NCBI RefSeq assembly: GCF_016865365.1
Contig: NZ_AP024469.1
Location: 735,001 to 799,000 of the forward strand
Length of the DNA stretch: 64,000 nt
From: Geobacter sp. SVR
Lineage (GTDB): Bacteria; Desulfobacterota; Desulfuromonadia; Geobacterales; Pseudopelobacteraceae
Direction of reading: 5' to 3'
Shown here: piece after piece, positions 1 to 64,000 of the stretch
Numbering within the stretch: the stretch's first letter is position 1
Layout: the number at the start of each line of letters is the position of its first letter
Translations under genes and position numbers: made by a program
The notes under the pieces: model-generated
Seen by the model: the letters and a program-made list of their open reading frames with translations, nothing else
What the model was told of the DNA's origin: nothing
The model's database searches: none

Positions 1-1810
<1,810 letters not shown>

Positions 1811-1951
1811 ATAAAAATGAAATACGGCTCGGGGGAAGGTCTCCTTCCCCCAGGCCGGATATATCCACCAGATATACAGCCTGAACAAACACCACGAATG
1901 CAATTGATAACGATTTGTAGAGACGTTTGCCCAAATGTCTTTACTGCCGAT
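1811..1951 (+). other. 23S-5S internal transcribed spacer
   Basis: This is a spacer of about 140 bases between the large and 5S rRNAs. I see no tRNA cloverleaf in it. The G-rich and C-rich stretches near 1830-1855 probably belong to rRNA precursor processing stems. Confidence 0.7.
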
Positions 1952-2069
<118 letters not shown>

Positions 2070-2081
2070 AATAAATAGAGA

Positions 2082-2118
2082 AGCCCCCATCAGATCAGAA
2101 CTGATGGGGGCTTTTTGT
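2082..2118 (+). terminator. Intrinsic terminator of the rRNA operon
   Basis: A perfect 12-bp stem (agcccccatcag at 2082-2093 with its complement at 2101-2112) closes a 7-nt loop and runs into a T tract (2112-2116). This is a classical rho-independent terminator directly behind 5S. Confidence 0.95.
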
Positions 2119-2478
2119 GTTTAAAGCCGCATATCTGACACAAGCAGGCGGTTTTTCATGGAGCACGGCAAGTCGGCCCTGATCCCGGCGTCCAATCGGA
2201 TGCGGCCATGGTGCCACTCCTGTCCCTTCTGCCATCAGAAACGGGTGGTCGAATCCGGTGAATGATCTTGCCGCCGCCGTTTCCCATCAATAATCTGTTT
2301 TTCCCCTCTTCAGACTCACCCGCCGAAAACAGTCGTGATCTGCGCCCACAGCCGTATAATCGTGATAGTAGCTCCCCAAACCTACAAGCACAGAGAGGGA
2401 CAGGCACGTTGCCTGTCCCTCTCTGCATTCAACGCCCGCTCTTCCTGGTAAGGGACGAGGCGGCTCGATGTGGTGATT
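2119..2478. other. Intergenic region without a recognisable gene
   Basis: About 360 bases lie between the rRNA terminator and the stop of the convergent regulator gene. Short ORFs exist on both strands, but none has a ribosome binding site or recognisable protein character. The only structured element I see is the perfect palindrome at 2391-2425. Confidence 0.6.
2391..2425. repeat. Perfect 16-bp inverted repeat with 3-nt loop (REP-like palindrome)
   Basis: The arm 2391-2406 (cagagagggacaggca) is exactly complementary to 2410-2425, with loop cgt. No T tract follows on either strand, so it is not a standard terminator. Palindromes with a GGGACAGGC-like core are known in many proteobacterial genomes as REP-type elements mobilised by RAYT transposases. 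That link is an inference here, as no transposase lies next to it. Confidence 0.75.
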
Positions 2479-2841
2479 TCAGGATTTTTCGGCGGCAAGG
2501 CGGGCGACGCTGACGATCACTGTCCGATCACGTCTGTCTGAAATCTTCCTGAAATATTTGAGAAGGTTTTTTTCCTCAGGGGCAGCGTACGGTGCTTGGG
2601 GTTCCGCAACGGCGGATACGGAAACCGAAGCAAAAAAAGAGGCCACCGGCAGACCCAGGAGATCGGCAATAACCTGGATGTTCTCTACATTGAGCTTGTT
2701 TGAGCCGTTCTCGTAGCGCTGCACCTGCTGATAGGAGACGTTGAGCATTTCGCCCAGGCGCTCCTGGGAAAGTCCCAGTTCCTGCCTGCGACGCTTGATC
2801 GTTTCACCGATCTCGCTGCTGGTGATGATTCTCTTTTTCAT
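2479..2841 (-). CDS. XRE-family helix-turn-helix transcriptional regulator
   Basis: This small regulator of about 120 residues has an N-terminal Cro/CI-type HTH (roughly residues 8-62: ETIKRRRQELGLSQERLGEM, then a YQQVQRYENGSN recognition-helix region). The C-terminal tail ends in a FRKISDRRDR segment like that of short proteobacterial XRE regulators. I chose the ATG at 2841 because the family begins just before the HTH; a TTG 11 codons upstream (2874) is also open. No strong Shine-Dalgarno precedes either. The gene is divergent from the chemoreceptor operon, and the 150-base gap between them holds a palindrome over a promoter, so it may regulate that operon or itself. The regulated target is inferred. 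Confidence 0.85.
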   Translation of the reverse strand: MKKRIITSSEIGETIKRRRQELGLSQERLGEMLNVSYQQVQRYENGSNKLNVENIQVIADLLGLPVASFFASVSVSAVAEPQAPYAAPEEKNLLKYFRKISDRRDRTVIVSVARLAAEKS

Positions 2842-2883
2842 GGCAGTACTATACCAGAGATGTTTTCTCTGCAACTACCACAC

Positions 2884-2932
2884 AAAAAGTGTTTAAATTC
2901 GTTGACTAAAACCACGTAAAAAGTGTATACAC
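2884..2932 (+). promoter_or_regulatory. Promoter with overlapping operator-like repeats
   Basis: TTGACT (2902-2907) and TATACA (2926-2931) are separated by 18 bases and point toward the chemoreceptor operon. The -10 lies inside the palindrome gtgtatacac (2923-2932). The word aaaaagtgt occurs twice (from 2884 and from 2918, 34 bases apart), the second copy running into the palindrome. This layout fits a binding site for the divergent XRE regulator, but only the repeats are seen. Confidence 0.55.
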
Positions 2933-2975
2933 GCCACGTGAGGCATGTCTACAACGAGGCCGAAGGAGAGGCTTC

Positions 2976-3011
2976 ATGACGGTTCCGAGTGTGTTTCGTT
3001 CATTTACATAA
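2976..3011 (+). CDS. Possible 11-codon leader peptide upstream of the chemoreceptor
   Basis: An ATG at 2976 follows a strong purine-rich Shine-Dalgarno (aaggagagg, 2963-2971) and encodes [11 protein letters not shown] before TAA at 3009-3011. The stop sits directly before the ribosome binding site of the chemoreceptor gene (gaggag, 3013-3018). The better ribosome binding site therefore belongs to the tiny ORF, which suggests translational coupling. It could also be a decayed gene start. Confidence 0.3.
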
Positions 3012-3024
3012 TGAGGAGATACGG

Positions 3025-4662
3025 ATGAAGTTCAAGCGCTATCGCAACTGGAGCATTTTCACCAAAACAATCAGTATCGCGCTGGTGTCCGCGCTGTTGC
3101 TGATACTGGCAGCAACCCTGCTGATACCCTTCACCCGCGACCTGATAATGAAGGAAAAACAGCATGCCCTGGCAATGTACCTCCAACAGGCGACGAGCCT
3201 GCTGGGCTCCTTTCAGAAGCAGGTCGAAGCCGGCAGCCTGACCGTGGACGAGGCCAAGAGGCAGGCTGCCGAACGTCTTGCCGCCATTCGGTACGACGGC
3301 GCGAATTACCTGTGGATACAGGATCTTGAAAGCAGGATGGTCATGCACCCCATCAAGCCGGAGCTCAATGGCAGGGACATGAGCCAGGAAAAGGACGTCA
3401 ACGGCACTTATTTTTTCGTGAAGATGACCACAGTTTGCAAAGACAAGGGCAAGGGGTTCGTTCTGTACCAGTGGCCAAAGCCAGGAAATGCCACGCCGGT
3501 TCCCAAGCTCTCCTGTGTGGAACTCTTCCGTCCCTGGGGCTGGATTGTGGGAACCGGCATCTATATCGACGATATCAGCAGCCAGATGCACAAGATTCAG
3601 ATCGGGATGGGCGCCGCATTATGCATCATGTTGGTGCTGACCATGCTGCTGACATATTTCATATCGCGCAGCATAACGGTTCCGGTCATCAGTTTGGCCG
3701 GTCAGGCAAAAAAGGTGGCCAATGGAGAGCTGAACATCGAAATATCCTCGTGTTCGGGAGACGAAATCGGGCAGTTGACCTGCTCCTTCAAAACCATGAT
3801 CGAAAACTTGCGCACGATCATCGGCCACGTATCGGACACCTCCAGCCAAGTGGCTACAGCAGCCACCCAATTGAAGTCCACGGCCGGACGGATCGCCGCG
3901 GGCGCCGAGGAAATCGCCGCTCAGGCCGGCACCGTGGCCACTGCCAGCGAAGAGATGTCGGCCACATCGGGCGACATTGCCCGGAATTGCCAGATGGCCG
4001 CCGAAAGTGCCAAGAGTTCTTCCCAATCGGCTTGTAATGGTGTTGAGGTTGTCGAGAGAACAGTAGTGGTCATGGGGCAGATCGCCGACAAGGTGCAGGA
4101 ATCGGCAAAAACGGTTGAAAGCTTGGGAGCCCGCAGCGACCAGATCGGGGAAATTATTGGAACCATCGAAGATATCGCCGATCAGACAAACCTGCTTGCG
4201 CTGAATGCCGCCATCGAAGCGGCCCGCGCCGGAGAGCAGGGCAGGGGCTTTGCCGTTGTTGCCGACGAGGTGCGCGCACTGGCGGAGCGCACGACAAGAG
4301 CCACCCGCGAGATCGGCGAAATGATCAAGACCATTCAGCAGGAAACCAGGGGGGCCGTGGCAGCCATGGAACAGGGGGTTCGTCAGGTGGAAAATGGCAC
4401 CGCCGAGGCAGCCCGGTCCGGCGAAGCGTTGCAGGGCATCCTGACGCAGGTCAACGCAGCAGCCATGCAGGTCAGCCAGATTGCCACGGCAGCGGAGGAA
4501 CAGACTGCCACGACAATGGAAATATCCGGGAACATATACCAGATCAATACAATCGTAGGCGATACCGCCGGCTGCGCCCACGAGGCGGCCACCGTTGCCA
4601 GCCAGCTCAACGGCAATGCCGAGGAGTTGCAACGGCTGGTGCGACAGTTCAAGTTATCGTAG
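3025..4662 (+). CDS. Methyl-accepting chemotaxis protein, Cache-HAMP-MCP signal
   Basis: This is a transmembrane chemoreceptor of 545 residues. After a short basic N-terminus come a membrane segment (about 17-38) and a periplasmic single-Cache domain (about 45-185) with the sCache_2-like [11 protein letters not shown] and [13 protein letters not shown] stretches. A second membrane segment (about 195-215), a HAMP linker and a long cytoplasmic coiled coil follow. The signalling hairpin tip reads [20 protein letters not shown] chose the ATG at 3025 because gaggag lies 6 bases upstream; an upstream in-frame start at 2989 lacks a site. It probably heads an operon with a receiver, a CheC-like protein and a diguanylate cyclase. 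The ligand is unknown; sCache_2 receptors usually bind small organic acids or similar molecules. Confidence 0.93.
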
Positions 4663-4744
4663 GAAGGATACCTTGACAGATGCATTGCCCTGATGCAATA
4701 ATTTCCCCCCTTTTTTGTCGAACCATATTCAAAGGAATCCGATC

Positions 4745-5110
4745 ATGGCATTGATCCTCTTGGTGGATGATTCGAGCTTTGCCCGCAATCTCACCGGCAA
4801 GATACTCAAGAAGGCCGGGCACGAGCTGATGGAGGCGGAGGACGGGATAGCGGGGCTGAAAGCCCTGACGACGCGCACTCCCGACTGTATCATCGCAGAC
4901 ATGCTCATGCCGGGGATGGACGGCCAGAAGCTTCTGCTGGCACTGCGCAACGCCAATAACCGGATACCAGTCATCATCCTGACCGCCGATGTTCAGGAGA
5001 AGACCCGCAACGACTGCCTGGAACTGGGCGCCCGTGATGTGCTGCACAAGCCGCCCCGCCCGGAAACCCTCCTGGCTACCGTAGAGAATGTTCTGGCGAA
5101 GGGGGCGTAA
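4745..5110 (+). CDS. Single-domain response regulator (CheY-like receiver)
   Basis: This is a lone receiver domain of 121 residues. The acidic pair sits in LLVDDSS near residue 10, the phospho-acceptor Asp in IIADMLMPGMDG near residue 55, the Thr switch in ILTAD, and the conserved Lys in HKPP. No output domain follows, so it should act through protein contacts. The ATG at 4745 has aaagga upstream; an in-frame start 10 codons earlier is less likely. It sits between a chemoreceptor and a CheC-like phosphatase. The simplest reading is that its phosphorylated form is the substrate of that phosphatase or controls the downstream diguanylate cyclase. Confidence 0.93.
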   Translation: MALILLVDDSSFARNLTGKILKKAGHELMEAEDGIAGLKALTTRTPDCIIADMLMPGMDGQKLLLALRNANNRIPVIILTADVQEKTRNDCLELGARDVLHKPPRPETLLATVENVLAKGA

Positions 5111-5111
5111 T

Positions 5112-5726
5112 GTGAACACAACATCCCCCGAACTGAAGGATGCGCTCCGCGAGATCATCAACATCGGCGTTGGCAAGGCTGCCGGGATGCTCAACGGGCT
5201 GCTCAACAACCACATCACCCTTGATGTTCCGCGCGTGGATATCATTCCATTCAGGGACATAGACCGCGAATTGGGCGTCGTGCGGTCAACCAGCGTATCG
5301 GCGGTCAGGCTCAGGTTCAGGGGTCCTATCACCGGCGTCTCTTCCCTGGTCTTTCCCCCTGATAGCGCCGCCAAGCTCGTTGATGTTCTCGTTGGAGAGG
5401 AGTCCTTTTCCGACGACCTGGATGCCATCAAGATCGGCACACTCAGCGAGGTGGGCAACATCATCCTCAATGCCGTCATGGCCGCATTCGGCAACATTCT
5501 GGAGACGCGCCTTACCTATTCCATCCCCTCCTATGTGGAGGGGAGCGTCTCTTCCGTGTTGCATATGGACTTGGAGGAAGACGCCCCGGTGCTCTCCGCC
5601 ACCACCCGGTTCATCGTGGAAAGCGACCGCATCGAGGGGGAGATCATCCTGTTGTTCGAGATCGGGTCCTTCGACATACTCAAACGCGCCATCAATGCAG
5701 CCATGGAACCTGTACTCAAGCTATGA
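5112..5726 (+). CDS. cheC: CheC-like chemotaxis phosphatase
   Basis: The protein of 204 residues has two CheC-type helix motifs: DALREIIN near residues 9-16 (the DxxxExxN active-site pattern) and LSEVGN near residue 112 (ExxN retained). CheC proteins dephosphorylate CheY-P. The proposed start is the GTG at 5112, one base after the receiver stop, with gcgaaggggg as ribosome binding site; an ATG at 5088 would overlap the receiver gene by 23 bases. The stop overlaps the ATG of the diguanylate cyclase by 4 bases, so the two are translationally coupled. Together they look like a module joining a phospho-relay to c-di-GMP synthesis. Confidence 0.87.
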   Translation: MNTTSPELKDALREIINIGVGKAAGMLNGLLNNHITLDVPRVDIIPFRDIDRELGVVRSTSVSAVRLRFRGPITGVSSLVFPPDSAAKLVDVLVGEESFSDDLDAIKIGTLSEVGNIILNAVMAAFGNILETRLTYSIPSYVEGSVSSVLHMDLEEDAPVLSATTRFIVESDRIEGEIILLFEIGSFDILKRAINAAMEPVLKL

Positions 5727-7069
5727 ACGGCCACGCGAAAATCGACGATTGCTTCATCATACTCGATAATCTCCCCCTGGGGGCGATTGTGCTGAGCCGC
5801 GATTTCACTGTGATCTGCTGGAATGCGCTGCTGGAGGAGTGGACCGGCATCCAGCGGGGAGAGATCGTGGGAAAAACCATCACCGACTATTATCCGCATC
5901 TGGCGGACAGCCGTTATACCGACCGCATCATCCCCCTGTTCGACGGCGGACCGTCTGTTGTCTTCTCTTCCCAGCTGCACCGCAGGTTCATCCCCACGTC
6001 ATTTCCCAATGCCAGGGAGCGCATCCAGCATACCACGGTGACCCCGCTGTTCCTTGGAGGGGAGCTCCATGCCCTTGTGTCCATCCAGGATGTGACCGAC
6101 CTGACCAGGCTCGCCCAGAATTCCCGAACCCTGCACACCCAGGCGCTGCGGGAGATCGAGGAGCGGAAAAAGGCCGAGGTTCAGCTCAGGCTCGCGGCAT
6201 CGGTGTTTGCCAGCACCAGCGAAGGCATCTTCGTGACCGACGCCAACGGGGTGATTATCTCGGTCAACCCGGCCTTTGAACAAATCACCGGTTACAGCGC
6301 GGCCGAGGCGGTGGGCAACACTCCGCGCATCCTCAAATCCGGGAAGCACGACCAAGCCTTCTACGCCCATATTTGGAACAGCATCCTCAAGGAAGGCCTG
6401 TGGACAGGGGAGATCTGGGAACGGCGTAAAAGCGGTGAGATCTATCCCCAGGACATGACCATCAGCGCCATCAGGGACGAGAACGGCTTTATCCGCAAAT
6501 TCGCCGCCATTTTCAGCGACATTACCGAACGGAAGAAGATGGAGGAAGAACTCCGCTACCTCTCCATGCGCGACGGACTGACCGGTCTTTTCAACCGCCG
6601 CACCTTCGACGAGGAGTTGGAAAACGAGTGGCGCCGGGCACTGCGGGCACCGGCCCCCTTTTCCCTCATCATCCTGGACATCGACTATTTCAAGGATTAC
6701 AACGATACCTACGGCCACCAGGAAGGTGACCGCTGCCTCGGAGCCGTTGCCAACGTAGTCAATTGTGCGGTGCGCCGACCCGGAGACCTTACGGCGCGGT
6801 ATGGCGGCGAGGAATTCGTGGTGCTGCTGCCCATGACCACCTCCGCCGATGCGGCCATCATTGCCGAGGGGATCCGGAGGGACGTGGAGGCGCTGTCTAT
6901 CGGACACAGGACATCAAAGGTGAGTGGGGTGGTGACGGCGAGTTTCGGTGTCGGAACCGTCATCCCCACGCGGGACCGCTCGTTTACCGAACTTATCAGG
7001 GTGGCCGATCATGCCCTGTATGTCGCCAAGTCAAAGGGAAGGAACCGGATCATGTGCCATAAGGCGTAA
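5723..7069 (+). CDS. Diguanylate cyclase with two PAS domains
   Basis: This 448-residue protein is cytoplasmic, with no membrane segment. A first PAS domain (about 10-125) and a second PAS/PAC (about 155-275, FVTDANGVIISVNPAFEQITGYSA beginning the core) precede a GGDEF domain (about 280-445). The active site is GGEEF within RYGGEEFVVLLP. An RxxD allosteric inhibition site (RPGD) lies five residues upstream, so product feedback inhibition by c-di-GMP is expected. The start overlaps the CheC-like stop by 4 bases. PAS ligands or cofactors cannot be read from the sequence. Confidence 0.93.
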   Translation: MNGHAKIDDCFIILDNLPLGAIVLSRDFTVICWNALLEEWTGIQRGEIVGKTITDYYPHLADSRYTDRIIPLFDGGPSVVFSSQLHRRFIPTSFPNARERIQHTTVTPLFLGGELHALVSIQDVTDLTRLAQNSRTLHTQALREIEERKKAEVQLRLAASVFASTSEGIFVTDANGVIISVNPAFEQITGYSAAEAVGNTPRILKSGKHDQAFYAHIWNSILKEGLWTGEIWERRKSGEIYPQDMTISAIRDENGFIRKFAAIFSDITERKKMEEELRYLSMRDGLTGLFNRRTFDEELENEWRRALRAPAPFSLIILDIDYFKDYNDTYGHQEGDRCLGAVANVVNCAVRRPGDLTARYGGEEFVVLLPMTTSADAAIIAEGIRRDVEALSIGHRTSKVSGVVTASFGVGTVIPTRDRSFTELIRVADHALYVAKSKGRNRIMCHKA

Positions 7070-7153
7070 GATGTGACCGCGGCAACGACTACCCTGCTGC
7101 GTGCAGTGCTGCAACTCCCCGGCGTGCTCCTGAAACCCTGCCGTTAAATACTG

Positions 7154-7182
7154 TTTAATCGTCACCACACTTCTGATATACT
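7154..7182 (+). promoter_or_regulatory. Candidate promoter of nuoA (leaderless transcript predicted)
   Basis: A TATACT -10 box (7177-7182) is preceded at 17 bases by a weak -35 (TTTAAT, 7154-7159). Only 7 bases separate the -10 from the nuoA ATG at 7190, and those bases contain no Shine-Dalgarno. Transcription would then begin at or beside the start codon. Confidence 0.4.
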
Positions 7183-7189
7183 TCTCAGC

Positions 7190-7618
7190 ATGCTTGCCGA
7201 TTCCTTCTATTCTCTTCTGATCTATGGAGCTGTCACGGTAGCCCTCATCGGCGGCCTGCTGATGGCTGCCTGGTGGCTGGGTGCCAAACGCCGGTCGGCA
7301 GCCAAGGGAAGTCCGTTCGAGTCGGGTGTATTTCCCAGCGGTTCGGCGCGTCTGGCTTGGCCAGTCCCTTTTTACCTGGTTGCGATCTTCTTCATCATCT
7401 TCGACGTCGAGACGGCCTTTATTTTCACCTGGGCCGTTGCCTGGGATCTTCTGGGACCGGTTGGCCTGATGCAGATAACTGTCTTTATTGTTTTGCTGAC
7501 TGCTGGTCTGGTCTGGCTCTGGCTCAAAGGGGGACTCGACTGGGGACCGGCAAAAAGCAGTGATCAGGGATCAGGGACCGGGGACCGGGAAACCCGAAAG
7601 GCTTTTGGTTCTCCCTGA
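7190..7618 (+). CDS. nuoA: NADH-quinone oxidoreductase subunit A
   Basis: NuoA is a small membrane subunit at the junction of the peripheral and membrane arms of Complex I. The 142-residue product has three hydrophobic helices (about 8-30, 60-82, 90-112). It also has the loop motif with FESG (residues 43-46, in PFESGVFPSG) and the second-helix FDVETAFIF stretch typical of the family. The C-terminal 20 or so residues (from about KSSDQGSG) are hydrophilic and are encoded by a degenerate heptamer repeat, so they are probably a non-conserved extension. nuoBCD follows 95 bases downstream. Confidence 0.93.
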   Translation: MLADSFYSLLIYGAVTVALIGGLLMAAWWLGAKRRSAAKGSPFESGVFPSGSARLAWPVPFYLVAIFFIIFDVETAFIFTWAVAWDLLGPVGLMQITVFIVLLTAGLVWLWLKGGLDWGPAKSSDQGSGTGDRETRKAFGSP

Positions 7619-7703
7619 AAAGACTGCAACGTGTGTTCTCCATGTCTCTGTGTCTCCCTGTCATGCTACGGGTTTTTCCGGTCCCTGATCCCGGTCCCTG
7701 AAA
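7562..7703. repeat. Long hairpin made of degenerate 7-nt repeats (locus A)
   Basis: The left arm (from 7562) reads as heptamer units (gatcagg, gatcagg, gaccggg, gaccggg) and lies in the 3' end of nuoA. The right arm (7673-7703) is its complement. A perfect 13-bp match exists between 7569-7581 and 7678-7690, with about 96 bases between. It resembles three further elements in the window (11680, 45647, 53955). Confidence 0.7.
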
Positions 7704-7712
7704 GGCAGCCCA

Positions 7713-10085
7713 ATGCCGGAACATCTTGAAAACAACATTATCCTCACCCGCCTGGATGACCTGATCAACTGGGGACGCTCCAATTCCCTCTGGCCGATGT
7801 TCTTCGGACTTTCCTGTTGCTTTGTCGAAATGATGACCTCCTTTACGTCTCGGCACGATATTTCCCGTTTCGGTGCCGAAGTGCTCAGGGGCACGCCGCG
7901 CGAGGCCGATCTGATGGTGATTGCCGGCACCGTCTTCACCAAGATGGCCCCCTCCATCCTGCACCTCTACGAACAGATGGCTGAGCCGCGCTGGGTGATT
8001 TCCATGGGCAGCTGCGCCAATTCCGGCGGCATGTACGATGTCTACAGCGTGGTCCAGGGGGTCAACCAGATTCTTCCGGTGGACGTGTATGTCCCCGGCT
8101 GCCCGCCGCGCCCGGAGGCCTTTCTTCAGGGGCTGATGCTGCTGCAGGAGAAGATCCGCAAGGAGGAACGTCCTGCCCGACCGGTGTTGCACATGCGTGG
8201 TGGCAATCAAGGGACCACGGTGCCGGTCCTCGTGCCCGGGGAGAGCAAGTTCAACGATCCCCGTGGGCCAGGCATGGAAGCGATCCCGGTCCGGGGTACG
8301 TCGGTCAGACACCCACATTTCTGGCTGCCTCGCTCCGACGAAATGTGGCGTCCGCCTGCTGCCCGGCATGAGTATTCGGACTTCGGACTGCCTCAGGAGG
8401 TGAGCGAGCTGTTTGGAACCGACGTTAGCGTTGATCCTGCGGCCACTGACATGCTCACCCTGCGCACCCGTCCTGACTTGGTTCCCCAGGTGCTGCAGCA
8501 TCTCAAGAATCGTTCCGGTGCCCGTTTTCAACGTCTGGAAGACATTGCCGCCGTCGATGATTCGTGCAGACGCGACAGATCGCAATACCGAGACTTTACC
8601 GTCAACTATCACCTGCTTTCCTTTGACCAGCCTGGATATGTCCGCATCAAGACTGAACTTGAAGGCGATTCACCGGAACTGCCCAGTATCACCTCCCTGT
8701 TTCCAGCCGCCTCATGGTACGAGCGTGAAGTCTATGACATGTTCGGCATTCGTTTCAACGGTCACCGCAACCTGCGCAGAATCCTGATGCCCCATGACTG
8801 GCAGGGGCATCCTCTGCGCAAGTCGCATCCTTTCCGTGCCACCGAAATGCCCCCGTACACCGTGGAGGATGCCCGGCGTCACAAAGCGTTGCCTGCCAGC
8901 GACTTCTTCGAGCGCGTGTCCGAGGGGGAGCTGATATTGAACCTGGGACCGCAACATCCCGGTACTCACGGTGTTCTGCGCTGTATTCTCAAGCTGGATG
9001 GTGAGCAGATTACGGATGTCGATTTCGATATCGGCTTCCATCATCGCGGGGCCGAGAAAATCGCCGAACGCCAGCATTGGAACCAGTTCATACCCTACAC
9101 CGATCGCATCGACTATCTGGCCGGGGTGCAGAATAATCTGGCGTATGTCAACTCGGTCGAACGTCTGTGCGGTATTCAGATTCCCGATCGGGCCGTATTC
9201 ATTCGCATCATGCTGGCCGAGCTGTTCCGGATCGCCAATCATCTGGTCTGGCTGGGCACATTTGCCGCCGATGTGGGCGCCATGACGCCGGTTTTTTACA
9301 CTTTTACCGATCGGGAGATGATTTTCGATATCGTGGAGATGATCACCGGCGGCAGGATGCATCCGGCCTGGTTCCGTATCGGCGGAGTGGCCGAGGATCT
9401 GCCCGAGGGGTGGCAAACGCCGGTCCAGGCTTTCCTGGCCTGGATGCCCGGGCGCCTCAAGGAGTACGAACAGCTTGTCAATGGCAACCCGATTTTCAGA
9501 AAACGACTGGAGGGAGTTGGGGCCATTTCATGCGAAGAAGCCAAGGAATGGGGGCTTTCCGGACCGAACCTGCGGGCATGCGGTATGGATTGGGATCTCC
9601 GCAAGAAGATGCCCTATGCCGGCTATGAACGGTTCCAGTTCGATGTGGCAGTGGCAGAGGGGGGGGATTCTTGGGCCCGTTATCTGGTGCGGATGGAAGA
9701 GATACGCCAGTCCTTGCGCATTGTGGAACAGGCCCTGCGCGGCATGCCAGGAGGCCGCTGGATAACGGATGATTACCGTTATGTTCTGCCTCAGAAGCCG
9801 GACACCCTGAAGGACATCGAGTCCTTGATCCACCATTTTGTCAACAGCACTCGCGGTATGGCCCCGCCGAGGGGAGAAAACTATAGCGCCATCGAGGCCC
9901 CCAAAGGGGAAAACGGTTATTTCGCCGTGTCTGACGGCCTGAATATCCCATACCGCCTGCGCATTCGCACCCCCAGCTTTCCTCATATCCAGGCCCTGCC
10001 GACGATGAGCCGTGGCTGGCTGGTGGCCGACTTCCTGGCTATCCTGGGCTCGGTCGATTTTGTACTGGCGGACCTGGACAGATAA
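7713..10085 (+). CDS. nuoBCD: NADH-quinone oxidoreductase fused subunits B/C/D
   Basis: One 790-residue ORF joins three Complex I peripheral-arm subunits. Residues about 1-160 are NuoB, with the four cysteines of cluster N2 in [16 protein letters not shown] and VPGCPPRP. Residues about 215-390 are NuoC ([14 protein letters not shown] marks it). Residues about 400-790 are NuoD, with [14 protein letters not shown] and the quinone-site region. The start has aaagg 8 bases upstream. NuoCD fusion is well known in enterobacteria, and BCD fusions are reported in a few groups including Geobacter relatives. Notably nuoE-N are not downstream: the next gene is murA. All key residues I can check are intact, so this is not an obvious pseudogene. 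Confidence 0.95.
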
Positions 10086-10361
10086 GGAAGCGGACCATTG
10101 AGCTGAAGCCGCAACACCCGCTTGGCATGTCTGGCGCATGTTCCCATGCAGCCGCATACAAGCCTTCAACGTCGCTTCTTACCTTTATGATTATTATCCC
10201 AGGCAGGCTTCTGATACCTCTCCGATCGAATTCTTGACTCATTACAGGCCCCTGCGATACTCGGCTCACTAGGCCAGCCGCGTTCCGTGATTTCCCGGAT
10301 GTTATCGCAGATATGTCGCGCACCTTTTTTGTACGCTGCAGCTGTTCGGGCTCATTTCCGT
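10086..10361 (+). other. Intergenic region with a promoter-like sequence but no visible gene
   Basis: About 335 bases separate nuoBCD and murA. A good sigma70-like promoter is seen (TTGACT 10233-10238, 17-base spacer, GATACT 10256-10261), about 160 bases before the murA start. No ORF with a ribosome binding site follows it, and no clear terminator is seen between it and murA. It could drive a long murA leader or an unrecognised small RNA. Confidence 0.4.
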
Positions 10362-10390
10362 TTTACAACAGCAGGGGCATGGTCTACTAT
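10362..10390 (+). promoter_or_regulatory. Probable murA promoter
   Basis: TTTACA (10362-10367) and TACTAT (10385-10390) are separated by 17 bases. The predicted start of transcription is about 24 bases upstream of the murA GTG, leaving room for the aaagg ribosome binding site at 10407-10411. Confidence 0.6.
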
Positions 10391-10420
10391 AGAAAAATTT
10401 ATCGCAAAAGGTGACTCAGA

Positions 10421-11674
10421 GTGGACAAACTCATTATCAAGGGCGGCAACAAACTGAAAGGGGATGTGCAGGTCAGCGGCTCCAAGAATGCAGCCCTGCC
10501 CATTTTCGTTTCAACCATATTGGCCCCGGGCAAGAACGAGATCCGAAACGTACCGTTCCTGCGCGACATAAATACGACCATCAAGGTGCTGGAGAGCTTG
10601 GGGGCGCAGGTCGTGGGGAACGGCCATATCGTTACGATTGATACCGCCGGCATCAACAGCTGTGAAGCTACCTACGAGTTGGTCAAAACCATGCGCGCCT
10701 CGGTACTGGTGCTCGGCCCCCTGCTGGCACGCTTCGGCAAGGCCCGCGTCTCGCTTCCTGGCGGCTGTGCCATTGGAGCCCGGCCGATCAATCTCCACCT
10801 CAAGGGGCTCCAGGCTCTGGGGGCCGAAATAAACCTAGAGCACGGATATGTCGAGGCCAAGGCCAAGCGGCTCAAGGGTGCGCGGATCAATTTCGACATT
10901 TCCACGGTCGGAGGTACGGAACATCTGATGATGGCGGCAGCCACGGCCAAGGGTGAAACCATCCTGGAAAACGCTGCCCGGGAGCCGGAAATCGTCGATC
11001 TGGCGCAGATCCTCAACCAGATGGGAGCCAGGATCGAAGGAGCCGGAACCGATACCGTGAGAATTCAGGGGGTGACGGAACTTTTCCCGACCACCTATTC
11101 GGTCATGCCGGACCGGATCGAGGCCGGCACCTTCATGATAGCTGCCGCCATTACCGGCGGCGATATCAGGATCAGCGGTATGAAACCCGAACACCTCGAT
11201 GCACTGGTGTTCAAGCTGCAGGATGCCGGCGTCGAGATCACCAGCCGGGACAACGTGGTGCGGGTCAAAGCACCCAAGAAGCTCAAGAGCGTCAACATCA
11301 AGACCAGGCCCTATCCCGGATTCCCGACCGACATGCAGGCCCAGTTCATGGCTCTGATGTGCCTGGCCGAGGGAGCCAGCGTCATTTCCGAGAATATCTT
11401 CGAGAACCGTTACATGCACGTCTCCGAGTTGCTGCGGTTTGGTGCGGATATTGTGATAGAGGGCAATTCAGCCACGGTCAAGGGGGTCAAAAAACTCTCC
11501 GGAGCGCCGGTAATGGCGACCGATCTGCGCGCCTCAGCTTCGCTGATCCTGGCAGGCCTGGCAGCCGCCGAAACCACCGAGATCTCGCGCATCTACCACT
11601 TGGACCGCGGGTACGAGTCGATCGAGAAAAAGTTGGCCGCCTTGGGTGCGGATATCGTAAGAGTAAAGGAGTGA
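10421..11674 (+). CDS. murA: UDP-N-acetylglucosamine 1-carboxyvinyltransferase
   Basis: MurA catalyses the first committed step of peptidoglycan synthesis, transferring enolpyruvate from PEP to UDP-GlcNAc in the cytoplasm. The 417-residue length is normal. The SGSKNAALP stretch supplies the conserved Lys22/Asn23. [11 protein letters not shown] carries the catalytic Cys116, the residue alkylated by fosfomycin, so the enzyme is of the sensitive type. The start is GTG at 10421. It is followed by hisG after a repeat-containing gap, and this murA-his order is common in Geobacter relatives, so partial co-transcription with the his genes is plausible. Confidence 0.97.
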
Positions 11675-11679
11675 GGAAA

Positions 11680-11767
11680 CAGGGACCAGGGATTGGGGAC
11701 CAGGTGTCGGCAACGTCAAAAGATCGTGCCGCTCCCGGTTCCCAGTTTCCGGTCCCCGATCCCTGAA
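11680..11767. repeat. Long hairpin made of degenerate 7-nt repeats (locus B)
   Basis: The left arm begins at 11680 and repeats heptamers such as cagggac, cagggat, tggggac. The right arm (11734-11765) consists of ccggttc, ccagttt, ccggtcc, ccgatcc units and is largely complementary: 14 of 15 bases match in the core cagggat-ggggacc. It fills the gap between the murA stop and the hisG start, ending 3 bases before the hisG ATG. Confidence 0.7.
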
Positions 11768-11768
11768 T

Positions 11769-12410
11769 ATGAACGACTGGATTACCATTGCCATTCCCAA
11801 GGGACGCATTCTGGAGGAATCGGTCGAGCTGTTCGGCAACATCGGCATCGATTGCCGCGAGCTGCTCTCCGACTCCCGCAAGCTGATCTTCGAGAACCCG
11901 GCCCAGAAGATGCGTTACATGATCGTCAGGGCCACTGATGTGCCCACGTATGTGGAGTTCGGCAGCGCCGATCTGGGCATCGTCGGCAAGGACACCCTGA
12001 TGGAGCAGGGCAAGGATGTCTATGAACCGCTGGACCTGAAATTCGGCTACTGCCGCATGATGGTGGCGGAACCTGCCAACCTTGCCAAGAATGACGATCC
12101 CTCGGGCTGGTCCCATATCCGTATAGCCACCAAATATCCCCATGTGGCAGAGAGTTACTTTGCTGCCAAGGGTATCCAGGTGGAGGTCATCAAGCTGTAC
12201 GGCTCCATCGAGCTTGCGCCGCTGGTGGGGCTGTCCGAGCGGATCGTGGATCTGGTCTCCACCGGCGAAACCCTGAAACAGAACGGCTTGGTGGAGGTGG
12301 AAACAATCGCGGAAATCACCACACGGCTGATCGTCAACAAAGCCAGTCTCAAGACCAAACACACGCGCATTACCGAAATCATCCAGGGCCTGGAGCGGAT
12401 CCTGCAATAA
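11769..12410 (+). CDS. hisG: ATP phosphoribosyltransferase, short form
   Basis: HisG condenses ATP and PRPP in the first step of histidine synthesis. The 213-residue length, without the C-terminal histidine-binding ACT-like domain, marks the short form, which needs the HisZ regulatory subunit. No hisZ is in this window. The family motifs are visible: IAIPKGRILEES at the N-terminus, FGSADLGIVGKD, and the PRPP-binding region VDLVSTGETLKQNGL. The start is unusual in that the hairpin repeat ends 3 bases before the ATG, so the ribosome binding site would have to lie in the repeat arm; none is obvious. hisD follows after 18 bases. Confidence 0.95.
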   Translation: MNDWITIAIPKGRILEESVELFGNIGIDCRELLSDSRKLIFENPAQKMRYMIVRATDVPTYVEFGSADLGIVGKDTLMEQGKDVYEPLDLKFGYCRMMVAEPANLAKNDDPSGWSHIRIATKYPHVAESYFAAKGIQVEVIKLYGSIELAPLVGLSERIVDLVSTGETLKQNGLVEVETIAEITTRLIVNKASLKTKHTRITEIIQGLERILQ

Positions 12411-12428
12411 TCCTGAAAAGGTGAATCC

Positions 12429-13727
12429 ATGCTGTTCCTCGATATAGCCGATAGTAATTTCGATGCCCAATTTGCCGCAATCCTGGCGCGTAGCGAGGAG
12501 ACCGGTCGCGAGGTTGAACAAGTCGTCCTGGACATTATTGCTGATGTACGTCGGCGTGGTGACGCGGCGGTGATGGACTTGACGAAACGCTTCGACAGAC
12601 TCGAGGCGACTTCCCTGGCTGAGCTGGAAGTGAGTGAAACGGAGATCGAGGCTGCTTTCAGTCAGGTCGGAGAAAAGGACATCGCCGCCCTGCAGTTGGC
12701 GGTGGAGCGGGTGGCTAGGTTCCACGAAAAGCAGAAACAGCAGACCTGGCTTTCCACGGAAGAGCCGGATGTCATGCTGGGGCAGAAGGTGACCCCCCTG
12801 GCTCGGGTGGGGATCTATGTGCCGGGTGGCAAGGCCAGCTATCCCAGCAGCGTGATCATGAACGCCGTACCGGCCCGGGTGGCAGGGGTGGGCGAGATCA
12901 TCATGGTTGCGCCGACGCCGGGGGGGGAGATCAACCCACACGTGTTGGTGGCTGCCAGGCTTTCCGGTGTGAACCGCATTTTCCGCATTGGCGGCGCTCA
13001 GGCTGTGGCGGCGCTGGCCTACGGCACCGAGACCATTCCGCGGGTGGACAAGATTACCGGACCGGGCAACATCTATGTGGCAACCGCCAAGAAGTTGGTC
13101 TTCGGCCAGGTCGGCATCGATATGATCGCCGGACCGAGCGAGATCCTGGTCATCAGCGACGGCAGCGGCACGCCGGCCCACATTGCTGCCGACCTTCTGT
13201 CCCAGGCCGAGCACGACGAGCTGGCCTCTTCTATTCTGATCACCACTGACCGTGCATTCGGCGAGCGGGTCGCTGCCGAAGTGGAACTCCAGCTGGCGGC
13301 GTTATCGCGGGAGACGATCGCCCGTGCATCGTGGGAACGCTACGGTGCGATCATTATTGCCGGTTCGCTGGACGAGGCCATCGCCTTCTCCAACCGCATC
13401 GCCCCGGAGCACCTGGAGCTGGCGGTGAGCGACCCCTTTGCGATCCTGCCGCAGATCACCAATGCCGGCGCCATTTTCATGGGGCACTGGACACCGGAAG
13501 CAGCCGGCGACTATCTGGCCGGTCCCAACCACACCCTGCCGACCGGCGGCACGGCGCGCTTTTTCTCGCCGCTCTCCGTGGATGATTTCGTCAAGAAATC
13601 TTCGATCGTCTACTTCTCGGAAAGCGGGCTCAAACGTCTGGGCGAAAAGATCGTCCGCATCGCCGGCCTGGAGGGGCTGGAGGCGCACGGGAAGTCGGTC
13701 AGCATCAGAACGGGGGATTTTACCTGA
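12429..13727 (+). CDS. hisD: Histidinol dehydrogenase
   Basis: HisD carries out the last two oxidation steps, L-histidinol to L-histidine, with NAD and Zn. The 432-residue length is normal. Characteristic stretches are [49 protein letters not shown], and the catalytic Glu-His pair in RIAPEHLEL. The ribosome binding site aaaggtg lies upstream. The stop overlaps the hisC ATG by one base, so the two are translationally coupled. Confidence 0.97.
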
Positions 13728-14779
13728 TGATTACACTGCGCCCCACTATCGCCGCCATGAACGGCTACGTCCCCGGTTACCAGCCCCCTGACATCGCCTC
13801 ATGGATTAAGCTGAACACCAACGAGAATCCTTATCCGCCGTCCCCCAGGGTGATAGAGGCGATCAGGGAGGAGCTCGGCAGTGACGGCGCCAGTCTGCGC
13901 ACCTATCCCTGCGCCTCCAGCCAGAAGCTGCGCGAGACCGCCGGGGCCCTCTATGGTTTCGACCCCTCCTGGATCATCATGGCCAACGGTTCCGACGAGG
14001 TGCTCAACAACCTGATCCGTGCCTGTGCAGCGGAAGGGCAGGAGGTGGGGTACGTGCATCCCTCCTACTCGTATTATTCGACCCTTTCCGAAATCCAGGG
14101 TGCCGTGGTCCGTACCTATGGCCTGACCGGTGATTTTCGCATCCAGGACTTCCCGGAGCGTTACAGCGGAAGGATCTTCTTTCTGACCACTCCAAACTCT
14201 CCGCTCGGTTTCGCCTTTCCGATAGATTACATCGAGCATCTGGCACGGAGCTGCAGTGGCCTTCTGGTGGTAGACGAGGCCTATGCCGATTTCGCAGGGA
14301 CCAACGCCCTGGAGCTGGTAAAACGGTACGACAACGTGGTCGTGACCCGAACGCTCTCCAAAAGTTATGCCCTGGCAGGCATGCGCATCGGGTTGGCCAT
14401 TGCCCGCCCCGAGATCATTGCTGCACTGGACAAGATCCGCGACCACTACAACCTGGATCGTCTTGCCCAGGCTGCCTGTCTGGCGGCACTGCAGGATCAG
14501 GAATACTTTCGCGATGCCTGCCGTCGGATAATCGAAACAAGGGAATGGTTCACAACTGAACTGCGCGGAATCGGCTACGAGGTCATTCCCTCCCAGGGTA
14601 ACTTCGTGTTTGCCGCCCCCCCTGACCGGAACGGTAAGCGGGTCTACGACGGTCTTTACACCAGGAAAATACTGGTACGCCTGCTCTCCGACTCTTTGCT
14701 GGCCCATGGCTTGCGCATTTCGATCGGGACACGGGAGGAGATGGAGCTTACTTTGGCAGCCATGGCTGAGATCGGATAA
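13727..14779 (+). CDS. hisC: Histidinol-phosphate aminotransferase
   Basis: HisC is a PLP-dependent class I/II aminotransferase that converts imidazole acetol phosphate to histidinol phosphate. The 350-residue product has [13 protein letters not shown] at the N-terminus (substrate phosphate and PLP region), VVDEAYADF, and the Schiff-base Lys in [14 protein letters not shown]. The gene begins at the hisD stop and is followed by hisB after 12 bases. Confidence 0.96.
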
Positions 14780-14791
14780 CAGGAGGAAAGC

Positions 14792-15379
14792 ATGTCACGA
14801 ACAGTATCTCTGGAGCGTTGCACCCAGGAAACCAGGATCAAACTCTCGCTTGAGATCGATGGTACCGGTCAGGGCCGCATCTGCACCTCGGTTCCCTTCC
14901 TTGACCACATGCTCAATCTGTTTGCGCGGCATGGGCTTTTCGATCTGTCGGTGGAGGCCTGTGGGGATATCGATATCGACTTCCATCATACGGTGGAGGA
15001 TATCGGCATCGTATTGGGAGATGCATTCAAGCAGGCGCTGGGGGATAAGAAAGGTATCCGGCGCTATGGGCAGGCCACGGTTCCAATGGACGAAACCCTG
15101 GCCAGTGTGGCAGTGGACATTTCCGGCAGACCCTACTTGGTCTACCACGCGACGCTGCCGAAGGTGAAGATTGGCGATTTCGACGTGGAGCTGGCCCGCG
15201 AGTTCTTCCAGGCCTTTGCCAATAATTGCGGGCTCAATCTGCATATCAATGTAATATACGGTGATAATGTACACCATATTCTGGAGGCCTGTTTCAAGGC
15301 CTTTGCCCGCGCAATGGACATGGCCACCCAGCAGGATGCAAGGGTGCAGGGGGTCATGTCCACCAAGGGAGTACTGTAG
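14792..15379 (+). CDS. hisB: Imidazoleglycerol-phosphate dehydratase
   Basis: This monofunctional HisB of 195 residues lacks the phosphatase domain found in enterobacteria. It has the metal-binding motifs [14 protein letters not shown] near residue 35 and [10 protein letters not shown] near residue 63, repeated in the second half as [21 protein letters not shown]. The ribosome binding site aggagga precedes the ATG. It is the last gene of this his block and ends about 30 bases before a strong terminator; hisH, hisA, hisF and hisI are not in the window. Confidence 0.97.
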
Positions 15380-15410
15380 CGCAGGTTCTGCCGTCACGCC
15401 TGCAGTGGAG

Positions 15411-15447
15411 AAAAAAAAAGAGCGACCTTTTGCGGGCCGCTCTTTTT
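15411..15447. terminator. Bidirectional intrinsic terminator between hisB and cpoB
   Basis: AAAAAGAGCG (15415-15424) pairs with CGCTCTTTTT (15438-15447), with two further GC pairs inside. The A run on the left and the T run on the right give a U tract in both directions, serving hisB on the plus strand and the convergent cpoB-like gene on the minus strand. Confidence 0.9.
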
Positions 15448-15467
15448 AATTCCAGTACCGTCGTCTT

Positions 15468-16298
15468 TCAGATTTCTTTCAGCAGTTCCTTTGCCTTCTT
15501 TGTCTCTTCGCTCTTGGGGTACATCTCGGTCAACTTTTTAAGGACATACCTTACGCTTTTTGCGTCGTTAATGGCACGGAAGGCCATGGCCTGCTTGAGC
15601 ATGGCTGCCGGTACTTTTTCCTTGTTCGGAGAACCTTTGATGACTTCCTGGAAGGCAAGAATAGCGGCTTCGTAATTCTTCTCGCTGTAGTAGGTTTCAC
15701 CGATCCAGTAATTGGCGTTCGAGGCCAGGTCGTGTTGGGGGTGTTGCTCGAGGAACTTCTGGAAGAGCTCCCGCGCCCCTGCCATGTCACCACTCTTGAA
15801 GGTATCCAGCCCCTTGAGGTACAGCGCATCGGGCGAGGTGGCAGCTTCCTTGGACGTTGGTTGCTCGGCCAGTCTTTTGGCAATGTCGTCCAGGGTTTTT
15901 TGGAGCTTGAGGGTGCGGTCCTCCAACTGGATTATGCGTTTATCCACATCTTCGCGGTAACGGCTGAATTCCTCTGTCGGTTTCTTAAGGGCTTGCGTGG
16001 CATCGTCCACTTTGCCGCTCAGGGCCTGGATATCCCCTTTGGTGCCGTCGATGGTGGCCTGAATATCCGCAGCTATTCTGCGAACAGCGGCCACATCACT
16101 CTTGAAGGTCTTCTCAATCGAACCGAGCCCGGTTTTGGATTCATCACGAACCCCCCCCAGGTCTTTTTCCACTGAAAAAAGGCGGGTCTTGACCGCATCC
16201 ATGTCGTTTCTCACGGCATCCAGTGCACCCTGACTGGCGCATCCGGATAAGGCGCCCAAAACAAGAGACAGCGCGGCGACACGGACGGTAATTCTCAT
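15468..16298 (-). CDS. cpoB: Tol-Pal system protein YbgF/CpoB-like lipoprotein
   Basis: The 276-residue precursor has a signal peptide ending in a lipobox (LSGC, Cys19), so it should be a lipoprotein. A long coiled-coil region (about 25-140) is followed by a tetratricopeptide block (about 155-276) with YLKGLDTFKSGDMAGARELFQ-like repeats, the CpoB C-terminal arrangement. CpoB coordinates peptidoglycan synthesis with Tol-Pal outer-membrane constriction in E. coli. E. coli CpoB is a soluble periplasmic protein, so the lipobox is a difference, although lipoprotein forms occur in Geobacter relatives. The start has agggag upstream. tolB and pal are not adjacent, which makes the exact role less certain. 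Confidence 0.82.
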   Translation of the reverse strand: MRITVRVAALSLVLGALSGCASQGALDAVRNDMDAVKTRLFSVEKDLGGVRDESKTGLGSIEKTFKSDVAAVRRIAADIQATIDGTKGDIQALSGKVDDATQALKKPTEEFSRYREDVDKRIIQLEDRTLKLQKTLDDIAKRLAEQPTSKEAATSPDALYLKGLDTFKSGDMAGARELFQKFLEQHPQHDLASNANYWIGETYYSEKNYEAAILAFQEVIKGSPNKEKVPAAMLKQAMAFRAINDAKSVRYVLKKLTEMYPKSEETKKAKELLKEI

Positions 16299-16441
16299 AG
16301 GAATATCTCCCTTGGCTGAGATGAATGGTATTTATATAGCATGGAGCGCCGGTCGATACAAGACCGGGAAGAACTGCGGGCAAGGGGAGCTGTCTGATGA
16401 AGGGCGCTGTGTGCCCGGCTGGCTACCGATAAACAAAACGG

Positions 16442-16470
16442 TTGACAAATAAGGCGATTTCCATTAACAA
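16442..16470 (+). promoter_or_regulatory. Probable hppA promoter
   Basis: A perfect -35 TTGACA (16442-16447) and a weak -10 TAACAA (16465-16470) are separated by 17 bases. The leader would be about 60 bases long, ending in the ribosome binding site gggagga. Confidence 0.5.
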
Positions 16471-16536
16471 TTTTCCGTTTTGCATTCGATTGGAAGACCG
16501 CCTTACGGCTACCATATAAAGGGAGGAATCGACACA

Positions 16537-18579
16537 ATGGAACAGTATGCAGTCTACTTTGCCTTGGCTTGTGCCGCAGCGGCCGTAGCCTATGGTCTGA
16601 TCTCCGCACAATGGATTCTGGGGCTGCCCCAGGGCAACGAGCGGATGAAGCAGATCGCCGCAGCGATCCAGGAAGGGGCCGGCGCCTACATGAAGCGTCA
16701 GTACACCATCATTGCCGTGGTCGGTGTGGTCATGTTCGTAGCCCTGTTTGCCACGCTGGGTGTAAAAACCGCCATCGGCTTCGCTATTGGCGCGATCTTT
16801 TCTGGTCTGACCGGTTTCATCGGCATGTTCGTATCCGTCCGTGCCAATGTGCGCACCACCGAGGCTGCTAAAAGCGGCATCGTCAAGGCACTCGATGTCG
16901 CCTTCAAAGGTGGCGCCATCACCGGCATGCTGGTGGTCGGTCTGGGGCTTCTGGGCGTGGCCGGGTACTACATGGTGCTGCAGAAACTGATGCCGGACGC
17001 TCCGGTCAAGGAAGTGGTCAGCCAGTTGGTCGGTCTCGGCTTCGGCGGTTCGCTGATCTCCATCTTCGCCCGTCTGGGTGGCGGTATCTTTACCAAGGGC
17101 GCCGATGTCGGCGCCGACCTGGTGGGCAAGGTCGAGGCCGGCATACCCGAGGATGACCCTCGTAACCCGGCCGTAATCGCGGACAACGTGGGCGACAACG
17201 TCGGCGACTGCGCCGGTATGGCTGCCGACTTGTTCGAAACCTACGCAGTAACCCTGATCGCCGCCATGCTGCTGGGTGCGATGGCCTTCAACAACTTTGC
17301 CGGAGCAGTCAGCTATCCGCTGATCCTGGGTGGCATCTCGATCGTTGCCTCCATCATCGGCACCTTCTTCGTCAAGCTGGGGGGCAGCCAGAAAATCATG
17401 CCTGCTCTCTATAAAGGTCTGATCGCCTCCGGCGTTCTGGCCTGTATCGCCTTCTGGTTTGTTACCGCCCAGATGTTCCCGGTTGGCAACCCGACCGGTT
17501 ATTCGGCCACCAATATCTTCATCTCGGCCATCGTCGGCCTGGTAGTAACCGGCGCCATCTTCTGGATCACCGAGTATTACACCGCCACCGAATACGGCCC
17601 GGTCAAGCACATTGCCCAGGCCTCCACCACTGGCCACGGCACCAACGTCATTGCCGGTCTGGGCGTGTCCATGAAGGCCACCGCGGCTCCGGTCATCGTC
17701 ATTGCTGCCGGCATCATCGTCGCTTTCCAGTGCGCCGGTGTCTACGGCATTGCCATCGCCGCCGTCTCGATGCTCTCCCTCACTGGTATTGTCGTTGCCA
17801 TGGACGCCTATGGCCCGATCACCGACAACGCCGGCGGCATCGCCGAGATGTCCGAACTGGATGACTCGGTCCGTGCCGTTACTGATCCGCTCGACGCGGT
17901 CGGCAATACCACCAAGGCCGTCACCAAGGGCTATGCCATTGGCTCGGCTGGTCTGGCCGCCGTGATCCTGTTCACCTCCTACGTCGACGAGCTGAAGATG
18001 GCCGGAAAAGCGATCACCTTCGATCTTTCCGATCCCTACATCATCGTCGGCCTCTTCATCGGCGGCATGCTGCCCTATTACTTTGCCGCCATGTGCATGG
18101 AAGCGGTCGGTACTGCCGGCGGCGCCGTTGTCGTCGAAGTTCGCCGTCAGTTCCGCGAGATCAAGGGCATCATGGAAGGTACCGGCAAGCCGGACTACGC
18201 CTCCTGTGTAGATATCGTCACCAAGACAGCCCTCAAAGAAATGGTCATCCCCGGCCTGATCCCGATCCTGGCCCCGGTCATCGTCGGTTTTACCCTCGGC
18301 CCCAAGGCGCTGGGCGGCGTAATCGTCGGCACCATTGTTACCGGCATTTTCGTGGCTATCTCCATGACCACCGGCGGCGGCGCCTGGGACAATGCCAAGA
18401 AGTACATAGAGGACGGTCATCATGGCGGCAAGGGGGGCGAAGCACATAAGGCCGCCGTTACCGGCGACACCGTGGGTGACCCCTACAAGGATACTGCCGG
18501 CCCTGCTGTCAACCCGATGATCAAGATCATCAACATCGTATCGCTTCTGATCGTGCCGCTTTTGGCAAAAATGATGTAA
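16537..18579 (+). CDS. hppA: Membrane-bound proton-pumping pyrophosphatase
   Basis: This 680-residue integral membrane enzyme hydrolyses PPi and pumps protons. It has about 15-16 hydrophobic helices, the substrate motif [19 protein letters not shown], the acidic cluster [16 protein letters not shown], and a matching cluster near the C-terminus ([13 protein letters not shown]). The sequence GNTTKA has Lys at the position that separates the classes (Ala in K+-dependent enzymes), so it should be K+-independent. I chose the ATG at 16537 because gggagga lies 10 bases upstream and the preceding 19 codons are not family-like. It is monocistronic and flanked by a promoter and a terminator. Confidence 0.97.
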
Positions 18580-18616
18580 AAGGTATCTCCGGTCTTCCGG
18601 AATATGGATAAAGAAA

Positions 18617-18645
18617 AACGGCCCGAGTGATCGGGCCGTTTTTTT
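18617..18645 (+). terminator. Intrinsic terminator of hppA
   Basis: A perfect 10-bp stem (aacggcccga, 18617-18626, with 18631-18640) with a GTGA tetraloop is followed by a run of T. The A run on the other side could also serve the convergent cytochrome gene. Confidence 0.93.
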
Positions 18646-18697
18646 AGGTGAGTGGAAAAGACGTAGAATTAAATGATGCCTTGGCTGTGAGATCAGA

Positions 18698-19018
18698 TTA
18701 CTTTTTCTGTTTGAGTGGCGTTTGCTGCTTCCAGTAAATACCCAGCACGTCGCGTTCTTCGGCGCTCAGCGCGGCGCCCCGTTTTTCCATCTCCCGTTCG
18801 ATTCTCATCATATCCTTGCGCGCATGCAGGGCTGTATCGATCACTGCTGCGCTGTGACAGCGGGTGCATTTACTGGCAATGATACCCTGAGCTGCAGAGA
18901 AGTCGCCCCCTTTTACACTGCCCAGGTCAGTGCCGGCCGGAGGCGGCTCCACTGCCGGCAGAGTGGTTGCAGAAGCGATGGATACGATGGTCAACAGCGT
19001 TGCAAACTGCTTGTTCAT
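18698..19018 (-). CDS. Small periplasmic monoheme c-type cytochrome
   Basis: The 106-residue precursor has a Sec signal peptide (about residues 1-23) and one heme-binding CTRCH motif near residue 50. A distal Met is not obvious; several Met residues follow (DMMRIEREMEKRG). The ATG at 19018 has gggag upstream, and longer in-frame starts are rejected. It lies 55 bases downstream of a ferritin-like gene in the same direction and is probably co-transcribed with it. Its redox partner is unknown. Confidence 0.85.
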   Translation of the reverse strand: MNKQFATLLTIVSIASATTLPAVEPPPAGTDLGSVKGGDFSAAQGIIASKCTRCHSAAVIDTALHARKDMMRIEREMEKRGAALSAEERDVLGIYWKQQTPLKQKK

Positions 19019-19073
19019 TGGGTAACTCCCGCAGGTAAAGACTGACGGCCGAGCCGGCAGGGGTATCGGGCCA

Positions 19074-19571
19074 CTATTCCCGAACGTAAATGTTCTGGTC
19101 GGTTTCATGCACCATGGTCATGACATGGGCATATTCCGATTCGATCATATCGTAGTGCGCCTGTGTCTCCTTGACCACCCGCTCGAAAATGCCCCTGACC
19201 ATCGGATCGACTACACCCTGGGCCATCTGGGTGTAATGCCCGACGCATTCCCTTTCTTCGATCATTGCCAACTCCAGTGCCCGCTTCTCGATTATCTCCC
19301 CATCGATTGCCTTGATCAGCTTTATGTAAGTGGGATTCATTTCGTCGGGGGGCGAATTGATGAAACTGGTGATGTCGCCGAACTCCTGGCCCTGATAATG
19401 CGAGAAAAAGGCCTTGATATGGCCGATCTCTTCATTGGCAAGCAAATCGAATACTTTTTTGGCACGTTCATTGGTGGTGAGTGAGGCAGCTTTGCGATAG
19501 AAATCCATGCTGTCCTTTTCGGCTTGAATAGCGAGCTTCAATGCTTCCTGGACGGTGTATTCCTTCCCCAT
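19074..19571 (-). CDS. Ferritin-like (rubrerythrin-type) diiron protein
   Basis: The 165-residue protein is all-helical and has the four-helix ferritin-like signature: Glu in AIQAEKDSMDFYRKAA, ExxH in NEEIGHIKAF, Glu in AMIEERECVGHY, and ExxxH in VVKETQAHYDMIE. These can bind a diiron site. There is no C-terminal rubredoxin domain, so it is a short erythrin-type protein, probably a peroxidase or iron-handling protein. A strong promoter and a gggaggg ribosome binding site precede it, and a monoheme cytochrome follows. Confidence 0.85.
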   Translation of the reverse strand: MGKEYTVQEALKLAIQAEKDSMDFYRKAASLTTNERAKKVFDLLANEEIGHIKAFFSHYQGQEFGDITSFINSPPDEMNPTYIKLIKAIDGEIIEKRALELAMIEERECVGHYTQMAQGVVDPMVRGIFERVVKETQAHYDMIESEYAHVMTMVHETDQNIYVRE

Positions 19572-19607
19572 GTTCCCTCCCCGTACATAGATTAAAGTGT
19601 TCTCTAA

Positions 19608-19635
19608 ATTATAATCTTAAAAAACAAATCTTCAA
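19608..19635 (-). promoter_or_regulatory. Promoter of the ferritin-like/cytochrome operon
   Basis: On the minus strand TTGAAG (19635-19630) and a perfect TATAAT (19613-19608) are separated by 16 bases, giving a leader of about 30 bases. Confidence 0.65.
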
Positions 19636-19666
19636 TACAAAATGCGCACGGGGGTGTAACGGCATC

Positions 19667-20440
19667 TCAAGGGTGGCTTTCCAATAGGTGGTTTATCACC
19701 ACTCCGGCCATGGTCAGGCCGAAGATGGAAGGGATGTAGGAGATCGTACCCAGGATCACCCGACGGTGTTCGCAACGGAAGACTTGGTCTTCGCGATTAG
19801 GGCAGATGCAGTCGGCACCGCAGGCGCTGGAGCTGGCGGGATCGAGTTCGCGGTGTTCCTCGGTGGAATAGACCACCTGCACTCCGCCGGCAATACCGGC
19901 CTGGCGCAGTATCTTGCGCATGCTACGGGCCATGCGGCAGTTGTGGGTGGCAGAAATATCGGCCACGTGGATCTTGGTCGGGTCGAGCTTGTTGGCGGCC
20001 CCCATGCTGGAGATGACCGGGATGTCCCGACGGATGCATGTGGTGATCAGGGCACTTTTGGCGGTGAAATGATCAATGGCATCCAACACGTAGTCCGGCC
20101 GCGGTGCAAGCAACTCTTCGGCATTTTCCGCAGAGAAGAACGCCTTGACCGGCATGATATCAGCTTTGGGATTGATGTCGGCCAGACGCCGGGCCATGAC
20201 CTCGACCTTGGGCTGGCCGACGGTGCTGGTGAGGGCATGCAGCTGGCGGTTGATGTTGGTCAGGCAGACGTCGTCGAAGTCGACCAGGGTGATGTGCCCG
20301 ACGCCGGCCCGTCCCAGGGCCTCAGCGGCATAACTACCCACGCCGCCGACACCGCAGATCATCACCCGCTTGTCGCGAAGAATATCAAGGCCGCTACGGC
20401 CGATCAGCAGCTCGCTGCGCGAGAAACGATGCAAGCTCAT
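19667..20440 (-). CDS. tcdA: tRNA threonylcarbamoyladenosine dehydratase
   Basis: TcdA uses ATP to cyclise the t6A37 modification of tRNA. The 257-residue protein has a ThiF/E1-like Rossmann fold with GVGGVGSYAAEALGRAG near residue 30, VDFDDVCLTNINRQ, and the TcdA-type region GAANKLDPTKI and DISATHNCRMARSMRK. The ATG at 20440 has aggag upstream; an in-frame start 27 codons earlier is unsupported. ThiF and MoeB are alternatives, but the C-terminal pattern and the solitary location favour TcdA. Confidence 0.9.
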   Translation of the reverse strand: MSLHRFSRSELLIGRSGLDILRDKRVMICGVGGVGSYAAEALGRAGVGHITLVDFDDVCLTNINRQLHALTSTVGQPKVEVMARRLADINPKADIMPVKAFFSAENAEELLAPRPDYVLDAIDHFTAKSALITTCIRRDIPVISSMGAANKLDPTKIHVADISATHNCRMARSMRKILRQAGIAGGVQVVYSTEEHRELDPASSSACGADCICPNREDQVFRCEHRRVILGTISYIPSIFGLTMAGVVINHLLESHP

Positions 20441-20964
20441 GGTGCTATCTCCTGTGGTACTGATATTCGATAAATGGTAGCTGGGAATAATACGGAGAAA
20501 CGACAAGGCGGAACATATCAAAGTCTGAAAGGGAACGCTGCAAGGCCGGGCGAATCCGAACGTGGATCTGCCAAAACAGCGTGCCGGTTACTCCGTTTCT
20601 GGCATCAGATGCTACTTCACGATCCTGTCAGCAGTTTCCGCGCCAGCCGGGCAATCTCTTCGGCGGGGATGCGGCTGACCGAATCGTCCCGGGAATCGGG
20701 TTTACGCAGATTGATAGCGGATGCAGTTTCCAAGATCAGGTTGCGTTCCGTGGGACAGATGCAGACCGGTGTGGCCCCGAACAGAGTAATGGAGGGGATC
20801 CCGCAGGCCCAGGCGATATGGGTTGGTCCGGTATCCCCGCCGATGACCAGGTCTGCCCGTCCGATGGCTGCCTTGAGCTGGTTGAGTGTCAGGGGCGGCA
20901 GGACCCGGACATGGGGCGACTGCTCCGCGATCTGTTCCGCAACGGCGCGTTCCTGTTGATTTCC

Positions 20965-21601
20965 TTAGGGTAAACCCCGGCTCTGCCGGGGACCCCAATA
21001 GTTTGACAGTTCCTGAAATATGTAGAAGCCTCCCTAACGTGAACCGCTCAAAGTACACGAAAAGGAGGCTTCAATGGACGACACACAAAGTTTATGCCAC
21101 ACGAAATGGGATTGCAAGTATCACGTTGTATGGATTCCAAAATGTCGCCGCAAGGTGCTGTTTGGTCGAATCCGGAAATATCTTGCCGACTTGTTTCATA
21201 GTCTAGCCAGGCAGAAAGAGTGCAAGATAGTGGAAGGGCACCTTCAACCTGATCATATTCACATATTGATATCGATCCCACCAAAATACTCCGTTGCACA
21301 GGTGATCGGTTTCATCAAGGGCAAAAGTGCAATCCATATTGCGCGAATGTACCTTGGTCAGAAGAAGAACTTTGCTGGTATGAGCTTTTGGGCACGTGGC
21401 TACTTTGTATCCACTGTCGGTGCTGACGAGGAAACAATTGCCAACTACATCAGGAACCAGGAAGACGAAGACAAACGTCTGGATCAATTGACATTTTTGC
21501 CCGAAGAATGACCACCACTCGTGGTGGTCAGATAATCTTTTGAAAAAACCGCTTCGAGCGGTTCACGACTTTGAAAGCCCCCGGCTTTGCCGGGGATGCT
21601 T
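20965..21601 (+). mobile_element. IS200/IS605-family insertion sequence, tnpA only
   Basis: The element is about 637 bases long. The left end has a hairpin (ccccggc-tct-gccgggg, about 20974-20990) and the right end a similar one (cccccggctttgccgggg, about 21580-21597), the subterminal hairpins expected of single-strand-transposing elements. A further palindrome (ccaccact-cgtggtgg, near 21510-21530) follows tnpA. No target duplication is seen, as expected. The exact ends are uncertain by a few bases: both the junction after TTCC and one after TTGAT (20957-20961) restore the host frame. Confidence 0.85.
21074..21511 (+). CDS. tnpA: IS200/IS605-family transposase TnpA
   Basis: The 145-residue protein is a Y1 HUH transposase. 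The metal-binding HUH motif is His61-Ile-His63 in QPDHIHILIS, and the catalytic Tyr is Tyr125 in IANYIRNQ. The N-terminal KYHVVWIPKCRRKVLFG stretch is typical of the family. A strong ribosome binding site (aaaggagg) precedes the ATG. No tnpB is present. The gene is intact and probably active. Confidence 0.96.
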   Translation: MDDTQSLCHTKWDCKYHVVWIPKCRRKVLFGRIRKYLADLFHSLARQKECKIVEGHLQPDHIHILISIPPKYSVAQVIGFIKGKSAIHIARMYLGQKKNFAGMSFWARGYFVSTVGADEETIANYIRNQEDEDKRLDQLTFLPEE

Positions 21602-22260
21602 ACTGCCGTGGCAAACGAGGATGTTTTCCCCCAGCAGTTCCGCCAACTGGACAAAGCCCTCCGCTGGATAGTTCTTGTAACCGGCGCTGGTCCCGACCAC
21701 GAAGATGATGTTGCGCCGTTCCCCCGAGAAGTACCCGGCCGTTGCTGCCCCGTCCTCCGGTCCCCAGAACAGGTAGGGCTGGGGAGGAGAGAGGTCGCTT
21801 GGCCGGAACTCCAGCCCAATGCTGCGGGCTGCCAAGGTGGCGTAGCGACAGGTTGCCGGTTCTTCCAGAGGGACCGGGATGGTGTGATTGTAAAACAGTC
21901 CGGCCAGCGATTCCTTGCGTATCGTGCGACTGAAACCGTAGCGGGGGCCCCCCAGAACAGTAGCGACAGCCGCCGATTTTATCATGCCGTGCAGATCGAT
22001 GACTGCATCAAAGGGGCCGTGGGCGGCCAGGGTACGGTAGGCGGCGGCCAGGGCAGCCGCGAGGGGGCGCCGCGATTTCAACCCCTTCAGATCGACCTTC
22101 ACGACCTGTTGGATATCGGGATGGTGGTCGAGAATCTCGGCAAAACGCTGGTCAGCCACCCAGGTGATGCGGCACTCCGGCAGGCTGCGGCGGATGACCT
22201 GCAGCGAGGACATGGCGAGAATAATGTCCCCCAGGGAGGTCAGCCGGACAAGGGCGATAT

Positions 22261-22872
22261 TCATTCCTGGTCCCGCGTGCGGTACAATTCGGGGTTCAGG
22301 GCAGGGTCGTTGTACATTTTGAACTGCTTGTAGAGTTTCATTCGCTTGCGGCCGGCCCGGTAGTCCTCCAGCAGATAACCAAGGGCCTCGTAAAGGTCGT
22401 GGCGCTGGAGTCTGAGCACTCCCAGACGGTGCAGCGAGCGCTGACGATGCTGTTCGTCGATGTCTTCGCGGCGGCTGTCCTCATCCATATGGTAGACCTT
22501 GAGCGACATGATCGATATGCGGTCAACGATGCTGCCGGGGGTCTCGGAATTGATCACTTCCGTCGGAGATTCGGGAACGGTTTTCGAAAGCTCCTCCAGA
22601 ATAGCCTCATCCAGTTTTTCGATCAGGTCGTTGCGCTGCTGGTTGAGCCGGTCAATGGCCCGTTTGACGGCAGCAATGGCGCTGTCGTCCACGTCGGTAC
22701 GGCGCGCCTTGTCTTCCTCGTGCCACAGCAGGTAGTTGCGCCAGGCCAGTTCCAGGGCGATCGGGTTGACGGCTACATCCAACCCGTCGAATGTTTCGGG
22801 TTCAGTGTGCCAGAAGGTCAAGTATCGATCGAAGCTCTCTTCCAGCTTCGTAAGGTTTAGTCGGGTCAGCAT
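22261..22872 (-). CDS. DUF4254 domain protein in LPS core cluster
   Basis: The 203-residue, mostly helical protein carries the hallmark [19 protein letters not shown] stretch near residue 107, followed by [11 protein letters not shown]. This is DUF4254, a family of unknown function found next to heptosyltransferase genes. There is no signal peptide or membrane segment. The stop overlaps the start of the interrupted heptosyltransferase by 4 bases, so the two are translationally coupled, and waaC lies 15 bases away on the other side in the same direction. A role in LPS core assembly is inferred from position only. Confidence 0.85.
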
Positions 22873-22887
22873 GCCAATCCTTTCGTT

Positions 22888-23934
22888 TCAGACATCAGGT
22901 ATCAATTCTACTACAGCGCCGAAGACGGCGTCCACGGAAATGCTGGCACGACACTCTTCGTCCCGTTCGCAGGAGGTCCGGCCACAGCCCGAGCACTGCA
23001 TGGGCGCCTGTATGGAGCGATGCATATCTCCGGAGGGGGCATAGGCTGCCCCATTAGTGGCGCGGTAATAGGAAACGGTGGGGGTGCCGACTGCAGCGGC
23101 CATGTAGACCGGGCCGGTATCGCCGCCGATCACCAGATCGACCCGCTTGATCACCGGAATCAGCTCGCGCACGGTCAGCCAGGGTAAAAGTCGCACGGAG
23201 TCGCCTATCTTCTGTACTATCTCTTCTCCAAGAGCCTTTTCTGCCGGGCTTCCCCAATTGATCACAATGGTCGCTCCGGGATATCTCTCGCTGATTTTGC
23301 GGGCCAGGTCGCACCATCCCTGGGGATTCCACAGCTTTGTGCTCCAGGTGGTCCCAACCTGGAAAAAGAATACCAGGCCATCCGGCAATCCCACCATAAA
23401 GCGGTCGGCTGAATCTTCGTCTTCCTGTGCCGAGTAGATCATGCCGGCCAGCTGCATCTCCCGGTAGTCGCGGCCAAAGGGAACGCTGACCACGCGCAGG
23501 TAGCGATCAGTGACATTGCGGTCGCAACTGCGGAACGGTATCTTGCGCGTGGTGAACAAGGCATTCAGCTTTTCCTGCAGCACTTCGCGGGTAAAACCGA
23601 TTCGGTGGGCGGCACCGCTGAGCCAGGCGATCAGACCACTTTTCAGGTTACCCTGAATGTCGAAGACCAAGTCGTAGGGCTGCCTCTGGAGCGCCTCCCG
23701 CAAATCTCGCAGATCCTGGCGCGTTTCGCGGGAGAAGGGGGCCTTGCGCCACTTCTTCGTCCTGACGGCATGGATGCGGGTCAGCTCCGGATTGTGCTCC
23801 AGAACCGGCAGGAACTGCTCCTCGACGACCCATTCGATCTCAACAGTGGGAGAGACCTGCCGCAGATAGTCGATGATCGGCAGGGCGTGGATGACGTCGC
23901 CAAGGGATGAAGTTTTAACGATCAGGATGCGCAT
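22888..23934 (-). CDS. waaC: LPS heptosyltransferase I
   Basis: The 348-residue GT9 enzyme begins MRILIVKTSSLGDVIHALP, the WaaC/RfaC signature, and has the C-terminal GGDTGPVYMAAAVGTPTVSYY motif for ADP-heptose binding. The family adds the first heptose to Kdo2-lipid A on the inner face of the inner membrane. It also has a Cys-rich C-terminal CSGCGRTSC stretch, unlike E. coli WaaC but seen in relatives of RfaQ type. I chose the ATG at 23934 because the family motif starts there. The gene follows an AT-rich gap after the acylation cassette. Confidence 0.88.
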   Translation of the reverse strand: MRILIVKTSSLGDVIHALPIIDYLRQVSPTVEIEWVVEEQFLPVLEHNPELTRIHAVRTKKWRKAPFSRETRQDLRDLREALQRQPYDLVFDIQGNLKSGLIAWLSGAAHRIGFTREVLQEKLNALFTTRKIPFRSCDRNVTDRYLRVVSVPFGRDYREMQLAGMIYSAQEDEDSADRFMVGLPDGLVFFFQVGTTWSTKLWNPQGWCDLARKISERYPGATIVINWGSPAEKALGEEIVQKIGDSVRLLPWLTVRELIPVIKRVDLVIGGDTGPVYMAAAVGTPTVSYYRATNGAAYAPSGDMHRSIQAPMQCSGCGRTSCERDEECRASISVDAVFGAVVELIPDV

Positions 23935-24080
23935 GTAATAGAAAAGGGGAATTCCGTTCGATTTTTTGTTACGCAAGGCCTGCATTGCGCCATTTTACAA
24001 AATAAATTAGTAAACCAAGTACAGGTTCCGGGACAAGGGCAATGACAGAAAGAATTACCTGGGAGTTCATCAATCGGTTC

Positions 24081-24104
24081 ACAATTTTCGCATGTGAAAA
24101 TTGT
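24081..24104. repeat. 9-bp palindrome in an AT-rich spacer
   Basis: ACAATTTTC (24081-24089) and GAAAATTGT (24096-24104) are exact complements around a 6-nt loop. It lies just downstream of the SGNH gene stop on the minus strand, in the 180-base AT-rich gap before waaC. No U tract follows, so it could be a weak terminator, an RNA-end stabiliser or a protein site. Confidence 0.5.
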
Positions 24105-24118
24105 CGGAACATGGCCAC

Positions 24119-25159
24119 TCATTTGGGGAATCGTACGGAAGAAAAAATCTTCCATGCGGCTTTCCAGCTCGAATGGGTATCATCGGCATAGTACACATCT
24201 TTCTCATCCCGTTCCAGTTCTTCTCTCAACAGAGCTTTGGAATCGATGAAGGTGTAACGCTTTGGTAACGGACGAAGAAGTTCAAAGAAAGCGCTCTCAG
24301 GATAAGGCTTGGTTTCCAGCCAAGGGGCATACAGGGTGTACTTGTTGACGAATGGCAGAAACACAAGGCGAATACCCCGCGAGGTCAAACGGTCAGAAAG
24401 CTCGTTCAAATTGTCATTTATCCGTCTTACGTCCTCGGCAGAGGGTAGTGAACGGTAGGGTAGATACAGAAGTTGGTTGGCGGCATGCGCCGAAAAAAAG
24501 GACCTTGTCAGTCTCGCCTTGTAGACCTCGCCGAATAGTGCATGCTCTGATGCGGGATAAAGCATATTGAATGTCAGGAATTTGAGGTTACCACTGTTGA
24601 TGAAGGGGACCTGGGGGAGTCTGCCATAATGATCCACCCTTGGGCGCTTTTCCAGTTCGCTCATACTGATAGTCTGATCGAAATCAATATGACGGGCAAA
24701 ATTTTTCCAGCTGGTTTCCGTGAAACTTACCAGGACGTAGCGTGCGTGCGAGTGTTCGATGAAACCGTTGTTCAGCAACGTCACAATGGTTGAAATAAAG
24801 TCCATGCCCTCAATGGGGTTGGTGAGATTCAGTACTTCCAAATTGTTGATGCTGGCAATGTAGTCCTGGTAGAAACGGTTGTATCCCTTTCCACCGCCAT
24901 TCGAAAAAGAATCGCCGATGGTGATCATGTCGACCCGACGGCCATCGTAGTCCTTAAGGTGTATGTGCTGGCGGGGGAGATCCGTCGTGTTATGACGGTA
25001 CATCTTGGACTCGGGGACATATCCCATGCGGGAGAGGTCGCCGCCATCATAATTGCGGTCGGTTATCAGGTCTTCAGTGGCCGACTTCCAGATTGCGTAA
25101 TTGCCTGCCACGAAAAGGGCCAGAGCTGTGACAAAGGTGAGAACTAAGCGACGATACAT
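24119..25159 (-). CDS. SGNH-hydrolase-like protein, DltD/AlgJ-like partner of the MBOAT
   Basis: The 346-residue protein has one N-terminal membrane anchor (about residues 5-24) and an extracytoplasmic domain. An SGNH-type nucleophile motif, TIGDSFSNGG near residue 80, is paired with a distal ADDTHSSWKA Asp/His block near residue 330. The same arrangement is seen in AlgX/AlgJ and functionally in DltD, where such proteins receive or transfer an acyl group outside the membrane. It lies 9 bases downstream of the MBOAT gene and closes the cassette. The acyl group and acceptor are not known. Confidence 0.8.
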   Translation of the reverse strand: MYRRLVLTFVTALALFVAGNYAIWKSATEDLITDRNYDGGDLSRMGYVPESKMYRHNTTDLPRQHIHLKDYDGRRVDMITIGDSFSNGGGKGYNRFYQDYIASINNLEVLNLTNPIEGMDFISTIVTLLNNGFIEHSHARYVLVSFTETSWKNFARHIDFDQTISMSELEKRPRVDHYGRLPQVPFINSGNLKFLTFNMLYPASEHALFGEVYKARLTRSFFSAHAANQLLYLPYRSLPSAEDVRRINDNLNELSDRLTSRGIRLVFLPFVNKYTLYAPWLETKPYPESAFFELLRPLPKRYTFIDSKALLREELERDEKDVYYADDTHSSWKAAWKIFSSVRFPK

Positions 25160-25168
25160 GTGTGGATC

Positions 25169-26638
25169 CTAGAACTGGAAGTAAAGGAATTCGCTCACCT
25201 TGTTCATGCCGAGAAGCGACCAGAAGGTGACGATCAGCAGCAGGGTGAGCCAGCTCCAGGTGGGCCGCACGCGGGACACGATTTCCAGGGAGTTTTTCCA
25301 GCACACGGCGATCAGGAGCGCGCAGAGGACCATGATCCAGGTCTGGTCGTTCCCCTTGATGGCGTCGAGCCAGCCCCCGAAGGTGATTCCCAGCTTCGCG
25401 AGGAATGTGATCTTGGCCAGCGAGCGGTGCAGCATGACCCCGTTCATGCCTGCCATGCCGTGCAGGATGGCCAAGGCACTATCAAGAGATTTGGCACGGA
25501 AGAAGATGAAGGATATGTTGACGAAGTTGAAGGTGATCAGCCATCCCAGGAACCGGGGCATGGGCAGTTTGCGCTTCTTCCAGATGTGATTCACCACCAG
25601 CCCCAGCCCGTGCATCCCCCCCCAGATGATGAAGGTCCAGCCGGCGCCGTGCCAGAAGCCGGAGATCAGCATGGCCAGAAAGACGGCCACCAGCGAACGG
25701 GCGAAAGTGACGCGCCCGAAGGCACGCAGGATGGGGGTATACAGATAGGTGGTGATGAAATTGGTCAGGGTGATGTGCCAGCGTTTCCAGAAGTCGATCA
25801 TCCCGGTGGCTTTGTAGGGGCTGTTGAAGTTTATCGGGAGATTGATGTTGAACATCCAACCGATGCCCACGGCCATATCGCTGTAGCCGCTGAAGTCGAA
25901 GTAGAGTTGAAAGGTATAGGAGAAGCTTGCCAGCCAGGCCGGAAACAGGGTCATTGGCTGGGTAGCATCGAAGCCGGCCGATGCCCATTGGGAGAATGTG
26001 TCGGCCACGACCACCTTCTTGAAGAGTCCCAGGGAGAACAACATCAGTCCCAGGTACAGGTTTTTCCAGTTGACCACCTTGTTCCGCAGGCGCTCGAACT
26101 GGGGCATCATCTCTTTGTGGTGGAGGATCGGGCCTGCCAGCAGATGGGGGAAAAAGGTCACGAACAGGGCATAGTTGAGGAGATTTCTTTCCTCCACCAG
26201 CCCCTCATAGGCGTCTACCAGAAAGGCGATCTGGGTGATGGTGAAGAAGCTGATTCCCAAGGGAAGCACGATCCTCAGGAACGGCAGGTGCGTCCCCAGG
26301 AGCCCATTGGCGGTGCCGATGAAGAAGTCCATGTACTTGAACCAGCAGAGCAGGGCGATGTTGGCAACGATACCGGTGACGAAGATGGCACGCTTTGAGA
26401 CGGCCTTTTGCCCGTTCTCGTCGTATTCGACCAGGAGTCCGCCAATAGTATAGTTGAACAGGATCGAGCCCAGGATCAACGGCAGGTACTTCACGTTCCA
26501 CCAGCTGTAGAAGAAGAGCGAGGCAAAGAGCAGCCACGATTTGGCCGCGATGGTCAGCCGCCTGCGCAGCAGTGCAAAGTAGACCAGCAGCGTCAACGGC
26601 AGAAAGAGAAAGAGGAATTCGAAGGAGTTGAAGAGCAT
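25169..26638 (-). CDS. MBOAT-family membrane O-acyltransferase (DltB/AlgI-like)
   Basis: The 489-residue protein has around ten membrane segments and the MBOAT pattern: FNSFEFLFLFLPL at the N-terminus, LLAGPILHHKEMMPQF, FNSPYKATGMIDFWKRWHITL, and the catalytic His region SGFWHGAGWTFIIWGGMHG near residue 330. DltB and AlgI proteins pass acyl groups across the cytoplasmic membrane to a glycan. It is preceded by an acyl carrier protein and an AMP ligase and followed by an SGNH protein. The context therefore says the donor is an acyl-S-carrier protein rather than acetyl-CoA. Confidence 0.92.
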   Translation of the reverse strand: MLFNSFEFLFLFLPLTLLVYFALLRRRLTIAAKSWLLFASLFFYSWWNVKYLPLILGSILFNYTIGGLLVEYDENGQKAVSKRAIFVTGIVANIALLCWFKYMDFFIGTANGLLGTHLPFLRIVLPLGISFFTITQIAFLVDAYEGLVEERNLLNYALFVTFFPHLLAGPILHHKEMMPQFERLRNKVVNWKNLYLGLMLFSLGLFKKVVVADTFSQWASAGFDATQPMTLFPAWLASFSYTFQLYFDFSGYSDMAVGIGWMFNINLPINFNSPYKATGMIDFWKRWHITLTNFITTYLYTPILRAFGRVTFARSLVAVFLAMLISGFWHGAGWTFIIWGGMHGLGLVVNHIWKKRKLPMPRFLGWLITFNFVNISFIFFRAKSLDSALAILHGMAGMNGVMLHRSLAKITFLAKLGITFGGWLDAIKGNDQTWIMVLCALLIAVCWKNSLEIVSRVRPTWSWLTLLLIVTFWSLLGMNKVSEFLYFQF

Positions 26639-26653
26639 TGGCCTGTGTGTTCC

Positions 26654-26890
26654 TTATTTAGCCAATTTCTTGTTGATCAGGTCCAGCATGTCACCGACGT
26701 TTTTCAACTGTTGCAGTTCACCCAGGGCAAACTTGACCTTGAATGCGAGTTCAAGGGCAATTACCAGGTTCATATGGGTCAGGGAGTCCCAGGCCTCGAT
26801 GTCATCAGCCGTGGTGCCGCGTTGCAGGGTTATGGCGGTGTCGTCGAAGACTTCACGGAATATGGGGTCCAGCATGTCCAGGGTCACCAT
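26654..26890 (-). CDS. Acyl carrier protein of the acylation cassette
   Basis: The 78-residue protein has the phosphopantetheine site WDSLTHMNLV with Ser near residue 36, and an acidic four-helix composition. The ATG at 26890 has gaggag 8 bases upstream. A GTG at 26899 would overlap the ligase stop but is too close to that site. It is distinct from the fatty-acid ACP, which is normally encoded with fab genes, and it resembles DltC in size and setting. The upstream ligase is expected to load it. Confidence 0.88.
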   Translation of the reverse strand: MVTLDMLDPIFREVFDDTAITLQRGTTADDIEAWDSLTHMNLVIALELAFKVKFALGELQQLKNVGDMLDLINKKLAK

Positions 26891-26895
26891 GATAC

Positions 26896-28530
26896 TCACT
26901 CCTCCAGTGTGGATGTATCCCCGGCATCCTGGCCGAGGTAGCGCGCTTTGAGGACGCGTCGCATGATCTTGCCGCTTTTGTTCTTAGGCACTGCTGCCAC
27001 CGGCAGCACCTCTTGGGGAATGGCAATCGACGACAGACGATTGGCTATGTGCAGACGAATCTTGAGCTCAAGTTCGGGGGTATAGTTTATACCGGCGTGG
27101 AAGGCGACAAAGGCAACCACCTTTTCGAAGAGCAGGTCGTCCGGCGCGCCGATCACCCCGGACTCCGCCACCTCGGGCAGTTCCAGCAGGGCGCTCTCTA
27201 CCTCGAAGGGGCTCACCAGGTGGCCGGATGTGTTGATGACGTCGTCGCTGCGCCCCAGGAACCAGTAGTAGCCGTCCCGATCACGCCACGCCATGTCACC
27301 GGTGTGATACCAGCCATTCCTGAACTTGCTGGCATAGGCTGAATTGTTATTGAGATAGGAGACGAACATGGAGTCCCATCCCGCCCGGAGACAGAGATGC
27401 CCGTGCTCGCCGTCGGGGAGTATGGTGCCGTCATCGGCCAGGATCGCGGGTTCGATACCAGGGAGCGGTTTCCCCATCGAGCCGGGGCGGATTGCCAGGC
27501 CGGGGCGGTTGGCGATCATGATGGCGCCGGTTTCGGTCTGGAACCAGGTGTCGTGGATATCCTTTCCCAGCATCTCTCTCCCCCACGTCATGACCTCCGG
27601 GTTGAGCGGTTCTCCGACGCTGAAGATGCTGCGCAATGCGCTTATATCAACCCTGCCGAAGATCTCCTGTTCCTCGCGCATCAGCATGCGCAGCGCCGTT
27701 GGGGCCGTATACCAGACGGTAATTCGTTCGTTCTGCAGCAATTCGAACCAGTGAAGGGCGTTGTAACCGCCGCCGAAATGAACCTGAGTTACCCCCAGGC
27801 TCCAGGGACCGATGATGCCGTAAGAAGTGCCGGTAACCCATCCCTGGTCGGCTGTACACCAGAAGACGTCGTTGCTGTGTAGTCCCAGCACCTCTCGCGT
27901 TGTGCGGCTCTGGTGCAGGATACTGCCGTGACGGTGCAGCACCCCCTTGGGCTTGCCGGTGGAGCCGGAGGTGTAATGCAGCATTGATGGCGTGTCGGGG
28001 GGCGTGAGCGGCACTGCGAACCCGTCGGATGACGCGCCCATCAGGCGCTGCCACGAGAGAACGTCATCGCCAAGATCTTCGGTGATGTCGGTGAGGATAA
28101 CGGCCCTGAGGGCCGGCAGCTGGCCGCGGATGCGTTCGATTTTGCGGTACAGGGACTTACGGGTTATCACCAGCCGGGCACCGGAGTCACCAAGCCGGTC
28201 GAGTAGGGCATCCTCGCCGAAATTGGAAAAGAGGGTCCCGGTGATGCACTCTGCCTTGAGGCCGCCCAGAACGGCGGTGAACTGCTCGGGCGACTTGGGG
28301 AGGAAGGTGAAGATCACCTCTCCCCTGGCCACGCCCAAGGACCGCACCACATTGGCAAAACGGTTGGAGAGTCTGTCCATATCGGCAAAGGTATAATCGG
28401 TTCGCTCGAAATGGGGCGAGACCCAGCGCATAGCTACCTTGTCACCCAAGCCAAATTCGTATTGCCGACCGGTGCAGAGGTAACCGATATTGCAGTTTCC
28501 CATGTCTATCTCATTTTTGTCATGAATCAT
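26896..28530 (-). CDS. Acyl-adenylating ligase (ANL family, acetyl-CoA-synthetase-like)
   Basis: The 544-residue enzyme has the ANL motifs: P-loop YTSGSTGKPKGV near residue 190, TWFQTETG near residue 330, GWYHTGDMAWRDRDGYYWFLGRSDD near residue 420, and the catalytic Lys in KNKSGKIMRR near residue 520. It resembles acetyl/propionyl-type acyl-CoA synthetases more than DltA. With an ACP gene directly after it, it probably activates a small carboxylic acid and loads the carrier. The start is uncertain: ATG 28530 has no clear ribosome binding site, and ATG 28503 has a weak one. The substrate cannot be read from the sequence. Confidence 0.85.
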   Translation of the reverse strand: MIHDKNEIDMGNCNIGYLCTGRQYEFGLGDKVAMRWVSPHFERTDYTFADMDRLSNRFANVVRSLGVARGEVIFTFLPKSPEQFTAVLGGLKAECITGTLFSNFGEDALLDRLGDSGARLVITRKSLYRKIERIRGQLPALRAVILTDITEDLGDDVLSWQRLMGASSDGFAVPLTPPDTPSMLHYTSGSTGKPKGVLHRHGSILHQSRTTREVLGLHSNDVFWCTADQGWVTGTSYGIIGPWSLGVTQVHFGGGYNALHWFELLQNERITVWYTAPTALRMLMREEQEIFGRVDISALRSIFSVGEPLNPEVMTWGREMLGKDIHDTWFQTETGAIMIANRPGLAIRPGSMGKPLPGIEPAILADDGTILPDGEHGHLCLRAGWDSMFVSYLNNNSAYASKFRNGWYHTGDMAWRDRDGYYWFLGRSDDVINTSGHLVSPFEVESALLELPEVAESGVIGAPDDLLFEKVVAFVAFHAGINYTPELELKIRLHIANRLSSIAIPQEVLPVAAVPKNKSGKIMRRVLKARYLGQDAGDTSTLEE

Positions 28531-28555
28531 TATGGGGCCGAAGGAATTACGCAGG

Positions 28556-29422
28556 TTACCTTTTCAGCCAGAGCGACTTCCAGGATCGCTTCTTTCTTGG
28601 CACGAGATCCAAAGAATAATCCCAGTTCGATTGCTTGATTATGCCGAGATAATTCTGTGCGAGGATCTCCTCGTTTTCGCCGATCTCCAGGCTTTCCTGA
28701 TACTGCTCCTTATAATGGTATACCTTGAAGAGCGGCTCAATCGGCATCAGGCGTATGGGGGCATAATGGAGCACCGCCTCCCCGTACCAGAGCATCTCAT
28801 TGGGAAACTCCCGGATCAAATCGGCAAAACTTTTGTTTGCTGGCTCAGCATACCCTTCCGTCAAGCGTTGCCAGACAAGTGACGAACAGATGAGCGGCGT
28901 GGGGCCGAAGTCGTAGATGCGCCCTGGGCGATTGAAATTTTCTTTGGCCTGGAGGCGATCCTTTGCGAAGTTGTTTCTGATCTTCTGTTTGTCACTGCGC
29001 GCTGCAAAATCGAGGAGGTCTCTTCCCTCGTGCATGACGGTATAGGGCGTCTCCCCATCAAACATGAAATCTGCAAGAGAAAACGGTCTGATAAAATAGG
29101 AATCCGAATCGATCATCACATAATTGCGGCTGATTCCCAGGCGCCAGAATTCCGACTTCACCACCTGTTGGAGGAGCCCGCCCCGCATTTCGTGCATCAG
29201 ATCCAGGGAGTGCCGGGGGTTTGCCGCAAGTATCTCCTCATCCCTCAGCACCGTGCAGTCCAGCCCTTTGAGCTGCTCCGTGAACAGTTCCATGTCGGCT
29301 GTCGGCACGGAAACGTAAAAGGGGATATGATCCGCGTTAAACCTCTGGATGCTCTCCGCCAGGGCTTTGGCGCGCAGTACGTCGTTTCTGTAGGATTTGC
29401 AGTAAAGAACCAGCGTCTCCAT
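28556..29422 (-). CDS. Glycosyltransferase-like protein (DUF6492-type)
   Basis: The 288-residue protein begins METLVLYCKSYRNDVLRAK and has a DxD-like motif in MIDSDSYFIRPF near residue 105. That fits a GT-A-fold nucleotide-sugar enzyme of the DUF6492 kind. No membrane segment is seen. It starts 1 base after the preceding glycosyltransferase gene ends and lies 25 bases before the AMP ligase gene, so it links the LPS core operon to the acylation cassette. Sugar specificity is unknown. Confidence 0.7.
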   Translation of the reverse strand: METLVLYCKSYRNDVLRAKALAESIQRFNADHIPFYVSVPTADMELFTEQLKGLDCTVLRDEEILAANPRHSLDLMHEMRGGLLQQVVKSEFWRLGISRNYVMIDSDSYFIRPFSLADFMFDGETPYTVMHEGRDLLDFAARSDKQKIRNNFAKDRLQAKENFNRPGRIYDFGPTPLICSSLVWQRLTEGYAEPANKSFADLIREFPNEMLWYGEAVLHYAPIRLMPIEPLFKVYHYKEQYQESLEIGENEEILAQNYLGIIKQSNWDYSLDLVPRKKRSWKSLWLKR

Positions 29423-29423
29423 G

Positions 29424-30752
29424 TCAGGCCGCTCCCTTTTGAACACGCCCCGCCAATGCCACGATCTGCGCGACCGCATCCTCAACCGTGAACGGATTGG
29501 AGAACTCCGTATCCTTCAGTTCATCGCTTTCCCATTGCCTGAAAATCTCCAGAAGTGCAGCCTGCAGTCCCTGGACATCCAGCGCATTGACCGCATGATG
29601 CCCCCGCTCCGCCATGATCCGCTCCAGTTGAGGGTTGCGCCAGATCAGTCCTAGCACCGGTCGTTTTGTCCAGAGGTACTCGAACAGCTTCGAGGGGATG
29701 TATTCCTCGCAGAACGGATCGCTGCCGTGCAGGAGCAGCAGCACATCGGTCTGCCGCATCGCCTCCAGAACCTGTTGGCGTCCGCTCTTACCGGTTGCGG
29801 GATCGGTCTCCAGCCGACCGTGCTCCTTCACTGTGCCGGGGAGAGGAAAGCGTTCCAGGGCTGCCCGGGAGACCCCGTCCAGCTTTGAACTGTACACATC
29901 AATCTGCACCATGTCCCGATACTGCGGGTGCTGCTCAAGGAGGCCGTGCAGCGCTTCGAAGAAGATGGCCAGGTTGCGGCTCTCTGCCAGGGAACCGCAG
30001 TGTGCGAAGTGCAGTTTATCCCGCTTCCGATAGGCAGCACTCTGGAAGTCGGGGGTGCCCACTCCGGGGATGATCATGTGTCCCCGTTCCCCCAATACCG
30101 GATTGCGCTCTCTGGCCCTGGCCAGCGCCATCTCGGTGAACCACCAGGCCGCGGAGGCATGACGGCAGATCATGCGCTCCAGATATGCGGCCCATCGATA
30201 GGCCATCCGGCTTCCCCTCCACTGATCATGGATCATCGGGTCATGCAGCTCGGCGATCCATGGAATGCCAAAGTGCCTCGCAAGCAGATAGCCCGCGAAA
30301 TGGGCGGAGTTTGCCCCTCCAGTGGAATAGATGATGGCGGGCTTGTGCTGTTTGATGAGACGAGCCCCTGTGAAGTAGGCCATGACGAACCAGGACCACT
30401 GGCTTTCCAGGTGAATGATTGCCCGCTCCAGCAGGTAAAACGGCAGCAGTACCAGCGACACCAGTCCTTTGACAATCTTGAATGCGGTCCGGTTGCGGAT
30501 GTGCTTCCTGAGTATGTGCCGCATGTCGAACTTGAGGCCAGACGGGGCGATGGCCGGCACTTGGTGGTGCTCGACGACACTATCCTTTGTCCCGGTCTGG
30601 GCGCTTACCACGACGGGGGTGACCCCCTGGGCAATCAGGAGCGGAATCTTATCGGTGATGGTCTGGCTGGCAGCCCGGCCGTCCATATTGAAGCCGTGGG
30701 ACAGGATCAACCATGTTCCGCGGTAGCCCGGTTTACCGGCATCATTGTTCAT
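29424..30752 (-). CDS. Glycosyltransferase (GT4-like, GT-B fold)
   Basis: The 442-residue protein begins with a GT-B-type N-terminal domain (SHGFNMDGRAASQTITDK near residue 20) and has a nucleotide-binding C-terminal half with LHFAHCGSLAESRN and a DPFCEEYIPSKLFEYLWTKRPVLG block. The latter matches the family 4 donor-site Glu region. A hydrophobic stretch near residue 100 may touch the membrane. The ATG at 30752 overlaps the waaQ stop by 4 bases, so longer in-frame versions are artefacts. It is part of the LPS core operon. Confidence 0.85.
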   Translation of the reverse strand: MNNDAGKPGYRGTWLILSHGFNMDGRAASQTITDKIPLLIAQGVTPVVVSAQTGTKDSVVEHHQVPAIAPSGLKFDMRHILRKHIRNRTAFKIVKGLVSLVLLPFYLLERAIIHLESQWSWFVMAYFTGARLIKQHKPAIIYSTGGANSAHFAGYLLARHFGIPWIAELHDPMIHDQWRGSRMAYRWAAYLERMICRHASAAWWFTEMALARARERNPVLGERGHMIIPGVGTPDFQSAAYRKRDKLHFAHCGSLAESRNLAIFFEALHGLLEQHPQYRDMVQIDVYSSKLDGVSRAALERFPLPGTVKEHGRLETDPATGKSGRQQVLEAMRQTDVLLLLHGSDPFCEEYIPSKLFEYLWTKRPVLGLIWRNPQLERIMAERGHHAVNALDVQGLQAALLEIFRQWESDELKDTEFSNPFTVEDAVAQIVALAGRVQKGAA

Positions 30753-31870
30753 AACGGAATTCCCTTTTCTTTTCCTGTGGCAAGGCTGGCATCCACCGCC
30801 GCCAGCACCTCTTCCACCGAGATCTCCTGCAGACAGGGACTGGGGGACAGTCCATCGTCGTTGCACCCGGCCTTGCCACAGGGGACACAGGCCAGATCCT
30901 TCTGCACCACCACGATCTGCCCCCGTTGCAGCAGCCCCCTGGTCGATGGGCTGGCCTGATCGTCGGGGGCGTTGTTGCACCAGGGGAACCAGCGGGTCGT
31001 AAAGGTCGGGCCGTAGAGCGCAACCAGCGGCACCCCGGTGCTTGCCGCCAGGTGGGTGACCGCCGTGTCCAGCCCCACATAAAGTTTTGCCTTCCCCAGC
31101 AGGCAGGTCATCTGGTTGAGGTCCAGCTCTCCGGCGATGATGGTGGGCCTGTGCCGGCACAGCCCAGCGGCCGTTGCGAGCTGGGCCTTCTCATCCCGAG
31201 ATGGGGACGAGGTCCACACCGGGTGCAGGCCGTAGCGTTCGACGATCTGATCGCTCACAGCGGCAAACCGTTCGAAGCTCCAGAACTTGTAGATCCACCG
31301 GGCAAAGGGGTGCAGTACGAAGAAATGGTCCGCTACCCCGCGTTCGTCCAGGATGCCGCGTACCATGGCCTCATCGGATTCGTCCCAGTACACTTTGACC
31401 GTGAGCCGCTCGTGGGGGATCTCCAGCGCCTGGGCAACGGCCCGACAATGCCGCGCCACCGGAACGTCCTCCGGGAGCGGGAGCGGATGGGTCAGCAGGA
31501 GTCTCTTCCACACCCCTTTCCAGAAGCGTCCCTGGTCATAGAAGCCCACGCGGCTTTTCCTGCCTGCCAGGAGCACCGCAATGGTGCCGCGGTCCGAGGC
31601 GTTCATGGTGATGGCCAAGTCGTACTGACCGAATATCTCCCTCTGATATGTGTTCCGTTGTCGTTCAGTCTTCGATCCGGTATGGGCATACAGCACCCTG
31701 CGTACCCGTGGGTCCCGCTCCAGGAATTCGCCGGTACCGCGGGCCACCAGGAGGTCAATGGCAGCTTCGGGGAATGCCCCCTTGAGCAGCCCGATCAGCG
31801 GGGTGGTCAGGATGACATCCCCGATCAGCCGGATGTTGACGATCAGAATCGACCGGGGTGCCGGGATCAT
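30749..31870 (-). CDS. waaQ: LPS heptosyltransferase III-like (GT9)
   Basis: The 373-residue GT9 protein has ILIVNIRLIGDVILTTPLIG at the start, the ADP-heptose site GLDTAVTHLAASTGVPLVALYGPT, and the C-terminal Cys stretch DLACVPCGKAGC that is characteristic of RfaQ-type enzymes. WaaQ adds a branching heptose to the LPS inner core. Its start overlaps the preceding GT2 stop by 4 bases and its stop overlaps the next gene by 4 bases, which marks tight translational coupling. Confidence 0.9.
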   Translation of the reverse strand: MIPAPRSILIVNIRLIGDVILTTPLIGLLKGAFPEAAIDLLVARGTGEFLERDPRVRRVLYAHTGSKTERQRNTYQREIFGQYDLAITMNASDRGTIAVLLAGRKSRVGFYDQGRFWKGVWKRLLLTHPLPLPEDVPVARHCRAVAQALEIPHERLTVKVYWDESDEAMVRGILDERGVADHFFVLHPFARWIYKFWSFERFAAVSDQIVERYGLHPVWTSSPSRDEKAQLATAAGLCRHRPTIIAGELDLNQMTCLLGKAKLYVGLDTAVTHLAASTGVPLVALYGPTFTTRWFPWCNNAPDDQASPSTRGLLQRGQIVVVQKDLACVPCGKAGCNDDGLSPSPCLQEISVEEVLAAVDASLATGKEKGIPL

Positions 31871-32631
31871 GGTCTGCTCCCGCCTTGCAGCTCACGCAGT
31901 TTCATATACTTGGCAAAGGTCAGCACCGCAGTGGTTACGGCTATCTCGAAGCCTTCGACGCCGTCCATGAAGCCCCGGCGCAGCAGATAGGTCTTGAAGA
32001 ACGCGAACAGCGGCCGTACCGTCAGGTCGAATACGGTGCAGCGCTTGCCCCGGTCGAACATCTGGCGGGCCGAGAGGTCGCTGTAGTGGTTCAGCTTGAC
32101 GAACAACTGGCCGAGCCCGCTGAAGGAGTAGTGCAGCAGGTGCCCACGACAGTCGGCGGTGGTCCCCTCGGTCACCACCCGCTCATGGACCGGGCTGTCG
32201 GAAAATTGTGCATTTCTGCGGTTGAAAAACCTGATGGTCCGGTCCGGATACCAGCCGCAATGTTTGATCTCCTTGCTCCCCAGGAAGGTTCGGCGAGGCA
32301 CCGTGTAAGCGTCACACGTGGTTTCCTGCGAGAGGATCATGGAAATTTCCGCCGCAAGCTCCGGCGTGACCCGCTCGTCGCAATCCACGTTCAGGATCCA
32401 GTCGTGGCTGGCCAGATCGACCCCTGCCTGTTTCTGGGGGCCGAAACCGCGCCAGGGTATGAAGTGGACCCCGGCGGTAAAGCCGCGAGCGATATCGCAG
32501 GTGGCATCGGTGCTGCCCGAGTCGATCACCACGATTTCATCTGCCCATGCCACGCTCTGCAGGCATGCCTCTATGCGCTCTGCTTCATTTTTTGCGATAA
32601 TGACAACCGAGATGGGCCGCCGGTTATTCAT
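31867..32631 (-). CDS. Glycosyltransferase family 2, WaaE/KdtX-like
   Basis: The 254-residue protein has the GT2 N-terminal domain (ISVVIIAKNEAERIEACL), the nucleotide-binding IDSGSTDAT, and the DxD-like VDCDERV. The length and the downstream WYPDRTIRFFNRR stretch match WaaE-type beta-1,4-glucosyltransferases, which modify the first heptose of the LPS core. It overlaps waaQ by 4 bases. Confidence 0.88.
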   Translation of the reverse strand: MNNRRPISVVIIAKNEAERIEACLQSVAWADEIVVIDSGSTDATCDIARGFTAGVHFIPWRGFGPQKQAGVDLASHDWILNVDCDERVTPELAAEISMILSQETTCDAYTVPRRTFLGSKEIKHCGWYPDRTIRFFNRRNAQFSDSPVHERVVTEGTTADCRGHLLHYSFSGLGQLFVKLNHYSDLSARQMFDRGKRCTVFDLTVRPLFAFFKTYLLRRGFMDGVEGFEIAVTTAVLTFAKYMKLRELQGGSRP

Positions 32632-32650
32632 ACACTCCCCTGAGTTGTTA

Positions 32651-33727
32651 TCAGACCGTCAATTCCCGGAACAGATACTCGGCGCTGTTTCTTTTCTGTA
32701 ATTCGCGGCCGGCGACAATGGCATTGTCGCGATAGTACTCATAACGCTCCATGACGCGCTGTACAGCGGTCAGCACCACTTCAGGTGCCGATGATTCAAT
32801 CACTGCACCGGCGTCGAATTCGGCAACAACACGGCCCATCCATGTCCCGGACAGGGTGACCACGGGGCTGCCTGCACTGAGTGCATCCAGCGTTACGCCG
32901 CTGATGCGGTCGGCAAAATCCTGGCGCGAATAGAGCTGCAGGCAGATCGCCCCGCTGAAGAGCCGTCGGTACTCGGCCTGATGCAGGGTTTCGGCATACC
33001 GTTCAAGGTTGGGGTAGGCGATGGCCTCCAGCCGCGCGAGGTCCTGCATGGTCGTATCATCAAATTTGGCGTAGTGAGCGGAGGATGTTTGCAGGCTAAC
33101 AGGAATATGTTGCCTTGTTTGTGCCAGCAATGCCACGAAATCGACCACCGCGCTGAATCCCTTGTCGCGCCTGGCAGCGCCTGCAAACAAGAGGCGCCTG
33201 AATGCCTGATGCTCCGCCGGAACCTCTCCTGGAGCGAGCGGCGTGATCGGATAGGGGACAAGGCGCGTATGGGCGAAACCGGCAGCTCGGAACTCCTCAA
33301 ACACCGAGGCTGTGGGGGTGAGGACAGTGATCCCGGGTTGGCGCTCAGCCAGTTTTTCGAGCTGGCGGCGCTTGCCCGGTGAAGGTCTGAACCAGTGAAT
33401 ATACAAAAAAACCTTGTGAGGCGGTATTTCTCCCCGGCATGCCAGATTAAGCAGTATCAGGTCTGTTCTGCCGGCTGTCGAGATAAAGAGACGCCCCGGT
33501 TGCCGCAGCAGGGTATGGTACAGCCAGAATGCCTGCAGTCTTCTGAATGTGCGAAAAAAGAAGCGTCTGGTACAAACACCCGGGGGGAGTGAGATAACGG
33601 CTCTGTTTCCGTACCATACGGTGAGGGGATAGGTGCCTGCCGCTTGACACAGGCTGGTCACGAAACTATAGCAATGCCCCGCTTCTCCCTCCAGAGTCGG
33701 TTCAATGATGTGGAGCATCTCCTGCAT
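32651..33727 (-). CDS. Glycosyltransferase (GT4-like) of LPS core cluster
   Basis: The 358-residue protein is GT-B-like. LLFAGAARRDKGFSAVVDFV near residue 185 begins the C-terminal donor-binding domain, and SGVTLDALSAGSPVVTLSGTW near residue 285 holds the conserved acidic/donor-site region. The start is ambiguous between 33727 and 33718; neither has a well-placed ribosome binding site. It is followed by the WaaE-like gene in the same direction. The sugar is unknown. Confidence 0.78.
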   Translation of the reverse strand: MQEMLHIIEPTLEGEAGHCYSFVTSLCQAAGTYPLTVWYGNRAVISLPPGVCTRRFFFRTFRRLQAFWLYHTLLRQPGRLFISTAGRTDLILLNLACRGEIPPHKVFLYIHWFRPSPGKRRQLEKLAERQPGITVLTPTASVFEEFRAAGFAHTRLVPYPITPLAPGEVPAEHQAFRRLLFAGAARRDKGFSAVVDFVALLAQTRQHIPVSLQTSSAHYAKFDDTTMQDLARLEAIAYPNLERYAETLHQAEYRRLFSGAICLQLYSRQDFADRISGVTLDALSAGSPVVTLSGTWMGRVVAEFDAGAVIESSAPEVVLTAVQRVMERYEYYRDNAIVAGRELQKRNSAEYLFRELTV

Positions 33728-33801
33728 GTGCTACATCCAGTCGTAGCTGATAATAGTTGTGGAGAGGATAACCCTGGCCCCGGCAATACGCCTGACGCAT
33801 A

Positions 33802-34812
33802 TCAACATGCGTAGTACCACCGGTACCATTCCACAAACCGCCCGATCCCTTCCTCGAGCGGGGTGGCCGGGGCAAAACTTACATCGCGCATCAGATCGTC
33901 CACATCAGCATGGGTGGCCGGAACATCGCCCGTTTGCATGGGTAGGAGGTTTTTCACCGCGGCTTTGCCCAGGCAGCGTTCCAGTGTTTCGATGAAGTGC
34001 ATCAGTTCCACGGGGGTGTTGTTGCCGATGTTGTAGATGCGATAGGGGGCATAGCTGCTGCCGGGATCGGGGGCATCACCACGCCATGCCGGATTGGCCG
34101 TCGCCGTCTTGTCCGTGACTCTGACCACTCCTTCCACGATGTCGTCGATGTAGGTGAAGTCCCGACGCATTTTGCCCTCGTTGAAGACGTCGATGGGTCT
34201 TCCTTCGAGTATTGCCTTGGTGAACAGGAACAGGGCCATGTCGGGCCTGCCCCAGGGGCCATATACGGTGAAGAAACGCAGACCCGTGGTGGGCAGGCCA
34301 TACAGGCTGGAGTAGGTATGGGCCATCAGCTCGTTGGACTTTTTCGTTGCCGCGTAGAGCGATACCGGGTGGTCGACATTGTGGTGAACCGAGAACGGCA
34401 TGGTGGTGTTGGCCCCGTAGACCGAGCTGGACGAGGCATACACCAGATGCTTGACACTGTTGTGGCGGCATCCCTCCAGGATGTTCATGAATCCGACGAT
34501 ATTGCTGCTGATGTAGACGTGGGGATTTTCCAGTGAGTGGCGTACCCCGGCCTGGGCGGCCAGGTTGACTACTTTCTCGAACCGCTCAGCCTGGAAGAGC
34601 TTTTCAAGGGTCTCGCGATCCTCAAGGGAGCACTTCACGAACCGAAAGCCCGGTGTCCCTTCCAACTGCGCCAGACGAGCCTGTTTCAGGCGCACGTCGT
34701 AGTAGTCGTTCAGGTTGTCGAGTCCAACGACCTCATCACCCCGCGCCAAAAGGCGCTTGGAGAGGTGATAGCCGATGAAGCCGGCCGCGCCTGTTACGAG
34801 TATCTTAGCCAT
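33802..34812 (-). CDS. NAD-dependent UDP-glucuronate 4-epimerase
   Basis: The 336-residue short-chain epimerase has [16 protein letters not shown] (NAD site), the [16 protein letters not shown] stretch that marks UDP-uronate epimerases, [10 protein letters not shown], and the catalytic YAATKK. It interconverts UDP-glucuronate and UDP-galacturonate, or the N-acetyl forms, in the cytoplasm. The start at 34812 is 1 base after the dehydrogenase stop, so the two enzymes are made together. That suggests they supply a galacturonate-type sugar for the LPS core. Confidence 0.92.
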
Positions 34813-34813
34813 A

Positions 34814-36100
34814 TCAAAGCCTCCAGAGGCGAATACCGCCGTCCTCGACGGCCCGCCGGTCATAGATCCCCTTTACATCCACCAGGACCGGAGCCGATTT
34901 CAACAGGTTTTTGAGATCTTCCACCCCTAGCTCGCGGTACTGTTGATGGGCCACCGCGAGGATCAGGGCATCGGCGGGCATCAGGTGCCGGAAGGGGGTC
35001 AGGGAGAGGCCATATTCATGCAGCGCTTCCTCCTGGTTGGCCAACGGGTCGTGCACCTGAACAGTGACGCCATAATCGCGAAGTTCCGCGATGATATCAA
35101 CTACTTTCGAGTTGCGCAGGTCGGGACAATTTTCCTTGAAGGTCAGGCCCAGAACCGTGACTGTCGAGCCCCGCACGTTGTGACCGGCATGGATCATCTC
35201 CTTGACGGTCCTTTGAGCAATGAAATGTCCCATGCCGTCGTTGATTCTGCGTCCGGCCAGGATTACCTGCGGGATATAGCCGATCTTTTCAGCCTTGTGG
35301 GTGAGGTAATAGGGGTCCACGCCGATGCAGTGGCCTCCTACCAGGCCGGGGGTGAAACGGAGAAAGTTCCATTTGGTGCCGGCCGCCTCAAGCACGTCGT
35401 TGGTGTCGATTCCCATGTGGTCGAAGATGATGGCCAATTCATTCATCAGGGCGATATTGAGGTCCCGTTGGGTATTTTCGATAACCTTTGCCGCTTCGGC
35501 CACTTTGATGTCGGCTGCCCGATGAACTCCAGCGGTCACCACCGATCCGTAGACCTGTGCTACGACATCCAGGGTCCGGGTATCCTGCCCCGCCACGACC
35601 TTTTTGATCTTGGTAAAGGTGTGCTCCTTATCGCCGGGATTGATGCGTTCCGGGCTGTAAGCGACCGAGAAATCTACGCCGCAGCGCAGCCCGGAAACCC
35701 GTTCCAGGACCGGCGCACACACCTCTTCCGTGACACCGGGGTACACCGTTGATTCATAGACGACTATGTCGCCGACCTTGAGAGCCTGGCCGACCGTTTC
35801 CGATGCCCGGAGCAAGGGCATTAGATCAGGCTGGTGGGCATCGTCGATGGGAGTCGGGACCGCTACAATATGGAAATCCGCCTTCCGCAGGTCCTCGATC
35901 AAGGCGCTGAAGAGGATATCGGCATCACGCAGATCCTCGGCGGAAACCTCGCCGGTGCGATCGATGCCGTCGCGTAACTCGGCGATACGCGAGGCGCTGA
36001 TATCGAATCCGATAGTCTGCCGCACCTTGCCGAAGGCGACGGCTACCGGCAGTCCCACATAGCCGAGGCCGATCACTGAAACCGTGCGTTCATGTCCCAT
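34814..36100 (-). CDS. tviB: Nucleotide-sugar 6-dehydrogenase, TviB/WbpA-like
   Basis: The 428-residue protein has the NAD motif [16 protein letters not shown], the middle-domain SPERINPGD, the catalytic Cys in [15 protein letters not shown] near residue 260, and a C-terminal [14 protein letters not shown] substrate-binding domain. TviB-type enzymes oxidise UDP-GlcNAc or UDP-GalNAc to the uronate, while Ugd-type enzymes oxidise UDP-glucose. The sequence is closer to the TviB type, so the product is probably an N-acetylhexosaminuronate. Together with the adjoining epimerase it makes an acidic sugar. Confidence 0.9.
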
Positions 36101-36178
36101 TGGTACACTCCATTCCTAGAGGGCCAGCAGCAGGGTTCCCCCGGATGGCATCACAGGTGATGACGGTCGACGAGAGTT

Positions 36179-37246
36179 TCATTTCAGCATCTCTTTGCCA
36201 GGAGCTTCGTTCATCAGCCGGAGTGCCGCCTGCACCACATCCCCGGCCGTTACCGCTGTCATGCATCTGTGATCGGTCGGGCACTCCCTGAGCTTGCAGG
36301 GGGCGCAGGGCACATCTCTGCGGACAACCACGGCCTTGTCCGTGAAGGGGGCGGTCCCGGTATGATCGGTAGGACCGAAGATGGCCACCAGCGGGACGCC
36401 AAAAGCGGCAGCGATGTGCATCGGACCGGAGTCGTTGGTGACGAAGAAATTGCAGCGTTTGATCAGCGCCATCAGTTCCCGTACGTTGGTTTGCCCGGCC
36501 AGGTTCAACCCCGTGCCTTCCAGGCGTGCCGCGATGTCGTTGGCGATGTCCCTCTCACCCGGTCCGCCGAAGATCACCACCCGCGCCGACCAGTGGGTAG
36601 CCAGTTGCCGGGCGACTTCCGCAAAGCGTTCCGGGTACCAGCGTTTGGCTGAGCCATAGGTCGCGCCGGGGTTGATGCCCAGTACGGGCTCTTCGGGGCG
36701 GATGCCGTGGCGAGCCAGCAGCAGGTTTGCCTCGTGCTGCTCCTCTGGCGTGACCATCAGATAGGGGCTGCGGACGGAGCCGGTGATACCGAAGTGGCGC
36801 ACCAGCTCCCGATAGTAGTCCACTTCATGCCCCGTCCATTTTCGCTCGTTCGGGGAATAACGCTTCGAAAGCAGCAGTCCTCGCCCATCGCTGCTTTTAC
36901 CAAACCGGACCGGTATGCCAGCCAGCCAGGGTATCAGGGCGGAGTCGAAGGAATTCGGCAGGATGATGGCTGCATCGAAGGACTGCCTGCGTAGTTCCGC
37001 CGCCAGTCTCAGCCTTCCGGCAAAGCCGCGGTGGGCGCCAGTGCGGTCGAAGGTCATGACACGATCGATCCCGGGGTGGGGCGAAAAGAGTTGTGCCACC
37101 AACGGGTTGGCCAGCAGCGTGATCTCGGCATCATGAAAGTGTTCCCGGATCAGGCCGATGGCCGGGGTGGTCATGACTGCGTCGCCGATCCAGTTGACTG
37201 CCCGTACCAACAGCCGGCGAACGGGGTTGCGGCTGCTGGGGCTCAC
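36179..37246 (-). CDS. waaF: LPS heptosyltransferase II
   Basis: The 355-residue GT9 enzyme begins RLLVRAVNWIGDAVMTTPAI and has the WaaF hallmarks GINPGATYGSAKRWYPERFA, TNDSGPMHIAAAFGVPLVAIFGPTDHTGTAP and the Cys-containing VPCAPCKLRECPTDHRCM. It adds the second heptose to the inner core. The start overlaps the Trm112-like stop by 4 bases. A 78-base gap follows before the dehydrogenase gene. Confidence 0.95.
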   Translation of the reverse strand: MSPSSRNPVRRLLVRAVNWIGDAVMTTPAIGLIREHFHDAEITLLANPLVAQLFSPHPGIDRVMTFDRTGAHRGFAGRLRLAAELRRQSFDAAIILPNSFDSALIPWLAGIPVRFGKSSDGRGLLLSKRYSPNERKWTGHEVDYYRELVRHFGITGSVRSPYLMVTPEEQHEANLLLARHGIRPEEPVLGINPGATYGSAKRWYPERFAEVARQLATHWSARVVIFGGPGERDIANDIAARLEGTGLNLAGQTNVRELMALIKRCNFFVTNDSGPMHIAAAFGVPLVAIFGPTDHTGTAPFTDKAVVVRRDVPCAPCKLRECPTDHRCMTAVTAGDVVQAALRLMNEAPGKEMLK

Positions 37247-37470
37247 AGGGGCGTAACCTTCCTGCCATCTTCGGAAGAGAGTGACGTCACAGTTTCCGGA
37301 GCGGTTCCATTGGGAAAGGCCTCCTCCAGCAGCATGACCGGGATGCCGTCTCTGACCGGAAAATTCAGGTTGCAGCTCTGGCAGTACAGAACTTGCTTGC
37401 TGTCATCGCGGGCAAGGTCACCTTTGCAGGCAGGACAGGCAAGTATGTCGAACAGGTCGTGTGAGAGCAT
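37243..37470 (-). CDS. Trm112-family (UPF0434-like) small zinc-binding protein
   Basis: The 75-residue protein has four Cys arranged as CPACKG near residue 12 and YCQSC near residue 30, followed by NFPVRDGIPVML. This is the Trm112/YcaR pattern. In E. coli ycaR also lies next to lpxK. Bacterial members are small proteins of uncertain function. It overlaps waaF by 4 bases and lies downstream of lpxK after a 92-base gap. Confidence 0.88.
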   Translation of the reverse strand: MLSHDLFDILACPACKGDLARDDSKQVLYCQSCNLNFPVRDGIPVMLLEEAFPNGTAPETVTSLSSEDGRKVTPL

Positions 37471-37562
37471 TATGATGTTGCTTGGCCTCGCGGAAACCGA
37501 TTATGGGCTTGGTCGAGGGAAGAACCCAGAATCGAAATCTTGTTATAATGCCACAGACAGCT

Positions 37563-38648
37563 TTATTTTTGAAGCAAATTGCTCAGCATTGCCAACAGCG
37601 GGGTAGGGTCGTCGATGATCAGGTCGAGGGGGGCAATCAGGATTCTGCGGGCCAGTTCCCGGGGCAGGCGCTCCAGTTTGACACCATCCTTGCCGGTCGT
37701 GAGGGCGATTTCAGCTCCGGACCGGCGCATGGACTCTTCTATTTCGGCTGTCCGGGCATCGTTGTAGTCGACGTGGTCCGGCAAGGGCAGGGTGGATACC
37801 AGATCGAGGCCGAGCTGCCGCAGTCCATCGAAAAAGGCCTGCGGTTCGGCTATTCCTGCAAAAGCCAGCACCTTCCTGCCGGCCAGCGCTGTCAGCGGCA
37901 TTGTTTCCCCTCCCATCAGCGGGACCGCTCCGCCCAGTTCATGGCGGGCGCGGCAGACAGTAACTACAGGGGCAAACGGCACAGTCGTTTGCCCGGGCAG
38001 GCAGCGGGTGAAGATTACAAGGTCGGCGCGGGCGGCAGCGCTGGCAGGCTCCCGCAGCAACCCGGCCGGCAGAGTCCAGCCATTGCCGAAAGGGAGGTTG
38101 CAGTCGAGCAGCAGAATGTTCAGGTCGCGTTCGAGGCGCATGTGCTGGAAACCGTCGTCCAGCAGGAACAGGTCCGGGGCAAGATGTTCCATGGCCAACT
38201 GTCCGGCACTGTGGCGATCGCTGCCGATCACCACCATCAGCCCCGGTACCGTGCTGGCCAACAGGCGGGGCTCGTCGCCGCACTCACCTGCCGTCATGGT
38301 AATGGTACGGCCGTCGGAAACGATAGCGGGGCGCCCTTCGCAGGTGCCGCCGTAGCCGCGCGAGAGTACCGCCACCTTGAACCCCTGCGCCAAGAGCAGG
38401 CGGGCAATATGGGCTGTGACCGGCGTCTTGCCGGTGCCGCCGACCGTGAGGTTGCCGATCGAGATCACCGGGCGCGGCAATTTTTTCGCCCTGATGATGC
38501 CGCTGCGGTACAACAGGGCGCGCAGGTGCTGAACCAGGGCGTAGGGCAGGGAGAGGGGTACCAGCAGTGCCAGCAGCAACCGGTCGAGCGGTCCCTTTCT
38601 CGTCCCGTTGGCCAGGGCGCGCCAGTATGCGGCGAATGAGGATCTCAT
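37563..38648 (-). CDS. lpxK: Tetraacyldisaccharide 4'-kinase
   Basis: LpxK phosphorylates the 4' position of the lipid A disaccharide. The 361-residue protein has an N-terminal amphipathic/membrane segment, the P-loop SIGNLTVGGTGKTPVT near residue 65, VLSRGYGG, and the FLLDDGFQHMRLERD catalytic block. The start overlaps the kdtA stop by 4 bases. In many bacteria lpxK is paired with msbA, as here within the same cluster. Confidence 0.96.
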   Translation of the reverse strand: MRSSFAAYWRALANGTRKGPLDRLLLALLVPLSLPYALVQHLRALLYRSGIIRAKKLPRPVISIGNLTVGGTGKTPVTAHIARLLLAQGFKVAVLSRGYGGTCEGRPAIVSDGRTITMTAGECGDEPRLLASTVPGLMVVIGSDRHSAGQLAMEHLAPDLFLLDDGFQHMRLERDLNILLLDCNLPFGNGWTLPAGLLREPASAAARADLVIFTRCLPGQTTVPFAPVVTVCRARHELGGAVPLMGGETMPLTALAGRKVLAFAGIAEPQAFFDGLRQLGLDLVSTLPLPDHVDYNDARTAEIEESMRRSGAEIALTTGKDGVKLERLPRELARRILIAPLDLIIDDPTPLLAMLSNLLQK

Positions 38649-39934
38649 AGATAACCGGCAATGACCTGCAGGTGCCTTTCGGTGGCACCTCCGTTTTCCT
38701 GCATCATCCGCAATCCATTCTCTCCCATGGCCTGTTGCCGGTTGCGGTCTGTGATCAGGCTGCGGCAGGCAGCAGCCAGCCCGGCGGGGGATTCGATCTG
38801 GACTCCGGCATCGCAGTCCAGGGTGAGCGCGGCGATTTCCCGGAAGTTGGTCATGTGGGGACCAAAGATCGAGACCACCCCCACGGAGGCCGGCTCCAGC
38901 AGATTGTGGCCGCCGGTCGGCACCAGGCTGCCGCCGACAAAGACCAGGTCGGACAGCGCATACAATCCCATCAGCTCGCCGATCGTATCCACCAGCAGCA
39001 CCTCTCCCGGATGGAACCGATAACCGGCGGAGTCCCGCAGTGCCGTGCGGCGGCGGTAAGGCAGGTTATTCCGCTCCAGAAGAGCCGCGACCGCATCGGC
39101 CCGTTCCGGATGGCGCGGTACGAGTATCAGGAACAGGGGTAAGCCCTCTGCCAGCAGCGCACGGTAGGCCTCCAGTACGTACTCTTCTTCGCCGGGATGG
39201 GTGCTGCCGGCGCAGAGTGCGGTCAGATCGCGCGGGATGGCGTAGCGTTCCCTGAGTTCGGCCCGCTCTTTGGCCGGTATCCGGCGGAAGGGAATGTCGT
39301 ACTTGAGGTTGCCGGCAACCAGGGTACGCTCTGCCGGTGCTCCGATGGCGACGATCCGGTCGCGGTCGGTTGCGGTTTGCATGCAGAGCGCCGAAAACAG
39401 CCGCAGCGGGTGGCGGAAAAACCAGCTCAGGCGCAGGTAGCGGCCGAAGGAACGGTCCGATATGCGACCGTTGGCCAGCAGCACCGGAATACCGCGCCGG
39501 CAGGCCTCGCGGGTGAAGTTGGGCCAGATCTCGGTCTCCATGATGATCACCAGTTCCGGCCTGATGATGTCCAGCGTGCGCCGCACAGCCGGCAGAAAAT
39601 CGAAGGGGAAGTAGATGCAGAGATCCCTTTCCGGGAATCCCTCGGCAATGGTGCGTCCGGTTTCGGTGGTGGTGGAGACAACCAGGGCATGGCCTGGGTA
39701 GCGTGCACGGAGCGCCTTGAGCAGCGGCCGACTGGCAATGGCTTCGCCTACCGATACGGCATGCAGCCAGATTACCGGCCGGCCGTTGGCTTTCAAAAGT
39801 GCCTGTGCGGGAATGAGCCCGAAACGTTCGCCAAAGGCGGGGCGGCGGCCGCGGCTGACGGAGCGGTACAGGTGGTAGGCGCAGACCGGGAACAGCAGGA
39901 AGAGGGAGAGTATGTTGTAGATCAGGTAGAACAT
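38645..39934 (-). CDS. waaA: 3-deoxy-D-manno-octulosonic acid (Kdo) transferase
   Basis: KdtA/WaaA adds Kdo to lipid IVA at the inner membrane. The 429-residue GT-B protein has an N-terminal membrane anchor, the conserved FGERFG with the catalytic Glu, WLHAVSVGEAIASRPLL, STTTETG, CAGSTHPGEEE and FVGGSLVPTGGHNLLEPA. The start overlaps the PAP2 phosphatase stop by 13 bases. Whether it adds one or two Kdo residues cannot be told from sequence. Confidence 0.96.
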   Translation of the reverse strand: MFYLIYNILSLFLLFPVCAYHLYRSVSRGRRPAFGERFGLIPAQALLKANGRPVIWLHAVSVGEAIASRPLLKALRARYPGHALVVSTTTETGRTIAEGFPERDLCIYFPFDFLPAVRRTLDIIRPELVIIMETEIWPNFTREACRRGIPVLLANGRISDRSFGRYLRLSWFFRHPLRLFSALCMQTATDRDRIVAIGAPAERTLVAGNLKYDIPFRRIPAKERAELRERYAIPRDLTALCAGSTHPGEEEYVLEAYRALLAEGLPLFLILVPRHPERADAVAALLERNNLPYRRRTALRDSAGYRFHPGEVLLVDTIGELMGLYALSDLVFVGGSLVPTGGHNLLEPASVGVVSIFGPHMTNFREIAALTLDCDAGVQIESPAGLAAACRSLITDRNRQQAMGENGLRMMQENGGATERHLQVIAGYL

Positions 39935-40629
39935 GAAGGTTGCCGGTCAGCGCCCGGCCGGCCCGGAGATTCCCGGTCGAGTTTCATCAGGTAGTACAGC
40001 GATGCCGCGGTCAGGTGCACCATGCCCCAGGCCCACAGCGTATCGCTCAGGAAATGCCCCCCCTGGGTGATGCGGGCGAAGCTCATCAAGACTCCGAATG
40101 CCAGCCCTCCAGTCAGCCAAGCTAATGCTAAACGTGGCCTGCGGCGGCGCAGCGGAAAATACGGCGCAGCCAGGTAAAATGCGGCGGCCGAATGGCCAGA
40201 GGGAAAGGAACGACCATTGTGGGGCGTGCCCATCTGCCACGGCTGAAGGAACTGCTTCTTGCCGCCGAACTCAACGACCTCCCGTGGGCGCGGCCTGCCC
40301 CAGTACTCCTTGAAGACGCTGTTGACCAGCAGCCCCGGTCCCAGCAGCGCAAGTATCACCAGAAAGACTCCCTGTCTGCGCCACTGCCGCCAGGCCGGGT
40401 TGACCCTGCCATACAATGCCAGGGCCAGCCCCGCAACGGCCATCGCGAAGACCGGAGTACGGTTGAGCAGGTACAGAAAGTGCCAGAAAGGGCGATCCCC
40501 CACTGCCCATCCCTCAGGGCGGAAGAACAGCGCCGACAGTTTCAGGTCGGCGCCTGTCGCGCCTATGATGGCGGTGGCAATCAGCAGTACCAGCAGCGGC
40601 AGGCCGAAATCTACATACTTTCGGTTCAT
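39922..40629 (-). CDS. PAP2-family membrane phosphatase, LpxE-like candidate
   Basis: The 235-residue protein has about six membrane segments and the three PAP2 phosphatase motifs: KEYWGRPRPRE, FPSGHSAAAF and RITQGGHFLSD. It is embedded between the late acyltransferase and kdtA with overlaps on both sides. A lipid A 1-phosphatase (LpxE) is therefore the likeliest role, with undecaprenyl-diphosphate phosphatase or PgpB-like activity as alternatives. The start at 40629 is 48 bases inside the longest open frame and overlaps the acyltransferase stop by 4 bases. Confidence 0.85.
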   Translation of the reverse strand: MNRKYVDFGLPLLVLLIATAIIGATGADLKLSALFFRPEGWAVGDRPFWHFLYLLNRTPVFAMAVAGLALALYGRVNPAWRQWRRQGVFLVILALLGPGLLVNSVFKEYWGRPRPREVVEFGGKKQFLQPWQMGTPHNGRSFPSGHSAAAFYLAAPYFPLRRRRPRLALAWLTGGLAFGVLMSFARITQGGHFLSDTLWAWGMVHLTAASLYYLMKLDRESPGRPGADRQPSCST

Positions 40630-41543
40630 TGTGTGCTCTCCCCGGCCCGTTTCCAACGGCGATGTACCCAGTACCACTGGGTCGGATGGGAGACGACAAA
40701 ATCCTCCACATAGCGCGACAGGGCCTGAACTTCCTCTCTTATGCCATCTTCGCTCTGATCGCTGCCAAAGACATGCGGAGGGTTGATGGTAATCACGAAG
40801 CGGTCCCCTTCACGGTGGATGAAGGAAGGCAAAAAGGCCGCGCCGGTTTTGTGGGCGATGATCACCGGCGCCTTGGATGCCCAGGCCTTTCTGCCCAGCA
40901 TATCGATCAGCGCCCCTTCCTCGGGGAATACCGCCTGGTCGGCCAGGAGGCCTATGTTATCCCCCTTTTTCAGCACCGATAAAATACCCCTCAGAGCCCC
41001 CTGCTTATAGATGATGTTGTTGTCGTAGCGGCTCCGCATTTTCTCCACCATGCGATTGAGATAAGGATTGTTCTGGCGTCGGGCCACCACCGACATCCTG
41101 CCGCGGAAAAACCGCCAGAAGGCCAGGGCCACCAGTTCCCAATTGCCGCAATGTCCGGTCAGGAAAACGACCCCTTTGCCCCGGGCGCTGGCCGCCTCGA
41201 AATGTTCAGCGCCACGCAGCTCGATCCTGCCGAGTATGTCCTCACCTCTGCCGTGGTACAGGCGGCATACCTCCACCAGCGATCTGCCTAGGTTGCGGAA
41301 GGTCTCTTTGACCAGTTCCCCGGCGGTCCGTTCGCCCGACGTCCATAGAGGGTGGGACTTCATAAACGGCAGGGCCCGGCTGATATTATCCACGGCAATG
41401 GCTTTACGCTTCGGAAGCAGCAGCATCAGAAACATTCCGACGCTGGAGCCGAGGCGGTTGGCAACCGGGGCCGGCAGCATCGCCGCCAGCAGGGTCAGTA
41501 CATAGAACAGAGCGGCCTGAACGGCCCAGAACAGTCTCTTCAT
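40626..41543 (-). CDS. lpxL: Lipid A late acyltransferase (LpxL/HtrB family)
   Basis: The 305-residue protein has one N-terminal membrane anchor and the lysophospholipid-acyltransferase catalytic motif HCGNWE near residue 130, plus LLADQAVFPEEGALIDMLGRKA. The family adds secondary acyl chains to Kdo-lipid A. LpxL and LpxM cannot be separated by eye. It overlaps msbA and the PAP2 gene by 4 bases each. Confidence 0.9.
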   Translation of the reverse strand: MKRLFWAVQAALFYVLTLLAAMLPAPVANRLGSSVGMFLMLLLPKRKAIAVDNISRALPFMKSHPLWTSGERTAGELVKETFRNLGRSLVEVCRLYHGRGEDILGRIELRGAEHFEAASARGKGVVFLTGHCGNWELVALAFWRFFRGRMSVVARRQNNPYLNRMVEKMRSRYDNNIIYKQGALRGILSVLKKGDNIGLLADQAVFPEEGALIDMLGRKAWASKAPVIIAHKTGAAFLPSFIHREGDRFVITINPPHVFGSDQSEDGIREEVQALSRYVEDFVVSHPTQWYWVHRRWKRAGESTQ

Positions 41544-43288
41544 TGTTCGATCATCCCGACCGTGTCCCGGTCGTTGAACTGCAGGGAGTGCAGACGGCTG
41601 TAGAGACCGCTGTTGCTCAGCAGATTCTCGTGAGTGCCGCTTTCCACGATCCTTCCCCCTTCCAGCACCACGATCCGGTCTGCGTGCAGAACCGTGGAGA
41701 GCCTGTGGGCGATGACAAAGGTGGTGCGGTTGACCATCAAATTGTCCAGGGCCTGCTGCACCATCTGCTCGCTCTCAGTGTCCAGGGCGCTGGTGGCTTC
41801 GTCCAGTATCAGGATCGGAGCGTTTTTGAGCAAGGCTCGAGCGATGCAGATGCGTTGCCGTTGTCCTCCGGAGAGCCGTACTCCCCGATCACCGATGTTG
41901 GTGTCGTATCCCTCGGGGAGCTGCATGATGAAATCGTGGGCAAAGGCGGCTTTGGCTGCTTCGATCACCTCGTCCAGGTTGGCACCCGGCTTGCCGTAGC
42001 GGATGTTGTTGGCGATGCTCTCGTTGAACAGGGTCGTTTCCTGATCGACCAGGGCGATCTGCGCCACCAGTGAGTTAAGAGTCAGATCGCGGATATCGTG
42101 TCCGTCGATCAGGATAGCCCCATCAGTGACATCGTAAAAGCGGGGCAGCAGGGAAACCAGGGTGGTCTTGCCCCCGCCCGAGGGGCCCACCAGGGCGATC
42201 ATCTGGTTGTTGGCAGCTTTCAGAGATACATTCCGGAGAACCGGCTCTTCGCCATAACTGAAGGAAACATCACGGAATTCCACCATGCCTGAGGAACGGC
42301 CGAGATCCAGTGCACTTGGGCGCTCCACGATGCTGCGCTGCCGATCCAGCAGTGCAAAAACGCGTTCCGCGGCCCCGGCCGAGCGCTGCAGCACGTTATA
42401 GGATCCTTGGAGTTTCTTGATGGGCGTGAAGACCATGACCATGGCAGCAATGAACGAGAACAGCTCCGAGGCGGTCATGCGGCCCGACATGACTTGGCTG
42501 CCGCCGAAATAGATTACGCCGGCCACACCAAAGGAGATGATTGCCTCAGATACGGGCATGGCCAGGGATTCGTATTTGATGTATCGCCGCATCTGGTTGA
42601 AATATTCCAGATTCACGCGGTGAAAGCGCTCGATGGTCTTATTCTCCAGGCCAAAAGCCTTGATTACCTTGATGCCGGAGAAGGTTTCCTGCAGGATGGC
42701 GGTCAGGCCTCCCATCACATTCAGGCTGCGGCCTGAGGCGTTCTTGATCTTTTTGCCGATCAGCTGCGCCGGATAGGCTGTGGCCGGAATGACCACAAAG
42801 GTGATGATGGCTAGTTGCCAGTCCCGGTAGAAAATGACGCCCAGGAGCGACAGGGCCGAGATCAGATCCCGGAACAGGCCGCAGACGACGTTGGCGATTC
42901 CCTCCTGCATGGCACCGATATCGTTGGTCATGCGCGACATCAGCTCGCCGGTGGCGCGGTTATGAAAAAAACTCAGATCCTGCCTGACATTGCCGGCATA
43001 GGCATCGTTGCGGATGTCCTGGACCGCCTTCTGCCCCGCCAGTTTGAGGGTCGTATCGTAGGTGTAGCGGGCGAACCCGCGGATGATGAATAATATGATA
43101 ATCCCTATCGGGACCAGCAGGAAGATGGTGGTGTCCTTGCCGGCAAAGATCTTTTTGAGGACCGGTTCCACCAGCCACGCAAAGGCGCCGTCCAGACCGC
43201 CGACGATCATCGAGCAGAGTGCGGAAACCAGCATCAGGCCCCAATAGGGCTTGAAATATCCGAGGGTACGTCTGAGTATCGGGTTCAT
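41540..43288 (-). CDS. msbA: Lipid A flippase ABC transporter
   Basis: MsbA flips Kdo-lipid A core across the inner membrane. The 582-residue half-transporter has a six-helix transmembrane domain (about 15-310) followed by an ATPase domain with Walker A GPSGGGKTTL near residue 375, signature LSGGQRQRICIARA and Walker B ILILDEATSALD. The start overlaps the lpxB stop by 4 bases and the stop overlaps the acyltransferase start by 4 bases. Confidence 0.96.
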   Translation of the reverse strand: MNPILRRTLGYFKPYWGLMLVSALCSMIVGGLDGAFAWLVEPVLKKIFAGKDTTIFLLVPIGIIILFIIRGFARYTYDTTLKLAGQKAVQDIRNDAYAGNVRQDLSFFHNRATGELMSRMTNDIGAMQEGIANVVCGLFRDLISALSLLGVIFYRDWQLAIITFVVIPATAYPAQLIGKKIKNASGRSLNVMGGLTAILQETFSGIKVIKAFGLENKTIERFHRVNLEYFNQMRRYIKYESLAMPVSEAIISFGVAGVIYFGGSQVMSGRMTASELFSFIAAMVMVFTPIKKLQGSYNVLQRSAGAAERVFALLDRQRSIVERPSALDLGRSSGMVEFRDVSFSYGEEPVLRNVSLKAANNQMIALVGPSGGGKTTLVSLLPRFYDVTDGAILIDGHDIRDLTLNSLVAQIALVDQETTLFNESIANNIRYGKPGANLDEVIEAAKAAFAHDFIMQLPEGYDTNIGDRGVRLSGGQRQRICIARALLKNAPILILDEATSALDTESEQMVQQALDNLMVNRTTFVIAHRLSTVLHADRIVVLEGGRIVESGTHENLLSNSGLYSRLHSLQFNDRDTVGMIEQ

Positions 43289-44448
43289 GTGCGTTCCAAT
43301 TCTGTAAGTAACAGGCGGGCGATGTTTGCGGAGGCCCCCCCACCGCCTAGCCTTTGCCGTATCAGGGCCAGACGCCCCCTGACGGCTGTTGTGTAAGCGT
43401 CGTCGTCAAGAAAACGACCGATCTCCGCTGCAATGGCAACAGGATTAGCCTGTTCCTGGATCAGTTCCTGAACGACCGTTTCCCCTGCCACGATATTGCA
43501 GAGACCGATATTGTCGATCTTGACCAGCCGTTTTGCCAGTTGATAGGTGAGCGGTGAGAGCTTGTAGATGATCACCATTGGCGTTTCGACCAGGGCGATC
43601 TCGAGGGTGACCGTGCCGGACACGGAGATGACCGCATCGCAGGCGCGGATCAGGTCGTGGATGCGTTCGTGGGTGATGGTGACATTCAGTCCGGCCGCCT
43701 TTAGCTGAGGGGTGATATGGTCGGCGCGCAGGGTGGAGGCCAGCGGCAGGACGAACTGGACGCCGGGGAAGCGATCCCGCAGCAATCCTGCAGCAGCGAC
43801 GATGACCGGCAGCAGCCGTTCGATCTCGTTTTTGCGGCTGCCGGGAAACAGCCCGATGATTTTTTGCTGCGGATCGAGCCCGAAGCTGGTCGCTGCTGCC
43901 GCACGGTTCATCTCCACCTTGACGAGATCCAGCATGGGGTGCCCGACAAAGGTGGCCGGTACGCCAGCCCCCTGATAGAAGGGGAGCTCGAACGGCAGGA
44001 TCACCGCCATGTGGTTCACCAGACGGGCGATCTTTTTGACCCGTCCCTGGCGCCAGGCCCAGATCTGGGGGCTGATATAGTAAAATACCTTCACTCCCGA
44101 TTTTCTCGCCACCTTGGCCAGCCGCAGGTTGAAACCCGGGTAATCGATCAGGACCAGAATGTCGGGCGGGTCGTTCAGCAGGATCCGTTTCAGCGTGATG
44201 AAGGCGGAGGAGATCACGTCAAAATGCTTTAGCACCTCCACCAGCCCGACCACGGCCATGTCGGCCGAATCGACCAACGTTTCGACCCCTGCTTCGCGCA
44301 TCCTGGCACCGCCGATGCCGAAAAAACTGAGATGCGGGTCGAGCTTGAGCGCCTCGCGGGCCAGCTCCGCCCCGTAGATGTCTCCGGATGCCTCACCGGC
44401 CACGATCATTATTCTGCGATGTGCAGATTGTAAAACCGTTGCTGTCAT
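43285..44448 (-). CDS. lpxB: Lipid-A-disaccharide synthase
   Basis: LpxB joins UDP-diacylglucosamine and lipid X into the lipid A disaccharide. The 387-residue GT19 protein has IMIVAGEASGDIYGAELAREAL, IDYPGFNLRLAK, the YYISPQIWAWRQGRVKKIA stretch and LFPGSRKNEIERL. The start ATG at 44448 is directly preceded by a run of eight U and a GC hairpin that contains the ribosome binding site, which is unusual. It overlaps msbA by 4 bases. Confidence 0.96.
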   Translation of the reverse strand: MTATVLQSAHRRIMIVAGEASGDIYGAELAREALKLDPHLSFFGIGGARMREAGVETLVDSADMAVVGLVEVLKHFDVISSAFITLKRILLNDPPDILVLIDYPGFNLRLAKVARKSGVKVFYYISPQIWAWRQGRVKKIARLVNHMAVILPFELPFYQGAGVPATFVGHPMLDLVKVEMNRAAAATSFGLDPQQKIIGLFPGSRKNEIERLLPVIVAAAGLLRDRFPGVQFVLPLASTLRADHITPQLKAAGLNVTITHERIHDLIRACDAVISVSGTVTLEIALVETPMVIIYKLSPLTYQLAKRLVKIDNIGLCNIVAGETVVQELIQEQANPVAIAAEIGRFLDDDAYTTAVRGRLALIRQRLGGGGASANIARLLLTELERT

Positions 44449-44477
44449 AAAAAAAAGACCCCCTTTACGACAGGGGG
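44449..44477 (-). promoter_or_regulatory. Terminator-like hairpin enclosing the lpxB ribosome binding site
   Basis: On the minus strand CCCCCT (44477-44472) pairs with AGGGGG (44464-44459) around a 7-nt loop. Two bases later come eight T (44456-44449) and then the lpxB ATG. The 3' arm is the only good Shine-Dalgarno sequence for lpxB, so the hairpin has the shape of an intrinsic terminator or a translational gate between gnnB and lpxB. Confidence 0.65.
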
Positions 44478-44538
44478 ATCGAGAGGATATGGCTGCTGCG
44501 TATTTTTCGGAGTGGCACCGCTTGTCCCGGCCGATGGA

Positions 44539-45633
44539 CTAGCCAAGTAGTGACTCCCTGACCGCCTCCGCCACCACGCGTACGGATTCCTCCGGCATCT
44601 CCGGATAGATCGGCAGGGACATGCAACGGCTGGCAACATTTTCAGCTATTGGTAGGGAAATGCCGGCACAGGCGGCGGCGAAGACATCCTGCCTATGCAA
44701 TGGAATCGGGTAATAGACGGCGCATGCGATCTTCCGTTCCGACAAATGGGCCATAACGGCATCGCGGCGGTCGGTCAGCAGGGTGTACTGGTGATAGACA
44801 TGTACTCCTTTGCCATCCTCGTACGGCACGGTCGCTACATCCCTGAGCAGCTCCGAGTACAGGTGCGCCACTCTTCTGCGTCCGTTGTTGAACTGATCGA
44901 TCCGCTTCAGCTTGACGCGCAGGATCGCGGCCTGGATGTCGTCCAGACGGCTGTTGAAGCCGATCACGCTGTGATGGTAGCGTACCCGGCTGCCGTGATT
45001 GCGTAGCACCTTGAGCTGTTCGGCCAGCTCCGGTGTGGCGCAGGTGACCAGGCCTCCATCGCCGTAGCAACCCAAGTTCTTGCTGGGAAAGAAGCTGAAA
45101 CAGCCGAGGCTGCCATGGGTGCCGGTCATGCTGCCACCGGTGGCGGCACCGAAGGATTGGGCGCAATCCTCGATCAGCTGCAGTTTGTGGGCTTCGCAGA
45201 TGGCCTTGATTTCACTCAGCTCGGCGGGTTGGCCGAACAGGTGCACCGGAATGACCGCCCTGGTGCGAGGCGTGATGGCCGCCTCGATCAGGGTGGGATC
45301 GATATTGAAGGTCTGCGGATCGATGTCGACGAAAACCGGGGTGGCACCGGCGTAGCAGATCGCTTCGGCCGTGGCGATAAAGGTGAAAGGGGAGGTGATG
45401 ACTTCGTCACCCGGGCCGATGCCGGCGGCCAGAATTGCCAGGTGCAGGGCATCGGTGCCGGATGCGCAGGATACGGCATGGGCAGCGCCCAGATAGGCGG
45501 CGCTCTCTTGTTCGAAAGCAGTGACATTGGGTCCCAGGATGAATTGGGAGCTCTCGATGGCATCCAGCACGGCCCGATCGATTTCCTGCTTCAGGTCGTG
45601 ATATTGGGTTTTAAGGTCCACCATTGGAATCAT
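44539..45633 (-). CDS. gnnB: DegT/DnrJ/EryC1-family aminotransferase, probable UDP-GlcNAc3N synthase
   Basis: The 364-residue PLP enzyme has ASGTDALHLAILAAGIGPGDEV, the DCAQSFGA and FSFFPSKNLGCYGDGG stretch with the PLP-binding Lys near residue 185, and LDDIQAAILRVKL. It sits between gnnA-like and lpxB and next to lpxA. In Acidithiobacillus and Leptospira the GnnA/GnnB pair converts UDP-GlcNAc to UDP-GlcNAc3N for amide-acylated lipid A, and that is the best reading here. Aminotransferases for O-antigen sugars are an alternative. The start at 45633 has ggaggt 6 bases upstream. Confidence 0.85.
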   Translation of the reverse strand: MIPMVDLKTQYHDLKQEIDRAVLDAIESSQFILGPNVTAFEQESAAYLGAAHAVSCASGTDALHLAILAAGIGPGDEVITSPFTFIATAEAICYAGATPVFVDIDPQTFNIDPTLIEAAITPRTRAVIPVHLFGQPAELSEIKAICEAHKLQLIEDCAQSFGAATGGSMTGTHGSLGCFSFFPSKNLGCYGDGGLVTCATPELAEQLKVLRNHGSRVRYHHSVIGFNSRLDDIQAAILRVKLKRIDQFNNGRRRVAHLYSELLRDVATVPYEDGKGVHVYHQYTLLTDRRDAVMAHLSERKIACAVYYPIPLHRQDVFAAACAGISLPIAENVASRCMSLPIYPEMPEESVRVVAEAVRESLLG

Positions 45634-45646
45634 TTTGAAACCTCCA

Positions 45647-45706
45647 GGTTGAGGCTGAGGTTGAGGTTAAGGACTCTCATTTATCCTCAACCTTAACCTC
45701 AACCTG
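45647..45706. repeat. Hairpin made of degenerate 6-nt repeats (locus C)
   Basis: The left arm contains gttgag, gctgag, gttgag, gttaag units and the right arm (from about 45684) contains cctcaa, ccttaa, cctcaa, cctg. The arms are largely complementary around a loop near 45673-45683. On the minus strand it ends immediately before the gnnB ribosome binding site. Confidence 0.7.
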
Positions 45707-45714
45707 TTTTTCTG

Positions 45715-46653
45715 TTATTTCCGCCCCAGGGCCTGATTGATCTTGAGCGCGGTTTCCAGCGCCATGCGGCCGTCGTGGCCGCTTACCTCGGGCGGATTGC
45801 CGGTGCGTACGGCAGCGATGAATGATTCGATCTCGCTCCGCAGTGCATCGGCTTCGCCCAGCTCACGCTCGTCAACCTTCACGTTGGGTACGCCGGGGAA
45901 CAGCTCGCCATTTCCCTTGCGGGCCACAAGCAGTTTGCGATTCTGGAAATCGAGGGTGATGTAGGCGTCGCGCTGAAAAATACGCATTTTGCGTTCGCTT
46001 TTGAGGCTGATGCGGCTGGCGGTGACATTGGCCACGCAGCCGTTTTTGAAGAGGATGCGGGCATTGGCGATGTCCTCTTCACCAGTGAAGACCGGCGATC
46101 CGATGGCATCGATGCGCTCGACCGGTGACTTGACGATATGCTGGATGATGTCGATGTCGTGGATCATCAAATCGAGCACGACATTGACGTCGGTGCCGCG
46201 GGGCTTGAAGGGCGCGATGCGTACCGACTCGATGAAGAGCGGCTGCTGCAGGACACCGTCCAGGGCCATCAGTACCGGATTGAAGCGCTCCAGGTGTCCG
46301 ACCTGGAATACGGCCCGGTGCTGTTCCGCCAGGGTGATCAGGTCATCCGCCTCTTCGATTGTGACGGTGATCGGCTTCTCGATCAGGACATGAACGCCGG
46401 CTGCCAGGAAATCCCGGGCCACCTCATGGTGATGCTGGGTCGGAACCACGATACTGACGGCATCTACGCGGCCGATCAGTTCCCGGTAGTCGCTGAAGGG
46501 GGTGGTTCCCAGCGCTGCTGCGATCTCTGCGGCACGGGCGGGGTTGCTGTCAACGACCCCCACCAGTTCCACATCGGATAGCGAGGCGTACTTCTGCGCG
46601 TGGAAGTTTCCCAGATACCCTACGCCGATGACGGCTGTCCTGAGGGCGCTCAT
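45715..46653 (-). CDS. gnnA: Gfo/Idh/MocA-family oxidoreductase, probable UDP-GlcNAc 3-dehydrogenase
   Basis: The 312-residue NAD(P)-dependent oxidoreductase has the Rossmann motif VIGVGYLGNFHAQKYA, the catalytic EKP motif (LIEKPIT near residue 95) and the second motif VVLDLMIHDIDIIQHI. The stop of lpxA and its partner aminotransferase flank it: its start overlaps the lpxA stop by 4 bases and gnnB follows after a repeat. This matches the GnnA role, oxidising the 3-OH of UDP-GlcNAc before transamination. Generic Gfo/Idh enzymes look alike, so the assignment relies on the neighbours. Confidence 0.85.
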   Translation of the reverse strand: MSALRTAVIGVGYLGNFHAQKYASLSDVELVGVVDSNPARAAEIAAALGTTPFSDYRELIGRVDAVSIVVPTQHHHEVARDFLAAGVHVLIEKPITVTIEEADDLITLAEQHRAVFQVGHLERFNPVLMALDGVLQQPLFIESVRIAPFKPRGTDVNVVLDLMIHDIDIIQHIVKSPVERIDAIGSPVFTGEEDIANARILFKNGCVANVTASRISLKSERKMRIFQRDAYITLDFQNRKLLVARKGNGELFPGVPNVKVDERELGEADALRSEIESFIAAVRTGNPPEVSGHDGRMALETALKINQALGRK

Positions 46654-47429
46654 CCGCGGCAGATTCCACGCTTGGAGTTCTCGATGAACGCCAGCAGGTA
46701 GTCGACTTCGGGGCAGCCGCCGAGTTCGCTCCTGATGCGGGCAACCGCCTCTTCGAGTTTCAGATCAGCCATGAACAGGGTTTTGTAGGCTTTTTTGAGG
46801 CTGTTGATGGTTTCATCCGAGAAGCCGCGCCGCTTCAGGCCGATCAGGTTCAGGCCGCGCAACTGTGCATCCCGTTTTCCGGAAGTGGCGATGGTGTAGG
46901 GGAGGATGTCCAGGCCGACCAAAGTGCCGCCACCGATCATGGCATGGGCTCCGATGGTTGAAAACTGGTGTACGGCTACAAGGCCCCCCAGAATGACATG
47001 ATCCTGGACGGTCACATGCCCGGCCAGGGTGGCGACATTGGCCATGACAACGTTGTTGCCGATACAGCAGTCGTGCGCGATATGGGAATAGGCCATGAAG
47101 AGATTGCCGCTGCCGACTACCGTCTTGCCGTGGCCGGTAACCGTGCCGCGATGAATGGTGGCAAACTCGCGCACCACGTTATTGTCTCCCAAGTGGGTCC
47201 AGGTCTCCTCGCCGCGATACTTCAGATCCTGGGGGGGGGCGCCCACCGAGGACTGATGGAAGATCTGGTTATTTTCGCCGATCGCGGTCCAGTCGCCGAT
47301 CACGGCGTGGGCACCGATTTTCGTGCCCGCGCCGATCGTGACCTGCTTGCCGATGATCGCATAGGGACCTATCTCGACCCCGGCAGCCAGTTCTGCGCTC
47401 TGGTCGATAATTGCACTGGGATGAATCAT
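46650..47429 (-). CDS. lpxA: UDP-N-acetylglucosamine acyltransferase
   Basis: LpxA starts lipid A synthesis by moving a hydroxyacyl chain from ACP to UDP-GlcNAc, or to UDP-GlcNAc3N when GnnAB are present. The 259-residue protein is a left-handed beta-helix of hexapeptide repeats with the catalytic His in AYSHIAHDCCIGNN near residue 123 and a C-terminal helical domain. The ATG at 47429 begins the conserved IHPSAIID. It follows fabZ after 49 bases and overlaps gnnA by 4 bases. Confidence 0.96.
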   Translation of the reverse strand: MIHPSAIIDQSAELAAGVEIGPYAIIGKQVTIGAGTKIGAHAVIGDWTAIGENNQIFHQSSVGAPPQDLKYRGEETWTHLGDNNVVREFATIHRGTVTGHGKTVVGSGNLFMAYSHIAHDCCIGNNVVMANVATLAGHVTVQDHVILGGLVAVHQFSTIGAHAMIGGGTLVGLDILPYTIATSGKRDAQLRGLNLIGLKRRGFSDETINSLKKAYKTLFMADLKLEEAVARIRSELGGCPEVDYLLAFIENSKRGICRG

Positions 47430-47478
47430 GGTGTTCTCCTGACGGCGACGCAACAATGCGCCGCGGCAAACATGTGAG

Positions 47479-47922
47479 TTAAGCGGCTGCGTCGGCGAAG
47501 GTGGCCTTCAAGGCCGCCTCGGTAACCAGGGTAGTGCCGACGAATGCCTTGCCGTTAACCCCCCAGATGCCACGGCGGTTGAAGGTCGTTTCGACCTCGA
47601 TGCGCAGCTGATCGCCGGGGAAAACCGGCTTTCTGAATTTTGCGTTGTCGATGGACATGAAATAGCTCACTTTTTTCCTGGTTTCATCATCCGATGCCAG
47701 GTAGGCCATGATGCCGGCCACCTGTGCCATGGCCTCCACGATCAGCACGCCCGGCATGACCGGATGCTGCGGAAAATGCCCCTGGAAGAAAGGCTCGTTG
47801 ATGCTGACATTTTTGAGTCCCACGCAACGTGTGCCGTGTTCCAGTTCAATGATGCGATCAACCATCAGGAACGGATACCGATGGGGCAGTATCTTCATGA
47901 TTTCATTGACATCCATTACCAT
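47479..47922 (-). CDS. fabZ: 3-hydroxyacyl-ACP dehydratase
   Basis: FabZ dehydrates 3-hydroxyacyl-ACP in fatty acid elongation and so shares its substrate with LpxA and LpxD. The 147-residue hot-dog-fold protein has [14 protein letters not shown] with the catalytic His near residue 14 and [20 protein letters not shown] with the catalytic Glu. A good ribosome binding site (gaggtggg) precedes 47922. Its place between lpxD and lpxA is the classic arrangement. Confidence 0.97.
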
Positions 47923-48050
47923 TGTCCCACCTCATTTGAATTCAAATTGGATACGAGTGTAATATACGGAACAGGATAAAGACAAGCTTTACGGATGCAC
48001 GGAAGAACAGGAAGAGGGGCTCCGTAAGCGATATCGGCCATGGTGCTACT

Positions 48051-49091
48051 TCAGGCTGGCCGGATCTGTTCCTCCAGCTCTATGATCCTTTTCTCCAGTG
48101 CTGTGATGCTTTTGCGCAGTTCCGGAAGCTTCGGCACGATCGCCATGGCCTTGAGCCATTCCTTGTGGGGCATGGCCGGAGTGCCGCTGTAACCGGCATT
48201 GGCAGGCAAGGAACCGGGAATGCCCGACTGGGCACCTACCATGACATTGTCACCAATGCTGAGGTGACCGGCCACTCCTACCTGGCCCGCCAGGGTGACA
48301 TGGTTGCCGATTCTGGTGCTGCCCGAGATCCCTACCTGGGAGACGATCATGCAGTCCTCGCCGATCTGGCAGTTATGGGCGACCTGTACCAAGTTGTCCA
48401 GTTTCGTCCCGCGCCTGATCAACGTGACCTCCAATGCTGCCCGATCGATGCAGGTGTTGGCGCCGATCTCGACATCGTCCTCAAGCACGACAATGCCGAT
48501 CTGGGGAATCGGATAGTAATGGTTCCCGTCGGGGGCATAGCCGAATCCGTCGCTGCCGATCACCGCCCCCGGCTGGATGACACAACGGTTGCCGATGCGG
48601 CAGCGTTCGCGGATGACGGCGTTGGCATGGATGACGGTCCCTGCCCCGATACTGACGCCGGCATAGACGACCGCCCCGGGGTGGATGATGCAACCGTTGC
48701 CGATGGTAACCTGCTCGCCGATCACGGCACCCGGATGGACCGTTATGCCACTGCCGAGCGTGGCCGAAGCGGCGACGCTGGCACCGGGCAAAATTCCCAG
48801 CGGCGCTGGCACCTGCACGTAAAACAGGTTCAACAGCTTGGCAAAGGCCAGGTAGGGATTGGATACTTCGATCACGTTGCGGCCGTAAGCTTCGCCCCCC
48901 GGCGCCATCAGCACCGCGCCGGCCTGGGTTTCTGCCACTTTTGAGGCGTATTTCGGATTGGCCAGAAAGGTGACCTTGTCCGGTCCGGCCATGTCGAGCG
49001 GAGCCAGGCCGTTGACCTGGCAGCCTTCATCCCCTCTGACAGTCCCACCCAGATAGTCTGCCAGTTCCTTGAGCGTTTTGGCTTCAGTCAT
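48051..49091 (-). CDS. lpxD: UDP-3-O-acylglucosamine N-acyltransferase
   Basis: LpxD adds the second hydroxyacyl chain in lipid A synthesis. The 346-residue protein has an N-terminal uridine-binding domain (about 1-100), a long hexapeptide-repeat beta-helix (about 100-310) with the catalytic His in [12 protein letters not shown], and a C-terminal helix (about 320-346). It follows ompH after 9 bases. Confidence 0.96.
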
Positions 49092-49100
49092 CGGCTCGGC

Positions 49101-49616
49101 CTATTTTTTCCGGCTGGCATTGAACAATTTCAGCACTTCATTGGTCAGATCGGCCTTATCGTCGGCATACAGCATGCCTTCGTTCTTCACAAAAATGAAG
49201 GTATAGCCGTTGTTGCGACCGAACTCCTGAATGACCTTTTCCATCGCTTCCAGGATCTTGCGGGTATATTCCTCGTCCTTGCCTTGCAGCTCGTCCTGGG
49301 CATCCTTGGTGAAACGCTGGAACTCTTTCAGCTTCTGCTGGTAATCCTTCTCCTTGGAGGCCCGGGCCGTCTCTGACAGCAGCACGCCCTGTTTTTCAAG
49401 CTCCTCCTTCAGACGCTTCAGGTCGTCCTGACGAACGTTTATTTCGTCCTGATACTTCTTCAGGCGGGCTGCCAGTTGCTCCTTGGCCTCTTTGCCCGCT
49501 TCCGAGGTATTGATCGCCCGCTGCATGTCGATGTAGCCGATTTTGCCGTCCGCGGCAAAAACAGTGCCCGCAGCCATGCAGCTAAGCAGTAGTGCCGTTA
49601 ACAGGATACGTTTCAT
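49101..49616 (-). CDS. ompH: OmpH/Skp-family periplasmic chaperone
   Basis: The 171-residue precursor has a cleavable signal peptide ending near AADGK (residue 21-24), then a GYIDMQRAIN core strand and a long lysine-rich coiled coil (about 45-130) that forms the tentacles of Skp. It carries unfolded outer-membrane proteins to the Bam complex. It lies 29 bases downstream of bamA, the usual order. Confidence 0.94.
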   Translation of the reverse strand: MKRILLTALLLSCMAAGTVFAADGKIGYIDMQRAINTSEAGKEAKEQLAARLKKYQDEINVRQDDLKRLKEELEKQGVLLSETARASKEKDYQQKLKEFQRFTKDAQDELQGKDEEYTRKILEAMEKVIQEFGRNNGYTFIFVKNEGMLYADDKADLTNEVLKLFNASRKK

Positions 49617-49645
49617 GTGGTTTCTCCTTGTATGGAAATTGATTT

Positions 49646-51955
49646 CTAAAACATGCTGCCGATGGAAAATTCCAGCCTGCCGCTATTGCTGTCGATACCG
49701 TTGCGCGGGTTGACCGGAATGCCGTACTCGAGACGCAGCGGACCGATGGGGGAGGCCCAGCGGATACCGCCGCCATAGCTCATCAAAATGGAGCTGAACA
49801 TGTTCTGCCCGTAGCCGTAGGAATTACCGTAATCGAAAAAGGCGACCCCTTTCAGCCCGAACTCGGACAGCAGGGGGAAGGTCAGCTCGACGTTGCCGAA
49901 GGCCTCTTTGTTACCACCCAGGTAGACTTTCTCGTCGCTGATTGTCTGGGCGGTGCCCAAGGTAGATGGCTGGATTTTTACGGGAGATACCGTGCGGGCC
50001 TTGTAGCCGCGCAAGGAGAAAATGCCCCCCAGGTAGAATTTCTCGTCGATCGGCACCGGCGAGCTGCCGACTGCCTGGATGTATCCCAGGGTCAGCTTGG
50101 TGGAAAACACCACCTTTTTGGTGAGAGGGTGGAACCACGTGTGGTCGGTGACATAGCGCGCAAACTTGTTGTTACCCCCTAGACCTGCGAACTCCGCGGA
50201 AAACGAGTTGATCATGCCGGTGGTCGGGTCGAGCCGGTAGTCGGTGACGTTGCGGGTAATGCTGCCGAGGATCGAGCTGGTGGTCGTGGTGCCGAGCGGG
50301 TAGGTGACCGGGTCCTGGGTGTTGAGGGTTTGATATGCCACGATCGGATTGAAGATATCCTTGATCTCGTATTTGTACAGGAAAAAGGTACCGATGAAGT
50401 CGTTGATGGGGTAGCCCGCCTTGATGTCGCCACCGGTCAGCCGGCGGCTGTAGTCGATGTAGTCGCGCTCCGAGCGGTAGATATCCATTCCCAGGTTCCA
50501 CTTGGTATCCATGAAGTGCGGATCGGCTATGCCCAGCGAATAGGTCTGGGATTTGCCGCCGATGGAGGCGGAAACATTGGCCCTGAGTCCCAGCCCGAGG
50601 AAGTTGGCCTGCTGGACCGAGCCCTGCCCGATAAGGCCGTCCAGGGAGCTGTAGCCGCCGCCGATGCTGAAGGTGCCGGTCGGCTTCTCCTTGACATCCA
50701 CCGTAACGTTCAGCTTGTCGCTGGCGCTTCCCTTGGCCGTAGCCACGTTGGCCTCCTCAAAGAAGCCGAGGTTCATCAGGTTCTGCTTGCTGCGTTTCAT
50801 GCCGGTGGCGCTGTATGTCTCTCCCTCGGTTACGCGCAGCTCGCGGCGGATGACCTTGTCGCGGGTTTTGGGATTGCCGGCGATGGCGATTCTCTCGATA
50901 TGGACCCGTTGACCCTTTTCCATATCAAAGGTCAGATCTATGATTTTTTTGTCAGCCTCGATCTTGGTGACCGGATTTACGTTGGCAAAGGCATAGCCTT
51001 TGTCGCCGTAGACATCGGTCAGGGTGGAGATGTCGGCTCGCAGAACAGCCCGGCTGAAAACTTCGCCCTGCTCGACCTTGAGCTTCTTGCGCAGTTCTGA
51101 AGCCGGCTCCAGCAGCTCGCCTTTGAAATCGATTTCACCGACGCGGTACTGGTCACCCTCGGTTATGCCGACGGTTACCTCCAGGGCATCCTTGGCCTCG
51201 TTCATTTTTACGACCGGCTCGCCCACCTTGATATTGACGTAGCCGTTGTTCAGGTAGTGGTCGGCAATGAGCAGGGCATCGTTTTTAAGCACCTCTTCCT
51301 TATAGGTGCCGGCGCCGGTCAGCCACGAAAGAAACCACTTCTCCTTGGTTTCCATCACACCGCGCAATTTGCTGTCCGAAAAGGCCTGATTGCCGTCAAA
51401 ACGGATCGAGCGGATCAGGATCTTTTTCCCTTCATTTATTTTGAAAGTAACGGCAAGTTCGCCCGCGTTCTGTTTCTCGATCACCGGTGAGACTTCCACC
51501 AGATAAAACCCTTCGTCAGCATAGAGCTTCTTGATCCTGGCAACGCTTCTGTCCAGGTCCTTGGTGGAAAAGACGGAATTCTGTCTGAGTTCCATTCCTT
51601 CCTTGAGCTTGTCGGCCTTCAGTTCCTTGTTGCCCTCGAACCTGATATCCCGTACCACCGGTTTTTCCTGCACGGTATAGATCAGCACGACTCCCTGGGC
51701 GGTTTCCTCGGTCGATACCTGTACATCCTGGAAATGCCCCAGTCGGTAAATGGCACGCAGATCGGCATCGGTCTTATCGCTGTACAGGCTGTCGCCGGGC
51801 TTGAGCGTCAGCACGTTCAATATGACGGCGGCCTCTATGCGCCGGTTGCCCTTGACGCGAATATCGGTGATTTTTTCGCCTTCAGCATATGCTGCACCCA
51901 TCATGAAAACCTGCAGTGCAAATGCAACCAAAACGACTAGCCTTGAAATGGGCAC
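49646..51955 (-). CDS. bamA: Outer membrane protein assembly factor
   Basis: BamA inserts beta-barrel proteins into the outer membrane. The 769-residue precursor has a signal peptide (about 1-24), five POTRA domains (about 25-420), and a 16-strand barrel. Loop 6 carries the FYLGGIFSLRGYKAR version of the VRGF/Y motif near residue 640, and the protein ends in an aromatic residue (SIGSMF), as barrel proteins do. ompH follows directly. The 49-base gap from lolD suggests one long transcription unit. Confidence 0.97.
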   Translation of the reverse strand: MPISRLVVLVAFALQVFMMGAAYAEGEKITDIRVKGNRRIEAAVILNVLTLKPGDSLYSDKTDADLRAIYRLGHFQDVQVSTEETAQGVVLIYTVQEKPVVRDIRFEGNKELKADKLKEGMELRQNSVFSTKDLDRSVARIKKLYADEGFYLVEVSPVIEKQNAGELAVTFKINEGKKILIRSIRFDGNQAFSDSKLRGVMETKEKWFLSWLTGAGTYKEEVLKNDALLIADHYLNNGYVNIKVGEPVVKMNEAKDALEVTVGITEGDQYRVGEIDFKGELLEPASELRKKLKVEQGEVFSRAVLRADISTLTDVYGDKGYAFANVNPVTKIEADKKIIDLTFDMEKGQRVHIERIAIAGNPKTRDKVIRRELRVTEGETYSATGMKRSKQNLMNLGFFEEANVATAKGSASDKLNVTVDVKEKPTGTFSIGGGYSSLDGLIGQGSVQQANFLGLGLRANVSASIGGKSQTYSLGIADPHFMDTKWNLGMDIYRSERDYIDYSRRLTGGDIKAGYPINDFIGTFFLYKYEIKDIFNPIVAYQTLNTQDPVTYPLGTTTTSSILGSITRNVTDYRLDPTTGMINSFSAEFAGLGGNNKFARYVTDHTWFHPLTKKVVFSTKLTLGYIQAVGSSPVPIDEKFYLGGIFSLRGYKARTVSPVKIQPSTLGTAQTISDEKVYLGGNKEAFGNVELTFPLLSEFGLKGVAFFDYGNSYGYGQNMFSSILMSYGGGIRWASPIGPLRLEYGIPVNPRNGIDSNSGRLEFSIGSMF

Positions 51956-52003
51956 GCTTCCCTCGAATATGCTGAAAATAGTAAACCTAAAAAGGGGATT
52001 GCA

Positions 52004-52690
52004 TCACAATCGGAAATCAGACTCCAATGCGCCGTCAACCAGCCGGATCGTCCGTCCCATGGCGGCAGCCAGCCGTTCGTTGTGGGTAACGACGATCATG
52101 GTCAAGCCCCGTTTTTGCTGCAGTTCGTCCAACAGAGCATGAATCCCTTCGCTGGTCTTCATGTCGAGATTGCCGGTCGGTTCGTCTGCCAGAAGCATCT
52201 CCGGCGACAAAGCCAGTGCCCGGGCAATGGCAACACGCTGTTGTTCCCCGCCGGACAGTTCTCCGGGACGGTGGCTCAAGCGGTGGGACAATCCGACGTC
52301 CGACAGGAGCTCCGCGGCAGCGGCCGCAGCCTGGGCACGGGGTGTCCTGGCGATCAAGGCCGGCATCATAACATTTTCGAGGGCAGTGAACTCCGGCAGC
52401 AGGTGGTGGAACTGAAAGACGAACCCGATGCTCTTATTGCGGAATAGCGCCAGATCATGATCGTTTTTACTGAAGAGGTTTTCGCCTCGGAAAAGGACCG
52501 TTCCCTCGGATGGGCGATCAAGTGCCCCCAGCAGTTGCAGCAGCGTACTTTTGCCCGCGCCCGACGCGCCAATCAGGGCGGTGGTGGTGCCCTGCTGCAG
52601 GTCCAGGTCAATGCCTTTCAAGACCTCGATCCTGTTGTGGCCCCTGAGGTAGGTCTTGCCGAGGGCTCTCGCTTCCAGCAGGTTACTCAT
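52004..52690 (-). CDS. lolD: Lipoprotein-releasing system ATPase
   Basis: LolD powers extraction of outer-membrane lipoproteins from the inner membrane. The 228-residue ABC protein has Walker [12 protein letters not shown] near residue 40, the signature [15 protein letters not shown] and Walker [13 protein letters not shown]. The start overlaps the lolC stop by 8 bases. MacB-type exporters are similar, but pairing with a LolC-type permease supports LolD. Confidence 0.94.
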
Positions 52691-53945
52691 AGCGCAGGGC
52701 CTCTGCCGGCAACATCCTGGAGGCTTGCCAGGAGGGATAGAGGGTGGCGAGAAAGGAGATCAGCACGGCTGTGATCGAGATGAGCACCACATCGGAAGGG
52801 ATGACCAGTGAAGGGAAATGGTCCAGGTAGTAGATGTCCTTGCTGAAAAAATTCTGACCGGTCACCTTCTGGATCACATCGATGATCGGTTCCAGGTTGA
52901 GCGATATCAGTAGCCCTGAAACGACCCCCAGGATGGTGCCGACCACGCCGATTATCAATCCCTCCAGCACGAATATCTTCATGATGCTGCCGCCGCTGGC
53001 CCCCATCGACTTGAGTATGGCGATATCCCGGGTTTTTTCCATCACCACCATAAACAGGGTCGAGGCGATGCCGAAGGCTGCCACCAGCACGATCAGGGTC
53101 AGGATGATGAACATGACGATCTTTTCGGTTTTGAGAGCGAACAGGATGTTCCGGTTCATCTGCATCCAGTCGCGGGCGGAATAATCGGGCCCCAGCGTAT
53201 GGTTGATGGTGCGCGCCAATTCGCCGGTGCGATAGACGTCGGCAGCTTTCAGCTGAATTCCGGTGACGGTGTCGTCAAGGTCGAAAAATGTCTGGGCCTG
53301 GGAGATGCTGACGTAGGCCAGGGTGGAATCGTACTCGAACATGCCGGTGTTGAAGATGCCGGTCACCCGGAAGGGTTTCATCTTGGGCATCATCCCGAGG
53401 GGGGTGATGGTGCCCATCGGTGAAATGACGTTGATCTTATCGCCCACATACAGGTGGAGGTGCTTGGCCAGTTCCTTGCCCACCATAAGACCCGGCAGTT
53501 CGCCAGGGCCGGTAGATGCACCCGGCTTGAGACTTTCCATGGTTCCGTCGACCAGCGAGTTGCTGAGCCTGGTCACCTGACGGTCGGTCTGGACATCGAT
53601 CCCCCGCAGTACCACGCCGGAGACATTTGTGCCGGAAGATAGCATAACCTGGTTGTAAATGAAAGGCGTGGCCGCGACGACACCCGGCAGAGCCTTGAGT
53701 TTCTCCATGATCCGGGGGTAGTCGCTCATCGGCGCGCCGTTGCGGACAACAACCACATGGGCATTGGTCCCCAGGATCTTTTCCTTGAGATCCTCTTCGA
53801 ACCCGGTCATGACGGCCAGCACCACGATCAGCGCCATGACCCCCAACGTCACTCCGGCGGTGGAAATAAAAGTGATGATCGATATGAAGGTCGATTTCCG
53901 TTTTGCCTTCAGGTAACGCAGGCCTATGAACAATTCAAATGGCAT
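52683..53945 (-). CDS. lolC: Lipoprotein-releasing system permease LolC/LolE
   Basis: The 420-residue protein has the LolC/E layout: an N-terminal membrane helix ([34 protein letters not shown] region, about 20-55), a large periplasmic domain (about 60-265), and three C-terminal helices. The single permease gene suggests a homodimeric LolCE-like system, often called LolF. The ATG at 53945 begins [13 protein letters not shown]. The longer open frame upstream is translated repeat DNA and is rejected. Confidence 0.93.
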
Positions 53946-53954
53946 TTCAAATTC

Positions 53955-54027
53955 GGGGACTGGTGATTGGGGGCTAGGGACTGGTAAAAGCTTCTGCCAA
54001 TCACCAGCCCCCAATTACCAGCCCCTA
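53955..54027. repeat. Long hairpin made of degenerate 7-nt repeats (locus D)
   Basis: The left arm (53955-53990) is built of ggggact, ggtgatt, gggggct, agggact, ggtaaaa. The right arm (53998-54027) is the near-complement with caatcacc, agccccc, aattacc, agcccct. The core match spans about 20 bases with few mismatches. It lies between lysS and lolC, and its right arm overlaps the lysS stop codon at 54025-54027. Confidence 0.75.
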
Positions 54028-55500
54028 CTTTTCCTTTCGCAGTTGCGGAAACAGGATCACGTCACGGATCGAGGCGGAATCGGTCAGCAGCATCACCAGG
54101 CGGTCGATGCCGATGCCTTCGCCCGCGGTGGGGGGCAGGCCGTATTCCAGGGCACGCACGTAATCCTCATCCATGTAATGGGCCTCTTCATCCCCCTTGT
54201 CCTTTTCGGCTACCTGGGAGAGGAAGCGCTCTTTCTGATCGACCGGGTCGTTCAGCTCAGAAAATGCATTGGCGATCTCGCGGCCGCCGATGATCAGTTC
54301 GAAGCGATCCACGATATCGGGATTATGGTCGTTTTTACGCGACAGGGGTGATACCTCGGTCGGGTAGGCGGTGATGAAGGTCGGCTGAATCAGTTTGTGC
54401 TCGGCTACCTCTTCGAATATCTCCATCAAAAGTTTGCCGTATCCGATGTCCGAAGGAAGGTCCAGTCCAATACTGCGGCCATAGGCCAGAGCCAGTTCGC
54501 GGTCGTCGAGCTGGCGCGGTTCGATGTCGCCGTACTCCAGGATCGCCTCACGCACGGTCAGGCGTTTCCAGGGACGCTGGAAACTGATCGGGAGTCCCTG
54601 GTAGCTGAAGTCGAGCGTACCGAGCACCTCCTGGGCAACGTGGCAGAAGAGCTCCTCGGTCAGGTTCATCAGGTCTTCATAGGTGGCATAGGCCTGGTAG
54701 AACTCCATCATGGTGAACTCGGGGTTGTGGCGCACCGAGATCCCCTCGTTCCTGAAGTTGCGGTTGATCTCGAATACCCGCTCCAGGCCGCCGACCACCA
54801 GGCGCTTCAGGTACAGTTCGGGAGCGATGCGCAGGTACAGCTCCATGTCCAGTGCGTTGTGGTGGGTTATGAACGGCCTGGCGGTGGCGCCTCCGGGAAT
54901 CTGCTGCATCATGGGGGTTTCCACTTCCAGGAAATCCCGTCCGGTCATGAAGGCCCGAATCAGATTGACGATGCGCGAGCGCTTGATGAAAATCTCGCGG
55001 GATTCAGGATTGACGATCAGGTCCACATAGCGCTGGCGGTAGCGGGTTTCGACGTCGGTCAGACCGTGAAATTTCTCGGGCAGGGGGTGCAGCGACTTGA
55101 CCAGCAGGCGGATGCTGCGGGCATGCAGTGACAATTCGCCGGTCTTGGTGCGGAAGGGAAACCCTTCGGCCCCGACGATGTCGCCGATATCGAAGGATTC
55201 GAAATTATCGAAAGCCTCCTCACCGATCTCGTCCTTCTTGACGTAGAGTTGTATCCGGCCCTTGCGGTCCTGGAGCTGAATGAAGGCTGCCCTGCCAAAA
55301 GAACGCCGAGCCAGGATACGGCCGGCAACGACAAACTTTTCGGAGTCCGCTTCGATGGTTTCCTTGTCGCCATAGGCGGCGATCACATCAGCCGAGGTGT
55401 GCAGCTGCCTGAAATCATTGGGGTAGGGATTGATACCTGCCTCCCAGAGGCTATCCACCTTGCGTCGTCTCTGCAGAAGCAATTCGCTTAATTCTTCCAT
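54025..55500 (-). CDS. lysS: Lysyl-tRNA synthetase, class II
   Basis: The 491-residue class II synthetase has an N-terminal OB-fold anticodon domain (about 55-140) and the catalytic domain with motif 2 [19 protein letters not shown] near residue 260 and motif 3 [13 protein letters not shown] near residue 465. The ATG at 55500 begins [14 protein letters not shown]. The longer open frame upstream overlaps the rne coding region on the same strand and is out of frame with it, so it is rejected. A clear promoter and an upstream terminator show that it starts its own transcript, which may run into lolC. Confidence 0.97.
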
Positions 55501-55552
55501 TCGTCTCGGGGCCTTTCTCGGCAACGTAGTGTGAGTGTAGGAAAGACTGGTA

Positions 55553-55581
55553 AAAATATCGCCGTAAGGACTCTTCGTCAA
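55553..55581 (-). promoter_or_regulatory. Promoter of lysS and the downstream envelope genes
   Basis: On the minus strand TTGACG (55581-55576) and TATTTT (55558-55553) are separated by exactly 17 bases. The leader would be about 45 bases. It starts just after the rne terminator. Confidence 0.65.
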
Positions 55582-55583
55582 GT

Positions 55584-55618
55584 AAAAAAGGGGGGGCGAC
55601 CGGAATGGGCGCCCCCCG
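55584..55618 (-). terminator. Intrinsic terminator of the rne-like gene
   Basis: On the minus strand the GGGGGGCG arm (55617-55610) and its CGCCCCCC complement (55598-55591) enclose an 11-nt loop and are followed by a C and then six T (55589-55584). Confidence 0.9.
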
Positions 55619-55624
55619 CTTAAT

Positions 55625-57853
55625 TCATTGATTTTCGGTGTCCTTTTTCTTGCGGCGCGTTCGCTTGACCGGTTCCGGTTGCTCGGACGGCTCTGCTGGA
55701 GGGACAGCGCCCGGCTCGGCTTCTTTCGGTGCTTTCCGCCGGCGCGGTTTCGGTGCCGCGGGCGCCGCCGGCTTCGGTTCCGCTGGTGCCGGCGGCGCAG
55801 GGGACTCGATGGGTGGGGCCGCTGCTTCGGGTGCTGCTTTCTTTTTGCGCGGTGCTCTCGCCTTTTTCGGTTTTTCGGCAGGTGTTTCAGGTTCCGCCAC
55901 CTGTTCAGGGGCTGGGGCCGACTGTGGCACTGCGGTCGGTTGTGGCGCTGCTGCCGGTTCGACAGTCGTCTCCGCAGCTGTGGTCGGCAGGGACTCCTCT
56001 GGCGCATGGGCGCCCTTGCGCCCCCTGCGGCGCCTGCGCTTCTTGGGTTTCGCGGCAGTTTCCCCCTCGCCGGCTTCGCCAATGGCTGTCTCCGGCTCAT
56101 GGGGCGGTTCTGAAACCGGTTCGGTCTGCTCCTCTGCCGGGAGCTCGGCCGGATGATCGGCCTGTATGGCCTGCTCGGCAGAGCCCTTTTTCTTCTTGCG
56201 GCGGCGCTTGCGCTTTTTGCCCCCTTCCGCCGGAAGGGGCTCATGGGGCTGCGGTGTCTCGCCGGCCTGCTCTTCGGCGATTTCGGAGCTCACTGCCGGT
56301 GCCGTGGGCTTTTCCTCTTTCGCTTCAAGGACCGGAATTTCCTCGATCAGCTGCTTTTCGCGCTTGAAGACCTCCAGTTCCACCTGGTTGAGCAGGAAAG
56401 AGGTTTTGCCCTTGACCGTCACCTCGATATCGTAGTCGTTCTCGATCTGGACCAGTTCGCGCTTCTTGCGGTTGAGGAGATAATAGGCCACCTCCAGCGG
56501 CAGCCCCCCCTGCACCCGGGCGATATTCCCCTTGGCTGCGGCTCCGTGTACCTTACGCAGGAAGGAGAGCGCCATAGCCTCGACCGATTTGACCTTGCCG
56601 CGCCCCTCGCAGTGCGGACACGCCAGGTGGATGGCATCGTTGAGGGTCTTGGCAATGCGCTGTCGGGACATCTCCATCAGCCCGAAATCCGAGATGCGCC
56701 CCAGATTGACCCGCGCCTTGTCCATCTTGAGCGCCTGCTTGAGGGTCTTTTCCACTTCGATATTGTGCTTGCGGTCGCGCATATCGATGAAATCGATCAC
56801 GATCAGTCCGCCCAGGTCCCGCAGCCGGAGCTGGCGTGCCACCTCTTCGGCCGCTTCCATGTTGGTCCTGAAGGCGGTGTCCTCGACCCCTTTTTCGCCG
56901 CTGGTCTTGCCCGAGTTGACGTCGATGCTGACCAGTGCTTCCGTGGGTTCGATAATCAGCGAGCCGCCGGACGGAAGGCCTACCCGTTTCTCATAGATCT
57001 GGTCAATCTGTTCTTCCAGTTGATAACGTGAAAAGATCGGCCGCTTTTCCTTGTGCAGCTTGACCCGTTTTTCGCACTTGGGCATGTTTTCGCGGAAAAA
57101 CTCCTTGGCCTCGCGATAGGCTTCCTTGCTGTCCACCAGCACTTCATCGATGTCGTCGGAGAAGTAGTCGCGCAGGAAGCGGATGACCAGCCCACTGTCC
57201 CGGTAAACCTCGCCGGCTCCCTTGATGTCGGCGGCGGTTTCCTTGATGGTGTTGTACATTCCGATCAGGTTGTCCAGGTCCTTCTGGAGTTCCTCCTGCG
57301 GCCGGCCGACCGCCTCGGTGCGGATGATGTACCCGACCTTCTCGGGGATGGTCATTGCGGCAACGATTTCCTTCAGCTGCTTGCGGGCTCCCTCCTGCTC
57401 CACCTTACGGGAGATGCCGTGGGAATCGCTGCCCGGCATGACCACCATGTAGCGCCCCGGCAGAGAGATATAGGTGGTCAGGGAAGACCCTTTGTGGTCG
57501 CGTTCGTCCTTTTCGACCTGTACCAGCAGCTCCTGGCCCCGGCGCAGCACTTCCTGTATGCGGGGGCGGCGCTTGCGCTGCTCCTCGGGCACATCGTCGC
57601 GCCACTGCCAGAAATCGGGATGCAATTCCCCCATTTGAAGGAATCCCGGTTTTGCCCGGCCGATATCAACGAAGGCTGCCTGCAGGCCAGGTTCTACCCG
57701 CAGAACCACTCCCTTGTAAATATTTCCCTTGGTCTGCTCCTGGCCGGTGATCTCGATGTTCAGTTCCATCATACGGCCGTCATGCACGATGGCGACCCGC
57801 GCCTCCTCGGGGTGCATCACGTTGATCAACATCTTTTTGCTGGTGGTTGCCAT
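55625..57853 (-). CDS. rne: Ribonuclease E/G family endoribonuclease with basic, disordered tail
   Basis: The 742-residue protein has an S1 RNA-binding domain (about 35-125), a 5'-sensor/RNase H-like part, and the DNase-I-like catalytic domain with Asp in SIDVNSGK near residue 310 and VIDFIDM near residue 353. The Zn-link CPHCEG lies near residue 410. The C-terminal 230 residues are low-complexity, rich in Ala, Pro, Glu and Lys, with three basic patches (such as [12 protein letters not shown]), typical of RNA-binding degradosome scaffolds. It starts at 57853 after its own promoter and ends at a strong terminator. RNase G is the alternative name, but the tail favours an RNase E-like role. Confidence 0.93.
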
Positions 57854-57912
57854 GTATTGGATAAGCCCTTTCGCGCAATACGGTATCTTTACGATCTGTT
57901 TAAAACTATCAA

Positions 57913-57940
57913 ATTATATCGATTTCAGCCCTGAAAGCAA
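57913..57940 (-). promoter_or_regulatory. Promoter of the rne-like gene
   Basis: TTGCTT (57940-57935) and a perfect TATAAT (57918-57913) are separated by 16 bases on the minus strand. The leader is about 55 bases, long enough for RNase E-type autoregulation, though no specific structure is obvious. Confidence 0.6.
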
Positions 57941-58066
57941 GGAAAAGGGAGGTGGGACGGAAAATGGCGGATTTCGGGTGTCTGTCGCGCAAACGCCGGA
58001 TGGATGTCCGAACTTTTTCGGACCGCCATCCGGCGCGTTCTGAAAGGCCAGGAAGTATGGCGAAAA

Positions 58067-58474
58067 TCAGGATATGCCTTTCGCATTCAGGAAAACGCCG
58101 TATTTCTTGTCGCTCCCCTGGATGTGGGTGTTCAGCCAGTCTTTGAGAAAACTCATCACACTCAGTGTCAGTACCGCGCCCCCTGATTGAAACTTTTTCT
58201 GCAGTTCGAGCACATGTGCGACCAGTTTTTCGTGCTCGATCTTGTGCTTTGCCAGATCGGGATACCCGTTGACCTGCATGACCTTCTCCTCGTCCGCGAA
58301 ATGGGTAGCGGTATAGGAGATCAGCGACTGCAGCACGAGACCGAGCATGGCGTCCCCCTGTCCCGCTTTCATGGCATCATGCAGTTGATTGACAAGTTCC
58401 ACCAATTTTTTGTGCTGATCGTCGAACTTTTTTACCTTCACACTCAGTGTCGGACCCCATTCCATCAGTGCCAT
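58067..58474 (-). CDS. Bacteriohemerythrin
   Basis: The 135-residue four-helix protein has the hemerythrin diiron ligands: DDQHKKLVEL near residue 18, HFADEEKVM near residue 57, HKIEHEKL near residue 76, and HIQGSDKKYG near residue 116. It binds O2 at a diiron centre and in anaerobes is thought to sense or store O2. It lies 76 bases downstream of a heme chemoreceptor in the same direction and may work with it. Confidence 0.95.
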   Translation of the reverse strand: MALMEWGPTLSVKVKKFDDQHKKLVELVNQLHDAMKAGQGDAMLGLVLQSLISYTATHFADEEKVMQVNGYPDLAKHKIEHEKLVAHVLELQKKFQSGGAVLTLSVMSFLKDWLNTHIQGSDKKYGVFLNAKGIS

Positions 58475-58550
58475 TGCTGACCCCCTTGTATATTTTCGCC
58501 GGCCGCGACCGTCTTTGTCCTGACACGGCGAGGTATGATCAATTCTGATA

Positions 58551-60635
58551 TTACTGGCCGTCCGCCAGATATCCCACCCGGACCGCGCCCCAGTGCTGCC
58601 CGCCGATTACGATCGGCGTGGACATGTCGTTCATGACTTCACCGGTATCGCGCAGGTAGGTCTGCAGAAGAAACGAATCCTGATTGGTGGCGGCGCGCAA
58701 TCCTGTCTTGTCGTTGAAGATGCGCTTGGTGCGGTTGCCGTCCTTGTCCTTCATCATGTCGCCGGTCAGGGGCTGGGTATAGCGCAGGTTGTGCGACGGA
58801 TTGTACCCCGAGCGATCCACGCAGATCGCATAGAACATGCGCTTGTTCTTGGTGACGATTTCCTCCTGGATCGGAGAGACGATCTCGTCGAACAGCCGGT
58901 CGAAGCGGGTGGAAAATTTGGGAGGAAACGTATTCGGAATGGGGGTGTACTCGGTCGAGAAGAGCGCTTCCCTGCTGATCCGACCATCGGCAAGAACGCG
59001 CTCGAGAACGGCTGTCACGCGATCGCGCAACTCGACTGCATGTCCCTTGATCGAATCGTGTTCGTTGCCGACATTGAATCGCCCGACGGTGTTGTAGATC
59101 TTTTCGGCAGTCTTGGTCAACTGGCCGAAGGTTGCACTGGCGTTTTCCATGTGGAGTTCGATCTCGTTGGCAGTCTCGGAGACCTGATGGATCTTGGTGG
59201 ATATGTCCAGGGTGGTGTTGCTCTGTTCTTCGGTGGCTACGGCAATGGTGTTGATCATCCCGGCCGATTCCGACGCCAGGTTGAGGATCGTGGCGATCTG
59301 TTCGCTGGCTCTTCCGGAGTTGACGATGCCGTGCTCCACCCGTTCCCGTTCCTCGCTTATGGAACTCATGGCTTCCCGGATATCGTTCTGGATGGTCTTG
59401 ATGATCGATGATATCTGCTGGGTGGAAGCCGAGGTCTTGCCGGAGAGGTTTTTTACCTCGTCGGCCACCACGGCAAATCCCCGGCCGGCTTCTCCCGCCC
59501 GCGCCGCTTCGATGGCCGCATTCAGGGCCAGCAGGTTGGTCTGGTCGGCAACGTCCTCGATCATGCCGACAATCTCTCCGATCTGCCCCGATGACTTCTC
59601 CAGCCTGCTCATCACCCCCAGCGTTTTTTGAACCCCGATCCGGATCTGGTCGATGCTGTCAGCGGTTTCACCGACGACCGTGCGCCCCTCAACCGCCGAT
59701 TCATCGACCTGTCGTGACAGGGACGATGCCTTGGCTGTGGTTGCCGCAACATCGTTCAGCGTAGCCGACATCTCCTCACTGGCAACGGCCACTGAAGCCG
59801 ACAGTTCCTTCTGCTCGAAGACCGTGGCGGCCAAGCGTTCAATGCCTGACATGGTGCGGCAGGAGGTGATGGCAACATGGCCGGCCTGGACATACAACTC
59901 GGAGATGATATCCCTGAGTTTCGCCACCAGCTTGTTGACCTCTTCGGTGAGCGTCCCGATTTCGTCGGAAGAGGTCACTGGAAGCTGCATCGTCAAGTCC
60001 CCTTCACCCCGCGACAGCACTGTAATGTTTTCCGAGACGTTGACGATGTTTTTGATGATGGTAAGCCTGAAAAACAGGTACATGGTGCCGACGATCAGCA
60101 CGAAACAGGCGGCACCCACGGCGCACAGCAGGATCGCCAGATGCTTGGCTCCCGTATACCCCTCTTCCAGCGAGGTGGTCAGCATGATGGCGCCGGTGGG
60201 GCCTTTTTCGGGGTGGCATGGCATGCAGCGCTGCTCGTTCGGCAGCGGAATGACGGTGGTGAGGGTGTGGATGCCGTTGGCAGTGCCTTTGACGTCGATG
60301 GTCTTGCCGCTCTTGAACGATTCGAGCACCAGCGGGTCAGCAGGAGCCTGCCCGCCGGCTGGTTTGCCCTCCTTACCGAAAATTTTCAGTTCAAGCACGA
60401 TCTTCTTGTGCTTCAGCTGTTCGACATAGGGGCCAATGGCGCTGGTCTCATTTTTCATCATGAGATCTTCGACCGATTGCCGGATGGCGGAGGCCAGGGC
60501 CTTGGAAGACATTTCGTACTGCCGGATGGTCGATTTCAGTCCGAGCCAGAGCGAAGAGATGCCCATCACGCTGAATCCCAGAAACAAGGTAATGCCTATG
60601 ATGCAGAACACCTTCAGCGCCAGTTTCATCTTCAC
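58551..60635 (-). CDS. Methyl-accepting chemotaxis protein with periplasmic c-heme motif and C-terminal sensory extension
   Basis: The 694-residue receptor has a membrane segment (about 10-32), a periplasmic domain (about 33-165) containing one CMPCH heme c site at residues 137-141, and a second membrane segment (about 166-190). HAMP and the MCP signalling domain follow (tip [19 protein letters not shown]). About 150 further residues after the MCP domain contain a globular region with [17 protein letters not shown] and [13 protein letters not shown]. Heme-bearing chemoreceptor sensor domains are known from Geobacter sulfurreducens. The C-terminal region is a conserved extension found in some other MCPs, so this receptor may have two inputs, periplasmic redox or gas by heme and a cytoplasmic signal. 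Hemerythrin follows. Confidence 0.93.
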
Positions 60636-60840
60636 GATGGTACCTCTCTCATAAGGAAAGTATGGGGAGCAATCCGGAGGGGCAACAAAATTTTTAATTA
60701 GATATCACATCCATGAAAATTATAAAACGTTTTTGTGAATGATTTCATGGTCCCTGATGTTGCCATGTGCGGTCTGGTGGGGACGCCCCTGGCACTATCG
60801 CCACAGGCGCCGGGATCGGCGGGGGTATGGCAGGTTTCAA

Positions 60841-61196
60841 TCAGTCGATGTTTCTTCGGAATTGGGCATACAGCGCCGGTATCAGTGCAAACAGCCTGAG
60901 GAAGGCGAATGAGGCGAGGACGCGCGGCGTGGCGATCCCGGAAAAGGAGTCAACTGTAGCCAGGCTGGCGCCGGCATCGACGAACACGAAGCCTCCGGGG
61001 ATGATGCCGAACAAGGTACCTGTCATGAAAGTCCGCAGCGGCAGCCGGGTCAGGCTGGCGGCCAGGTTGATCAGGAGAGAGGGGAACAGCGGCACCAGCC
61101 GCAGAAATAACAGTAACTGATTCCGCGGAGCTCCAACTCGCGATTGAGTCCCTCCAGCCGCTGCCCATATCTGGACAGCATCCCGTGTATCATGAT
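60841..61196 (-). pseudogene. Decayed TVP38/TMEM64-family membrane protein gene
   Basis: The C-terminal part (FLRLVPLFPSLLINLAASLT, then FMTGTLFGIIPGGFVFVDAG) is clear TVP38/TMEM64 sequence. Just upstream the expected residues YGQRLEGLNRELELRG are in a different frame, and a single missing base near 61120-61124 explains the shift. The N-terminal half of the family, including the first membrane segments, is absent: the remnant begins next to the stop of the flavoprotein gene. No ribosome binding site is seen. It is a truncated, frameshifted remnant. Confidence 0.8.
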
Positions 61197-61202
61197 GGGC
61201 AG

Positions 61203-62726
61203 CTACCGGCGCTGCCATTGCAGCCATGTTCTCAGCAGCCTTCTGGGGAACGGTGTCAGGCGGGTACGGTTATAGGCGTCAGCCAACTTTTTGATGGCCT
61301 CGGCCTGGGTCGGATAAGGGTGGATTGTTGCGGCTATGGACCGCAGGCCCAGGCCGTTGGCGATGGCCAGGGAGAACTCGTTGATCATCTCGCCGGCATG
61401 CCGTGCAACGATGGTGGCGCCCAGAATCCTGTCGGTACCCCTGCGAAGGTGCACCCGTGCAAAACCTCCGGTTTCGCCGTCCAGCACAGCCCGGTCCACC
61501 TCGGTCAACGGCACGGTCAGGGTGGCGATCTCAAGGCCTTTTTTGTTCGCATCCCATTCATACATTCCGACATGGGCGATTTCCGGATCGGTGAAGGTAC
61601 ACCAGGGGATGGTCAGATCCGAGGTCTTCTGTCTGCCCCTGAACAGCGCGTTGGCAATCACGATGCGCGCCAGGGCGTCGGCGGTGTGGGTGAATTTGAA
61701 AGGAAAGCAGATGTCGCCGGCAGCGAATACGTTCGAGTTGGAGGTCATCAGGGTTTCGCTGACCGTGACCCCCCGCTTGTCGTAGGCAATGCCCGCCGAT
61801 TCCAGGTCGAGCCCTTCCACATTTGGACGGCGTCCTGCGCCGACCAGGATCGCATCCACTGCCGTTTCCAGCCAGTGGCCATCTCTCCGAAAGGAGAGCA
61901 CCCGCTCGTGGCCATGCCGTTCCACCCGCTCGATCGTGGCCCCGGTTTGCAGGTCAATCCCTTCGGCAATCAGGGTGTCATGCAGAATCCGTGCGGCATC
62001 GGGGTCCTCGCGCTCCAGGATCTGATGCCCGTGCTCCAACAGGGTGACCCGGCTGCCGAAACGGGCAAATGCCTGCGCCATTTCACAGCCGAGCGGGCCG
62101 GCGCCGATTACCGCCAGCCGTGCCGGCAGCTCGGTCAGCGAAAAGATGCTCTCATTGGTGAAATAGCCGGCTTCGGCCAAGCCGGGGATCGGTGGGGCAG
62201 CGGCCCGGGCGCCAGTGCAGATGGCTGCCTTTCTGAAAAGGAGGCTTTTTCCGTCCACCTCTACACAATCGGGGCCGGTAAAGCGTCCTTCGCCGATATA
62301 AACATCCACCCCCAGTTCGTCCCGGAACCGTGCAGCCGAGTCATGTCGGCTGATATCTGCCCGCAGGCGGCGCATGCGCTGCATGACCGCCGGGAAGTCG
62401 ATCGCTGCTTCTTCGTTGCCGACAATCCCGAAACCTGCACCGGAACGGGCATCCCACAACGCCCTGGCAGCGCGGATGAGCGCCTTGGAGGGAACGCAGC
62501 CAACATTGAGACAGTCGCCCCCCATCAGGTGTTTCTCGATCAGGGCCACTCGGGCCCCCAGGCCGGCGGCCCCGGCGGCGCAGACCAATCCGGCGGTGCC
62601 GGCGCCGATCACCACCAGATTGTAGCGCCCGGCCGGCTGCGGATTGACCCAGTCGGGCGGATGGACGTTCCGGGCCAGTTCTCTGTTTTCGGCGGAATCG
62701 GGGAGGACGGTGACCGGTTTGGTCAT
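61203..62726 (-). CDS. FAD-dependent pyridine nucleotide-disulfide oxidoreductase, mercuric-reductase-like
   Basis: The 507-residue flavoprotein has the FAD motif VVIGAGTAGLVCAAGAA near residue 40, the redox disulfide in GGDCLNVGCVPSK near residue 75, an NAD(P)-binding AVIGAGPLGCEMAQAF near residue 210, and a C-terminal dimerisation domain with the active-site His in IHPYPTQAEA. It lacks the N-terminal heavy-metal domain and the C-terminal Cys pair of true MerA, so Hg(II) reduction is doubtful. Genes of this kind are often fused to or paired with TVP38/TMEM64 proteins, and here the partner is the decayed gene downstream. The start at 62726 overlaps the msrB stop by 4 bases. Confidence 0.9.
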   Translation of the reverse strand: MTKPVTVLPDSAENRELARNVHPPDWVNPQPAGRYNLVVIGAGTAGLVCAAGAAGLGARVALIEKHLMGGDCLNVGCVPSKALIRAARALWDARSGAGFGIVGNEEAAIDFPAVMQRMRRLRADISRHDSAARFRDELGVDVYIGEGRFTGPDCVEVDGKSLLFRKAAICTGARAAAPPIPGLAEAGYFTNESIFSLTELPARLAVIGAGPLGCEMAQAFARFGSRVTLLEHGHQILEREDPDAARILHDTLIAEGIDLQTGATIERVERHGHERVLSFRRDGHWLETAVDAILVGAGRRPNVEGLDLESAGIAYDKRGVTVSETLMTSNSNVFAAGDICFPFKFTHTADALARIVIANALFRGRQKTSDLTIPWCTFTDPEIAHVGMYEWDANKKGLEIATLTVPLTEVDRAVLDGETGGFARVHLRRGTDRILGATIVARHAGEMINEFSLAIANGLGLRSIAATIHPYPTQAEAIKKLADAYNRTRLTPFPRRLLRTWLQWQRR

Positions 62727-63277
62727 GGAGACGTGATGAACGTCATGGCGGCCGAATTCATGCAGTAGCGCAGTCCGGTCGGCTTGGGACCATCCTCGAA
62801 GACGTGTCCCAGGTGCGCGTCGCAACGGCTGCAGACCACCTCGGTACGCTTCATGAACAGGCTGTTGTCGGGGCGTGTAGTGACGTTCTCCGGAGCGATC
62901 GGCTGCCAGAAACTGGGCCAGCCGGTGCCGGACTCGTATTTGTGTTCCGAGCTGTACAGGTCGTTGCCGCAGCAGACGCATCGGTAGATGCCTTTTTCGT
63001 GGTTGTTCCAGGTGGCGCCGCTATAGGCGGGCTCGGTCCCCTTTTCCCGGGTCACGTGATACTGCTCGGGCGTCAGCTGCTGGCGCCATTCCGCCTCGCT
63101 CTTGATCACTCTCTCGCTCATGACGTATCCTTTCGCGGCAGCCGAATACAATCTGATGGAGGCAGGCTGCTTGCCGGCCGCGCTGTGATCACCAGCCGGT
63201 GTTGTGGCCTGTCCGTCACAGGCTGCGAAAAATGCCGTGCCTATCAGCAGGACAACTGCTCGAAATATGGCTTTCAT
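62723..63277 (-). CDS. msrB: Peptide methionine-R-sulfoxide reductase, lipoprotein
   Basis: The 184-residue precursor has a lipoprotein signal (FFAAC, Cys20) and an MsrB domain with the two zinc Cys pairs, CVCC and CSRC, plus the catalytic Cys in RYCMNSAAM near the C-terminus. It repairs oxidised Met residues and, given the lipobox, works on envelope proteins. A strong ribosome binding site (aggagg) precedes the ATG at 63277. It overlaps the flavoprotein gene by 4 bases, which might supply reducing power, though that is only a suggestion. Confidence 0.93.
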   Translation of the reverse strand: MKAIFRAVVLLIGTAFFAACDGQATTPAGDHSAAGKQPASIRLYSAAAKGYVMSERVIKSEAEWRQQLTPEQYHVTREKGTEPAYSGATWNNHEKGIYRCVCCGNDLYSSEHKYESGTGWPSFWQPIAPENVTTRPDNSLFMKRTEVVCSRCDAHLGHVFEDGPKPTGLRYCMNSAAMTFITSP

Positions 63278-63296
63278 GGAGACCTCCTCGTGCCAG

Positions 63297-64000
63297 TCAG
63301 GCGGACAGGGTGCTTCTGCCGGGAGGAATGCGGTCTTCGCAGGGTACTTTGGTCTGGCACAGGCCGCAGCCGGCAGCGCTAACGCCGTAGGTTCCGGCAA
63401 CGGCTTCCGTGACAGTGTCGTAGACGTAGGCGCGGCACAGCCGCTTGTCGTGCCCCTGGCTGGACAGGGCCTTCACCGGACAGCGCCCGATGCAGGCGCC
63501 GCAGGTTCCTTCCCGGTAAAACAGGCAGTTGGCGCGCCGGTCGGCATAGGTCTGCAGGGAGGGCTGCAGCCCAAGATCGGTGATGACGCTTCCCAGGCGG
63601 TGGGCGATTCCCACCGGGGTGATCAGGGCATCGTTCAGGCTGAAGGTGCCCAGCCCGGCGGCATAGGCGGCATGGCGTTCCGACCAGGTGGAAGCCACCC
63701 CTGCCGGCGAATCGCCCACCTCCCGCCAAGCCGGCATCAGTTGCGGGGGGGCAGCGCGATGTCCCTTCAGTTCCAGCCAAGCGGTGATGTGCCTGCGCAG
63801 GGCGACATTGACCTGCTCACCGAAAAATCTGGTAAGAGCCCATTGCCGGGAAGGAAATGTGGATTGTTGGCGGTTGCTGGCGCGTGTGGAAGCGGTGATC
63901 GGCAACACCCAGCAGATGACGGTGGCCGGTTGCCAGGGGGCCTCCGGAAAGGAAGCGGCGACCAGTTCGGCCGGGGTGAGGTGAAACTGCCCGATCACGG
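63297..64000 (-). CDS. QueG-like 4Fe-4S protein, 5' end beyond the window
   Basis: About 233 residues are visible and the reading frame runs off the edge, so the N-terminus is probably missing. The C-terminal half has two [4Fe-4S]-type Cys sets: CLFYREGTCGACIGRCPVKA and the later CGLCQTKVPCEDRIP. This double-cluster region resembles epoxyqueuosine reductase (QueG) and its relatives. The HAAYAAGLGTFSLNDALITPVG stretch also matches the QueG family. True QueG proteins are longer and carry HEAT repeats, so this may be a QueG-like paralog. It lies 19 bases before the msrB start. Confidence 0.75.
   Translation of the reverse strand, partial: VIGQFHLTPAELVAASFPEAPWQPATVICWVLPITASTRASNRQQSTFPSRQWALTRFFGEQVNVALRRHITAWLELKGHRAAPPQLMPAWREVGDSPAGVASTWSERHAAYAAGLGTFSLNDALITPVGIAHRLGSVITDLGLQPSLQTYADRRANCLFYREGTCGACIGRCPVKALSSQGHDKRLCRAYVYDTVTEAVAGTYGVSAAGCGLCQTKVPCEDRIPPGRSTLSA

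Follow-up and report, generated by a model that had tools for sequence, protein, structure and literature searches.

A palindromic repeat as the probable source of the hairpin at the lpxB ribosome-binding site of Geobacter sp. SVR

In Geobacter sp. SVR, the predicted ribosome-binding site of lpxB lies in one arm of a small hairpin just upstream of the start codon. Analysis of the window (the whole 64,000-nucleotide stretch of DNA around this locus), of the genome and of its relatives indicates, with a probability of about 0.78, that this hairpin is the eroded half of an interspersed composite palindromic repeat, one arm of which was recruited as the predicted lpxB ribosome-binding site. The repeat, which is interspersed in this genome and in many relatives, would have ended up between gnnB and lpxB, separating lpxB from an earlier initiation signal; the outward-facing repeat end, AAAGGGGG(A/T)C, would now serve ribosomes as the lpxB Shine-Dalgarno (SD) sequence. 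Because the repeat itself is a palindrome, the recruited SD pairs with the opposite arm. As a kind of element it is unremarkable; that it recurs at lpxB is curious.

The lpxB leader and its repeat family

The features of the locus are collected in Table 1. The gnnB stop codon and the lpxB ATG are separated by 90 nt, and the 3′ end of this gap reads GATCCCCCTGTCGTAAAGGGGGTCTTTTTTTT-ATG on the minus strand. The stem-loop is composed of six base pairs, five of which are G-C, and one 7-nt loop; it is followed by TC and the T tract. The earlier note had described a 6-bp hairpin, eight T and the lpxB ATG in this order, and both sequence and coordinates bear this out. It had also named the hairpin arm as the sole good ribosome-binding site for lpxB, buried in the stem, and the predicted energies agree: among 12 start sites of the cluster, taken from the ORF calls (one further coordinate, with codon ACA, is not counted), the lpxB start has both the strongest anti-SD duplex (−11.3 kcal/mol for AAGGGGGT) and the highest opening cost (10.7 kcal/mol). 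Translation probably starts at the ATG at 44448; in many relatives the MIVAGEASGD core is preceded, as judged by eye, by (R)RI codons, so translation would begin upstream of this core.

Table 1. Features of the gnnB–lpxB region, in window coordinates
Feature	Position	Strand	Remark
lpxB, 387 aa	43285..44448	(-)	start ATG 44448-44446
T8 tract, hairpin to start codon	44449..44456	(-)	preceded by TC
Putative eroded right half of palindromic repeat	44451..44494	(-)	aligns with right half of L056 copy
Predicted Shine-Dalgarno AAGGGGGT of lpxB	44458..44465	(-)	3′ arm of repeat plus next base; 9 nt upstream of ATG
Stem-loop CCCCCTGTCGTAAAGGGGG	44459..44477	(-)	hairpin unit of repeat; single base (T7 to G) differs from CCCCCTTTNNNAAAGGGGG
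gnnB, gene upstream of lpxB	44539..45633	(-)	stop codon 44539-44541

The hairpin unit of the repeat, CCCCCTTTNNNAAAGGGGG, has 12 exact matches and three matches with one mismatch in the 4.72-Mb one-contig genome. The lpxB hairpin is one of these three, agreeing with the pattern at 15 of the 16 fixed positions. When up to two mismatches were allowed, the pattern gave 26 matches, several of which are register-shifted matches to one place, compared to 5 for the reversed pattern. The exact copies mostly reside inside composite palindromic repeats of roughly 80–110 bp. Ten loci were inspected with their flanks; they contain paired half-units, mostly arranged as AGTCCCCCTTTNNNAAAGGGGGATTTAGGGGGATTT - spacer - AAATCCCCC..CCCCCCTTTNNNAAAGGGGGG, with the AAATCCCCC-type blocks as the inner blocks. 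Two of the ten (L130 and L133) have the half-units in the reverse arrangement, and an extended arm with AGGCCCTTTGGGTCC is seen in some loci. With ACTT added, the hairpin unit is present, with at most one mismatch, in 31 of the 57 genomes searched, this one counted.

To compare the lpxB site with the family, we used a profile built from 12 half-units, which came from nine of the ten inspected loci and all lie away from lpxB. On the 64-kb window, the lpxB site was the only match at E < 0.1 (E 0.0013; the next match has E 0.61), with a match core at 44459–44483 on the minus strand. The block next to the hairpin is eroded: it reads ATATCCTCTCG where the inner block AAATCCCCCT is expected, and its alignment to the L056 copy contains mismatches and a gap. 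The profile found no second inverted half-unit in the gnnB–lpxB gap, and we therefore call the lpxB element a remnant, not a complete member of the family.

As the opening cost (about 10.7 kcal/mol) and the anti-SD gain (about −11.3 kcal/mol) nearly cancel, steady and moderate initiation is expected, without a switch; across the five leaders that carry the element, opening costs range from 10.6 to 14.7 kcal/mol and anti-SD duplexes from −10.7 to −11.4 kcal/mol. The hairpin would thus probably act as a constitutive throttle on lpxB, with moderate, unregulated initiation; RNA polymerase would mostly read through it, and no signal would open it.

Recruitment of a repeat end may have a second instance in this genome. 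In the copy at G000:C1:3826505-3826615 (L184), AAAGGGGGAGGC directly abuts the ATG of one 250-aa open frame, with GGGGG 4 nt upstream of the ATG; by eye, this frame resembles an ABC ATPase. In 76 genomes from the family, ATG is not clearly enriched after repeat ends (12, versus 8 for the control triplet GTA), and only three of these 12 open a frame of more than 20 aa. All three are lpxB, one of them cut by a contig end. In a set of 59 loci chosen for an ATG at 4–11 nt from the repeat end (59 of 60 matches, with the lpxB locus of G018 excluded), 13 open a frame of at least 100 aa, three of which are lpxB; for ends with ATG at 24–31 nt, the corresponding number is 3 of 9. The lack of clear ATG enrichment and the few long frames weigh against the favored reading and give no support to a general portable ribosome-binding site. 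Recruitment looks sporadic, with lpxB as the recurrent case.

The gnnB–lpxB gap in relatives

Both halves of the repeat are found in the gnnB–lpxB gaps of L056, L017 and L162 (genome G018), and the right half alone in that of L102, in all cases in the same orientation as in Geobacter sp. SVR. GGGGG ends 8–10 nt upstream of the lpxB start in all four. The SVR gap and the right half of the L056 copy align over 45 columns with a local score of 43, which was reached by none of 2000 dinucleotide shuffles and none of 1988 random 91-mers from the window. The SVR gap also scored above all 2000 shuffles against the L162 copy and against the L102 copy. Against the L017 copy, the likeness is within chance, with scores as high for 143 of the 2000 shuffles and for 67 of 1993 91-mers from the window. 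In addition, a BLAST search of the SVR genome with the L056 gap recovered better copies and did not return the lpxB site even at E 10. This miss and the L017 result weigh against repeat descent; the SVR copy is eroded.

At E < 0.01, the repeat profile matched 6 of 114 lpxB upstream regions, a set that includes some genomes twice. These six are the SVR region, L056, L102, L162, L017 and L051; the last is a duplicate of L017, and the matches thus represent five genomes. Two repeat subtypes can be distinguished by eye at the lpxB site among genomes. Three copies have the common junction GGGGGACTTTTT(C/T)ATG; at a similar junction, L056 has six T and both L102 and L162 have five, compared to eight in SVR.

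The two nearest relatives, both of the same genus, lack this repeat at lpxB, and their gap holds another repeat or none, which likewise weighs against repeat descent. In four close relatives (L003, L004, L007 and L044), the gap holds a different repeat, characterized by GTGTCTC motifs, whose core occurs with at most one mismatch in 15 of the 35 genomes searched, with many copies in several of them and none in SVR. To judge from these sequences, the gnnB–lpxB gap resembles a repeated landing site. The Oryzomonas-type gaps (L005, L006, L010 and L011; 84 nt, with CCCCCTGTTGTTGAAGGGATG or similar) look like the SVR hairpin by eye; as the profile gave no match there at E ≤ 10, they were not taken as members.

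The distribution of the element was mapped onto one tree of gnnB plus lpxB from 43 genomes, with the gap measured from the gnnB stop to the MIV codon. The element is present in five of the 43, SVR included. In 26, the gap is 13–34 nt, which is too short for the element; the SVR gap is 129 nt by the same measure. The remaining genomes comprise four with the GTGTCTC repeat, four of the 84-nt Oryzomonas type and four with other long gaps. The element label requires five changes on the tree, at least three of which are forced by well-supported branches, and it is not clustered: all 500 shuffled labels need no more changes than this. The changes and the lack of clustering indicate that repeats entered the gap on more than one occasion or were lost from it several times. 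One single old insertion that was lost several times, or exchange of the region, may lie behind this distribution; one junction is common to three copies. It is unlikely that the same repeat was captured on two or more occasions, in one orientation and at nearly the same position, as the hairpin of the lpxB ribosome-binding site, with the buried strong SD providing a useful fixed throttle on LpxB.

Termination, chance and switching

Among the alternatives, an intrinsic terminator or attenuator that lowers lpxB–msbA transcription relative to gnnAB in SVR survives best, though we consider it doubtful. The hallmark of intrinsic terminators, one G-C-rich stem followed by a T tract (here T8), is present. 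Using one scoring formula, applied by the same rule to all leaders, we obtained a positive score of 27 for the SVR hairpin, compared to 63 for a yardstick hairpin at G000:C1:3221351; however, the leaders of the four element-bearing relatives all scored below zero (−5, −13, −17 and −18). In SVR, the longer T tract could bring about partial termination. If termination were strong, lpxB and msbA might be starved, since no sigma-70-type site was listed between 44478 and 45633 by the consensus scan. The element is also missing from most of the genomes compared.

A chance hairpin around a G-rich SD, independent of any repeat, appears quite unlikely. Such shapes are common enough: the consensus scan found 11 terminator-like sites in a 12-kb stretch, compared to 9.3 ± 3.0 in shuffles, and CCCC-N4..14-GGGG occurs 22 times in the 64-kb window, with 28.9 expected. 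As neither shape is over-represented, the hairpin shape alone is no evidence. The two same-genus relatives that lack the element and the chance-level likeness to L017 also fit a chance origin. What goes beyond chance in the sequence comparison is the likeness of the lpxB hairpin to the repeat family of its own genome. The agreement at 15 of 16 fixed consensus positions and the profile E value of 0.0013 argue against a chance hairpin, as do the alignments to three of the four relatives' copies, which exceed 2000 shuffles, and the same position, same orientation and similar junction shared with those copies.

A dedicated translational switch, in which the lpxB SD stays buried in the hairpin and is released by a protein, a small RNA, a metabolite or temperature, is most improbable. 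It would fit the location of the SD, which is inside the stem except for its last base, and the opening cost, which tops those of the 12 starts scored. However, the element is absent from most genomes compared, the five sequences show no covariation, no Rfam family comes near threshold, and repeat descent already explains the hairpin. A conserved regulatory hairpin was rejected in view of the gap comparison, the tree and the pair counts. None of the eight pairs compared has a compensatory change (five sequences, 39 cells). All five element-bearing sequences have the same 3′ arm, AAAGGGGG, and the 5′ arm deviates in three, two of which belong to the extended repeat subtype and may have arrived in that form. 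For this reason, the arm pattern is weak evidence; it lends no support to selection on pairing, which may nonetheless operate. The arms of the SVR hairpin keep 15 of 16 consensus bases, whereas 5 of 16 columns in its flank are different from L056; the better-kept arms might be a sign of selection for pairing, although the positions are few. In Rfam, no family came near its cut-off for 44300–44700 (best 16.2 bits, cut-off 42), and riboswitches and known RNAs were dismissed on this ground. A CsrA site was also dismissed, because by eye the SVR arm lacks the GGA of the CsrA motif, which is contained in GGGGGAC of the relatives.

The idea of the earlier note that control of lipid A synthesis would be sensible here found no support, with the element in 5 of 43 genomes, 26 of 43 gaps too short for it, none of eight pairs compensatory and no Rfam family near its cut-off. 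The check it had proposed, on conservation of the stem and compensatory changes in relatives, gave a negative outcome: the same-genus relatives lack the element, and the eight pairs in five sequences do not covary. The stem is thus not conserved among close relatives, which is the comparative half of what the note would accept as refutation. If the hairpin descends from a repeat, as we favor, a terminator- or switch-like hairpin can arise as a by-product of repeat insertion. The case suggests that an interspersed palindrome can supply the ribosome-binding site of a lipid A pathway gene, and it calls for caution: the repeat families of a genome should be checked before regulation is inferred from SD-hiding hairpins.

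Related repeats and Y1 transposases

Two kinds of repeat in the literature come closest to this one. Palindrome-based families of ‘multicopy nucleotide sequences’, scattered between genes and often several per region, have been described for Geobacter (PMC2996986, PMC2700814). Like the lpxB repeat, they are interspersed palindromes; this comparison is by description. The G/C-rich intrastrand triplex motif (TM/PIT; PMC4666352) also contains one pyrimidine arm, one loop, one purine arm and a second purine block, and like the lpxB repeat it is intergenic, with some copies in inverted pairs. Its E. coli consensus is CCCTCNCCC..GGGNGAGGG, compared to CCCCCTTTNNNAAAGGGGG plus AGGGGGATTT here; different from TM/PIT, the lpxB copy of SVR has lost the clean extra block. 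According to the same paper, earlier work found no promoter or terminator activity for TM/PIT (PMC4666352). The MITE Chunjie of Geobacter uraniireducens, as summarized in one review (PMC10969869), resembles the lpxB element in being miniature and within an operon; different from the lpxB element, it is 235 bp in length and has terminal inverted repeats and direct repeats. The title cited there reads ‘without disturbing the operon structure’, whereas the review states that Chunjie disrupts one of two phosphate operons (PMC10969869). The titles and abstract beginnings listed for repeats and ribosome-binding sites contained nothing on this case, nor did those of the best 20 of 664 records on lpxB with SD or hairpin.

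The REP/BIME elements, in the descriptions linked to RAYT transposases (PMC2817692, PMC3733652), are likewise small palindromes in inverted pairs. Their copy number is ‘usually >100’ (PMC2817692), compared to about 15 hairpin units in SVR. A pattern scan of 3 kb around the two longer Y1 transposase frames of the genome (328 and 295 aa), both candidate RAYTs, found no copy of the lpxB repeat, and a REP/RAYT link was rejected on this basis.

Two further observations concern Y1 transposases. Inside the window, positions 21104–21460 on the plus strand carry one of the 14 identical-scoring Y1 (PF01797) transposase matches of the genome. Outside the window, five identical-scoring Y1 transposase matches are spaced ∼6.95 kb apart at G000:C1:208000-237500 (L183, L185). 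The first and the fourth stretch of this region share 99.9% identity across 6.5 kb, and the two stretches carry, as judged by eye, one 646-aa frame like a metal P-type ATPase and one frame like an ArsR-type regulator. The region is probably a tandem amplification.
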